From positions 1 through 33,967 of IMG/VR virus record IMGVR_UViG_3300038701_000106: DNA of 33,967 bases; one strand, given 5' to 3'. The notes beneath the pieces are model-generated. The model saw only the letters and a program-made list of their open reading frames with translations. It searched no databases and was not told where the DNA came from. Made by a program: the position numbers and the translations under genes. The DNA is from a virus. Positions 1 to 33,967 of the stretch are shown here, in pieces. Every line of letters begins with the position of its first letter. Within the stretch, counting starts at the first letter, position 1.

Positions 1-62
1 GAGAAGATTCGCGCGCTGGTTTGGTATCGCACGCCATAGTCCTTGACCCACCCCCTCCCATC
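1..62. other. Left window terminus, non-coding, cos-like half
   Basis: These 62 bases lie downstream of the minus-strand gene ending at 63 and hold no gene I can support. Bases 8-18 read TTCGCGCGCTG and recur exactly at 33948-33958 near the other end. If the molecule is circular or concatemeric, this stretch joins 33901-33967 into a 129-base gap in front of the small terminase gene, the usual place for a packaging site. The repeat is seen; the packaging role is inferred. Confidence 0.4.
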
Positions 63-848
63 TCACTCATTCTTCAGCAGCAAAATGTCCATCTGGACAG
101 AGATGTTTCCAGTTCCGTTAGATACCTTGCCAAGCATACCAATGTCTGTCAGTTCTTCAAAGATCAGCGGCATCTTGAACTCATCAACCAGATTTGTATC
201 AACGCCAATCCATTCTTGAACGCGCTTAACAGGGCTATATGGTGCTGCCGTATCTAGCACTCCATTGCGCTGCAGCATCAGAACGTCAACCAGCTTGGCC
301 CCTTCCACAGCAATGCTCATGCCTTCAACAAAGCCTGTGTGATTGCGTGGTATGGTATAGCTGCCGATGCTAGTGTTGGATGTGGGGAAGCCGTTGATGG
401 GGATGGTCGCCCAGTCAGTTCCACCTGTTGCATTCTCAATTACAATGTTGCCAACGTGAGAACCAGCAGACTGTGTGCCATATGTCCCACTATCCACAAC
501 CTCAGCATCAAACAGCCGAATGAACTGCGCAGATGTCGCAGCAGATGCAGACGCACCTGCGGTTGTTAGAACCTCGCTGACCACATCACCAGTTGCATTT
601 AGACCTGTGAGCCGCACAGACCGCGCACCAGCGCCTGCAGCAGTGTCAGCGGCGTTACCGCCCGCCTTGATGCGCAATGCCGTTGCAGAGCCAACCTGTG
701 GCGTTCTGTAGGCCAACGCATCAGCGATTGGTGAGAATGTTGTGCCGACATTTGCCATGCCAAAGATATGCACAACCTCAGCATTAAGTATATTGCCGCG
801 CGATACCTGCACGCCCCAATCCAACTTATTCTTATACAACTGATCCAT
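63..848 (-). CDS. Conserved hypothetical, probably virion structural protein
   Basis: This encodes a 261-residue protein that I do not recognise as a named family. It is rich in Ala, Gly, Thr, Val and Ile with few charged runs and no signal peptide, a composition typical of beta-sandwich capsid-decoration or fibre-like proteins. The ATG at 848 is chosen over the in-frame GTG at 851 because an AGGAG lies 7 bases upstream of it. Its ATG overlaps the TGA of the HNH gene (TGATG), so the two are translationally coupled. It is the last gene of the leftward operon. On a circular map it would sit directly before the packaging site and terS, so its product may belong to the packaging or head module. 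The structural role is inference only. Confidence 0.6.
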   Translation of the reverse strand: MDQLYKNKLDWGVQVSRGNILNAEVVHIFGMANVGTTFSPIADALAYRTPQVGSATALRIKAGGNAADTAAGAGARSVRLTGLNATGDVVSEVLTTAGASASAATSAQFIRLFDAEVVDSGTYGTQSAGSHVGNIVIENATGGTDWATIPINGFPTSNTSIGSYTIPRNHTGFVEGMSIAVEGAKLVDVLMLQRNGVLDTAAPYSPVKRVQEWIGVDTNLVDEFKMPLIFEELTDIGMLGKVSNGTGNISVQMDILLLKNE

Positions 849-1192
849 CACTTTGCTCCTATCGGGTGATTAGGATCGACAGGCCAACCATCGGCCCCGA
901 TCTCAGTGCTGTATCCTAACTTCTCTTCAGATTGTATCACGCCTGAGTGACATGACCAACAAACCGCTTGCAGGTTGTCCAGATCAAAGAACTTGTCATG
1001 GTCTCCCTTGTGCGCCTCAATGTGATGCACCACCGCAGACTGTGGGTGTGACTTGCCACGCTTCAGCATACACTTGCACCGCTGGCAGGTGAACGCATCA
1101 CGCAACAGCGCACGCTCACGCAGTATACGCCATTGCTTGGTCTGATATAGCTTGCGGTATTCGTTAGCCTCTGCGCTACGCCACCTTTCCAT
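848..1192 (-). CDS. HNH endonuclease, packaging-associated type
   Basis: A 114-residue protein with the layout of HNH nucleases. There is a first zinc pair C36-x2-C39, the His pair H56-H57 followed by I-E-A-H, an Asn at N73 and the second zinc pair C78-x2-C81 followed by H82. The N-terminal part (Y-R-K-L-Y then W-R-I-L-R) matches the small HNH proteins that sit beside terminase genes in cos phages such as HK97 (gp74 type). Those are known to work with TerL in cutting cos and in head morphogenesis. On a circular map it lies upstream of terS with one gene between, which fits that role. It lacks the AP2 domain of the two other HNH genes in this window, so it is unlikely to be a homing enzyme. 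Confidence 0.85.
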   Translation of the reverse strand: MERWRSAEANEYRKLYQTKQWRILRERALLRDAFTCQRCKCMLKRGKSHPQSAVVHHIEAHKGDHDKFFDLDNLQAVCWSCHSGVIQSEEKLGYSTEIGADGWPVDPNHPIGAK

Positions 1193-1386
1193 CAGTGGAT
1201 GCTTCCATCTGCCAAGCCAAACTCCACCTCAGCAAAGCTATAGATGATGTTGAAGAACATCAGCACGCCCATCATAACGTCAGACAAATCCTCTCCATCC
1301 GCCGTGATGTCTGCCAATGCCTCTGACAGTTGCTCTGCAATCTCTTCTGCACGCTCCATGTCAGCGTCAACAACCATCGTTTTCAT
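1192..1386 (-). CDS. Small acidic hypothetical protein
   Basis: A 64-residue acidic protein of unknown function. Residues 10-35 are a charged amphipathic helix (E-R-A-E-E-I-A-E-Q type) and residues 38-55 are strongly hydrophobic (V-M-M-G-V-L-M-F-F-N-I-I-Y). The latter could be a single membrane helix or the core of a small helical bundle. Its stop region touches the HNH start, and 4 bases separate it from the gene upstream, so it belongs to the same leftward operon. No family recognised. Confidence 0.6.
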   Translation of the reverse strand: MKTMVVDADMERAEEIAEQLSEALADITADGEDLSDVMMGVLMFFNIIYSFAEVEFGLADGSIH

Positions 1387-1390
1387 GTTG

Positions 1391-1669
1391 CTATCGGTCG
1401 TGATATTGTTTCTCCTGTGCCAATTCCGCTGCCAAGGCTAGGTATGAAATCGCATCAATGATGCTGTCCTCATGATAACCATTGGCGAGGCGGGCCAACT
1501 TCAGTTCACACATTAGCACACACACAAGCCACGGCTCAATCTCATCGCCCAGATGCTGCTCCCAACGATCTGCAATGCGTGCAAAGTTAGCCTGTGGCTT
1601 ACCATACGCATCCTGTCGTGGGCCGTGGATTAGCTTGCTTGCTTCGTCTAGCGCCTGCTGTCTGTTCAT
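1391..1669 (-). CDS. DUF6378-like, all-alpha protein
   Basis: A 92-residue protein with the hallmark N-terminal block L-I-H-G-P-R-Q-x-x-Y-G, then N-F and I-A-x-x-W, a central E-L-K-L-A-R-L, and a C-terminal D-x-I-x-D-x-x-x-Y-L-A-L-A. I recognise this as the DUF6378 type, a small helical family common in phages. The closing D-x-x-x-D-x-x-x-Y-x-x-L pattern resembles MazG-like nucleotide pyrophosphohydrolases, so a role in the nucleotide pool is possible but not shown. It overlaps the next upstream gene by 4 bases, consistent with coupled translation. Confidence 0.75.
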   Translation of the reverse strand: MNRQQALDEASKLIHGPRQDAYGKPQANFARIADRWEQHLGDEIEPWLVCVLMCELKLARLANGYHEDSIIDAISYLALAAELAQEKQYHDR

Positions 1670-2112
1670 AACTTATCCTCATCACTGCACCACATAATAA
1701 TAGGCGGCGCGCTTGGTTTAACTTTGGCAACGACCTTAACGATCTTGCCGTGCTGATATGCCTGCTGCAAAGCAATCAGTGGCAGTTCTGCCTCTTCTGC
1801 TGTCACAGGATACTCATAGCCCCAGAGTTCTTCATATACCTGATCTGGTGACATCAAGTCTTGCGCAACACGCGCCACTGTCGGGGCAAACCAAGGCACA
1901 GGCGGTCTGTCTGGGTCACGCTGTGGTGGGTTCACGTTTGGCACGATGATTGCAGATACAACATCGCCAGCCTCAAGGCCAACTGCCTTGCTCACACGGG
2001 ATGCGATGATGACTTGCTCACCATTGTCCTCTCGCACCGCAAAGGCTGTCTTGGTGTCATACAGAACATTGGTAACAATCACAGTCACAAGATTGTTTTC
2101 TTCTTCACTCAT
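1666..2112 (-). CDS. Hypothetical with OB or cold-shock-like N-terminus
   Basis: A 148-residue protein when started at the ATG at 2112. A GAGG lies about 6 bases upstream of this codon; the in-frame ATG at 2127 has a weaker site. The N-terminal half alternates short strands (V-T-V-I-V-T-N-V-L, then A-F-A-V-R) and ends in G-x-E-A-G-D-V-V-S-A, the pattern seen in cold-shock and OB-fold nucleic-acid binders. The second half is mixed and unrecognised. It shares an operon with DUF6378 and the primase-helicase group. A nucleic-acid-binding role is a weak inference. Confidence 0.6.
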   Translation of the reverse strand: MSEEENNLVTVIVTNVLYDTKTAFAVREDNGEQVIIASRVSKAVGLEAGDVVSAIIVPNVNPPQRDPDRPPVPWFAPTVARVAQDLMSPDQVYEELWGYEYPVTAEEAELPLIALQQAYQHGKIVKVVAKVKPSAPPIIMWCSDEDKL

Positions 2113-2142
2113 TTGATCCTCATTCACTCACATATGAAATGA

Positions 2143-2721
2143 TTATTGGTTGCTGAATAACCCGTCAAGCCTGTCTTCCTTGAAATCAATCACCTCTGCC
2201 TGCGGGAAGTGATCCTTGACCTCAGTCATCACACGCCCCACACGGCTTTCACGATACCAGCGCAGGGCCAGTATCAACTCACGCTCAGTCACGACCTCAA
2301 TGTCGGGATGCTTCTCGCTGAACCGCTGCCATGAGCGGCCATCCTTCAGCAGCGCGTATTGCTTATCGTCAGCTTGGATCAGCCACGCCTCATCTGATGC
2401 GGGTGCAGCGCCAGATGCCAGTGCGGTTTCGTGCATGGCCTTACTGCCGCGCATACACACGCCGACCCACTTGACCACCTCATCCACATCTTGCGCCTCA
2501 ATCGCCGCGTTTAGCTTCGCCACTGCACCGCCAAACTTTTCGGCCATCTCAGGTGGGACAATCTCAACCAACGTGTCGATGCCCCAGAAGTGATCCAGAT
2601 CACGCGTCAGCTTCGTCAGGGGGGCCACTGCATAGTCGATCCTGATCTCAGTCTCATGCGCGTGCTTCGCCAGCATTCGGTCGCCTGACTTCTGCCGCTG
2701 TGGGGGCTTCATTTTTGCCAC
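2143..2721 (-). CDS. Hypothetical replication-region protein
   Basis: A 192-residue soluble protein with no family I recognise. It has a basic N-terminus (K-M-K-P-P-Q-R-Q-K), a helical centre and a C-terminal region with L-A-L-R-W-Y-R-E-S-R. The start is the GTG at 2721, because a full AGGAGG lies 8 bases upstream. The in-frame ATG at 2712 is 17 bases from that site. The Shine-Dalgarno sequence overlaps the outermost octamer of the repeat cluster at 2733-2897, so a protein that binds the cluster could also control this gene. It is the first gene after the primase-helicase in the leftward operon. Confidence 0.65.
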   Translation of the reverse strand: MAKMKPPQRQKSGDRMLAKHAHETEIRIDYAVAPLTKLTRDLDHFWGIDTLVEIVPPEMAEKFGGAVAKLNAAIEAQDVDEVVKWVGVCMRGSKAMHETALASGAAPASDEAWLIQADDKQYALLKDGRSWQRFSEKHPDIEVVTERELILALRWYRESRVGRVMTEVKDHFPQAEVIDFKEDRLDGLFSNQ

Positions 2722-2732
2722 TGCATCTGCCT

Positions 2733-2897
2733 CCTACAAATTCGTGAACTACAAACTACAAACCCTAAAGGGTTTTTGTAGTTTTTGTAGTAGGGTTCCA
2801 AAACTACAAATATCACTACAAAAACTACAAATACTACAAAAACGCATCCATAACCCATTGAAAACAAACAATATCAGTTTTTGTAGTCATTTGTAGT
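2733..2897. repeat. Cluster of 11 ACTACAAA octamers, iteron-like
   Basis: Between the primase-helicase stop and the next start lies an AT-rich non-coding stretch packed with one octamer. ACTACAAA occurs forward at 2748, 2755, 2803, 2815, 2824 and 2833, with a variant CCTACAAA at 2733. It occurs inverted (TTTGTAGT) at 2775, 2784, 2880 and 2890. Spacing is mostly 9 bases (2815/2824/2833 and 2775/2784), with 7, 10 and 12 elsewhere. The copies at 2755 and 2775 extend into a near-perfect inverted repeat, ACTACAAACCCT against AGGGTTTTTGTAGT, with a two-base centre. Such arrays of short phased repeats beside a replication gene are typical of iteron origins or of operators for a cooperative DNA binder. 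The origin role is inferred. Confidence 0.8.
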
Positions 2898-2898
2898 A

Positions 2899-5106
2899 TC
2901 ACGAAATCTTGCCTTCCTTACCCAAACGCCACAAAAAGCCCTCATTTCGCTCCATAAAGCCATTCTGAATGAGGCTTTTGACTGCCCCAGAATAGGCACT
3001 GTCGGGGTTTGATTTGTCGCTCAACTTGCCAACGGCGTGCTTCTTCAGCACCTCTTCTGAGATGCACCAGCGCGTCCCAACTTCGGGCCAACCAGTGCCA
3101 GACGGGTTCGGCATACCGATGCCATCTGAGCGCAACTGCTGGAATGACTGAATGATGATCTTCTGATTTGTGCCTTGCGGTTTCTTCGCCTTGGCCTCTT
3201 TCATTGTCTCCTCATCGGCTGGCAAGATCGTGCAAGTCGTGACCTGATCGCCATCTTCATCATTTCCCAACTCATGCACATGAAGGGTGAAGCCAAACGG
3301 CGGCTTAGGCTCCATATCGCGTTGCTTGGTGGTCTTAGCAATGCGCAGCGTATCTTCCACTTCAAGTTCAATCTCAGTGTCAGTGGCTGCACGAAGGCTG
3401 CTATGCCCACGCGCGCCCGCTGCGGTGTCCTTGCCGCTGTGATGCACCACCATGATGTGAGCATCGGTGAGATCGCGCAGCACATCCAGATTGCCGATCA
3501 GGCGGGTCATGTCCTCTGGCCCGTTCTCATTACCGCCCGCCATTGCGCGAGATAACGTGTCCACCACGATCATGGCGATGTCACCATGCTGCGCCTTCAC
3601 CTCGCCACACAGCGCCATCAGGGCAGGCATATCCACCTCTGCGCGCAGCAAGTCGATTGGCGATGGCCTGACCAACAGTGGCGCATCAGACACGCCCTTG
3701 CTCTCTCTCAGGGCATACACACGATTGCGGAACGCATTGCCACCTTCAGTCGCAAGATACAACACTGTGCCACCCCTCACACGCGCTCCGTTCCACTCCA
3801 CATTGGCTGCAACGCTGAACGCCATATCCAAGCAGAAGAATGACTTGCCCACGTTAGACGGGCCATATACCACGCTCATCTGCTTGCGGCCAAGCCAGCC
3901 CTTGATGAGATACGATGAGGCAAGCACAGGTTCGGCATCAGAAAGACTGAACACGCGATGCTTTACGATCTGCGATGGCTCTTGCTCTTCCTCTTCCTGC
4001 TGCTCATCAACCCTAACACTAGGTGTTAGACTTTGCTCACTATAGTCAGGGAAATCATACGCATCTTTCAGCACTTGCTGCGCTGTGGGTTTAGCAGGGT
4101 TAATCTCTTCGCCAAACGCGCGCACGGCGGCTGTAAAGTCCCCACGATGCTCGTAATGCACAAACAGATCAAAGGCATCGCCCCAGCAATAAAAGTCTTT
4201 CTGGTTGCCAATCCCTGCCGCAACATCACTGCCTGACAGGCTGACCCAGTGATCGCCAAAGTCCCGCACAGGATAAGACTTTGTTGACTGGTTTGGGCTG
4301 TGCCACTGGTCGGTCGATGCAAGCTGCGTGTAACCATACTTCGCCAACATATCGCTGACGTTATAACGCGCGTTAAACTCATCGACAGGATCGGCCTTTT
4401 CGGGGTTAGCCGCGCGTTTTGCTGCACGCTCCTCTTGCCTGCGCTTGCGATCCGCAGCGGCCTGCACCTCTGCCTGCTCTCGCTGATGCTTGCGGCGCAG
4501 CACCTCACGCTCAAGATAATGGCCGATTGGGTTTAGCCGTTCACCGCCATGCGCGTGAAACTCATAGAAGATCGGGTGATTGTCATCGTCCCGCTTATCA
4601 ACTGGCACGTTTGGCAGGAAGATCGGCTGCCCTGCACGGGCCAGTGCATAGTCGCACTCAATCCCTTCCTTCGCCATGCAATCGAACAGCACAGCCTGAT
4701 AGTCTGTATATACGCCACCGCTTACTGGCTGCTGCATTGGTATCAGCACACGCCATTTGCGATTGTCTGGCTTTGCGCCTGACGATGAATAGATGATGTG
4801 CGAGACATTGCCTAACACGTTGATGACTGCCTGTGAGACATCGGTGAGGCTTGGGTTGCCACTGTCCACATCAATGCAGAGTAGATGAAACACACCGCGC
4901 TGGCGCTGTGCTTCGTGTGACCGCCCATCATAGTCACAGTAGCTAGACGGGATGATAAAGTCTGCCTCACCCTTTTCCTTGCACTGCGGGAACTGGACTA
5001 AATCCCAGATGCCAGCAAGGTCGATGGTGTCATAGTTACCGCCTGTGCTTTTCTTGGTGTCGTTTTGCCCGTGGGCTAATAATAGTTTGACATCATTGGT
5101 CGTCAT
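2899..5106 (-). CDS. Primase-helicase fusion, AEP-like plus RepA-like ATPase
   Basis: A 735-residue replication protein. Residues 60-180 look like an archaeo-eukaryotic primase core: the strand L-L-C-I-D79-V-D81-S-G supplies the paired acidic residues, followed by S-S-S-G-A-K-P-D and W-R-V-L-I-P. Residues 200-235 form a highly charged Lys/Arg/Glu coil. Residues 385-620 are a RecA-fold ATPase of the AAA_25/RepA hexameric helicase type, with Walker A G415-P-S-N-V-G-K-S422, Walker B I-V-V-D516-T and the V-V-H-H-S-G-K segment at 553-559. The C-terminus may be a winged helix. It probably opens the origin and primes synthesis. The start has GAGG 6 bases upstream. The octamer cluster follows its stop directly. 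Confidence 0.85.
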   Translation of the reverse strand: MTTNDVKLLLAHGQNDTKKSTGGNYDTIDLAGIWDLVQFPQCKEKGEADFIIPSSYCDYDGRSHEAQRQRGVFHLLCIDVDSGNPSLTDVSQAVINVLGNVSHIIYSSSGAKPDNRKWRVLIPMQQPVSGGVYTDYQAVLFDCMAKEGIECDYALARAGQPIFLPNVPVDKRDDDNHPIFYEFHAHGGERLNPIGHYLEREVLRRKHQREQAEVQAAADRKRRQEERAAKRAANPEKADPVDEFNARYNVSDMLAKYGYTQLASTDQWHSPNQSTKSYPVRDFGDHWVSLSGSDVAAGIGNQKDFYCWGDAFDLFVHYEHRGDFTAAVRAFGEEINPAKPTAQQVLKDAYDFPDYSEQSLTPSVRVDEQQEEEEQEPSQIVKHRVFSLSDAEPVLASSYLIKGWLGRKQMSVVYGPSNVGKSFFCLDMAFSVAANVEWNGARVRGGTVLYLATEGGNAFRNRVYALRESKGVSDAPLLVRPSPIDLLRAEVDMPALMALCGEVKAQHGDIAMIVVDTLSRAMAGGNENGPEDMTRLIGNLDVLRDLTDAHIMVVHHSGKDTAAGARGHSSLRAATDTEIELEVEDTLRIAKTTKQRDMEPKPPFGFTLHVHELGNDEDGDQVTTCTILPADEETMKEAKAKKPQGTNQKIIIQSFQQLRSDGIGMPNPSGTGWPEVGTRWCISEEVLKKHAVGKLSDKSNPDSAYSGAVKSLIQNGFMERNEGFLWRLGKEGKIS

Positions 5107-5173
5107 TTATAACCTCTTAACTGTTAGTCGGTTCACCACTGTCCCTCGACTGACCTCTTCCTCCCCAAGACTT

Positions 5174-5205
5174 GCCCCGCGCCACTCCCAGCGCGGGGCT
5201 TTTTT
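5174..5205 (+). terminator. Rho-independent terminator, plus-strand orientation
   Basis: A perfect 9-base-pair stem, GCCCCGCGC at 5174-5182 and GCGCGGGGC at 5191-5199, closes an 8-base loop and is followed by six T (5200-5205). This is a textbook intrinsic terminator for rightward transcription, yet both flanking genes (SSB and primase-helicase) run leftward. Read leftward, the same stem is preceded by A6 and followed by AAGTCTT, so it would be at best a weak attenuator between SSB and the primase-helicase. Confidence 0.85.
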
Positions 5206-5209
5206 ATGC

Positions 5210-5821
5210 TCAGAAGGGCAGAGCGTCATCCAGATCGGCATTGGCAGGCGCAGGGCTTGCCGCTGCGAATGGATCGCTGCCTGCCGTGCCACCGACTGTG
5301 TAGCCATCAGTGGCCGCAAATGGATCGCTCTGCTGCATCTCAGCCAGTTCCAACACTTGCACAGCGCGCAGGCGCAGTGACACGCCATTCACCGATCCTG
5401 TGTTGTAAGGCACAAGCGTGACTGCCACGTTGACCTTGCTGCCCGTGGTCAGCATGAAATCGTCAGGCATGGGGTTTTTCTTGGCATCGACCTGACGCGG
5501 TGGCTGCGTCTTTTCTGTGCCATACGCGCCCTTCAGCTTGGCCTTACCGATGATGCCATCGTCTGTCTTTTTATATGGCAGATTAGCAGGCTGTTCAGGC
5601 CAGTTCTTCTTGGTGTCTTTCGCCTTGGCTTCAGTCCATGCCTGCAAGCACAGTTGGTGCAGTTTCTTGGCTTCATCTTCAGGCATGACAAATTGCATTT
5701 CATATGCCGCGCCATCATCCATCGGATCACATGGCACAGATTTCATTTCGCCGCTGTCAAACTTGTATGTGCGATTGAGGCGTGGATAACGTGCGGTTGC
5801 GTTCATTACGATGTGTTGCAT
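5210..5821 (-). CDS. Single-stranded DNA-binding protein, Enc34/DUF2815-like
   Basis: A 203-residue protein of the phage DUF2815/Enc34-type ssDNA-binding family in length and layout. The N-terminal strand pattern reads A-R-Y-P-R-L-N-R-T-Y. A central K-x-x-D-G-I-I-G-K-A-K-L block follows, then P-M-P-D-D-F-M-L-T-T-G-S-K-V-N-V and a final OB-like strand set. The C-terminus is a flexible acidic tail ending in D-D-A-L-P-F, the tip that SSBs use to recruit partner proteins. The tail also contains two copies of S-D-P-F-A-A. It lies between the exonuclease and the primase-helicase. AAGGAG sits 9 bases before the ATG. It should coat single strands during replication and recombination. Confidence 0.8.
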   Translation of the reverse strand: MQHIVMNATARYPRLNRTYKFDSGEMKSVPCDPMDDGAAYEMQFVMPEDEAKKLHQLCLQAWTEAKAKDTKKNWPEQPANLPYKKTDDGIIGKAKLKGAYGTEKTQPPRQVDAKKNPMPDDFMLTTGSKVNVAVTLVPYNTGSVNGVSLRLRAVQVLELAEMQQSDPFAATDGYTVGGTAGSDPFAAASPAPANADLDDALPF

Positions 5822-5833
5822 TTCTCTTTCTCC

Positions 5834-6637
5834 TTATGCAAACGCTTCACTTGCATCATCTAACAGCCACGCAGGCTTGCCGATGACGTTCACTTCGGGC
5901 CAGCCAGTGGTGAAGTCACCACTATCTTGCGCACGCTTGATCTGGTCAAGAGTGAGCATCACCTGATTTTTGGCCCATTTCAGGTATTCCATGCTTAAAG
6001 TGTGGATCGCCACCGCGTATGGCGGCTCTTTCTCCACAGCAATAAATGCGAATTGCTGACAGCCCAAGCCCTCAAGTTCAGTCGCTGCCATTAGGTAAAA
6101 ATACGCCTGTAAATCATACCCAAAGCCACGCACCGATTTGGCAAAGCCACGCGGCGATGCGTCCTGTGTTGTCTTGAGGTCAAGCACAGCGCGCTCTGGA
6201 AGCAGGGCATCTGGGCGGCACTTGATGGTCAAGCCAGTGTGCGGGCAAGTGTTGACGATCGACTGCTCCTTGATGCAGGTCGGGTCGTTCAGCATACGCT
6301 CCACACGCGGTGTCATCATCACGCTTTCAGCAACGGCCATAGCAAGGTCATAATCACTCTCTGTGAGTAACACAGCGCCAATGCTGTCAGCCTCTTCCTT
6401 GGCCTCTGTCCATGCCTTGCCGCGCCGTGTCTCTGGCCCCCGCTTTACGAGGTTATGCAGATCATCACGCTCAAGACACGCGGCATGGATAGCCGTGCCA
6501 ATGTCTAGTGTAGGCGATGCCTTGTATCGCTTGTTCTTCCAGTGCGCGATTGATTTCGCGTGGACAATCTTCACATCGGACGCGCTGATGCCATCGAGTG
6601 CGTGATATTGCTCATTGGTTAGGTCATCTCTAATCAT
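5834..6637 (-). CDS. PD-(D/E)XK exonuclease, RecE/YqaJ-like
   Basis: A 267-residue protein of the phage PDDEXK-like (DUF3799/RecE C-terminal) exonuclease type. The N-terminus L-T-N-E-x-Y-H-A-L-D-G-I-S-A-S-D is characteristic. The catalytic elements follow in order: G-T-A-I-H51-A, E124, P142-D143 inside K-C-R-P-D-A-L, and D153-L-K155 in V-L-D-L-K-T-T, then the Y-D-L-Q177-A-Y-F-Y helix. Such enzymes resect double-stranded ends to leave 3' single strands for annealing. Its neighbours are an SSB and a Hjc-like nuclease, so the phage carries its own recombination set. No Red-beta, Erf or RecT-like annealing protein is visible, so the SSB or a host protein may supply pairing. Confidence 0.85.
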   Translation of the reverse strand: MIRDDLTNEQYHALDGISASDVKIVHAKSIAHWKNKRYKASPTLDIGTAIHAACLERDDLHNLVKRGPETRRGKAWTEAKEEADSIGAVLLTESDYDLAMAVAESVMMTPRVERMLNDPTCIKEQSIVNTCPHTGLTIKCRPDALLPERAVLDLKTTQDASPRGFAKSVRGFGYDLQAYFYLMAATELEGLGCQQFAFIAVEKEPPYAVAIHTLSMEYLKWAKNQVMLTLDQIKRAQDSGDFTTGWPEVNVIGKPAWLLDDASEAFA

Positions 6638-6969
6638 GTCTTGTCCTTAAACCAGCCGCACCACACCAAAAACGCCTCATACGTCACCAGTGGCATCACG
6701 ACTAATGTTTCCTTGCGATCATCACGCACAAACAGCAGATCAGCGTCATCCTGATCCAGTGCGTCATAGAGAGTGCCAAACCCGCGCGCTCTGCGCTTGC
6801 ACTCTGCCATTAGGCCCAGCAATGGCCCAATCTTGATGTCGCCCTTGTAATTGCCCTTTACTGCGCCCGATAGTGGGATGCGTTCTGCGGGAATGTCACG
6901 GGCTTTGTGCCAGTTGACCACCTCTCGCTCAAAGTTTGCACCCTTGTCTCTGCTTGCTTTACCGCTCAT
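6634..6969 (-). CDS. Hjc-like Holliday junction resolvase or nuclease
   Basis: A 111-residue protein with a small PD-(D/E)XK core of the archaeal-Hjc-like type seen in phages. It has K-G-A-N-F-E14-R-E near the N-terminus, G-D44-I in the second motif and A-E56-C-K58-R in the third. The ATG at 6969 is preferred to the GTG at 6972 because it overlaps the TGA of the preceding gene (TGATG) and sits about 7 bases after AAAGG. It overlaps the exonuclease start by 4 bases. Its likely role is resolving branched DNA before packaging or during recombination. A VRR-NUC-like nuclease is an alternative within the same fold. Confidence 0.75.
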   Translation of the reverse strand: MSGKASRDKGANFEREVVNWHKARDIPAERIPLSGAVKGNYKGDIKIGPLLGLMAECKRRARGFGTLYDALDQDDADLLFVRDDRKETLVVMPLVTYEAFLVWCGWFKDKT

Positions 6970-7130
6970 CACTCTGCCTTTGGCTGTTCTGCATGAATAC
7001 CATTGCGCGCTGCCTCATCTAGCGCCGCCATACGCACGAACTGACCTAGTGTAAGACCCTTGCGGTGCGCCATGATTTCGATGGCTGACATCTGGGCATC
7101 ATTAACCCGAAACCTGATTTCTTTATCCAT
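6969..7130 (-). CDS. Ribbon-helix-helix DNA-binding protein
   Basis: A 53-residue protein starting at the ATG at 7130, with AGGAG 8 bases upstream. The in-frame upstream codons to 7187 lack a comparable site. It has the ribbon-helix-helix layout: a short strand I-R-F-R-V, helix D-A-Q-M-S-A-I-E-I-M-A-H-R-K-G, then L-T-L-G-Q-F-V-R-M-A-A. This resembles MobC/Arc-type repressors. It is the first gene of the leftward replication operon and lies beside the divergent control region, so autoregulation of that region is the natural guess. Operator sites are not proven. Confidence 0.75.
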   Translation of the reverse strand: MDKEIRFRVNDAQMSAIEIMAHRKGLTLGQFVRMAALDEAARNGIHAEQPKAE

Positions 7131-7274
7131 TACTGGTTCTCCTGTTACTTGTTTGACCACGCTAGACCGCACCGCGATACATTGCAAGTGGAAAATTTGC
7201 GTAAAAAGATGTTGACAGGTGATTTTCTATCTGCGCATCATGTGTCCATCAAAAGCAAGTTATGAGGCAAAACT
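7131..7274. promoter_or_regulatory. Divergent early control region
   Basis: The 144 bases between the leftward RHH gene and the rightward small-gene operon must hold the promoters for both early operons. A rightward -35 box TTGACA is exact at 7212-7217, with a fair -10 CATCAT at 7236-7241 (18-base spacer). Ribosome site GAGG at 7264-7267 serves the ATG at 7275. Leftward, TTGCAA followed after 17 bases by TAGCGT is only a weak candidate. No convincing long operator palindrome was seen by eye. Confidence 0.6.
7212..7241 (+). promoter_or_regulatory. Sigma70-like promoter for rightward operon
   Basis: The -35 hexamer TTGACA matches the consensus exactly. The -10 candidate CATCAT matches TATAAT at four of six positions with an 18-base spacer. 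It faces the twelve-gene plus-strand operon starting at 7275. The position is right for an early promoter read by host RNA polymerase. Confidence 0.55.
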
Positions 7275-7367
7275 ATGAAAGACATCATCGGAGACATCAT
7301 CGGCGGCATTTGCCTATTCGGCATCGGCATTGGCGCGGTCATCTTCTTGCCGATCATATTTGGATAA
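7275..7367 (+). CDS. 30-residue hydrophobic peptide
   Basis: A short open frame encodes a 30-residue peptide. Its N-terminus is M-K-D-I-I-G-D-I-I, followed by a Gly/Ile/Phe-rich stretch long enough for one membrane helix (residues 8-29). GAGG lies 7 bases before the ATG, and it is the first frame after the TTGACA promoter. Small single-helix membrane peptides are frequent among phage early genes. No function can be assigned. Confidence 0.55.
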   Translation: MKDIIGDIIGGICLFGIGIGAVIFLPIIFG

Positions 7368-7372
7368 CGCCA

Positions 7373-7558
7373 ATGTCAATGCGAGTGAAATTCTTGGACA
7401 CGATCATCCAGCTTGCCAATGCGGAACTGGATCAGATCGAAGAGACATGGGCAGGCGAAGAGATGCCGCCATATGTGAAGAGACGCATCCGCGAAGTTGA
7501 GGCGCGGCTGACGAAATATCAAACGCAACGCGAGTATTGGAGAAAGGTGGGAAAATGA
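7373..7558 (+). CDS. Small charged coiled-coil protein
   Basis: A 61-residue protein from the ATG at 7373, five bases after the preceding stop. It is helical throughout with heptad-like spacing (I-I-Q-L-A-N-A-E-L-D-Q-I-E-E-T-W then I-R-E-V-E-A-R-L). Its stop overlaps the next start as ATGA, so the two are translationally coupled. The ribosome site is weak. Family not recognised. Confidence 0.6.
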   Translation: MSMRVKFLDTIIQLANAELDQIEETWAGEEMPPYVKRRIREVEARLTKYQTQREYWRKVGK

Positions 7559-7740
7559 CAGACAACTATAACGCATATGCAAAACGGCTGATGCGCAAAT
7601 TAGAAGTGCTGCGGTTAGACGCAAAGCACCGCAAGCAAGAGCAACTGGTGCATGATCTGGGCGAATGCCTAACACTTTTAGCTAAACTGGAGAAAGAGCA
7701 TGATCGCAACTTATTTGACATTACTGATCGTAGCCAGTGA
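7555..7740 (+). CDS. Small helical hypothetical protein
   Basis: A 61-residue protein, basic in its first half and acidic in its second, predicted helical (L-M-R-K-L-E-V-L, then L-A-K-L-E-K-E-H). The ATG at 7555 overlaps the previous stop by 4 bases and is preceded by AAAGGTGGGAAA, which serves as its ribosome site. It overlaps the next gene by 41 bases. No known family. Confidence 0.55.
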   Translation: MTDNYNAYAKRLMRKLEVLRLDAKHRKQEQLVHDLGECLTLLAKLEKEHDRNLFDITDRSQ

Positions 7741-7921
7741 CAGCGGCGATCCGACATACGCGACCATTCCATATGAGACACGCGAACAGTGCGAGTTTGC
7801 AATGGTGCTAAACGCCGATGTATGGGCCGACAACGGCCTGATGAGCCAATGCTATGTCACACACCTTGTAACATCATCATCGCCGCCTGTGCCGCGCCCA
7901 GAGGGGCTGACAGATGAGTAG
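7700..7921 (+). CDS. Small secreted or membrane-anchored hypothetical
   Basis: A 73-residue protein with a hydrophobic N-terminus (M-I-A-T-Y-L-T-L-L-I-V-A-S) that could be an uncleaved or short signal segment. A polar domain follows, with two Cys (in E-Q-C-E-F and S-Q-C-Y-V) that could form a periplasmic disulphide. GGAG lies 7 bases before the ATG. It overlaps both neighbours, which is normal in this compact operon. An envelope location is inferred. Confidence 0.55.
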   Translation: MIATYLTLLIVASDSGDPTYATIPYETREQCEFAMVLNADVWADNGLMSQCYVTHLVTSSSPPVPRPEGLTDE

Positions 7922-8147
7922 GTGGTGGTTTCAGGTCATGCGGCACAGAGACGATGCTGGACAGCCCTATGTCGCTATCCATGAGGCTTACAGCCTGCAC
8001 GATGGACAGATAGGGTGGACAGCCAAGCCAGTGCCTATTGAGGAAGATACTGTGGATGACCTGTGCCGCACGCTGCACGACATCCTAAACGACATAGAGC
8101 GTCATGGTGTGCGTGACGTTGAAACATGGGAGAGGGTGGATGAGTAA
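7914..8147 (+). CDS. Hypothetical, paralogue of 8777-9004
   Basis: A 77-residue acidic protein. The stretch Y-V-A-I-H-E-A-Y, then G-W-T, and the C-terminal helix D-I-x-N-D-I-E-R-H-G-V-R-D align with the gene at 8777-9004. That gene has Y-Y-A-I-H-E-Y-Y, G-W-T and D-I-E-K-H-G-V-K-D at matching places. The pair therefore arose by duplication inside this operon. The family is not one I can name. The fold looks like a strand-rich N-terminus plus one C-terminal helix. Confidence 0.65.
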   Translation: MSRWWFQVMRHRDDAGQPYVAIHEAYSLHDGQIGWTAKPVPIEEDTVDDLCRTLHDILNDIERHGVRDVETWERVDE

Positions 8148-8409
8148 ACCAATCGGCACAGATGAAATGCTCGACCGCATCAAGGAACTTGAAGCGCAGA
8201 TCAGTGCAATGGAGGAGGGCATGACCGCCGTTCACATGGCGGGATACATGGACGGAAGGAAAGCGGCAGAAGCCACGCTGCGCAAACTTGAATACTGGTT
8301 CGATACGGATCAGGAAATCTTGGATGTGATGGGCAATGACGAAAAGGCCGATCACATGCGCAAGCTAAAGATGATTCGTGACGCGCTGAAAGGGGGCAAG
8401 GATGAGTGA
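8140..8409 (+). CDS. Coiled-coil hypothetical protein
   Basis: An 89-residue protein from the ATG at 8140, overlapping the preceding stop by 8 bases and following the AGAGGG ribosome site. Residues 8-30 are an amphipathic coil (E-M-L-D-R-I-K-E-L-E-A-Q-I-S-A-M-E-E). A Gly/Tyr-containing turn follows, M-A-G-Y-M-D-G-R-K, then a helical C-terminus. G-Y-x-D-G-R-x-A is common in small phage proteins of unknown role. Function unknown. Confidence 0.6.
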   Translation: MSKPIGTDEMLDRIKELEAQISAMEEGMTAVHMAGYMDGRKAAEATLRKLEYWFDTDQEILDVMGNDEKADHMRKLKMIRDALKGGKDE

Positions 8410-8587
8410 TGTTTTAATCATTACCACACCGAACGGCCATCTGTCTCTTAGGTCTAGAAATTTCATACAATATGCACCAACAGGCACACGCATAACCGTA
8501 AAGCAAATGGACGATAAGATAGGAGGTTGCTCTATAGATAGCGCTATCATTGACGACCCCCTCGCAAAACTGAAAGGAGAGGAATGA
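8402..8587 (+). CDS. Small hypothetical protein
   Basis: A 61-residue protein. It begins with a strand-rich part (V-L-I-I-T-T-P-N-G-H-L-S-L) and continues with R-I-T-V-K-Q-M-D-D-K, suggesting a small beta fold. It overlaps both neighbours by a few bases. GGGGGCAAGG lies just before the ATG. Family not recognised. Confidence 0.55.
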   Translation: MSDVLIITTPNGHLSLRSRNFIQYAPTGTRITVKQMDDKIGGCSIDSAIIDDPLAKLKGEE

Positions 8588-8784
8588 TGACTGATACGCA
8601 GCATCCTTGGCAGTTGTCATGCACAGATTGCCCTGATTGCGGCAAGCGGATGCACGAGCAAGTTTGTGTAGACAAATCATGCAGTGTTTGTCTTGGCGTT
8701 CTTGATGGCTACCGATGCTCTGTTTGTGGGTGGTCTGGTGACGCGGAAGACCTCGCAGAACTTACAGGAGGCAATGATGGCTAA
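8587..8784 (+). CDS. Zinc-ribbon protein
   Basis: A 65-residue protein dominated by Cys pairs: C-T-D-C-P-D-C-G, then C-V-D-K-S-C-S-V-C, and C-S-V-C-G-W near the end. The pairs are enough for two zinc sites. The ATG at 8587 lies 7 bases from AGGAG; the ATG at 8584 would be only 4 bases away. It may bind nucleic acid or host polymerase like other small phage zinc ribbons, but that is only a family-level expectation. Confidence 0.65.
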   Translation: MTDTQHPWQLSCTDCPDCGKRMHEQVCVDKSCSVCLGVLDGYRCSVCGWSGDAEDLAELTGGNDG

Positions 8785-9004
8785 CAACACATGGCACTAC
8801 CAATTGATGTATCACAAAGTTGATATGAAAAGTTTTGTCGATGGCGGCTACTACGCAATCCACGAATACTATCCAGACAGGGATGGTGACGGGTGGACTG
8901 AAGCCCCTGTGGTTGTCGATGGTGAAAGCGTGGAGGAGGTCAAGCAGGTGCTACAGGCAATGCTTGAAGATATCGAGAAACATGGGGTCAAGGATTATGA
9001 CTAA
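8777..9004 (+). CDS. Hypothetical, paralogue of 7914-8147
   Basis: A 75-residue acidic protein. The ATG at 8777 sits 5 bases after AGGAGG and overlaps the zinc-ribbon stop. The central Y-Y-A-I-H-E-Y-Y, the G-W-T-E-A-P segment and the C-terminal E-D-I-E-K-H-G-V-K-D repeat the plan of the gene at 7914-8147. This copy has an extra D-R-D-G-D-G segment of calcium-loop appearance. Keeping both copies in a compact operon suggests they act on different partners, or as a heterodimer. Function unknown. Confidence 0.65.
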   Translation: MANNTWHYQLMYHKVDMKSFVDGGYYAIHEYYPDRDGDGWTEAPVVVDGESVEEVKQVLQAMLEDIEKHGVKDYD

Positions 9005-9128
9005 AGTTGAATGCAGCAAGTGCGATGGCGATGGCCGCATTGTCGTCCAGCGTGAGATTGAGGGCAAACTTGTGCCTGTGGTTGTGGTTTGCCCAGCTTG
9101 TCGTGGAGATGGAGAGTATTATAAATGA
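8997..9128 (+). CDS. DnaJ-type zinc-finger peptide
   Basis: A 43-residue protein consisting almost only of one zinc module. C-S-K-C-D-G-D-G and C-P-A-C-R-G-D-G are the paired C-x2-C-x-G-x-G knuckles of the DnaJ central domain, joined by a short basic and hydrophobic linker. The ATG at 8997 overlaps the previous stop. Such isolated knuckles are common among small phage proteins. The binding partner is unknown. Confidence 0.65.
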   Translation: MTKVECSKCDGDGRIVVQREIEGKLVPVVVVCPACRGDGEYYK

Positions 9129-9448
9129 TGACGTTTTTTCAAGAAAGCAGTGTTGGCCCAATAGAGCAACGCGCGTTAACGCCAGAGGGTGTGGATTTAT
9201 TAGAATATATTGCCCATCGACAACGGCGTTTGCAGCACACATTCTTGATCGACATTATGCGAAAGATAAATTACCGCAAGGGCCAAGCCCCTGCTGAGTT
9301 ACTTGCACTAATAAACGCGGGCTTTGTTGAGACACGAAAGTTTGACCTGCTTGGGCCATCAAATAACACCCGCTTCGGCCAAAAGCTGGCTTACAGGCTA
9401 ACAGAGGCGGGATGGGATATAGTCGGAGGAAAGCCTATCTGGCTGTGA
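9125..9448 (+). CDS. Winged-helix-like DNA-binding protein
   Basis: A 107-residue protein with a plausible winged helix-turn-helix. Helices L-T-P-E-G-V-D-L-L-E-Y-I and F-L-I-D-I-M-R-K-I are followed by L-L-A-L-I-N-A-G-F-V-E and Y-R-L-T-E-A-G-W-D-I-V, the last being the usual closing strand and helix of MarR/PadR-like domains. Its start overlaps the zinc-knuckle stop. It may regulate the early operon or host genes. No exact family match is claimed. Confidence 0.55.
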   Translation: MMTFFQESSVGPIEQRALTPEGVDLLEYIAHRQRRLQHTFLIDIMRKINYRKGQAPAELLALINAGFVETRKFDLLGPSNNTRFGQKLAYRLTEAGWDIVGGKPIWL

Positions 9449-9498
9449 TTATTTGTGATATGTAATCAATAAGTTGAACGGCAGAAAGACTGCTTGTG

Positions 9499-9915
9499 AT
9501 GGACATCCAAGCACAGAAAGAGCAAACGGGCCGTGCGGGCGAGTTCCTCGCGGCCTATATTCTCGAAAGCAATAATATCGAGTGTCACAGAGTTGATCGC
9601 AGAGGATCGGACTTATGGGCAAAGCTGCCCAATGGCAAACTTGTCACTGTGCAAGTTAAGACCGCTGCAAAGGCTTCCATTCCAAGGAAGGGCGGGCCAA
9701 AGTCAGGCCGCAAGAGTTACTATCGGTATCACACAGGCACGCTGTGCAATGCTGACTGGTATATCTTTGTTGCGCTTGATCTGGAACTGATGAGACTAAT
9801 GCCCGCCAGTGAAGTGACTGGCTCTAGCGCAAACCTATCGCCGCACTCGTTTAACGCCAATGCACAGGCGAATGACATTGCAGCGTTTATAAATCAGCCC
9901 AGCGTGCCTGTGTGA
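9499..9915 (+). CDS. PD-(D/E)XK nuclease-like protein
   Basis: A 138-residue protein with a complete small PD-(D/E)XK core. G-R-A-G-E15-F-L-A-A-Y-I-L supplies the first acidic helix, R-R-G-S-D38-L-W the Asp, and T-V-Q52-V-K54-T the Q-x-K variant of the third motif. A lysine-rich K-G-G-P-K-S-G-R-K-S loop and a Trp/Tyr strand follow. This layout resembles group I intron-type or restriction-like endonucleases (PDDEXK_5, DUF4365 neighbourhood). The ATG at 9499 is chosen over the GTG at 9496. It ends the plus-strand operon and overlaps the converging gene by 22 bases. It could degrade host DNA or act on rival phages; both are inference. Confidence 0.65.
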   Translation: MDIQAQKEQTGRAGEFLAAYILESNNIECHRVDRRGSDLWAKLPNGKLVTVQVKTAAKASIPRKGGPKSGRKSYYRYHTGTLCNADWYIFVALDLELMRLMPASEVTGSSANLSPHSFNANAQANDIAAFINQPSVPV

Positions 9916-10091
9916 TCCATATAGTCACGCGCCTCTTCCTCACGCAGCAGAGCCACTAGCAGGCGCGGAGCAGCGGCCAAGCCAGCCAAGATGACTGGTT
10001 CCTCTGCGGCAGTGAAAGCCTGTGTCTTGCGGCGTTTAACAGCGCGTTCAGCAACCTCGCAGGCTGCGATTACTTTTTCCAGATCGGTCAT
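9894..10091 (-). CDS. Small hypothetical protein
   Basis: A 65-residue helical protein. It is Ala-rich with a basic patch (V-K-R-R-K-T-Q) and a C-terminal hydrophobic and acidic helix (L-L-V-A-L-L-R-E-E-E-A-R-D). It is the last gene of the late leftward operon and meets the plus-strand nuclease gene tail to tail with a 22-base overlap. Unknown function. Confidence 0.5.
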   Translation of the reverse strand: MTDLEKVIAACEVAERAVKRRKTQAFTAAEEPVILAGLAAAPRLLVALLREEEARDYMDHTGTLG

Positions 10092-10105
10092 GTTATGCCT
10101 ATGTG

Positions 10106-10585
10106 TTAGATGCGCCCGAAGTATTGCACTTCAGCCTTTTTTCGTGCGGCCACCGCATCCTCAAGGCTGTCGAACAAACCGAGGTAGACATTTTTATACG
10201 AAACAGTTATTTGGGCAACCCATTTCTTGGCTGCCTTGTGACGCGTCACCCCAGTGTGGCCACTGGTGTTGTTTTTTGATCTAAGGCAATTTCTGGCATT
10301 CAGGGTTTCATCTGCGATGCGCAAATTTTCGATCCTATTGTCTAATCTATCACCATTTATGTGATCTATAAGGCCATCTGGCATTTCACCATAATAGTGA
10401 AACCACGCGAGCCTATGGGTGCGATACTGCTTACCCTTGAATACTGCCCTGTAATATCCCTTGCCATCTATGTTTGCGCCAAACCTAGAGCCAACCTTAG
10501 ACCTGTTGCTCAAACTCTTTTTCCACAAGAGAATGCCAGTCTTGGGATTATAAGATACACACTCACGAAAATCATTTATATCCAT
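10106..10585 (-). CDS. HNH homing endonuclease with AP2 domain
   Basis: A 159-residue protein from the ATG at 10585, placed about 6 bases after AAAGGTGG. It has the free-standing homing endonuclease plan: an NUMOD-like start (Y-N-P-K-T-G-I-L-L-W-K), H-R-L-A-W, then the HNH core L-I-D-H-I-N-G-D-R-L-D-N-R-I-E-N-L-R. A C-terminal AP2 DNA-binding domain follows (N-N-T-S-G-H-T-G-V, W-V-A-Q-I, Y-L-G-L-F-D). It is a selfish element sitting beside the endolysin gene, and a relative occurs at 31255-31833. No host-gene disruption is seen. Confidence 0.9.
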   Translation of the reverse strand: MDINDFRECVSYNPKTGILLWKKSLSNRSKVGSRFGANIDGKGYYRAVFKGKQYRTHRLAWFHYYGEMPDGLIDHINGDRLDNRIENLRIADETLNARNCLRSKNNTSGHTGVTRHKAAKKWVAQITVSYKNVYLGLFDSLEDAVAARKKAEVQYFGRI

Positions 10586-10624
10586 CATACACCACCTTTC
10601 GAAGTGTATCATGCTCAATAAATG

Positions 10625-11107
10625 CTACATTGTCAATTCAAAGTGTGGCGCATCAATCCATGGCCTGCGACCTTGGCTGCGGCGAAGGTCAATGTAGGAC
10701 ATCATAGCCTCTTCTGCGGAACCAGAAAAGACAGTCAGATCATCTATATTCCAAGCAGCACCCCAGCGAATTGACAGCCCAATGTCACGCGCTGCCTTCT
10801 TCATGGCATCTGCAATGTCATCATAGACGTTCAATTCCCATGATATATGCGATCCACCATCGGTGTGTATCCACGCAACCAAATCAACTGCATGACCATA
10901 GCCATCGGCTTGGCGCAAATGTTTGCTTTTCATAGTCTGTGATTTGCCCGCCGCGACAAGCTGCTCTTGCTCTATTTGCGTCCTGATGCCTGACGTAACT
11001 CCGAAATCCACCTTGGTCAGTTCAATAGCGCGACCCACGACTTGCACCAGCTTGGGATGCACACCCATCAGGTTGTTCTTGCTGCGCTGTGATAATGCGA
11101 ATGTCAT
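10625..11107 (-). CDS. Endolysin, M15-type peptidase
   Basis: A 160-residue protein of the M15 family (VanY / L-alanyl-D-glutamate peptidase, T5-endolysin type). Expected zinc ligands are H63 in M-K-S-K-H, D75 in H-A-V-D-L-V-A-W and H155 in D-A-P-H-F-E-L. The arrangement S-G-I-R-T at 39-43 is also typical. The H-to-D interval is longer than in the canonical S-x-H-x-x-G-x-A-x-D form because of a D-G-Y-G insertion, which many phage members share. There is no signal peptide, so it needs the holin encoded just upstream (4-base overlap). It cuts peptide cross-bridges of the host wall at lysis. Confidence 0.9.
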   Translation of the reverse strand: MTFALSQRSKNNLMGVHPKLVQVVGRAIELTKVDFGVTSGIRTQIEQEQLVAAGKSQTMKSKHLRQADGYGHAVDLVAWIHTDGGSHISWELNVYDDIADAMKKAARDIGLSIRWGAAWNIDDLTVFSGSAEEAMMSYIDLRRSQGRRPWIDAPHFELTM

Positions 11108-11526
11108 CTTGGCTCTGCCCCTCTGATGCGTTCCAAGGTGCGCATACCGCCAAGCCCAAGCAGGCCAAGCAGCACAGTCATCAGTGAACCCATGTCAAAC
11201 TCTGGAAGCGCAGGGGCTGGATGACCAGTTGCCACGATGGAAAAGATCAGCACGGGCTGCACCAAGTAAAACCAACCAAACGCTGCCACGCAGAGCCACC
11301 CGACCGCTGGTCGCCATCCTGCGCGGAATAGGCCCATCCAGCCAGCGCCAGCGCTTTGCGTTTCAGCCTTGTTCAGTTCAATTTGCGCGAGTGCAACTTC
11401 ATGCGCCTGTCTGTCAGCCAAGGTGGCTATCTCATGAGCCAAACGTGCGCGCTCATCTTGATCGGTGACAACCTTGTCAAGCAACTGCGAAACAGGCCCG
11501 ATCAATGTGTTGACGATGTTCAGCAT
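11104..11526 (-). CDS. Holin, 3TM-type family
   Basis: A 140-residue protein of the Holin_3TMs kind. It has a charged amphipathic N-terminal half (residues 20-60), then W-R-P-A-V-G-W-L-C-V-A-A-F-G-W-F-Y and V-L-I-F-S-I-V as a membrane hairpin, and S-L-M-T-V-L-L-G-L-L-G-L-G-G-M as a last hydrophobic segment before a basic tail. The G-W-R-P-x-x-G-W motif is diagnostic. The ATG at 11526 (TGATG overlap) is preferred to the GTG at 11529. It forms inner-membrane lesions that release the downstream endolysin. Confidence 0.85.
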   Translation of the reverse strand: MLNIVNTLIGPVSQLLDKVVTDQDERARLAHEIATLADRQAHEVALAQIELNKAETQSAGAGWMGLFRAGWRPAVGWLCVAAFGWFYLVQPVLIFSIVATGHPAPALPEFDMGSLMTVLLGLLGLGGMRTLERIRGAEPR

Positions 11527-11756
11527 CACTTACCCACGCGGCTGATGAGCGCCTTAATGTCATCGCGGATTTCGGCCAGCATCTTGTTGGTATCCTCACG
11601 CGCAATGCGCGCAGCATCCAAGTCTTCTTTACGTTGGTTCCACAAGCGCTTAATCTCCTTACCATTTTCGATTGAGCGCGCCTCAAGCCGAATTAGCCAA
11701 ATGAGGAAGCCAACGAAAGCCATGATAATCGGCCAGAATGTGCGAACCAAATCCAT
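11526..11756 (-). CDS. Single-TM coiled-coil lysis protein, spanin-like
   Basis: A 76-residue protein starting at the ATG at 11756, with GAGG 6 bases upstream. The alternative start at 11768 is a TTG. Residues 1-22 form one membrane helix (F-W-P-I-I-M-A-F-V-G-F-L-I-W-L-I). Residues 25-70 are a charged coiled coil (R-L-E-A-R-S-I-E-N-G-K-E-I-K-R). Membrane anchor plus coil next to holin and endolysin resembles an inner-membrane spanin (Rz) or a regulator of the holin. No lipoprotein partner (Rz1) was found, so the spanin call is tentative. Confidence 0.65.
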   Translation of the reverse strand: MDLVRTFWPIIMAFVGFLIWLIRLEARSIENGKEIKRLWNQRKEDLDAARIAREDTNKMLAEIRDDIKALISRVGK

Positions 11757-11764
11757 AATGAACC

Positions 11765-12088
11765 TCAAGTAATATCGTCAATGATTTCCACACGAATATA
11801 CCCGTCATTCGGGAATGTCTCAACGCTGCTGTCAGCGTAAGTCACCTCAAATTCCGCTTGGTATGACCCGATGGTATCAGTGTCAGCCGCCTGCCAGTCA
11901 TAACGCACAAGCCCGTCCAGTGCAGTGACAATGGTTGCAGCTTCATCAACCACAACCTGAGTGCTGCCAACGGCCCGCATATGAAAGCGCACTGTTGCGC
12001 CAGTGACGTTCACCGCATTGCCATCCGCGTCTTGCAGCGTGGCAAGCATCGCGGGGCTGGTGTCGTTCTGCTTTACATAGAATGTCAT
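11765..12088 (-). CDS. BppU N-terminal-domain-like baseplate or fibre protein
   Basis: A 107-residue beta-sandwich protein. The start F-Y-V-K-Q-N-D-T-S-P and the blocks A-T-L-Q-D-A-D-G-N-A-V-N-V-T-G-A-T-V-R-F-H-M and V-R-Y-D-W-Q-A-A-D-T-D-T-I-G-S-Y-Q-A-E-F are those of the BppU N-terminal (DUF2479-like) domain. That domain attaches receptor-binding parts to the tail in lactococcal and other siphophages. It overlaps the neighbouring genes by 1-4 bases and follows the long repeat fibre, so it may cap or link that fibre. Confidence 0.75.
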   Translation of the reverse strand: MTFYVKQNDTSPAMLATLQDADGNAVNVTGATVRFHMRAVGSTQVVVDEAATIVTALDGLVRYDWQAADTDTIGSYQAEFEVTYADSSVETFPNDGYIRVEIIDDIT

Positions 12089-14295
12089 TATGCGGCCTCG
12101 TTTGCCTCTGTAACGATTACGTTATTCGGTGTGTTGTGCGTGATAATAGCAGCATTGCCACCCTCAGTCACTAGCGCGACAGAATTACTCAGCGCAGAAA
12201 CATGAACAGCGCGCCGCTTGGACGCGTTCAAGAACATATCAGGCACGACAGGCGCACCCGTTGTTATATTTTCGCCCGACAAGATGTGAACTTGCGAGAT
12301 GACAGATACGCCAATGACTGGGTTGCCCGCCAAGATTGGATCGGCACTGAATGTCTCATCTTCCGACATCGTGATGTCAGGCACGACCGCATTGCCAGTG
12401 GCGACATCATCGCCAACCAGAACAATGTTGACCACCATATCAGACGCATCAACTGTCGGTGGCTGCGCATTAATATTATCTGCGGCGATAATGTGAACCT
12501 GTGCGATAGCACTCGCATCAACAGTAGGTGCGCCAGCGGTGATGCCCTGTGCGGTCAGATCATGCTCTTGCTCAATCTGGGCCGCTCCGATAACTGGAAC
12601 ACCCGCCACGATTGGGTCTGCGTTAAATGTCTCATCCTCAGACATCGTGATCGCAGGCACAGAAGGCGCACCAGTTGTGATGCTATCGCCTGTCAGGTCA
12701 TGCTCTTGCTCAATCGCAGATGCGCCAATGACAGGCTGACCTGTCGTAATATCATCTGTGGCAAGCTGATGGTCTTGTGCAATGTCAGACGCGCCAATGA
12801 CGGGCTGCCCTGTCAGGATAGGATCAGCGCTAAATGTCTCATCCTCAGACATCGTGATGCTTGGCACAATCGCAGCACCAGTGGTGATGCTGTCACCAAC
12901 CATTGGCACAGTGACCTGCATATCGGTAGAGCCGATCACAGGCGGCTGTGCATTGATGTTGGCCGCTGTCAGGATATGCACCTGCAAGATGCTGCTTGCG
13001 CCAAGCACAGGAGCCGCTGTGGCGATACTATCGCCTGCTAGGTCATGCTCTTGCTCAATCTGCGCAGCACCAATGACAGGCACACCAGTCACGATAGGAT
13101 CAGCGTTGAATGTCTCATTTTCAGACATGGTGATAGCAGGCACAGAAGGCGCGCCTGTAGTCACATCTGCGCCAGACAGATCGTGATCCTGTGCGATGCT
13201 GGATTGATCGACTGTAGGCTGACCAGTGGTGATGCTGTCTGCGGTTAGTTCATTCAACTGGACTAACTGAGATGCCGTGATTGTCGGCTGACCAGTTGTA
13301 ATACCTGTGATCGTCAGGTCATGCTCTTGAGTAATGCCTGCATCTGCAACAGTTGGCGCACCAGTGGAAATGCTCACCAGTGACAGGTCATGCTCTTGCG
13401 TTATCGAAGATGCGCCAATGACAGGTGATCCAGACACAATCGGCTGCGCGTTAAATGTCTCATCCTCAGACATCGTAATGTCTGGCACAGATGGCGCGCC
13501 TGTCGTGATACCTTGTGCCGCCAGATCATGCTCTTGAGCAATACTTGATGCGGCAACAGTCGGCTGACCAGTTGTGATGTCAGTTGACGCAAGATCATGC
13601 TCTTGCCCGATGCTGGACGCACCAAGTGTCGGGTTGCCAGTGGTGATGCCTGTGATGGTCAGATCATGGTCTTGCTCAAGCACAGTCGCGCCAACAACGG
13701 GCGCACCAGATGTAATGCTGTCGCCATCGACTACATGATCTTGCGTGATGTTAGACGCGCCAACAATAGGATTGCCAGCCACAATCGGCTGCGCGTTAAA
13801 TGTCTCATCTTCGGCCATCGTGATAGATGGCACAGATGGTGCGCCTGCTGTGATGGCTGTCAGGCTCAGATCATGCGTCTGACCGATGCTTGACGCACCG
13901 ATGGTGGGCTGACCTGTCGTGAAGCCTGTCAGGCTTAGGTCATGATCTTGTGTGATGCTAGATGCACCAACAGTTGGCTGACCCGCTGTAATGCCTGTGA
14001 TGGTCAGATCGTGATCTTGGGTTAACCCAGATGATCCAACTGTCGGAACCCCCGATGCAAAAGACGCACCGCTTAGGTTGAAGATAACGCCAAGCGCAGT
14101 CTGACCCACGCTTGGCGCTTGTGTAGTGATTGTGAGCGGCGCAGGCTGAACATCGTCAAAGTTGCCGCTCTGGCTGTCGAATAGCCCAGTCTGGCTGTCA
14201 AACAGCGGGGCAGATAGCGCATCAATGCCGCCATCATCGAAAAGGGTCGCTCTGTCGTCAAACAGCCCGACCTGACTATCGAATAACCCCGCCAT
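12088..14295 (-). CDS. Repeat-built tail fibre protein
   Basis: A 735-residue protein with three parts. Residues 3-47 carry L-F-D or N-F-D repeats at seven-residue spacing (positions 4-6, 11-13, 18-20, 31-33, 38-40, 45-47). Residues 56-676 are exactly 27 tandem 23-residue repeats, followed by a partial copy at 677-686. Residues 687-735 are a unique C-terminus. Typical repeats read I-T-T-G-Q-P-T-V-G-A-S-S-I-x-Q-x-H-D-L. A second type with I-T-M-S-E-D-E-T-F-N-A-D-P appears at repeats 5, 10, 15, 19, 22 and 26. No cysteines or membrane parts are evident. It is most likely a long thin side fibre whose LFD end docks on the virion. Position in the adhesin module supports this. Confidence 0.8.
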   Translation of the reverse strand: MAGLFDSQVGLFDDRATLFDDGGIDALSAPLFDSQTGLFDSQSGNFDDVQPAPLTITTQAPSVGQTALGVIFNLSGASFASGVPTVGSSGLTQDHDLTITGITAGQPTVGASSITQDHDLSLTGFTTGQPTIGASSIGQTHDLSLTAITAGAPSVPSITMAEDETFNAQPIVAGNPIVGASNITQDHVVDGDSITSGAPVVGATVLEQDHDLTITGITTGNPTLGASSIGQEHDLASTDITTGQPTVAASSIAQEHDLAAQGITTGAPSVPDITMSEDETFNAQPIVSGSPVIGASSITQEHDLSLVSISTGAPTVADAGITQEHDLTITGITTGQPTITASQLVQLNELTADSITTGQPTVDQSSIAQDHDLSGADVTTGAPSVPAITMSENETFNADPIVTGVPVIGAAQIEQEHDLAGDSIATAAPVLGASSILQVHILTAANINAQPPVIGSTDMQVTVPMVGDSITTGAAIVPSITMSEDETFSADPILTGQPVIGASDIAQDHQLATDDITTGQPVIGASAIEQEHDLTGDSITTGAPSVPAITMSEDETFNADPIVAGVPVIGAAQIEQEHDLTAQGITAGAPTVDASAIAQVHIIAADNINAQPPTVDASDMVVNIVLVGDDVATGNAVVPDITMSEDETFSADPILAGNPVIGVSVISQVHILSGENITTGAPVVPDMFLNASKRRAVHVSALSNSVALVTEGGNAAIITHNTPNNVIVTEANEAA
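12268..14130 (-). repeat. 27 tandem 69-bp coding repeats
   Basis: The DNA here repeats with an exact 69-base unit, 27 units without insertion or deletion, matching the 23-residue protein period. The units have diverged at the nucleotide level but keep frame and length. This favours repeat-number change by recombination. The period is also why long open frames appear on the opposite strand. Confidence 0.85.
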
Positions 14296-14306
14296 TTCCT
14301 AAACCC

Positions 14307-14678
14307 TTATGCAGGGTCAGGGATGCCGATGGACACAGATGACAGCGTGAATGTGTTGCCAGATGTTACCGACTGAGAAGCAGTCAACGAACCAGTGGCA
14401 AGCAAGCGGCTGTTTGAGGTGTCAACAATCGCATAGTGCGTTGCTGTGCCTGTGCCAGTTACAGAGCCATCGCTGATTGCCGCAACAACAACCTCACGGC
14501 CACCGCCAGAGCGATCCTGTGGCGCGCCAATGGACAAGCTGGTGCTATTGCCCAAAGTATAAGTGGAAGTTGCTTCTGCGTATGTCGTGGCTTCCTGAGA
14601 AGTCACATGAATTGCGTTCGCTTCTAAATCAAGAACGGATAATCCGTTGTCGAATACGCGATCTCCAAGTGTTGCCAT
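14307..14678 (-). CDS. Hypothetical virion or fibre-associated protein
   Basis: A 123-residue protein rich in Ser, Thr, Ala and Val with alternating polar and hydrophobic strands: T-S-T-Y-T-L-G-N-S-T-S-L-S-I, then S-G-N-T-F-T-L-S-S-V-S-I. No cysteines. The texture is that of a beta-structured virion protein, and it lies between the repeat fibre and a fibre-assembly-like gene. I recognise no named family. GGAGG precedes the ATG but sits inside a small hairpin (14681-14693). Confidence 0.6.
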   Translation of the reverse strand: MATLGDRVFDNGLSVLDLEANAIHVTSQEATTYAEATSTYTLGNSTSLSIGAPQDRSGGGREVVVAAISDGSVTGTGTATHYAIVDTSNSRLLATGSLTASQSVTSGNTFTLSSVSIGIPDPA

Positions 14679-14680
14679 TT

Positions 14681-14693
14681 TTCGGCCTCCGAA
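14681..14693 (-). promoter_or_regulatory. Hairpin holding a Shine-Dalgarno sequence
   Basis: In the leftward transcript the sequence TTCGGAGGCCGAA forms a 5-base-pair stem with a 3-base loop, and the GGAGG ribosome site of the 14307-14678 gene is inside it. The start codon follows two bases later. The hairpin could lower initiation of this gene. The structure is seen; regulation is inferred. Confidence 0.45.
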
Positions 14694-14752
14694 GGTTTAA
14701 GTTTGCATATGCCGCGCTAATGTAACACGCTTTCGCTTATTGTTCCATATGC

Positions 14753-15295
14753 TTAGGCTTCTGGCCAATCGTTGATCGGCGCATTGCCAGTAACATTGCC
14801 ATCCGCATCTGTGGGTGTCTCAAACAGCGCCACAAAGGCAGCATGGTCAGCAGCACCATCAATAGCACCCTCAATAGCACCACTCGCAGCGCGAACCGCA
14901 GCACGATAATCAAGCACAGCCTGTGGCACGGCCTCGCCTGTCTCAGCCTGACGGGTGACATACCAGTCGCTTGGCGCAAGCAAACCGCCTGCTGTGGTCT
15001 TGGTCTGGCTTTTCCAAACCGACTTCAAGCCAAGCGTGACAACCTGCTCACCCTTTTCGTCAAGCACAGGATCGCCATTTTCATCAACCGCAGGCACATC
15101 ATCCAATGCCTTGGGCGTGTTAGCATCCCACCAGAAGCGGTTGTCATATGGCGCAGGGTCATCCTTCCAGACCAAGCCTGCTGCCTGCTTTTCTGCATCG
15201 CTCCAGCGACCCCATGATGTTGGGTGCTTGATGCCATTGCTATCCGTCCAGCTTCTGCCTTCGCGGATGATCTTTCCGTTAAAAGTCCATGCCAT
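14753..15295 (-). CDS. Tail fibre assembly-like protein
   Basis: A 180-residue protein. The N-terminus is Trp-rich (M-A-W-T-F-N-G-K-I-I-R-E-G-R-S-W), and the C-terminal half has P-S-D-W-Y-V-T-R-Q-A-E-T-G-E-A-V-P and then Y-R-A-A-V-R-A-A. The pattern D-W-x-x-x-R then I/V-P then Y-R-x-x-x-R is shared with phage tail-fibre assembly chaperones and related adhesin-linked proteins. It lies directly downstream of the large SPRY/lectin-like adhesin. It may aid trimerisation of a fibre or be a minor virion part. The family call is moderate. Confidence 0.6.
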   Translation of the reverse strand: MAWTFNGKIIREGRSWTDSNGIKHPTSWGRWSDAEKQAAGLVWKDDPAPYDNRFWWDANTPKALDDVPAVDENGDPVLDEKGEQVVTLGLKSVWKSQTKTTAGGLLAPSDWYVTRQAETGEAVPQAVLDYRAAVRAASGAIEGAIDGAADHAAFVALFETPTDADGNVTGNAPINDWPEA

Positions 15296-15300
15296 GTTTG

Positions 15301-17667
15301 TTACCTCGCGTTCGAATATTTCGCGGGTTGCTCCGCGAAGGCCATGAAGATGTAGTTATAACCGCTCTTGTTCGGATCATAAGTCCCAAGCCTTGGCTTA
15401 AATCCGTTTGACAGAAAGTCCACAAGCCTGTCGCCAGTGTCTTCTGCATTGCTTAGGTTAGCATACAGGTTTTTATCTGTTGGGTTATATGTATCACGGG
15501 TGTTGTCTTGCATTACCCAAGATGAAGCATTGTTTGTGGCCTTAAAAATCACAAACGCAGGCCTAAACCCGCAATACACAAACGGCCCATCTGTCGAACC
15601 ATTGCCCGTGTAGCTGCCGAACTTGCTGTAGCCCTCGACCTCTGCGAAACAATACATAACAACATTATACCCCGAGCCATAAAACGCGCCATCCCAATGC
15701 ACAACAGAAGATGTCGGAGCGGTATTATTCCAACCCGAACTCGAAGCAACTGCCGCAGTAGAATTTAGGATCAGTCGCTTATCTTCAGCATCAGGTATTG
15801 CGCTATGATAAACATCCCAGTTGTAAGTGCTGTTTCTTGATTTTGCAAAAATCACGTTAGGAGCCTGCCCTAAACCATGTCCTATCGTAGCGTCTGCACC
15901 AGTTGTCGTAAACGTAGCAATACTAAAACCTGCCTTCTGGTTCACAGAGACAGTGCTTGTGATAGACCCGTCAGTGTTCGAGGATGTGCCGTTGCCTGCA
16001 AGCCAGTTCCAAGCGACATAGTTGTTGAGGCTATTTGTGCCTGCTGTTGAACCAAGCGAGAAGCCATCAGTGTCAAAGGATGAAAGCAATCCAAGGTCAG
16101 TTGTTTCAGCGTCAGTTGAGTTTGAGTTTAATTCAACGCCTGCACCCCTAACTTCGTCAAACAGAAAGTGGCTTTGAGTTCCAGTTCTTGACTTGATCCA
16201 TGTCCATGAGGGCTGAAAACCAACACCAGTGATGCTTTGACCAGTGCCGTTGCCTGCATACAACACAGTATTAAAGTAATCGCTTGGGCTTTCGTCTTGC
16301 GCTGGGTCAATCACAGGGTCAGGCAGGTTAGCCGTGCAAAGCGCAAGATAGCCCGATGGTGGCGCATAGTAGAAATCACCCACGCCATTGTCATCCGTGT
16401 TGCCTTGCGCGGTCTTGTTGCCTGCAAAGCTGCTGTCTTGGCCGAAGTTTAGGTAGTAATTATAAGAAGTGTTCGCCGCCAAAAACGTTCTAACATAAAG
16501 GCCCGCAGGGGCAGATGAAGTCCAAGTATAGGCCCCAGAACCCTGCACAACATTATTTTTATAAAATGTCACTTGAGTATTGTTGAAATCAATCGCCATA
16601 CCAAGAACATCGTTTGATTGATAAGATGCAAACGTAGGTGAGCCAGTTAAGCCAAACGTAGACCCATTTGGCCTCCAACCAAATCGACCCGCTTCAGATA
16701 CGGCTTCCATTGCACTGAATGAAGATGTCCCATCAGAGGTGGGCATCCCAAATGATTGAGCCTCAACATACCATTTCCCACCTGTGATTAAAAACGAAGA
16801 TACTCTAAGAGAATTATTACCGCTTAATCCTGTAGCCTTTAAGTTGCCCTCAGATAGAGTGCAGTCAGCAGATGTGCTGTTGTAAATAGCATTAAGCACA
16901 GCAAAATTATTTGTCGGGCTATCAAGCACCACATCAGTTGCGACAAGGTTGTTCGCAGTCCAGTCATTTGCATTGCCAGACAGGTCATCGCCAATGTTCG
17001 CGCTGTCAGAGAAATTCAGATAAAACCCATTCGTGCCGTAGCTGCCTGCATACGACTTAGCCACCCACACGCCAGACTTGAACTCGCCGAAGTCAGTTGG
17101 GTCAAGCGCCTGCCCGTCAATGAAGTTTACCTCGCCAAAATAACCACCTTCGGTGTCACCAGTATAGCCAATTTTATGCAAATGGTTTTGATTAATAGCA
17201 AGATCAGCGTTTTGTGCAGGCCAACTTGCGCCCTGCGAAAGCGCAACCTGTTCGCCATTGACATAAAACTTTATGCGATCTGCTGTAGTGGCTTGCGTAG
17301 TATCAACAGCAACAACAAAGTGATACCAAGACGAAAAGTCACGGAACAGAGGTGCGGCTTCACCTATAATATTAAAATAGTCACCCATGACGAACTGGTC
17401 TGTTTTGCCCAATCCACCACCATCAATTCTAGCGGTAAATTGACTTGTTCCGCTAGCAGCAGAAATAAGAACATTTTGCTTTCCTGAGCCTTCACGCTTA
17501 ACCCAACCGCTCCAAGTCCAAGTCTTTCGGTTACTAGATGATGCGGGAGTGCGGCTTAGATAAGCATTTGATGAACTATCAATTCGCAGCGATTGCTCTA
17601 TCTCAGTTGGATAGAAGCCTGCCGCAGATTGATACATCCATTGCGAAGAACCGAATGGGCCACTCAT
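15301..17667 (-). CDS. Large receptor-binding adhesin, LamG/SPRY/DUF7483-like
   Basis: A 788-residue protein with three lectin-like regions. Residues about 25-200 form a LamG/concanavalin-type fold (S-R-T-P-A-S-S-S-N-R-K-T-W-T-W-S-G-W and W-Y-H-F-V-V-A-V-D). Residues about 270-440 form a SPRY-like region (K-W-Y-V-E-A, then D-V-L-G-M-A-I-D-F-N-N-T-Q-V-T-F-Y-K-N). The C-terminal region starts at about 470 and contains F-N-T-V-L-Y-A-G-N-G-T-G-Q-S-I-T-G-V-G-F-Q-P, as in DUF7483. Such multi-lectin proteins are common in marine phages and probably bind host surface glycans. AAGGAGG lies a few bases before the ATG. It neighbours two other fibre genes. Confidence 0.75.
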   Translation of the reverse strand: MSGPFGSSQWMYQSAAGFYPTEIEQSLRIDSSSNAYLSRTPASSSNRKTWTWSGWVKREGSGKQNVLISAASGTSQFTARIDGGGLGKTDQFVMGDYFNIIGEAAPLFRDFSSWYHFVVAVDTTQATTADRIKFYVNGEQVALSQGASWPAQNADLAINQNHLHKIGYTGDTEGGYFGEVNFIDGQALDPTDFGEFKSGVWVAKSYAGSYGTNGFYLNFSDSANIGDDLSGNANDWTANNLVATDVVLDSPTNNFAVLNAIYNSTSADCTLSEGNLKATGLSGNNSLRVSSFLITGGKWYVEAQSFGMPTSDGTSSFSAMEAVSEAGRFGWRPNGSTFGLTGSPTFASYQSNDVLGMAIDFNNTQVTFYKNNVVQGSGAYTWTSSAPAGLYVRTFLAANTSYNYYLNFGQDSSFAGNKTAQGNTDDNGVGDFYYAPPSGYLALCTANLPDPVIDPAQDESPSDYFNTVLYAGNGTGQSITGVGFQPSWTWIKSRTGTQSHFLFDEVRGAGVELNSNSTDAETTDLGLLSSFDTDGFSLGSTAGTNSLNNYVAWNWLAGNGTSSNTDGSITSTVSVNQKAGFSIATFTTTGADATIGHGLGQAPNVIFAKSRNSTYNWDVYHSAIPDAEDKRLILNSTAAVASSSGWNNTAPTSSVVHWDGAFYGSGYNVVMYCFAEVEGYSKFGSYTGNGSTDGPFVYCGFRPAFVIFKATNNASSWVMQDNTRDTYNPTDKNLYANLSNAEDTGDRLVDFLSNGFKPRLGTYDPNKSGYNYIFMAFAEQPAKYSNAR

Positions 17668-17679
17668 GTCAGACCCTCC

Positions 17680-18378
17680 TTATGCGAATGCAAGCTGTGG
17701 CGCGCCAAGCAAGATGCGACCCGATGCAGCAACCACATATGGCACGATGTCAGTCGCAGAAGCCGCAGAGGATAGCGTTAAGCCTGCACCACCCGCAGTC
17801 TCATAGTCAGTGCCAAGGCTCACTGTGCGGCCCCCTGTGCCATCCTGAATAAACACGATGAAGCCTGACTGACCGACTTGCTCAGTTGTTGGGTTAGCCA
17901 ATGTGACGTTGCCTGTGAGTGTTAGGACAAAGTTTTGGTTTGCGCCAAAGTCGAGCGTGACAGAGCCAGTGTTGGTGGTGTCTGTGTCGGTCTTTGCGAT
18001 TGCATTACCATCAACCTCAAGCGTGGCGGCTGGCGTGGCCGTGCCAATGCCCACACGATTGTTGCCCGTGTCAACAGTCAGCGTGTCAGTGTCGATCACC
18101 AGATCAGCAGCAGTCAGAGTGCCATCCACTGTGACATTGGCGAAAGACCAAGCATCAGTTGCCTGATCGAATGACGCAAACGAAATCCAAGCATCGTCAC
18201 CCGCATTGCGGATTTTCAAGATGTCTGTCGTGCTGTCATACCACCACTGATAAGCATAGGTCGTGCTTGGCTCAGTTGCGCCAGCAGAGTTGCTTGCCAA
18301 TGCCTGAAGGGCAGAGTTCAAGTCGCTGCGGAAAGACGGGAAGCCCTGATTGGCAATGCTAAAATCGTTCTGGCTCAT
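17680..18378 (-). CDS. Tail fibre protein with phage-type N-terminus
   Basis: A 232-residue protein. The start S-Q-N-D-F-S-I-A-N-Q-G-F-P-S-F-R-S-D-L-N-S-A-L and the segment Y-Q-W-W-Y-D-S-T-T-D-I-L-K-I-R-N are typical of fibre-attachment domains in marine siphophages and podophages. They are followed by V-G-I-G-T-A-T-P-A-A-T-L-E-V-D-G, the repeat motif found at the heads of fibre shafts and before chaperone-cleaved ends. The C-terminus is a small beta region. It overlaps the gpJ-like gene start by 4 bases and likely hangs on the tail tip. Confidence 0.7.
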   Translation of the reverse strand: MSQNDFSIANQGFPSFRSDLNSALQALASNSAGATEPSTTYAYQWWYDSTTDILKIRNAGDDAWISFASFDQATDAWSFANVTVDGTLTAADLVIDTDTLTVDTGNNRVGIGTATPAATLEVDGNAIAKTDTDTTNTGSVTLDFGANQNFVLTLTGNVTLANPTTEQVGQSGFIVFIQDGTGGRTVSLGTDYETAGGAGLTLSSAASATDIVPYVVAASGRILLGAPQLAFA

Positions 18379-21197
18379 GTTATTTCCTTACCATAGCCCT
18401 TTGCAACATAGTCAAACGTGGTCGAGTTCGTGCTGACTGACCCGCCTGTGTAGGTCGTGATCGTAAAGCCAGTGCGGCTCTTACTACTAATAACATAACG
18501 ATCTCCGTCTGCCAATGATGCCGCGATGCCAAGAGAAGGTGTGGCCTTAAATGCAGATGAGAAGGTTACAGTGTGTGATCCAGTATAGGTGATTTCACTA
18601 TCAGCCTCAACTCGATCTGGCATATCAACTTCGGCAGACAATTCACGAATGAGCGGCGCGTTACCCGCATTTACAGTCTCAAGAACTGCCCTAAACCGAA
18701 TTGCCCGCGCATCAATGTCACCCACAACAAAATCACGCCACGCAGACCAAGTTGGCGATCCCGCAGGGTCATCATCGGTAAAGCTGACCTGAGTTCTGAC
18801 TGTGGTGGTGTCAAATGCGGCTGGATCGCCATCAAACAAGCCTTCGCGCGCATCAAACAAACCAACAGCATCGTCAAAGTTATTAACGTAATCCAAGAAG
18901 CCAATCAGCAAGTTTGTCTGGACGCGAGACACATATTTCTCACCAAGGTCAATGTAATTATCAAACTCATATGTGCCGCTTGATGGCAAGCCAGTTGGAT
19001 CAATGGTGATAAAGTTACCAACGCCATCGCTGTCCAAGACCACATTGCTCTTTGAGCCAGTGAACGATGGATGCTGTGTTGATGTGGTAATGACATTGAG
19101 ATTATCAATATCAGCCACATTGGTTGAAACCACAATGCTTGCGGCACTGTCACTTACATTACCCAGTTTATCAACGGCCTTGATGAAATAAGTGCCTGTC
19201 TGCGATGGCACACTGACAGTGTTTGCGGGTCGCGCAATTTTCGGCACAAGATCAACCGCGCGGTTGTAATCAGCGCCACTTGTCTCTGATGAATATCTGA
19301 CCTTGTAATGCGACAAGTCCAAGTCGCCAACTGGTGTCCAACTTAAATGCAGCGTGTTTCCAACCACATTGGCAGAGAAATTAGTGACATCTTCTGGTGA
19401 TGCCTCAAACAAGGTCGCATAAAAGTTGGTGATTGTGCTAAATGGCCCACGAACCCCAAGCGTGCTTATGCCGCGCGCGCGGATGTCATACAGCCCGTCA
19501 TTTACATTTAGCGCAACAAAGCGATTGCCCGTAGCCTGCCCCGCCATTGTGTAATCTGTATCTGCGCTTCGCTTATATTGAACCTCAAAGCGATCAACAA
19601 ATGGGCTATTAGATGAAACATCAATCAGCAGCGCGCCAACTACTTGTTGGTTCTGGATGCGCAACTCTGTGCTAACAGCAAGCCCGACCTCAATTTGAGT
19701 AAATGGAGATGGCAAGGTTGTGTTATTCTGGATCAGCGCCTTTTCTTCAGCAGTCCAGTCAAATGAAGCCTCGCTAACTTCTCGCAAAGTAAGTGTCACT
19801 GTCAGAGCATTGCTCTCGCTTGCGCCAAAAGACCAGTCGGTGCATTCAAACTCTTTTTCAACCCAGCCATATCGCTCATTGGTGATGGCAATGATCTCGC
19901 CAACCTCAACATCAAAGGCATTTAGACCAAATTCAGCAGTGAAAACCATCTGCTCGCGACCGCGATACAGTGTCAGCTTGGCAAGCCGCTGCGCAGCCGC
20001 GCTATCTGTTGTGAACGGCAATTCAAGGTCAAGAAGCTGCTCCTGACCACCATCCTCTGCGACAAAAGAGTTACCCTTGACTTGCGGATAGTCGGTCGAA
20101 ATCCACCTCTGATCTTTATTGTTGAATGTGCCCTGAACACAATTGAATTGATCGCGCAAGTTTACGCGGGTCTGAAGTGAAATTGGGCTGCGCAGATCAT
20201 CAAGCGTAAGCGTCTTGGTTGGCGCAACATAATCACCAACTGTCAGTTTCCACTTGCCAGCGCCCCAGAACAGCGTGCCAGCGCAGGCTGTCATCATATC
20301 GCCAAGCACATCACTGTAATTGATGTCAGCACGCGTTGTGCCATTGATGGTGTATCTCTTCTGAGCTCCACCGCCAGACAGGGAAACATCCTCATCACAA
20401 ATGTTTGCGGCAGCGGAAAATGCCACATCGTCAACTTCATTATCATTCAAACCATACGCACTGGTGATGTAGTCTCGAACGCACAGCGCAGCATTATTGC
20501 TGTATGCCGTGTTTCCAGTGCGGGGGTCATACACCTTCTTGCCCTTCACAACTGCTGTAACAAGCGGGATGCCATTCGCGAAAACATCCTGATCATAATC
20601 ATACCTGACATAAAGATATGCAATCCCACGACCGCGAAAGTTGCTGTCAATCTGATTGCTTTCAGCCACAAGGTCGGCATCGGCCACCTGATTTACAGCG
20701 CCAAGATGCTTCTTGATCCTGATCTTGCTATTCCAAGGTGAAGACGTAACCAAGCCGCTCCCATTAAGCGTCACAATTTCATCATTGATGTAGATGTCGC
20801 CAATCTCAGCGACCTCATGACCAGCAAGAGCGATAACTTGGTGCAGATAACGATTATCAGCGCCAGTTGTCTCGTAATATGTGATTGTGCCACCCTTGCG
20901 CGTCTCCCCATATACAAAATCATGCGGTGATGCTGCATCCTTCTGGTTGACCAGAATGCCACGAGATGATGTGTCACCTCCAAATGCAGATAACTCAGGC
21001 GGCTTTGGCGCAAGCGCGCGCAGGGCATAAGATGTAACAGCGGTAACAGCAACATAAGTTGCAGCAGTCACAAGAGCAACACCAACTGTGCTAGTCACTG
21101 TTAGCGCAGATACAACCCAACTAGCGATTGCACTAACTCTTGGCGCACGCTCAAACTGATTTACATGGCGCAAAACATTATATGGCTGATTTTTCAT
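18375..21197 (-). CDS. Tail tip protein, gpJ-like
   Basis: A 940-residue central tail-tip protein in the position of lambda J and GTA gp15. A hydrophobic Ala/Val/Thr segment at about residues 26-60 is followed by the conserved gpJ-like core (N-Q-K-D-A-A-S-P-H-D-F-V-Y-G-E-T-R-K-G-G, I-Y-I-N-D-E-I-V). One or two fibronectin type III-like domains cover roughly 500-700 (L-H-L-S-W-T-P-V-G-D, Y-K-V-R-Y). The C-terminal part has a run of N-F-D/L-F-D motifs at seven-residue spacing and a beta-rich end. It should form the host-contacting tip and carry the fibres encoded downstream. The LFD run is shared with the repeat fibre at 12088-14295. Confidence 0.85.
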   Translation of the reverse strand: MKNQPYNVLRHVNQFERAPRVSAIASWVVSALTVTSTVGVALVTAATYVAVTAVTSYALRALAPKPPELSAFGGDTSSRGILVNQKDAASPHDFVYGETRKGGTITYYETTGADNRYLHQVIALAGHEVAEIGDIYINDEIVTLNGSGLVTSSPWNSKIRIKKHLGAVNQVADADLVAESNQIDSNFRGRGIAYLYVRYDYDQDVFANGIPLVTAVVKGKKVYDPRTGNTAYSNNAALCVRDYITSAYGLNDNEVDDVAFSAAANICDEDVSLSGGGAQKRYTINGTTRADINYSDVLGDMMTACAGTLFWGAGKWKLTVGDYVAPTKTLTLDDLRSPISLQTRVNLRDQFNCVQGTFNNKDQRWISTDYPQVKGNSFVAEDGGQEQLLDLELPFTTDSAAAQRLAKLTLYRGREQMVFTAEFGLNAFDVEVGEIIAITNERYGWVEKEFECTDWSFGASESNALTVTLTLREVSEASFDWTAEEKALIQNNTTLPSPFTQIEVGLAVSTELRIQNQQVVGALLIDVSSNSPFVDRFEVQYKRSADTDYTMAGQATGNRFVALNVNDGLYDIRARGISTLGVRGPFSTITNFYATLFEASPEDVTNFSANVVGNTLHLSWTPVGDLDLSHYKVRYSSETSGADYNRAVDLVPKIARPANTVSVPSQTGTYFIKAVDKLGNVSDSAASIVVSTNVADIDNLNVITTSTQHPSFTGSKSNVVLDSDGVGNFITIDPTGLPSSGTYEFDNYIDLGEKYVSRVQTNLLIGFLDYVNNFDDAVGLFDAREGLFDGDPAAFDTTTVRTQVSFTDDDPAGSPTWSAWRDFVVGDIDARAIRFRAVLETVNAGNAPLIRELSAEVDMPDRVEADSEITYTGSHTVTFSSAFKATPSLGIAASLADGDRYVISSKSRTGFTITTYTGGSVSTNSTTFDYVAKGYGKEIT

Positions 21198-21619
21198 CTA
21201 TAAACCCACGCCTTAGCTACATCATCCAGAGGCAAATATAACACACCATTAGGTGAAAGAAACGCAGCCTTTGTGCCGACACTGATGCCAAGCGCATAAG
21301 GTATAAAACGAACAGCACAGTGCCTCTCTGCCGTGTTGCTCGTTGCCACAATAGCACCCTTCGGGGGTATGTGCGATATTTGCGTCAGCTTCGACCCTAT
21401 CATCTCATCAAAAAACTCAACGCCAAATTCTTGCCTCATATCCGCTGTTTTCTTTGGCTTACCATCTCTGCTGTATCTTCCAAACCACTCTTCGGCATAT
21501 CCAAACCCATGATAAGCGGCAAAAGCATTATTGCTGAATATCAGACAATCATGCTCCCCCCAGCGGAAAGGCTTATCCTTCACCTCTCGCAGGTAATCAT
21601 TTAGCTGCTTCTGCCCCAC
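21194..21619 (-). CDS. NlpC/P60-like tail protein, DUF6950 type
   Basis: A 141-residue protein. P-F-R-W-G-E-H-D-C25 is the nucleophile motif of NlpC/P60-type cysteine peptidases and of the related DUF6950 family, where W-G-x-x-D-C is invariant. H100 in E-R-H-C may be the partner His. The position between the DUF2163-like protein and the gpJ-like tip matches GTA gp14 and lambda K. It may locally cut peptidoglycan at DNA entry. The start is a GTG with GGAG 5 bases upstream, overlapping the previous gene by 19 bases. Catalytic activity is not certain. Confidence 0.75.
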   Translation of the reverse strand: MGQKQLNDYLREVKDKPFRWGEHDCLIFSNNAFAAYHGFGYAEEWFGRYSRDGKPKKTADMRQEFGVEFFDEMIGSKLTQISHIPPKGAIVATSNTAERHCAVRFIPYALGISVGTKAAFLSPNGVLYLPLDDVAKAWVYR

Positions 21620-22149
21620 ACGATCTCCGCATCTTGAATTGCGCTCACATAGTCAAAGAACGTGTCTCCAGCATAACGCGCCTTCTGGCTCTCACTGGTG
21701 TAACGGCGATTACTTGCGCGCTCCAGTTCAACCAACTTGCTATCCACTAAGATTGAGATTGTGCCTTGCTCTGCGCTATCTTCAATCTGCATGGTGTTTA
21801 GCTGCCCGCTGAACACCTCAACAACATCACTGACACTGGCCTCACCGAAGTAAACACGACACTTGCGCCGCTGATATGGCTCTTGCAATGCGAGAGACAC
21901 AAGACCACCTTGAACACCAGACATGGTTATCGTGATTGATTTCGCCGCCAAATCACCCACCTCCCCAAGCCCCTCAATATTGATGAGCGCGCCTGCGCCA
22001 GTGTATGTGTTGCCTGCGATAGTTCGGTTGCTGTAGCCCGTCCAGAGCCGCACAGCGCCGCTATCAAGCAGCATCTCGACCGCATAGTATGGCTGCACCT
22101 GATCCTGTGCCAAGGCTGTCAGCAGGGCTGCTGGAACTGTGCGAGACAT
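21601..22149 (-). CDS. Distal tail protein, DUF2163-like
   Basis: A 182-residue protein beginning V-P-A-A-L-L-T-A-L-A and then Y-A-V-E-M-L-L-D-S-G-A-V-R-L-W-T-G-Y. This is typical of the N-terminal region of DUF2163-like and other hub proteins of the distal tail. The later E-P-Y-Q-R-R-K-C-R-V-Y-F-G and G-Q-L-N-T-M-Q-I-E fit the same family group. It occupies the slot of GTA gp13. It is tied to the upstream gene by a TGATG overlap. It probably forms part of the ring between tail tube and tip. Confidence 0.7.
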   Translation of the reverse strand: MSRTVPAALLTALAQDQVQPYYAVEMLLDSGAVRLWTGYSNRTIAGNTYTGAGALINIEGLGEVGDLAAKSITITMSGVQGGLVSLALQEPYQRRKCRVYFGEASVSDVVEVFSGQLNTMQIEDSAEQGTISILVDSKLVELERASNRRYTSESQKARYAGDTFFDYVSAIQDAEIVWGRSS

Positions 22150-22748
22150 CAGATAGCCTCCATCGCGCCAAAGGTGATGCCATATATACTGGCCTCATTG
22201 ATCGACCATGCTTGCTCATTGGTCGACAAGCGGAAGTTGCCCTTTGCATTTGATAATGTTGCAGATGCAGATGATCTATTCACACGCAAGGCAGGCCAGA
22301 TTTCCAGATCAGCCGCCGAGCCTGTGCCTGTGTAATCCACCAGAACTTTATGAAGCGTGGCCGTTGCTGCGCTGCCAAGCTGGATGTAATCGCCCGCAAG
22401 CAGAGTTTCACCGCTTGGCACAGTGGCGCTCACTGTGTTGTCGCCAGATGAACCTGTGATACTGCATGATGTAGCTGTGCCGCGAATGCTTGAACAAGTC
22501 GTGTCGCCCAAGAGAAACGTGCCGTATTGCCCACGCAAAGACACAAGGAAGGCGATCCATTGCTCTGCCGCTGTGCGCCGCATAGGCGGTAGGCTGACAT
22601 CAACTTGCCACATCTGGCCCTGATATGCGTGTGCCTGACCAGCGAATGTGAAAGGTGACTGACTGTAAGCCACAGCGTTGATCGCGCGCAAATCAATGCT
22701 GCGCGGATTTGTGACTGTAGGCAGTGACAAAGGATAGGATATTGCCAT
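22149..22748 (-). CDS. Distal tail protein (GTA gp12 position)
   Basis: A 199-residue protein starting Y-P-L-S-L-P-T, followed by Y-S-Q-S-P-F-T-F-A-G-Q-A-H-A-Y-Q-G-Q-M-W and R-R-T-A-A-E-Q-W-I-A-F-L-V-S-L-R-G-Q-Y-G-T-F. The latter resembles the F-x-x-x-R-G-x-x-x-x-F block of distal tail proteins. It sits directly after the tape measure, as GTA gp12 does. The exact family is not recognised with certainty, but a structural role at the tail end is well supported by context. Confidence 0.65.
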   Translation of the reverse strand: MAISYPLSLPTVTNPRSIDLRAINAVAYSQSPFTFAGQAHAYQGQMWQVDVSLPPMRRTAAEQWIAFLVSLRGQYGTFLLGDTTCSSIRGTATSCSITGSSGDNTVSATVPSGETLLAGDYIQLGSAATATLHKVLVDYTGTGSAADLEIWPALRVNRSSASATLSNAKGNFRLSTNEQAWSINEASIYGITFGAMEAI

Positions 22749-24448
22749 TAGCTAAACGCCCTTCCGTATGAGCCGCCGCGCCGCTTGGCATCAACCACGG
22801 CTTGCTTGGCGCTTTCCGCGATCTGCGGCATGAGTTGCTTGATCTCTGTTCTGACAGTTTGCTGCACGCCCGTGCTGACGTTGATCGTTTGATTTACGAC
22901 AACACCACCGCCACCACCAACTGCGTTCTGCGCCTGCGATACGCTCAACACGCGACCTGCGCTTTGCGGCACGAATAGTTCGCGGCCATGCTCACCAACT
23001 GTGTATGGCTGACCAGCCTGCACTGGTCGGCCAGATGCTGCGCCTGTTGGGTTTAGCGCGCCAAAGACTGAGCCAAGAATGCCGCCGCCGCCTGCGCTGA
23101 ATGTTCCAACCATTCGCTGCACAACAAGAACGCGATAAAGCTGCGCGATAATATCACGCGCCATGCTGCGGAAAGCGTCCTTGGCAGACATTGTGCCATC
23201 AATCATGGACATGAAGGCATCTTCCATGCTGCCTTCGACCATCTTCATGGTGTCGCCAAGAGTGTCTGCCGTGAAGCCAAGGTCGCGCAATAGTGGGTTT
23301 GCTTCAATTATCTTATTCAGCATTTCCTCATATAGTTCAGCAGCCGTCTTTGCAGCGCCACCAGCGCGCTCCGTCTCAAGTGTAAGTTCTTCAAGAACAG
23401 TTACGTTTTCTTCATCGACTTGAATTTCAGCGGCAGATGCAGCAGCTTCGTTTTGCTGCGCGATTAACTCGCTCAACTGAATTGTGACCCTGCGCCATTC
23501 TTCTTCAAGGCTTGCAATCGCAGGATTAGTTCTTGGGTCTGGCGTTGATGCCATTGCGGTGTCAATTCGGCTTTGCAGAAGTTCTTGCTGCCCAACAAGA
23601 TTTGCAATTTGCTCATCAAGAGTTGGGCCTTCAAATAAGCCCATGAGGTAGCTTACATTTCTTGCAAAGTTTGCAATTAGTTCACTGCCCTGAACCAATA
23701 GCGGGGCCAAGTTCACCAATGCCTGACTTACATTGGCATTGATAACCCTACTCATCAGATCAAGCTGCTGCTGCGCATCCTCAGCATTTCGGATCAAGTC
23801 CTCATCAATAACAATGCCAAGTTCTCTTGCATTCTGGCGCATCTCCTCAAGCCCAGCAGCGCCATCCCGCAGCATATTAACAAGTGCGACACCCTCACTA
23901 TCAAACAATTTCATTGCAATTCTATTGCGATCTGTTTGATTGGTCATGCCTTGCATTGCATTTGCTACATCATTCAAGACATCTTCAATGCCGCGCGCAG
24001 TGCCATCTGCATTGAACAATTCAATGCCCATTTCAGCCAACGCATCTTTTGCCTCACCAGCATCCTGACGGGCTTCAGCAAGTCTGCGACCAAAACGCTG
24101 CATAGCCATGTCAAGCGTTTGAGTGGTAACACCAGCATTCTCAGCAGCAACGCGCAACTCTTGAAGAGCATCTGTTGTAAATCCAAGTCGATCAGCAGTT
24201 TTGCCGATGTTGTCCAGTTCAGAAACAACACGGCGCACTTGTTGGATCACAAGTCCAGCAGACAACGCAGGCAAGAAAGCACGCGCTGCGCCAGACAATG
24301 CAGTAAATGCCTTACTTGATGTCATAAGGTTTCGACTGGATTGCTGTGAAAAACGCTCAACCCTGCGCTGCGCCCGATCCATTGCCCGTGTGAACTCACG
24401 ATCACGCGCGCTCAAAATCACGTTTAGCTGTTCTGCACTAATTGCCAT
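22748..24448 (-). CDS. Tail tape measure protein
   Basis: A 566-residue largely helical protein. The N-terminal coiled coil (L-S-A-R-D-R-E-F-T-R-A-M-D-R-A-Q-R-R-V-E-R-F) leads into a hydrophobic Ala/Leu stretch. A TMP-core-like region follows (K-T-A-D-R-L-G-F-T-T-D-A-L-Q-E-L-R), then long helices, and a Gly-rich C-terminal part with G-R-E-L-F-V-P-Q-S-A-G-R-V, typical of tape measure ends. By the rule of about 0.15 nm per residue, the tail would be near 85 nm, an estimate only. Its start overlaps the frameshifted chaperone extension by 11 bases, the arrangement seen in lambda G-T-H. Confidence 0.9.
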   Translation of the reverse strand: MAISAEQLNVILSARDREFTRAMDRAQRRVERFSQQSSRNLMTSSKAFTALSGAARAFLPALSAGLVIQQVRRVVSELDNIGKTADRLGFTTDALQELRVAAENAGVTTQTLDMAMQRFGRRLAEARQDAGEAKDALAEMGIELFNADGTARGIEDVLNDVANAMQGMTNQTDRNRIAMKLFDSEGVALVNMLRDGAAGLEEMRQNARELGIVIDEDLIRNAEDAQQQLDLMSRVINANVSQALVNLAPLLVQGSELIANFARNVSYLMGLFEGPTLDEQIANLVGQQELLQSRIDTAMASTPDPRTNPAIASLEEEWRRVTIQLSELIAQQNEAAASAAEIQVDEENVTVLEELTLETERAGGAAKTAAELYEEMLNKIIEANPLLRDLGFTADTLGDTMKMVEGSMEDAFMSMIDGTMSAKDAFRSMARDIIAQLYRVLVVQRMVGTFSAGGGGILGSVFGALNPTGAASGRPVQAGQPYTVGEHGRELFVPQSAGRVLSVSQAQNAVGGGGGVVVNQTINVSTGVQQTVRTEIKQLMPQIAESAKQAVVDAKRRGGSYGRAFS

Positions 24449-24659
24449 CTACGCGCCTCACAAGTTCTCTATACTCATCAGCCGACATGGCCTCAGAACC
24501 AGCCTTCTTGGGATTATGTGCATCATGCCATCCCTCGAAGATATTGAATGTGTCTTTTGGCAACATATCACGAATTTCATCAGGCCGTAAACCAATGACA
24601 ATGCCATTGCGAATTAACTGTCTAACATTCAGTCTGTTTGGGAGTTTTCCTTGGTCTTT
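24438..24659 (-). CDS. -1 frameshift extension of tail assembly chaperone
   Basis: The -1 frame after the A9 run stays open for 73 codons and ends at TAG (24438-24440). It encodes a coherent small domain with Q-L-I-R-N-G-I-V-I-G-L-R-P-D-E-I-R-D-M-L, then I-F-E-G-W-H-D-A-H and S-A-D-E-Y-R-E-L-V-R-R, resembling the rcc01693-type/TAC helper proteins of GTA-like tails. The only ATG in this frame is internal (M-L-P), and no ribosome site was seen, so the domain is best made by slippage from the upstream gene. This gives a product of about 191 residues. This is the lambda gpG/gpGT strategy. The frame is seen; the shift itself is inferred. Confidence 0.8.
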   Translation of the reverse strand, partial: KDQGKLPNRLNVRQLIRNGIVIGLRPDEIRDMLPKDTFNIFEGWHDAHNPKKAGSEAMSADEYRELVRRVDGN

Positions 24660-25012
24660 TTTTTTGACTTATTTTCCGCTTCTTCCATCGCATCTGGCAT
24701 GAAGGCAACGCCCACAATAGCCTGCGCGAGTTGCAGCAAGTGCATGAGTTGATCGGGGCCGCACTCTGACAGAACCTTGTCAGCATCGTGATCCTTCATA
24801 CCACCGCCAACCAAGGCCAGTGCAACCAGATCGCGAACCTCTGTGCTAGTTGGTTTTTTGCCACGGCCAAACACACCTTCCCAGAAGTCGAAGATGCCGC
24901 GATGCTTATCTTCAAAACGCTCAATCTCACGATTGCGCAAGATGAATGTGTAAGAGGTGCTGCCGATATACTCGACAACACCCCCACGCGGCGCTTGTGC
25001 CGTGATAGCCAT
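24629..25012 (-). CDS. Tail assembly chaperone, gpG/GTA gp10-like
   Basis: A 127-residue protein between the tail tube and tape measure genes, the standard slot of tail chaperones. The middle reads G-R-G-K-K-P-T-S-T-E-V-R-D-L-V-A-L-A-L-V-G-G-G, as in the GTA gp10 family (gene-transfer-agent TAC). The C-terminus is a Lys/Glu-rich tail ending S-K-K-K-T-K-E-N-S-Q-T-D at the slippery A9. The unshifted form ends in this charged tail; the shifted form gains a second domain. The protein binds the tape measure before tube polymerisation and is absent from mature tails in related phages. TAATG overlap with the tail tube stop. Confidence 0.85.
   Translation of the reverse strand: MAITAQAPRGGVVEYIGSTSYTFILRNREIERFEDKHRGIFDFWEGVFGRGKKPTSTEVRDLVALALVGGGMKDHDADKVLSECGPDQLMHLLQLAQAIVGVAFMPDAMEEAENKSKKKTKENSQTD
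24657..24665 (-). promoter_or_regulatory. A9 slippery sequence for -1 frameshift
   Basis: Nine consecutive A in the leftward mRNA are read as TCA AAA AAA AAG in the chaperone frame. This contains A-AAA-AAA, one of the best known bacterial -1 slippery heptamers. Slipping after Lys118 leads into the 73-codon -1 frame. No Shine-Dalgarno-like stimulator or strong downstream hairpin was obvious by eye. Confidence 0.75.
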
Positions 25013-25437
25013 TACGCAGCCGTGAATGTGACTGTGCCAGTGCTTTCAAGGCTGATGCTGTAGGTCACACCGCCTTCTGTCTCACCGCCAAACTCAAGCG
25101 ATGTGATGCGGAATGCGCCTGCATATGTGCCAAAGTCAGGCACAACAATCTGGAAGTTTGCCTGATTGTCATTCTGCATTGCCACAGTGTTCATGCGTGC
25201 TTCTGCGGTGCTGTCCTCAAAGAAGCCATCGCCAGAGACAGACACGTTCTTCAAGCCTGCCAATGTCTCAGTCCACAATGCGCCTTCTGGCGTGGTGCAG
25301 TCTGGGGTGGTTACGTCAATCGCAGAGTTGTTGATCGTCAACGACTTGCTGTTCAAACCGCAAAGGTTTGCAAAAGTTTCAGATACTTCGCCATCCCCGA
25401 TCTTAACGAGCAAGGCGCGTCCAAGTTGTTTAGCCAT
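25012..25437 (-). CDS. Major tail tube protein
   Basis: A 141-residue beta-rich protein of the major tail tube family (TP901-1 / GTA gp9 type). It shows L-L-V-K-I-G-D-G near the N-terminus, L-N-S-K-S-L-T-I-N-N-S-A-I-D-V-T-T-P-D in the middle and a closing strand set I-T-S-L-E-F-G-G-E-T-E-G-G-V-T-Y-S-I-S-L-E-S-T-G. GGAGGCC with a fixed 4-base spacing precedes the ATG. This start shares its whole leader with the major capsid gene. It should be the most abundant tail protein. Confidence 0.85.
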   Translation of the reverse strand: MAKQLGRALLVKIGDGEVSETFANLCGLNSKSLTINNSAIDVTTPDCTTPEGALWTETLAGLKNVSVSGDGFFEDSTAEARMNTVAMQNDNQANFQIVVPDFGTYAGAFRITSLEFGGETEGGVTYSISLESTGTVTFTAA

Positions 25438-25474
25438 GATCGGCCTCCATTAATTGCGCTTGCCCACAGCGCGG
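25438..25474 (-). promoter_or_regulatory. Tail tube leader, shared with capsid leader
   Basis: In leftward orientation the pattern is CCGCGC, 2 bases, TGGGCAAGCGCA, 6 bases, GGAGGCC, 4 bases, ATG. The same order and spacing occur before the major capsid gene (28750-28786), with 25 identical positions. GCGC on each side of the TGGGCAA segment can pair as a short stem-loop just upstream of the ribosome site. It may raise translation or stabilise or process the mRNA of the two most abundant virion proteins. Confidence 0.7.
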
Positions 25475-25477
25475 AGT

Positions 25478-25906
25478 TTAGGCGGTTTCCTCAAGCATCG
25501 CTTGAAGCGCGATAACAGCCGTGTATCCACGACCCTCATCATCTCTTGTAACCGAATAGGTCTGAAATATCAATTCGACCAAGGTGTGTCCCGTTACTGT
25601 AACAGAAGCCTCTTGCCGATGCAGCGCCTCTTTCACAGCCTCAACCATTTGCGTGGCCTCAACACGGCCAGATGCACTGCGAGAATGCGCCTCAATAGAG
25701 ATGCCAACAATCGACCCTTCGGTGGTGTCAGTGTCAAACGCGCTTGGCTGTATTTCGCCAAATCGCATATATGGGAAAGTCACATTCTGCGGCGGCTCAT
25801 CATAGATGCGCGTTGACACGATGTTAGTCACGCCAGAGTTGGCGCGCAAAGCCGCAAGAATACCCTTCTGCAAAGCAAGACCAAAACCATCAGCCATTGA
25901 CCGCAC
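25478..25906 (-). CDS. Tail terminator, DUF3168 family
   Basis: A 142-residue protein with the DUF3168 plan. It opens with a helix containing L-Q-K-G-I-L-A-A-L-R-A-N, followed by Y-D-E-P-P-Q-N-V-T-F-P-Y-M-R-F-G-E, then I-S-I-E-A-H-S-R and a C-terminal strand set with R-D-D-E-G-R-G-Y-T-A-V-I-A-L-Q-A. Family members cap the tail tube (GTA gp8 slot). It overlaps the HK97 gp10-like gene by 17 bases. Confidence 0.85.
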   Translation of the reverse strand: MRSMADGFGLALQKGILAALRANSGVTNIVSTRIYDEPPQNVTFPYMRFGEIQPSAFDTDTTEGSIVGISIEAHSRSASGRVEATQMVEAVKEALHRQEASVTVTGHTLVELIFQTYSVTRDDEGRGYTAVIALQAMLEETA

Positions 25907-26282
25907 TCCTTGCTGCCTTGCGGATCGCGTTGCGAATGCTGTTCTTGAAACGCTTGCCCATGTGCTTCTGCATTATCTGCATATATGGAGCGGGATTTGT
26001 CACACCACGATTGCCCTGCTTACGGCCAAACTCAACCGCGCGCGCTTTCTTCTGTGCTTCCGCTGTGGGTGGTGCAGCCTCGACCGAGCCACGCATACCG
26101 CCGCTGTCATATTCAGTCCTGATCCAGCCTTTCAACTGGCCGCTTGCAACAGGCACAAGCTGACGCGCCATGCGCGCGCCTGCCTCAGTGTTGCGGCGAA
26201 TAACTTTTGCGACTTCCTCGCGCGTTTCTTTCGGCAAGTCCCGAAGCTGCTTGCGCAATCTATTTGCACCCTCAACTCTCAT
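25890..26282 (-). CDS. HK97 gp10-like tail completion protein
   Basis: A 130-residue basic protein of the HK97 gp10 family. R-V-E-G-A-N-R-L-R-K-Q-L-R-D-L-P at the N-terminus, G-A-R-M-A-R-Q-L-V-P-V-A-S-G-Q-L-K in the centre and A-P-Y-M-Q-I-M-Q-K-H-M-G-K-R at the end are typical. It forms part of the head-tail junction. It overlaps both neighbours by a few bases. Confidence 0.85.
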   Translation of the reverse strand: MRVEGANRLRKQLRDLPKETREEVAKVIRRNTEAGARMARQLVPVASGQLKGWIRTEYDSGGMRGSVEAAPPTAEAQKKARAVEFGRKQGNRGVTNPAPYMQIMQKHMGKRFKNSIRNAIRKAARSAVNG

Positions 26283-26617
26283 GTCGCCACACCCCGCTCT
26301 AGCTTAAACTCAAGCATGGTATTTTTTGCGTCAATCTGGATCACATCCTTGATGTTCCAAGTCTTGCCGCGACAAACAACACGATCAGCCGATGTTATGG
26401 TCTGGGTGGTGCTGTCAGAACGCGCACGCATGGTTGCCTGACCAACATCAGACAGCGCACCGCCTTGGATGTCCTCTTTGCCAGTGACTTCGCGAATGTC
26501 CACAGAGCGTGTGGCAAAAGTTTTCCAGCCAGTATAGATGTTGCCGTAATCGTCAACATCGCCCTCAACTAGACGTTGAAAGGTCGCACGATCACGCAGA
26601 AGGCCAGCCCTAGCCAT
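26279..26617 (-). CDS. Head closure / head-tail adaptor protein
   Basis: A 112-residue protein of the phage head-tail adaptor (SPP1 gp16 / HK97 gp7-like) family. It has G-L-L-R-D-R-A-T-F-Q-R near the N-terminus, Y-G-N-I-Y-T-G-W-K-T-F-A-T-R-S-V-D-I-R-E and a closing C-R-G-K-T-W-N-I-K-D-V. Such proteins plug the portal after packaging and form the surface for tail joining. It overlaps the next gene by 4 bases and the connector upstream by 8 bases. Confidence 0.85.
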   Translation of the reverse strand: MARAGLLRDRATFQRLVEGDVDDYGNIYTGWKTFATRSVDIREVTGKEDIQGGALSDVGQATMRARSDSTTQTITSADRVVCRGKTWNIKDVIQIDAKNTMLEFKLERGVAT

Positions 26618-27215
26618 ACCAACACCGCCTGTGCATATCCATCAAAGCATCAAAGCCATAGGGGATGTTGCTCAATTCATCCATCATGGTTGTTTCGCGG
26701 TTCTCATACCAATGACCGATAAGCATCATCATTGCGTGGCGAAGCGTGTCGGGAACATCAGATGCGGATGTGCCATATCCAATCGTATATTCAATGCGGA
26801 TCGCGTCTGACCGATCTTCGGCAACAGGCCAGTTGAAGCTTTCTTTAGGACCAATGGTTTTTGCAAACTGAGTGCCGTAAATCTCATAATTGCTGAGAGT
26901 GTCAGTCTGCAAGTTACCATCGGTGTCGTAATACTTGACCGCATCAACAGAAATAACAGGCCCAAGCGTCAGCTTGACTGCCTGTTCTGGCGTGCTTGTG
27001 ACCCACTGGCCCCACTTCTGCGAAATCATCGCATGACCAAGCGCACCCTTAACGTCAGTGTAAGCCACTGCAACATTGATGAGCCGCACCAAAAGCAGGT
27101 CATCATCCTCATGCTCAATGCGCAACTGCCTGCGCACCTCTGCCAAGCTGACAGGGGTGGTGGCTGGAGCCTCAAGCAGTTCTAATGCGTCATGACAGGC
27201 AAGAGGCTTCGCCAT
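26610..27215 (-). CDS. Head-tail connector, HK97 gp6-like
   Basis: A 201-residue helical protein. The block P-V-S-L-A-E-V-R-R-Q-L-R-I-E-H-E-D-D-D-L-L is the signature of the gp6-like connector family (L-x-E-x-K-x-x-L-R-I), followed by helices L-I-N-V-A-V-A-Y. The C-terminal H-A-M-M-M-L-I-G-H-W-Y-E-N-R-E is another typical element. It forms the ring below the portal. The length is normal for the long form of the family. Confidence 0.85.
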   Translation of the reverse strand: MAKPLACHDALELLEAPATTPVSLAEVRRQLRIEHEDDDLLLVRLINVAVAYTDVKGALGHAMISQKWGQWVTSTPEQAVKLTLGPVISVDAVKYYDTDGNLQTDTLSNYEIYGTQFAKTIGPKESFNWPVAEDRSDAIRIEYTIGYGTSASDVPDTLRHAMMMLIGHWYENRETTMMDELSNIPYGFDALMDMHRRCWYG

Positions 27216-27217
27216 CT

Positions 27218-27430
27218 TTATTCGTCCTCAGATTTAACTTCTGGTGTTGCAACAGCAGTGCGTGCGAATGTCTTTTTCACCGCGCGCTCAACTTTCTTTT
27301 CGGCAACAGGTTCAGCAATGCCAGCCTCAATGAAACGCTTGGCCTCACTTGCGTTGCAGTCAATCACATCGCCCTGATTGTGCGAAAAGTCGATGCCAGC
27401 CATAGATGTCAAAAGTTTAACTTTGGGCAT
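27218..27430 (-). CDS. Small hypothetical protein after capsid gene
   Basis: A 70-residue protein starting M-P-K-V-K-L, with GGAGGG 4 bases before the ATG at 27430 (the upstream ATG at 27442 has no site). The N-terminal part looks like a small beta fold with G-D-V-I-D-C-N-A-S-E-A-K-R-F-I-E-A-G-I-A, a pattern seen in short head-region proteins of HK97-like phages. The rest is a flexible Lys/Glu/Pro tail. It lies between capsid and connector genes, so a head role is likely. Confidence 0.65.
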   Translation of the reverse strand: MPKVKLLTSMAGIDFSHNQGDVIDCNASEAKRFIEAGIAEPVAEKKVERAVKKTFARTAVATPEVKSEDE

Positions 27431-27459
27431 TTTACCCTCCATTTAGATCAACTTAATAA

Positions 27460-27482
27460 GCAGGGCGAACTCGCCGCCCTGC
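27460..27482 (-). terminator. Hairpin after capsid gene, possible attenuator
   Basis: GCAGGGCG (27460-27467) pairs with CGCCCTGC (27475-27482) around a 7-base loop. In leftward reading it is followed by TTATTAAGTT rather than a T-run, so it is a weak terminator or a 3' end stabiliser. It lies 13 bases after the major capsid stop, the usual place for an element that lowers expression of downstream head genes. Confidence 0.55.
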
Positions 27483-27495
27483 CCATAAATTGACC

Positions 27496-28749
27496 TTACG
27501 ATGCGGCCAGTGCGAGGTGCTTGATTGCAGCAGTGTTGGTCAACACGCCGTCAAAGCGGATGTAGCCCAAGATGCCGAAATCAGGAGCAAAACGCTCACG
27601 CGCAACATACAAGGAAGGCGCGCCAACTTTGCGGACATAGAACTTGCTCATGTCACCGAAGAGCATGATCTTGCTGTCTACGCCATCACCGATGCCAGCC
27701 ATCGCTTGGTTGACCACAACATTGTAGCCCAACAAGTTCTGTGGGATGCCTGCCTGATAGTTGCCCATCTGCCAGAGGTAGTTGCCGTCGCCATCCTTCA
27801 ACTTGCGAACTGCTGCCAACGTGCTGTCGGACATCATGATCGCAGTGTTAGGTGCGGAGCGGTAAGCAGGGTCAACCGAGTGGATCAGATCGATGATCTC
27901 ATCAGCAGTTACGGCGTTAGTTGCGGCTGCAACTTTGCCTTCTGCTGAGTTGGTCACGATGCCTTCAACGTCAGAAGAACCAGAACCAGTGGTCAGCTTG
28001 CTGTTTGCAATACGGCCAAGACGCTCACCGAGCAACTCGCCCAACAGGCTTTCCATGTTCAAGATGCTGTCTGCGTTCAACTCTGCCGACCAGCGAACCC
28101 ACTCGCTGTCAAATGCGAATGCGCCGAGCGACTTCTGACCGAATGTAACGTCCTTGCCACCATCGTCTGTTGGCTGAGTGCCTTCAGTGTGCGCAACTGC
28201 GGTGACTGCGGTGTCATCTACAGTTGGGATGTTGAAGGTGCGGCCATCAGTTGAGTTGATGTAGGTGAAGAACTGGTTGCCATACATCGGTCCAGTTGCA
28301 ATCATCGCCTTCTCAATGAAAGTCGCCAACTCAGTTGGGACAGTGAAGCCACCAGCAGTGGTTGTGCCAGCAGTCTGCACGCGATGCTCTTTGAGAACAT
28401 TGCGAACTTCTTGATCAACGTAGCCCTCGCCACCTGCTGCAATCATTTCAGCAAATGCTTGGCGATAGTCCATCTGGAAGCCAGCGTCTACCGCAGGTGC
28501 GGAACCAGCCTCTGCCTGTGGGCGGCGCGAGAAATCAACTGCCTCACCAGCGCGGAGTGCAGCTTCAACTTTCTCAAGACGCTCAACTTTAGCAGCCAGC
28601 TTGTCGTGGTCTGCCATCATTGCATCGAACTCGCGCTCAACTTCAGCAGCACGATCCTCTGGGGTTTCGTCCGTTACATCGGACAGCTTTGCGCGGGCCT
28701 CAGTGGCGATACGCGCCATCTTCTCCCGCAGGTCTTTAATGTCAGCCAT
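27496..28749 (-). CDS. Major capsid protein, HK97 fold
   Basis: A 417-residue protein. Residues 1-68 form a charged coiled coil (delta/scaffold domain: I-K-D-L-R-E-K-M, K-L-A-A-K-V-E-R-L-E-K-V-E). A hinge about residues 70-125 is the likely protease cut. The HK97 core follows: A-G-T-T-T-A-G-G-F-T-V-P-T-E-L (N-arm end), I-N-S-T-D-G-R-T-F-N-I-P-T-V-D-D, D-S-E-W-V-R-W-S-A-E-L and the C-terminal G-Y-I-R-F-D-G. No separate scaffold gene is present, consistent with the built-in delta domain. It has the shared leader with GGAGGCC. It is the shell subunit of the capsid. Confidence 0.95.
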   Translation of the reverse strand: MADIKDLREKMARIATEARAKLSDVTDETPEDRAAEVEREFDAMMADHDKLAAKVERLEKVEAALRAGEAVDFSRRPQAEAGSAPAVDAGFQMDYRQAFAEMIAAGGEGYVDQEVRNVLKEHRVQTAGTTTAGGFTVPTELATFIEKAMIATGPMYGNQFFTYINSTDGRTFNIPTVDDTAVTAVAHTEGTQPTDDGGKDVTFGQKSLGAFAFDSEWVRWSAELNADSILNMESLLGELLGERLGRIANSKLTTGSGSSDVEGIVTNSAEGKVAAATNAVTADEIIDLIHSVDPAYRSAPNTAIMMSDSTLAAVRKLKDGDGNYLWQMGNYQAGIPQNLLGYNVVVNQAMAGIGDGVDSKIMLFGDMSKFYVRKVGAPSLYVARERFAPDFGILGYIRFDGVLTNTAAIKHLALAAS

Positions 28750-28786
28750 TGTGGGCCTCCTTCAAATGCGCTTGCCCAAGGCGCGG
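28750..28786 (-). promoter_or_regulatory. Capsid leader, shared with tail tube leader
   Basis: Leftward, this reads CCGCGC, 2 bases, TGGGCAAGCGCA, 6 bases, GGAGGCC, 4 bases, ATG, matching 25438-25474 at all 25 motif positions. A GCGC/GCGC stem with the loop holding TGGGCAA is possible. It probably tunes expression of the most abundant structural proteins. Confidence 0.7.
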
Positions 28787-28797
28787 GACAGGGCCAA

Positions 28798-28812
28798 CAG
28801 CGGGAGCCGCTG
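28798..28812 (-). other. Short hairpin after protease stop
   Basis: CAGCGG (28798-28803) and CCGCTG (28807-28812) form a perfect 6-base-pair stem with a 3-base loop directly behind the prohead protease stop. In leftward reading no T-run follows. With the capsid leader stem just beyond, it may separate the messages of protease and capsid, for example as a processing site. Confidence 0.45.
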
Positions 28813-29994
28813 CTATTCAGCCAAGCGTGACTTCATGCGAAGCCGCCGTGCCGCTTGGGATTTCTTTTGCTCCTCACGATATTGCTGCAAGGAACGCAAA
28901 CCAATCTCTGTGCCATCATACGCAGGTGTTGTGACGATTGATACATCATAAAGCTGTAGGTCTTGAATACTACGCTTCGGCATATCGCCGCTGTCGTCCC
29001 ATGATTGACGGGTCGGGATGAACGCAAACGACATCTTGTCCAGATCGCCGCGCCGCATCTTCGGCACAATCGCGCGCACATCTGGGTCAGTCGGATCAAG
29101 TTCGCTTTCGATGTATAGGCCACGATCATCCTGCGTCAGGCGAAGCGTGCCTGAGCGAGTGCGGGCCAATGGCAGGCCATCATGGTTGACCAAGAACACA
29201 ACATCATCACCGCGCTCAAGTGCAGATGCAAACGCGCCCGCCTCAATCACCTCAGTGAACATGCCGCCAATGTTTGTCTCCTGACCAAACACAGCAGCAT
29301 AGCCAGATACGCGGATCGGGCCATCATCTTCTTCACGAATTTCGACAGGCTCACTCAAAGCCCGAATTTCAGCATTTGCCATCTGTGCCTCCAATGTCTG
29401 CGGCAAAGATACCACACAAGAACGCTCATCGTCCACAGGTGCAGCAGGTTCAAACAAAAGTGGCTCAAAGTCATTGCGATCAAGCCATTCCAAAGCCTGC
29501 TCTTCAGTGAAAAACTCCACCTTAAAACGGATGCTCTGGATGTCAGCCGTGCCATCCTTTACGCCATAAACGAAATCAACGCCCTGACCGCCTTCGTCAT
29601 TACGCCTGCGGAAGCTGTCAAACTCCAGTGGATCACGAATGCGCGCTGCGTGTTCACCCTCATATGGCCGTGTCTCTGCGCGCTCATCATCCTCTTGCTC
29701 AAGGATGCGCGCTGCCCATGATTGACCAGCATCGCCACCCCAAAGCGCCCACGCTATGCGGCCATTGCTGGGGTATCCATCCTGATCTGGATAAAATCCT
29801 TCGCCTTCCTTGTCCACTTCATGCCGCGCGAAATAGCTATTCATGCGGCGCACAGTGTCCATTGAGAGATTGCGGCGATTGGCAATGTCACGCGCACGGG
29901 CAATGCCAACCTCAGTGCCGCCGCGACCAAACTCACGCCGCCAAGCAAGGCCGCGCTCTGCCTCTTCTACCATACTATCATTCGGTATCGGCAT
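28813..29994 (-). CDS. Prohead protease with N-terminal extra domain
   Basis: A 393-residue protein when started at the M-P-I-P-N-D ATG (29994), after GGGG; a start at 30036 would add 14 residues. The C-terminal half is a HK97-type prohead protease: V-S-G-Y-A-A-V-F-G, F-L-V-N-H-D (catalytic His at residue 271), G-T-L-R-L, then D-K-M-S-F-A-F (Ser at 322). The first 200 residues are an added region with A-W-R-R-E-F-G-R-G-G-T-E-V-G and Y-P-S-N-G-R-I-A-W-A-L-W-G-G-D, which I know from other alphaproteobacterial phages but cannot assign. The enzyme trims the capsid delta domain. It overlaps the portal gene by 17 bases. Confidence 0.85.
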   Translation of the reverse strand: MPIPNDSMVEEAERGLAWRREFGRGGTEVGIARARDIANRRNLSMDTVRRMNSYFARHEVDKEGEGFYPDQDGYPSNGRIAWALWGGDAGQSWAARILEQEDDERAETRPYEGEHAARIRDPLEFDSFRRRNDEGGQGVDFVYGVKDGTADIQSIRFKVEFFTEEQALEWLDRNDFEPLLFEPAAPVDDERSCVVSLPQTLEAQMANAEIRALSEPVEIREEDDGPIRVSGYAAVFGQETNIGGMFTEVIEAGAFASALERGDDVVFLVNHDGLPLARTRSGTLRLTQDDRGLYIESELDPTDPDVRAIVPKMRRGDLDKMSFAFIPTRQSWDDSGDMPKRSIQDLQLYDVSIVTTPAYDGTEIGLRSLQQYREEQKKSQAARRLRMKSRLAE

Positions 29995-31210
29995 CAGGAA
30001 CCCCAGCGCTTTGCATTGCAATAGGAACAGTCGCACCTTGGATCATCAAGCTGTCGCCCTCTGGCTTAGGCTCAAGGTTCTCAATCTCGCGCACCTCATT
30101 CGGCGTGCGGATGCCGTTCTGAATTGACGTTGCGTGACCCTCCATGCGGGTCTTGAAGTCGCCGCGCAGCAGGCCATCCACGTTGAACTCTACATACTGA
30201 TTTGCGCCACGACCAAACAGCTTCAAGTTCAACTCTTGCTCGAACTGCTCAATCCACCGCTTCAGCGTGTGCTTAACAAAGTGCAGGTCTTGCTGCTCAG
30301 TGTTGCTGTATGTGCCATTGGTCAGGTCTTGCAAGAACACAGGCGGTAAGCTGTAGATGCGCGCGATCTGTTCAATGCTAAACCGCTGCAACTCAAGCAA
30401 CTGCATCTGTTCTGGGTTAAACCCGACAGGCTTCAACTCATGACCCATTGGGATTGCCATCACAGGCTTGCCCTCTCGCGCCAACTTTAATGTGGTGTTG
30501 GCAACGTCAGTTGATGCGCGCGCAGCAGCAGCACCAGATTGGAATGGGCCTTGCAACGTCATTGGCGGGATACCGCCAGACTGAAATGCCTTTGAGCCAT
30601 ACTTGGTTGCAGCAATCGCCAGACCAATCGCATCTTTGTTGGTCATGATCGGGCCGCGCACATCCAAATTGTTCGGCTTCATCATAAATGAAACGTCAAT
30701 CACCTCGTTTGAGGCATATTTTATGCCCTTATAGGTGTAAACTTTGACCAATTTGCGGCCTTCATAGACATGATCCACGCGCGTGTGGTTCGGATCAAGC
30801 GGCCAAATGTTCACAATCTGACCGCTGGCATTGCGCTCAATGTAGCTGACACAGCGCCCGCCAGTGAAAACTTGATCGAAAAGATACTTGCGCCACTCGA
30901 AGGATGACATCTCATCATTCGCAATATCGTGCAAAATCTTAGGCAAAGCGCCATTTTTGACCAGAGTTCGGCCATTTCTGCCCCGTCTATAGACGTTTAA
31001 CGGCAATCCAGCCAATGTTCCGCTTAAAAAGTTGACCGCAGACCAGATCGCAGGCACACCAAGTGCGTTGTCAATCGTAACATTGATGCCAGTCTCTGAC
31101 ATACCGCCGCCCCAGCCCATGACCTGCAAGAAATCCTCAGCAGATACAGGAGCGTTTGGATTTTCCAGATTGCGGGCCTCCGTGTTGCGGAAGCTGTCAA
31201 AAATACCCAT
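29978..31210 (-). CDS. Portal protein, HK97 family
   Basis: A 410-residue portal of the HK97 family. N-terminal S-A-V-N-F-L-S-G-T-L-A-G-L-P-L-N-V-Y-R, then F-E-W-R-K-Y-L-F and W-P-L-D-P-N-H-T-R-V, the stem region with S-L-P-P-V-F-L-Q-D, Y-S-N-T-E-Q-Q-D-L-H-F and the C-terminal G-I-R-T-P-N-E-V-R-E-I-E-N are all typical. It forms the ring for DNA entry and exit. The ribosome site is weak (GGAAA), and a homing endonuclease gene lies just upstream. The last 17 bases overlap the protease gene. Confidence 0.92.
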   Translation of the reverse strand: MGIFDSFRNTEARNLENPNAPVSAEDFLQVMGWGGGMSETGINVTIDNALGVPAIWSAVNFLSGTLAGLPLNVYRRGRNGRTLVKNGALPKILHDIANDEMSSFEWRKYLFDQVFTGGRCVSYIERNASGQIVNIWPLDPNHTRVDHVYEGRKLVKVYTYKGIKYASNEVIDVSFMMKPNNLDVRGPIMTNKDAIGLAIAATKYGSKAFQSGGIPPMTLQGPFQSGAAAARASTDVANTTLKLAREGKPVMAIPMGHELKPVGFNPEQMQLLELQRFSIEQIARIYSLPPVFLQDLTNGTYSNTEQQDLHFVKHTLKRWIEQFEQELNLKLFGRGANQYVEFNVDGLLRGDFKTRMEGHATSIQNGIRTPNEVREIENLEPKPEGDSLMIQGATVPIAMQSAGVPDADTE

Positions 31211-31254
31211 AATGTTTTTCCATGCGCATGGTTTGAGTGGAATATAGCCTATTG

Positions 31255-31833
31255 TTAAGCTAACGTAAAGTTCTGCGGCCTTCCGTGGTTCGAATGAAAC
31301 CCAAGTTGAGCCTCAGCCCTCTTTCTCGCAAGCGCAGCATCATTGAAGTTGTCAAAATATCCAAGATGTCTTTTCACCTTGTTTATTTTTATGTATGAAC
31401 TCCACTTGCGCTTTGATTTGCTCCAGCTAACGCCCATTTTCCCAGAAGTATTATTAGATTGCATCGCCCTGTTTCGGGCATTTTCAGATGCAGTAACTTC
31501 TCTCAAGTTTTCAATTCTGTTGTCAGACCTATCTCCATTTATATGGTCTATAGTTGATGGCCAATATCCATACGTTATTGCCCAAGCAGCCCTATGAGCC
31601 AATATTTTTTTCTTAAAAATTGCAGAATGATGGTATCCAGTATTGAACTTTCCAGTGAACGCCTGCTTTCCAGCAAACCTAGTATTCCAAGACTTACAAA
31701 TCTCTTCTGAGATTTGAAAGTTATCATATTTCTGATTTGATGTTCTCTTTTTCCAGTAAAATAAGCCGCTTTTTTTGTCGTATGACAGCAGTTTACGCAG
31801 CGATTTTGGCGTGATAATTTCATTTTCATTCAT
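31255..31833 (-). CDS. HNH homing endonuclease with AP2 domain
   Basis: A 192-residue free-standing homing endonuclease: NUMOD-like S-Y-D-K-K-S-G-L-F-Y-W-K, H-R-A-A-W-A-I-T-Y-G, HNH core I-D-H-I-N-G-D-R-S-D-N-R-I-E-N-L-R, then AP2-like N-N-T-S-G-K-M-G-V and W-S-S-Y-I with H-L-G-Y-F-D. It is a paralogue of 10106-10585. Its DNA is visibly richer in A and T than terL and portal around it, consistent with later insertion. GAGGAG lies 8 bases before the ATG. It sits between terL and portal without breaking either. Confidence 0.9.
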   Translation of the reverse strand: MNENEIITPKSLRKLLSYDKKSGLFYWKKRTSNQKYDNFQISEEICKSWNTRFAGKQAFTGKFNTGYHHSAIFKKKILAHRAAWAITYGYWPSTIDHINGDRSDNRIENLREVTASENARNRAMQSNNTSGKMGVSWSKSKRKWSSYIKINKVKRHLGYFDNFNDAALARKRAEAQLGFHSNHGRPQNFTLA

Positions 31834-31860
31834 GGCGACAACTCCTCTGTCGTTATGTTA

Positions 31861-31899
31861 GAGGGGCGTAGAATGTGCGAAAAACTGCGCCCCTCGCAC
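31861..31899. other. Paired inverted repeats, pseudoknot-like
   Basis: GAGGGGCG (31861-31868) pairs with CGCCCCTC (31888-31895). GTGCG (31875-31879) in the loop can pair with CGCAC (31895-31899) beyond the first stem. The nested-then-crossing order is that of an H-type pseudoknot, or of two competing hairpins. It lies in the 79-base gap between terL and the homing endonuclease gene. It may protect or regulate the message, or mark an insertion edge. Confidence 0.45.
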
Positions 31900-31912
31900 T
31901 TATATCATAAGT

Positions 31913-33424
31913 TTAAGACAATTTAAACTCTGGGTCATCCCAAGGCGATGCAGCGACCACTTGCTCATCATGTGCAAACGCTCCCAGCGCCATTGCAAGT
32001 GCAACCAATCCGTCAATCTTGCCAGAACTTTTCTTCTTTGTCAGCTTTCGATTGCCCGCAGGGTCGCGCTCAGTCACAGCATTTGCCGCGCACATATTCA
32101 TAATAGGATTTGCGCCGTGACGCAATTTTCTTTCAGCAACCAAACGCTCAAGCCTATCGACCGCAGGGGCCATGTCCTTAAAGCCCTGACCAAATGGTGT
32201 CATAGGAACCTGCGCGCCAATCGCGTCAAGTTCACGCTGGAAGTCATTGATGCGCCATCTGTCATACGCCAGAAGCTGGATGTTGTATCTCTCAGATGCC
32301 TCAGCCACCGCCTGCGCAACCATAGCAGGCACGATCACAGGCCCGTCAATCACTGTCAGAAACCCTTGATCTGCCCATAGGTCATATGGCACTTTCTCAG
32401 TCTTGGCTTTCTCGCGCAAACCATCGCTTGGCAAAAAGAAATGCGGAATGATGTCATATCCCTCATCGCGCGGGAAAGCCAAGACGAATGCAGTCAAGTC
32501 GCGGCTTGCTGACAGGTCAAGCCCAGCATAGCAGATCGCACCATCCTCGACCTCTGGCGGCGCACTGTTTGCTTCCCACTCTGCGCGGCTCAAGAATGGG
32601 CTTGTCGCCTCAATGCGTTGGTTAAGATACAGCCATCGGAAGCTGTTTTCTTTTGCAGGCAATCGTGCGGCCTGCGTGGCAAAATCTTGAATATCGGTCA
32701 GGCTTCGGAACTCACCAAGCGCAGGGTTTGCTGCCTTCCACGCTTTCTTGTCCATGACATCGCAGCCTTCTGGGGCGGTATATACATGGCTCACAATTCG
32801 CCTGTCTTTGGCATTCGCAGCATCGTCTAGCCAGATGCTAAACAGATCGCCATCGGTTGCGGCTTGCGTGCTGATCGCAATTAGCAGTGGATCGTCATGT
32901 GCGCCCTGCGCTGTCTCAATCGCCTCAATGAAAGCATCCTGTTGGCCGCGCACCTGCCCGACCTCATCCAAGATCGCCAGAACAGGTGATAGCCCGTGCG
33001 CAGTTCCAGCCTCAGCAGAGATGGCCTTGTATTCCACATTCATCGTCAAACCGATCAGTGATTTCTGCGATGGCACGATGCGGATGATCTTAGTTAACGC
33101 AGGCGAAAGCCTGACCATCTTTTCAGCCAGCTTAAACACAAGCGATGCCTGATCGCGGCTGCGCGCGCCACTGATGATCTGGCTATTCAATCTCGCCTCT
33201 GGCCCGACAATGTGAGCAAGCAAAATGCCAGCGATCAGGGCTGACTTGCCGTTCTTCCGCGCAACGCTCAAATATGCCCGACTTGTGCCTTTTGGATTGT
33301 CGTAAATATCCAAGATAAATTTGCGCTGAAACTGCATCAGCTTAATAGGCTGGCCGACTAGCTTGCCCTCTGGGACAAGGCAGAACTCTTCAATGAACTG
33401 ACAAACCCTCTCACCGCGTGACAT
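31913..33424 (-). CDS. terL: Terminase large subunit
   Basis: A 503-residue packaging motor. The ATPase domain has the Walker A-like A55-R-K-N-G-K60-S, Walker B L-A-I-L-D153-E154-V-G-Q and the coupling segment I-A-I-S-T-Q-A. The nuclease domain has D303 in G-L-D-L-S-A-S-R-D-L, D388 in L-L-A-Y-D-R-W and D471 in G-K-I-D-G-L-V-A-L-A-M-A-L. All expected residues are present. The family is the HK97/lactococcal Terminase_1 type that goes with P27 small subunits. Its start overlaps the terS stop. It translocates and cuts DNA, probably with the HNH protein encoded at 848-1192. Confidence 0.95.
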   Translation of the reverse strand: MSRGERVCQFIEEFCLVPEGKLVGQPIKLMQFQRKFILDIYDNPKGTSRAYLSVARKNGKSALIAGILLAHIVGPEARLNSQIISGARSRDQASLVFKLAEKMVRLSPALTKIIRIVPSQKSLIGLTMNVEYKAISAEAGTAHGLSPVLAILDEVGQVRGQQDAFIEAIETAQGAHDDPLLIAISTQAATDGDLFSIWLDDAANAKDRRIVSHVYTAPEGCDVMDKKAWKAANPALGEFRSLTDIQDFATQAARLPAKENSFRWLYLNQRIEATSPFLSRAEWEANSAPPEVEDGAICYAGLDLSASRDLTAFVLAFPRDEGYDIIPHFFLPSDGLREKAKTEKVPYDLWADQGFLTVIDGPVIVPAMVAQAVAEASERYNIQLLAYDRWRINDFQRELDAIGAQVPMTPFGQGFKDMAPAVDRLERLVAERKLRHGANPIMNMCAANAVTERDPAGNRKLTKKKSSGKIDGLVALAMALGAFAHDEQVVAASPWDDPEFKLS

Positions 33425-33900
33425 CAGTTTGGCCGTGCAAGCAAATCACTGTCTAAAGGGTTGTCGCTTTCGATCTCTTTTGCCTTCGATCTGCGGCTTG
33501 CAATATCCCTTGCATCGCCACCCTTCGCGCGCGCGTGTAATGATAAACTACGACGCATTGCAAGCACATCCCCACTCAAAGATTTTTGAACGCGCAAACG
33601 TGGGTTTTCAACAGTTGTTCCGTTTTGGCGCACAGAGATGTAACCCTCTTGCCGCAGCATCTGCTGTTCTGTGTTCAAGTCAGCCATTGTTCTTGCCAGC
33701 ATTGCGGCCAGTTCAAGCTGGTGTGCAGTCCATTCTGCCCGTGCGAACTCATCAATCACGTTCACGAAAAACGGCATATCCGCATCGGTCAGTGGAACAT
33801 TGCTTGGCGGCTCAATTTGCTTTGTGGCCGCTGTCATGACGCGCACCTGTTCTGAGGTGCTGTCAATCCTTGCGCGTTTGTTGCTTTTCTTTTCGGACAT
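33424..33900 (-). CDS. terS: Terminase small subunit, P27 family
   Basis: A 158-residue protein of the P27 small-terminase group. P-S-N-V-P-L-T-D-A-D and F-A-R-A-E-W-T-A-H-Q-L-E-L-A-A-M-L-A-R-T-M-A-D-L are followed by E-Q-Q-M-L-R-Q-E-G-Y-I-S-V-R-Q-N-G-T and R-L-R-V-Q-K-S-L. The helical oligomerisation core and the R-x-N-G-x-T hairpin are typical. GGAG lies about 10 bases before the ATG. It recognises the packaging site, presumably in the adjacent gap. First gene of the late operon. Confidence 0.85.
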   Translation of the reverse strand: MSEKKSNKRARIDSTSEQVRVMTAATKQIEPPSNVPLTDADMPFFVNVIDEFARAEWTAHQLELAAMLARTMADLNTEQQMLRQEGYISVRQNGTTVENPRLRVQKSLSGDVLAMRRSLSLHARAKGGDARDIASRRSKAKEIESDNPLDSDLLARPN

Positions 33901-33967
33901 TTAACATCAACTCCAGACAAATTCTCGGGTTAGCAGAAAAAGATGACTTCGCGCGCTGTCCCTCTTC
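33901..33967. other. Right window terminus, terS leader, cos-like half
   Basis: This 67-base stretch upstream of terS carries its ribosome site (GGAG) and no gene. TTCGCGCGCTG at 33948-33958 repeats bases 8-18. If the ends are joined, TCTTC meets GAGAAGA to make the inverted repeat TCTTC-GA-GAAGA exactly at the seam. No clear promoter was found here, so the late promoter may lie across the junction. The packaging-site role is inferred. Confidence 0.4.

Follow-up and report, generated by a model that had tools for sequence, protein, structure and literature searches.

Iteron/initiator origins are known from P4 alpha, lambda O, RSF1010, pRN1 and PLE RepA. In the P4 alpha protein a single polypeptide carries the primase, the helicase and the C-terminal winged helix, which binds origin repeats, while in RSF1010 these roles are split among RepC, RepA and RepB', with an oriV made of iterons and of ssi hairpins for priming (PMC4234260). 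For pRN1 ORF904 and phage BIP-1, a stem-loop origin lies just 3' of a primase-helicase-winged-helix gene, and its structure is kept while its sequence diverges (PMC4234260). PLE satellites exchange the origin and the DNA-binding domain of the cognate RepA_N initiator as a module, an exchange linked to escape from an origin-directed nuclease and probably made under its attack (PMC8263062). Lambda O is a phage initiator that acts on several iterons beside AT-rich DNA (PMC7466680), and a plasmid-borne lambda ori acts as a decoy that slows lambda (PMC4488673). Iterons of typical plasmids measure 17-22 bp and stand in direct orientation (PMC4980987).

Here we analyze a virus contig of 33,967 bases (the whole stretch, hereafter the window) that represents a CRP-822-type roseophage. 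This family was described in 2025 as lytic phages without an integrase (PMC12629253); neither repeats nor iterons turn up in a term search of that article, whose genome-architecture section describes no origin. As iteron origins do, the window holds clustered short repeats in one non-coding region with an AT-rich region at the array, and co-variation together with a predicted fold points to a cognate winged-helix initiator. The departure from typical plasmid iterons lies in the units, which are 8-9 bp long and occur in both orientations.

Results

A primase-helicase gene and the array behind it

The window encodes a 735-aa protein (2899..5106, minus strand; hereafter PH) composed of an N-terminal putative primase, a RepA-type hexameric helicase and a C-terminal winged helix. 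Both sequence and fold relate the helicase domain (AAA_25, aa 395-561) to RSF1010 RepA, and PH has no match to P4 alpha in PHROG or Pfam. We regard the N-terminal domain as a putative primase because of its motif-like conserved residues, an Asp-x-Asp and other motif-like positions; Pfam and the PDB yielded no primase family match for it, no PDB match by sequence being meaningful. Upstream in the PH operon lies a Gp2.5/Enc34-type ssDNA-binding protein (5210..5821, minus strand). Other products nearby and further along the window include a NikA-like ribbon-helix-helix protein near the replication genes (6969-7187, minus strand), which is unnamed in CRP phage annotations, a protein resembling an HNH/AP2-type homing endonuclease by eye (10106-10618, minus strand), and a protein that matches Pfam DUF6378 and whose PHROG label 'phosphofructokinase' is doubtful (1391-1669, minus strand).

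The non-coding segment 2733..2897, which lies between the PH stop (2899) on one side and the next gene's start (2721) on the other, holds ten exact copies of ACTACAAA, starting at 2748, 2755, 2803, 2815, 2824 and 2833 on the plus strand and at 2775, 2784, 2880 and 2890 on the minus strand, and one single-change copy, CCTACAAA (2733..2740, plus strand). Exact counting thus bears out the eleven octamers of the original prediction, seven forward and four inverted with one carrying a single change, as well as its placing of the outermost copy at a ribosome site, since the copy at 2733 touches the Shine-Dalgarno of the gene after the array. The spacing, given there as mostly 9 bases, was wrong; the start-to-start distances are 15, 7, 20, 9, 19, 12, 9, 9, 47 and 10. 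Read along the PH strand, the array consists of two forward copies adjoining the PH stop codon (2880..2897, minus strand), a 39-bp gap, four reverse copies (2803..2840, plus strand), two forward copies (2775..2791, minus strand), a hairpin core, two reverse copies that overlap by one base (2748..2762, plus strand), and the single copy near the next gene's ribosome site. The long near-palindrome that had been described does exist, but two copies, not one, flank its core AAACCCTAAAGGGTTT (2760..2775, without strand) on each side (2748-2762 and 2775-2791).

No exact copy of ACTACAAA occurs elsewhere in the window, as had been noted by eye; six further matches, each with one mismatch, are dispersed through it. 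With one mismatch allowed, the whole window contains 17 matches against 18.9 expected, and this count is thus not above chance. The clustering is extreme in the proposed comparison of both strands with shuffled sequence: ten exact copies fall within 165 bp, whereas no 8-mer exceeded 3 copies in such a span when the whole window was shuffled 100 times, and the maximum was 4 when the array alone was shuffled 2000 times. In each of the five genomes compared, moreover, no other 150 bp are as rich in A and T as the array. GC skew, another check that had been put forward, is monotonic in all five genomes, as expected from the shared direction of most genes; it shows no inflection and is uninformative.

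The octamer alone is not diagnostic, because only one of the 84 IMG/VR stretches with ACTACAAA triplets (L162) has a PH-type helicase in the stretch. Five viral contigs (L087, L106, L110, L114 and L124) carry many separate ACTACAAA clusters, roughly every 600-1000 bases, and show no match to a PH-type helicase in the stretch covered; these clusters are seemingly an unrelated use of the octamer.

Relatives keep the layout and change the unit

The window PH is 81-86% identical to the PH of Roseobacter phages CRP-823, CRP-811, CRP-831, CRP-821 and CRP-822. CRP-823 and CRP-811 carry the ACTACAAA octamer at the same array positions as the window. At the array site of CRP-831 and CRP-821 there is no ACTACAAA; ten copies of (T)GTATAAA stand there in almost exactly the ACTACAAA-type geometry, with start-to-start distances of 8, 19, 9, 19, 12, 10, 9, 46 and 10 against 7, 19, 9, 20, 12, 9, 9, 46 and 10 for the ACTACAAA type. 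The search for the same array beside the primase-helicase of related phages, which the original prediction had called for, finds it just 3' of PH with the same geometry and with a unit that switches wholesale by lineage. The units include ACTACAAA, TGTATAAA, TGTCCTAAA, TGTAGAAA, ATGTGAAA, TGTATGAAA, ATAGGAAA, GTCGGAAA, GGAGGAAA, GTGTAAA, CGTACCA, CGTAACA and TATACCA. Viral contigs supplied 53 nonredundant arrays, of which 46 repeat a 7-mer more often than any of 300 shuffles, and most of the other seven are built of mixed units.

Array loss among PH-bearing close relatives was to count against a functional array, a comparison that needs care because seemingly array-less relatives carry another unit. 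Such loss is mostly not found, the apparent cases differing in unit but not in layout. There are two exceptions, a true absence in L355, where the locus contains no array, and a remnant in L053, which has only two complete units (1451 onward) behind a PH near-identical to that of neighbors with ten, possibly a real deletion or a repeat collapse in assembly. Elsewhere, inserted genes lie between PH and the array, which stands intact on their far side (L227, about 6243-6950; L245, about 2250-2950); one gene of the L227 insert resembles a cytosine methyltransferase. The gene after the array varies among relatives (a 192-aa protein, a DUF6378 protein and others), whereas PH invariably precedes it, either directly or with inserts in between.

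The N-terminal domain of PH is itself exchanged among relatives, being Toprim in 13 of 34 (Toprim_3; alignment A1, for example L029 and L050), while the window's group carries another domain with the conserved Asp-x-Asp on the same helicase and winged helix; through these exchanges the array stays with the helicase and the C-terminal domain (CTD). Arrays with a central hairpin also follow a RepA-type helicase in Dhillonvirus Pride, where the unit is GCGGGACA, in the Caenibius p1 phage-like plasmid, in pMRAD08, in a Xanthobacter plasmid and in a Pseudorhodobacter replicon. A genome scan found many prophage-borne relatives, mostly in Alphaproteobacteria, with repeated units after the gene. The more distant RepA-helicase phages Jerseyvirus, Mycobacterium Adawi and Vibrio 1244 have no such array.

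The C-terminal domain changes together with the unit

Comparison of CRP-823 with CRP-821 locates the switch. Their PH proteins are 96-98% identical over residues 1-640 and 72% identical over 641-735. DNA identity, about 95% up to around codon 625, is 42-85% from there to the end of the array and is back at about 95% within the gene that follows. This profile indicates that CTD and array moved as one cassette. When 172 protein segments of CRP-823 were compared, the CTD was the only core segment to track the unit type (100% vs 71%), the other segment that did so being an accessory paralogue found in one type only. This 74-aa protein was judged an accidental match, as the second paralogue absent from the other type. 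The window encodes two such small acidic paralogues (8777-9001 and 7914-8147, plus strand), one of which occurs only in ACTACAAA-unit phages among the five compared.

The same pattern extends to more distant loci. The window CTD is 64% identical to that of L007, which has the same unit, and 36% identical to that of L011, which has another, against 82-83% for the helicase in both; L007 and L016, with different units, are 90% identical in the helicase and 46% in the CTD. Across the set, CTD identity is associated with unit type even between loci of equal helicase identity (partial Mantel r 0.23, 1/1000 permutations). The primase-helicase, the single-stranded DNA-binding protein and the ribbon-helix-helix protein had all been proposed as binders, and the evidence supports the first. 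The other two, along with the remaining neighbors, were set aside, the CTD alone among core proteins following the unit type. We strongly infer from these comparisons that PH binds the array iterons through its CTD.

The CTD (about aa 640-735; 2902..3189, minus strand), our proposed iteron binder, is modeled by AlphaFold as a confident winged helix (mean pLDDT 87). A fold search returned generic winged helices only, and we claim no specific fold relative because the best Z, 8.2 for the ORC1 winged helix, is at background level. When CTD residues were scanned against unit bases in 34 representatives, residue 702 with unit position 2 ranked first (z 12.9, next 9.3). The predicted recognition helix (aa 701-714; 2965..3006, minus strand) has this residue at its N-terminal end (codon 702 at 3001-3003). 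All 16 representatives with Arg, Lys or His at 702 have G at unit position 2. Of the 18 with Asp, Ser, Asn, Thr or Ala, 17 have C or A there, among them the window (Asp702 with C), and the one violation is L226 (Ala with G). Fisher tests of the association between a basic residue and G give 1.5e-8, and 5.7e-8 on distinct types. These values overstate independence and serve as guides only, since the register and the orientation of the units were chosen manually and the types have common ancestors; the first place of residue 702 in the ranking of all residues is more robust. A first form of the code, in which Ser or Asn reads A, failed when new loci showed Ser with C. The surviving rule, basic with G and other residues with a base that is not G, holds in 11 of 12 loci that were not used in forming the idea. 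Arg-to-G contact is the commonest readout in known protein-DNA complexes.

A covarying hairpin and a candidate IHF site

The inner iteron pairs flank a core of CC[TTTA or TATA]GG in 70 of 79 arrays. While this core is kept, the outer pairs of the hairpin covary: of 50 distinct cores, 43 have a Watson-Crick third pair, counted from the loop, where chance would give 16.8; all four pair types occur there, and the stem changes on both sides. Between the first two iteron groups, relatives retain a block that fits the IHF consensus WATCAANNNNTTR (N4 variable). Full matches number 10 in 53 arrays against about 1 expected, lie in a homologous place and depend on clade. The window's own version, TTTCAATGGGTTA (2851..2863, minus strand), agrees at 8 of 9 positions, which is not significant in the window alone, and we treat it as a candidate IHF site.

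Discussion

The array, its conserved geometry, the joint switching of unit and CTD, the recombination of the cassette and the covariation of the hairpin can be read from the genomes themselves. The array likely functions as a replication origin, and we consider it probable that it does so as an iteron origin that is bound by the PH winged helix and melted, with the helicase loaded and primers made by PH. Copies of PH would bind the ACTACAAA iterons through the C-terminal winged helix, with unit base 2 read by Asp702 at the N-terminal end of the recognition helix, and would come to lie on opposite strands around the AT-rich hairpin. An IHF bend at 2851-2863 might aid this complex. Bound PH would then melt the DNA or extrude the hairpin, the RepA-type hexameric helicase would be loaded on the single strands, and the fused N-terminal domain would prime, with CTD and array acting as one exchangeable specificity cassette. 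Physical binding, melting, priming and use as an origin are what we infer from patterns of conservation and co-variation.

The original prediction had offered an origin, a control region of the leftward operon, or both, and comparative evidence (linkage to PH, geometry, co-change of unit and CTD, hairpin covariation) favors the origin. An operator cluster, in which PH or another regulator would sit on the repeats to control the leftward operon and not the start of replication, fits the position of the array between two genes of one operon, the copy at the next gene's Shine-Dalgarno and the fact that initiators often regulate too. We nevertheless judge it unlikely, because the array follows PH across very diverged phages with its geometry kept and has survived insertions; because its unit changes with the PH winged helix while the downstream gene varies; and because the region holds no sigma-70 promoter-like site and the helicase is of RSF1010 RepA type. 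The covarying hairpin and the extreme AT content likewise suit an origin. The iterons could nonetheless serve control besides initiation.

An incompatibility, copy-control or partition element, acting by initiator titration or genome pairing while the true origin lies elsewhere, is still less probable. Plasmid iterons have such roles, and co-switching with the CTD would be expected likewise, but five complete or near-complete genomes contain no second array of matching unit, and lytic phages without an integrase (PMC12629253) would need little partition or copy control. We give very little weight to an RNA element, whether a terminator, a riboswitch-like structure or a translational control hairpin in the transcript of PH and the next gene. 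The array strand does fold far better than shuffles (z -5.8), with terminator-like matches at the hairpin core, but no Rfam family reaches threshold in the region, GC-rich unit types such as CGTACCA lack a T run after the stem, and the units, present on both strands well away from the stem, covary with a DNA-binding domain. A neutral tandem repeat or assembly artifact, for which one could cite the expansion of short repeats by slippage, is already contradicted by the two orientations, the fixed geometry, the conserved spacers and the recurrence of the array in independently isolated phages, where its neighbors are 80-97% identical.

Should the replication-origin reading be right, it would assign an origin to the abundant marine CRP-822-type phages and explain why the helicase gene always carries a non-coding tail; cognate pairing of CTD and repeats would then be readable from sequence alone. 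Some 30 matched initiator-iteron pairs constitute a natural data set for reading and predicting DNA recognition by winged helices. CRP-823 and CRP-821 were isolated on the same host strain, and matched swaps between two such closely similar isolates make phage replication compatibility directly testable. More tentatively, we suggest that a large phage and prophage lineage carries an initiator-origin cassette of winged helix, iterons and hairpin that has diversified into dozens of mutually exclusive types through recombination and a recognition-helix code. These types might represent replication-compatibility groups, driven by competing co-infecting phages, satellites or origin-directed nucleases.

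Comparison with described systems places this locus among several of them. Like P4 alpha, PH joins a helicase to a C-terminal winged helix, and its N-terminal domain may be a primase; its helicase, however, is RSF1010 RepA-like and the N-terminal domain in the window is not Toprim. The P4 helicase is of another class, and in P4 ori and crr are separate sites, whereas the window units lie directly 3' of the gene and around a hairpin. The PH helicase is homologous to RSF1010 RepA, itself an iteron-origin helicase, but here three functions would be joined in one 735-aa polypeptide, no separate RepC-like initiator was found among the PH neighbors, and short units in both orientations replace the long direct repeats of oriV. 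With pRN1 and BIP-1 the locus shares a hairpin just 3' of the replication gene and a structure kept while sequence diverges; theirs is an SF3 helicase with prim-pol and no iterons, and here the helicase is RecA-type and iterons dominate. As in PLE, the proposed binding domain and the array repeats are swapped together, although the PLE initiator belongs to an unrelated family, uses semi-palindromic iterons of ~30 bp and has no fused helicase or primase. Lambda O resembles PH as a phage-encoded initiator, proposed in our case, with several iterons and AT-rich DNA, but its 19-bp inverted-repeat iterons lie inside the O gene, and helicase and primase come from the host. The system would work like P4 alpha, RSF1010, pRN1/BIP-1 and PLE and, by the tests made, is a member of none. 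What is new is the fused RepA-helicase form, the hairpin-plus-iteron layout, the cassette swaps and the residue-base rule.
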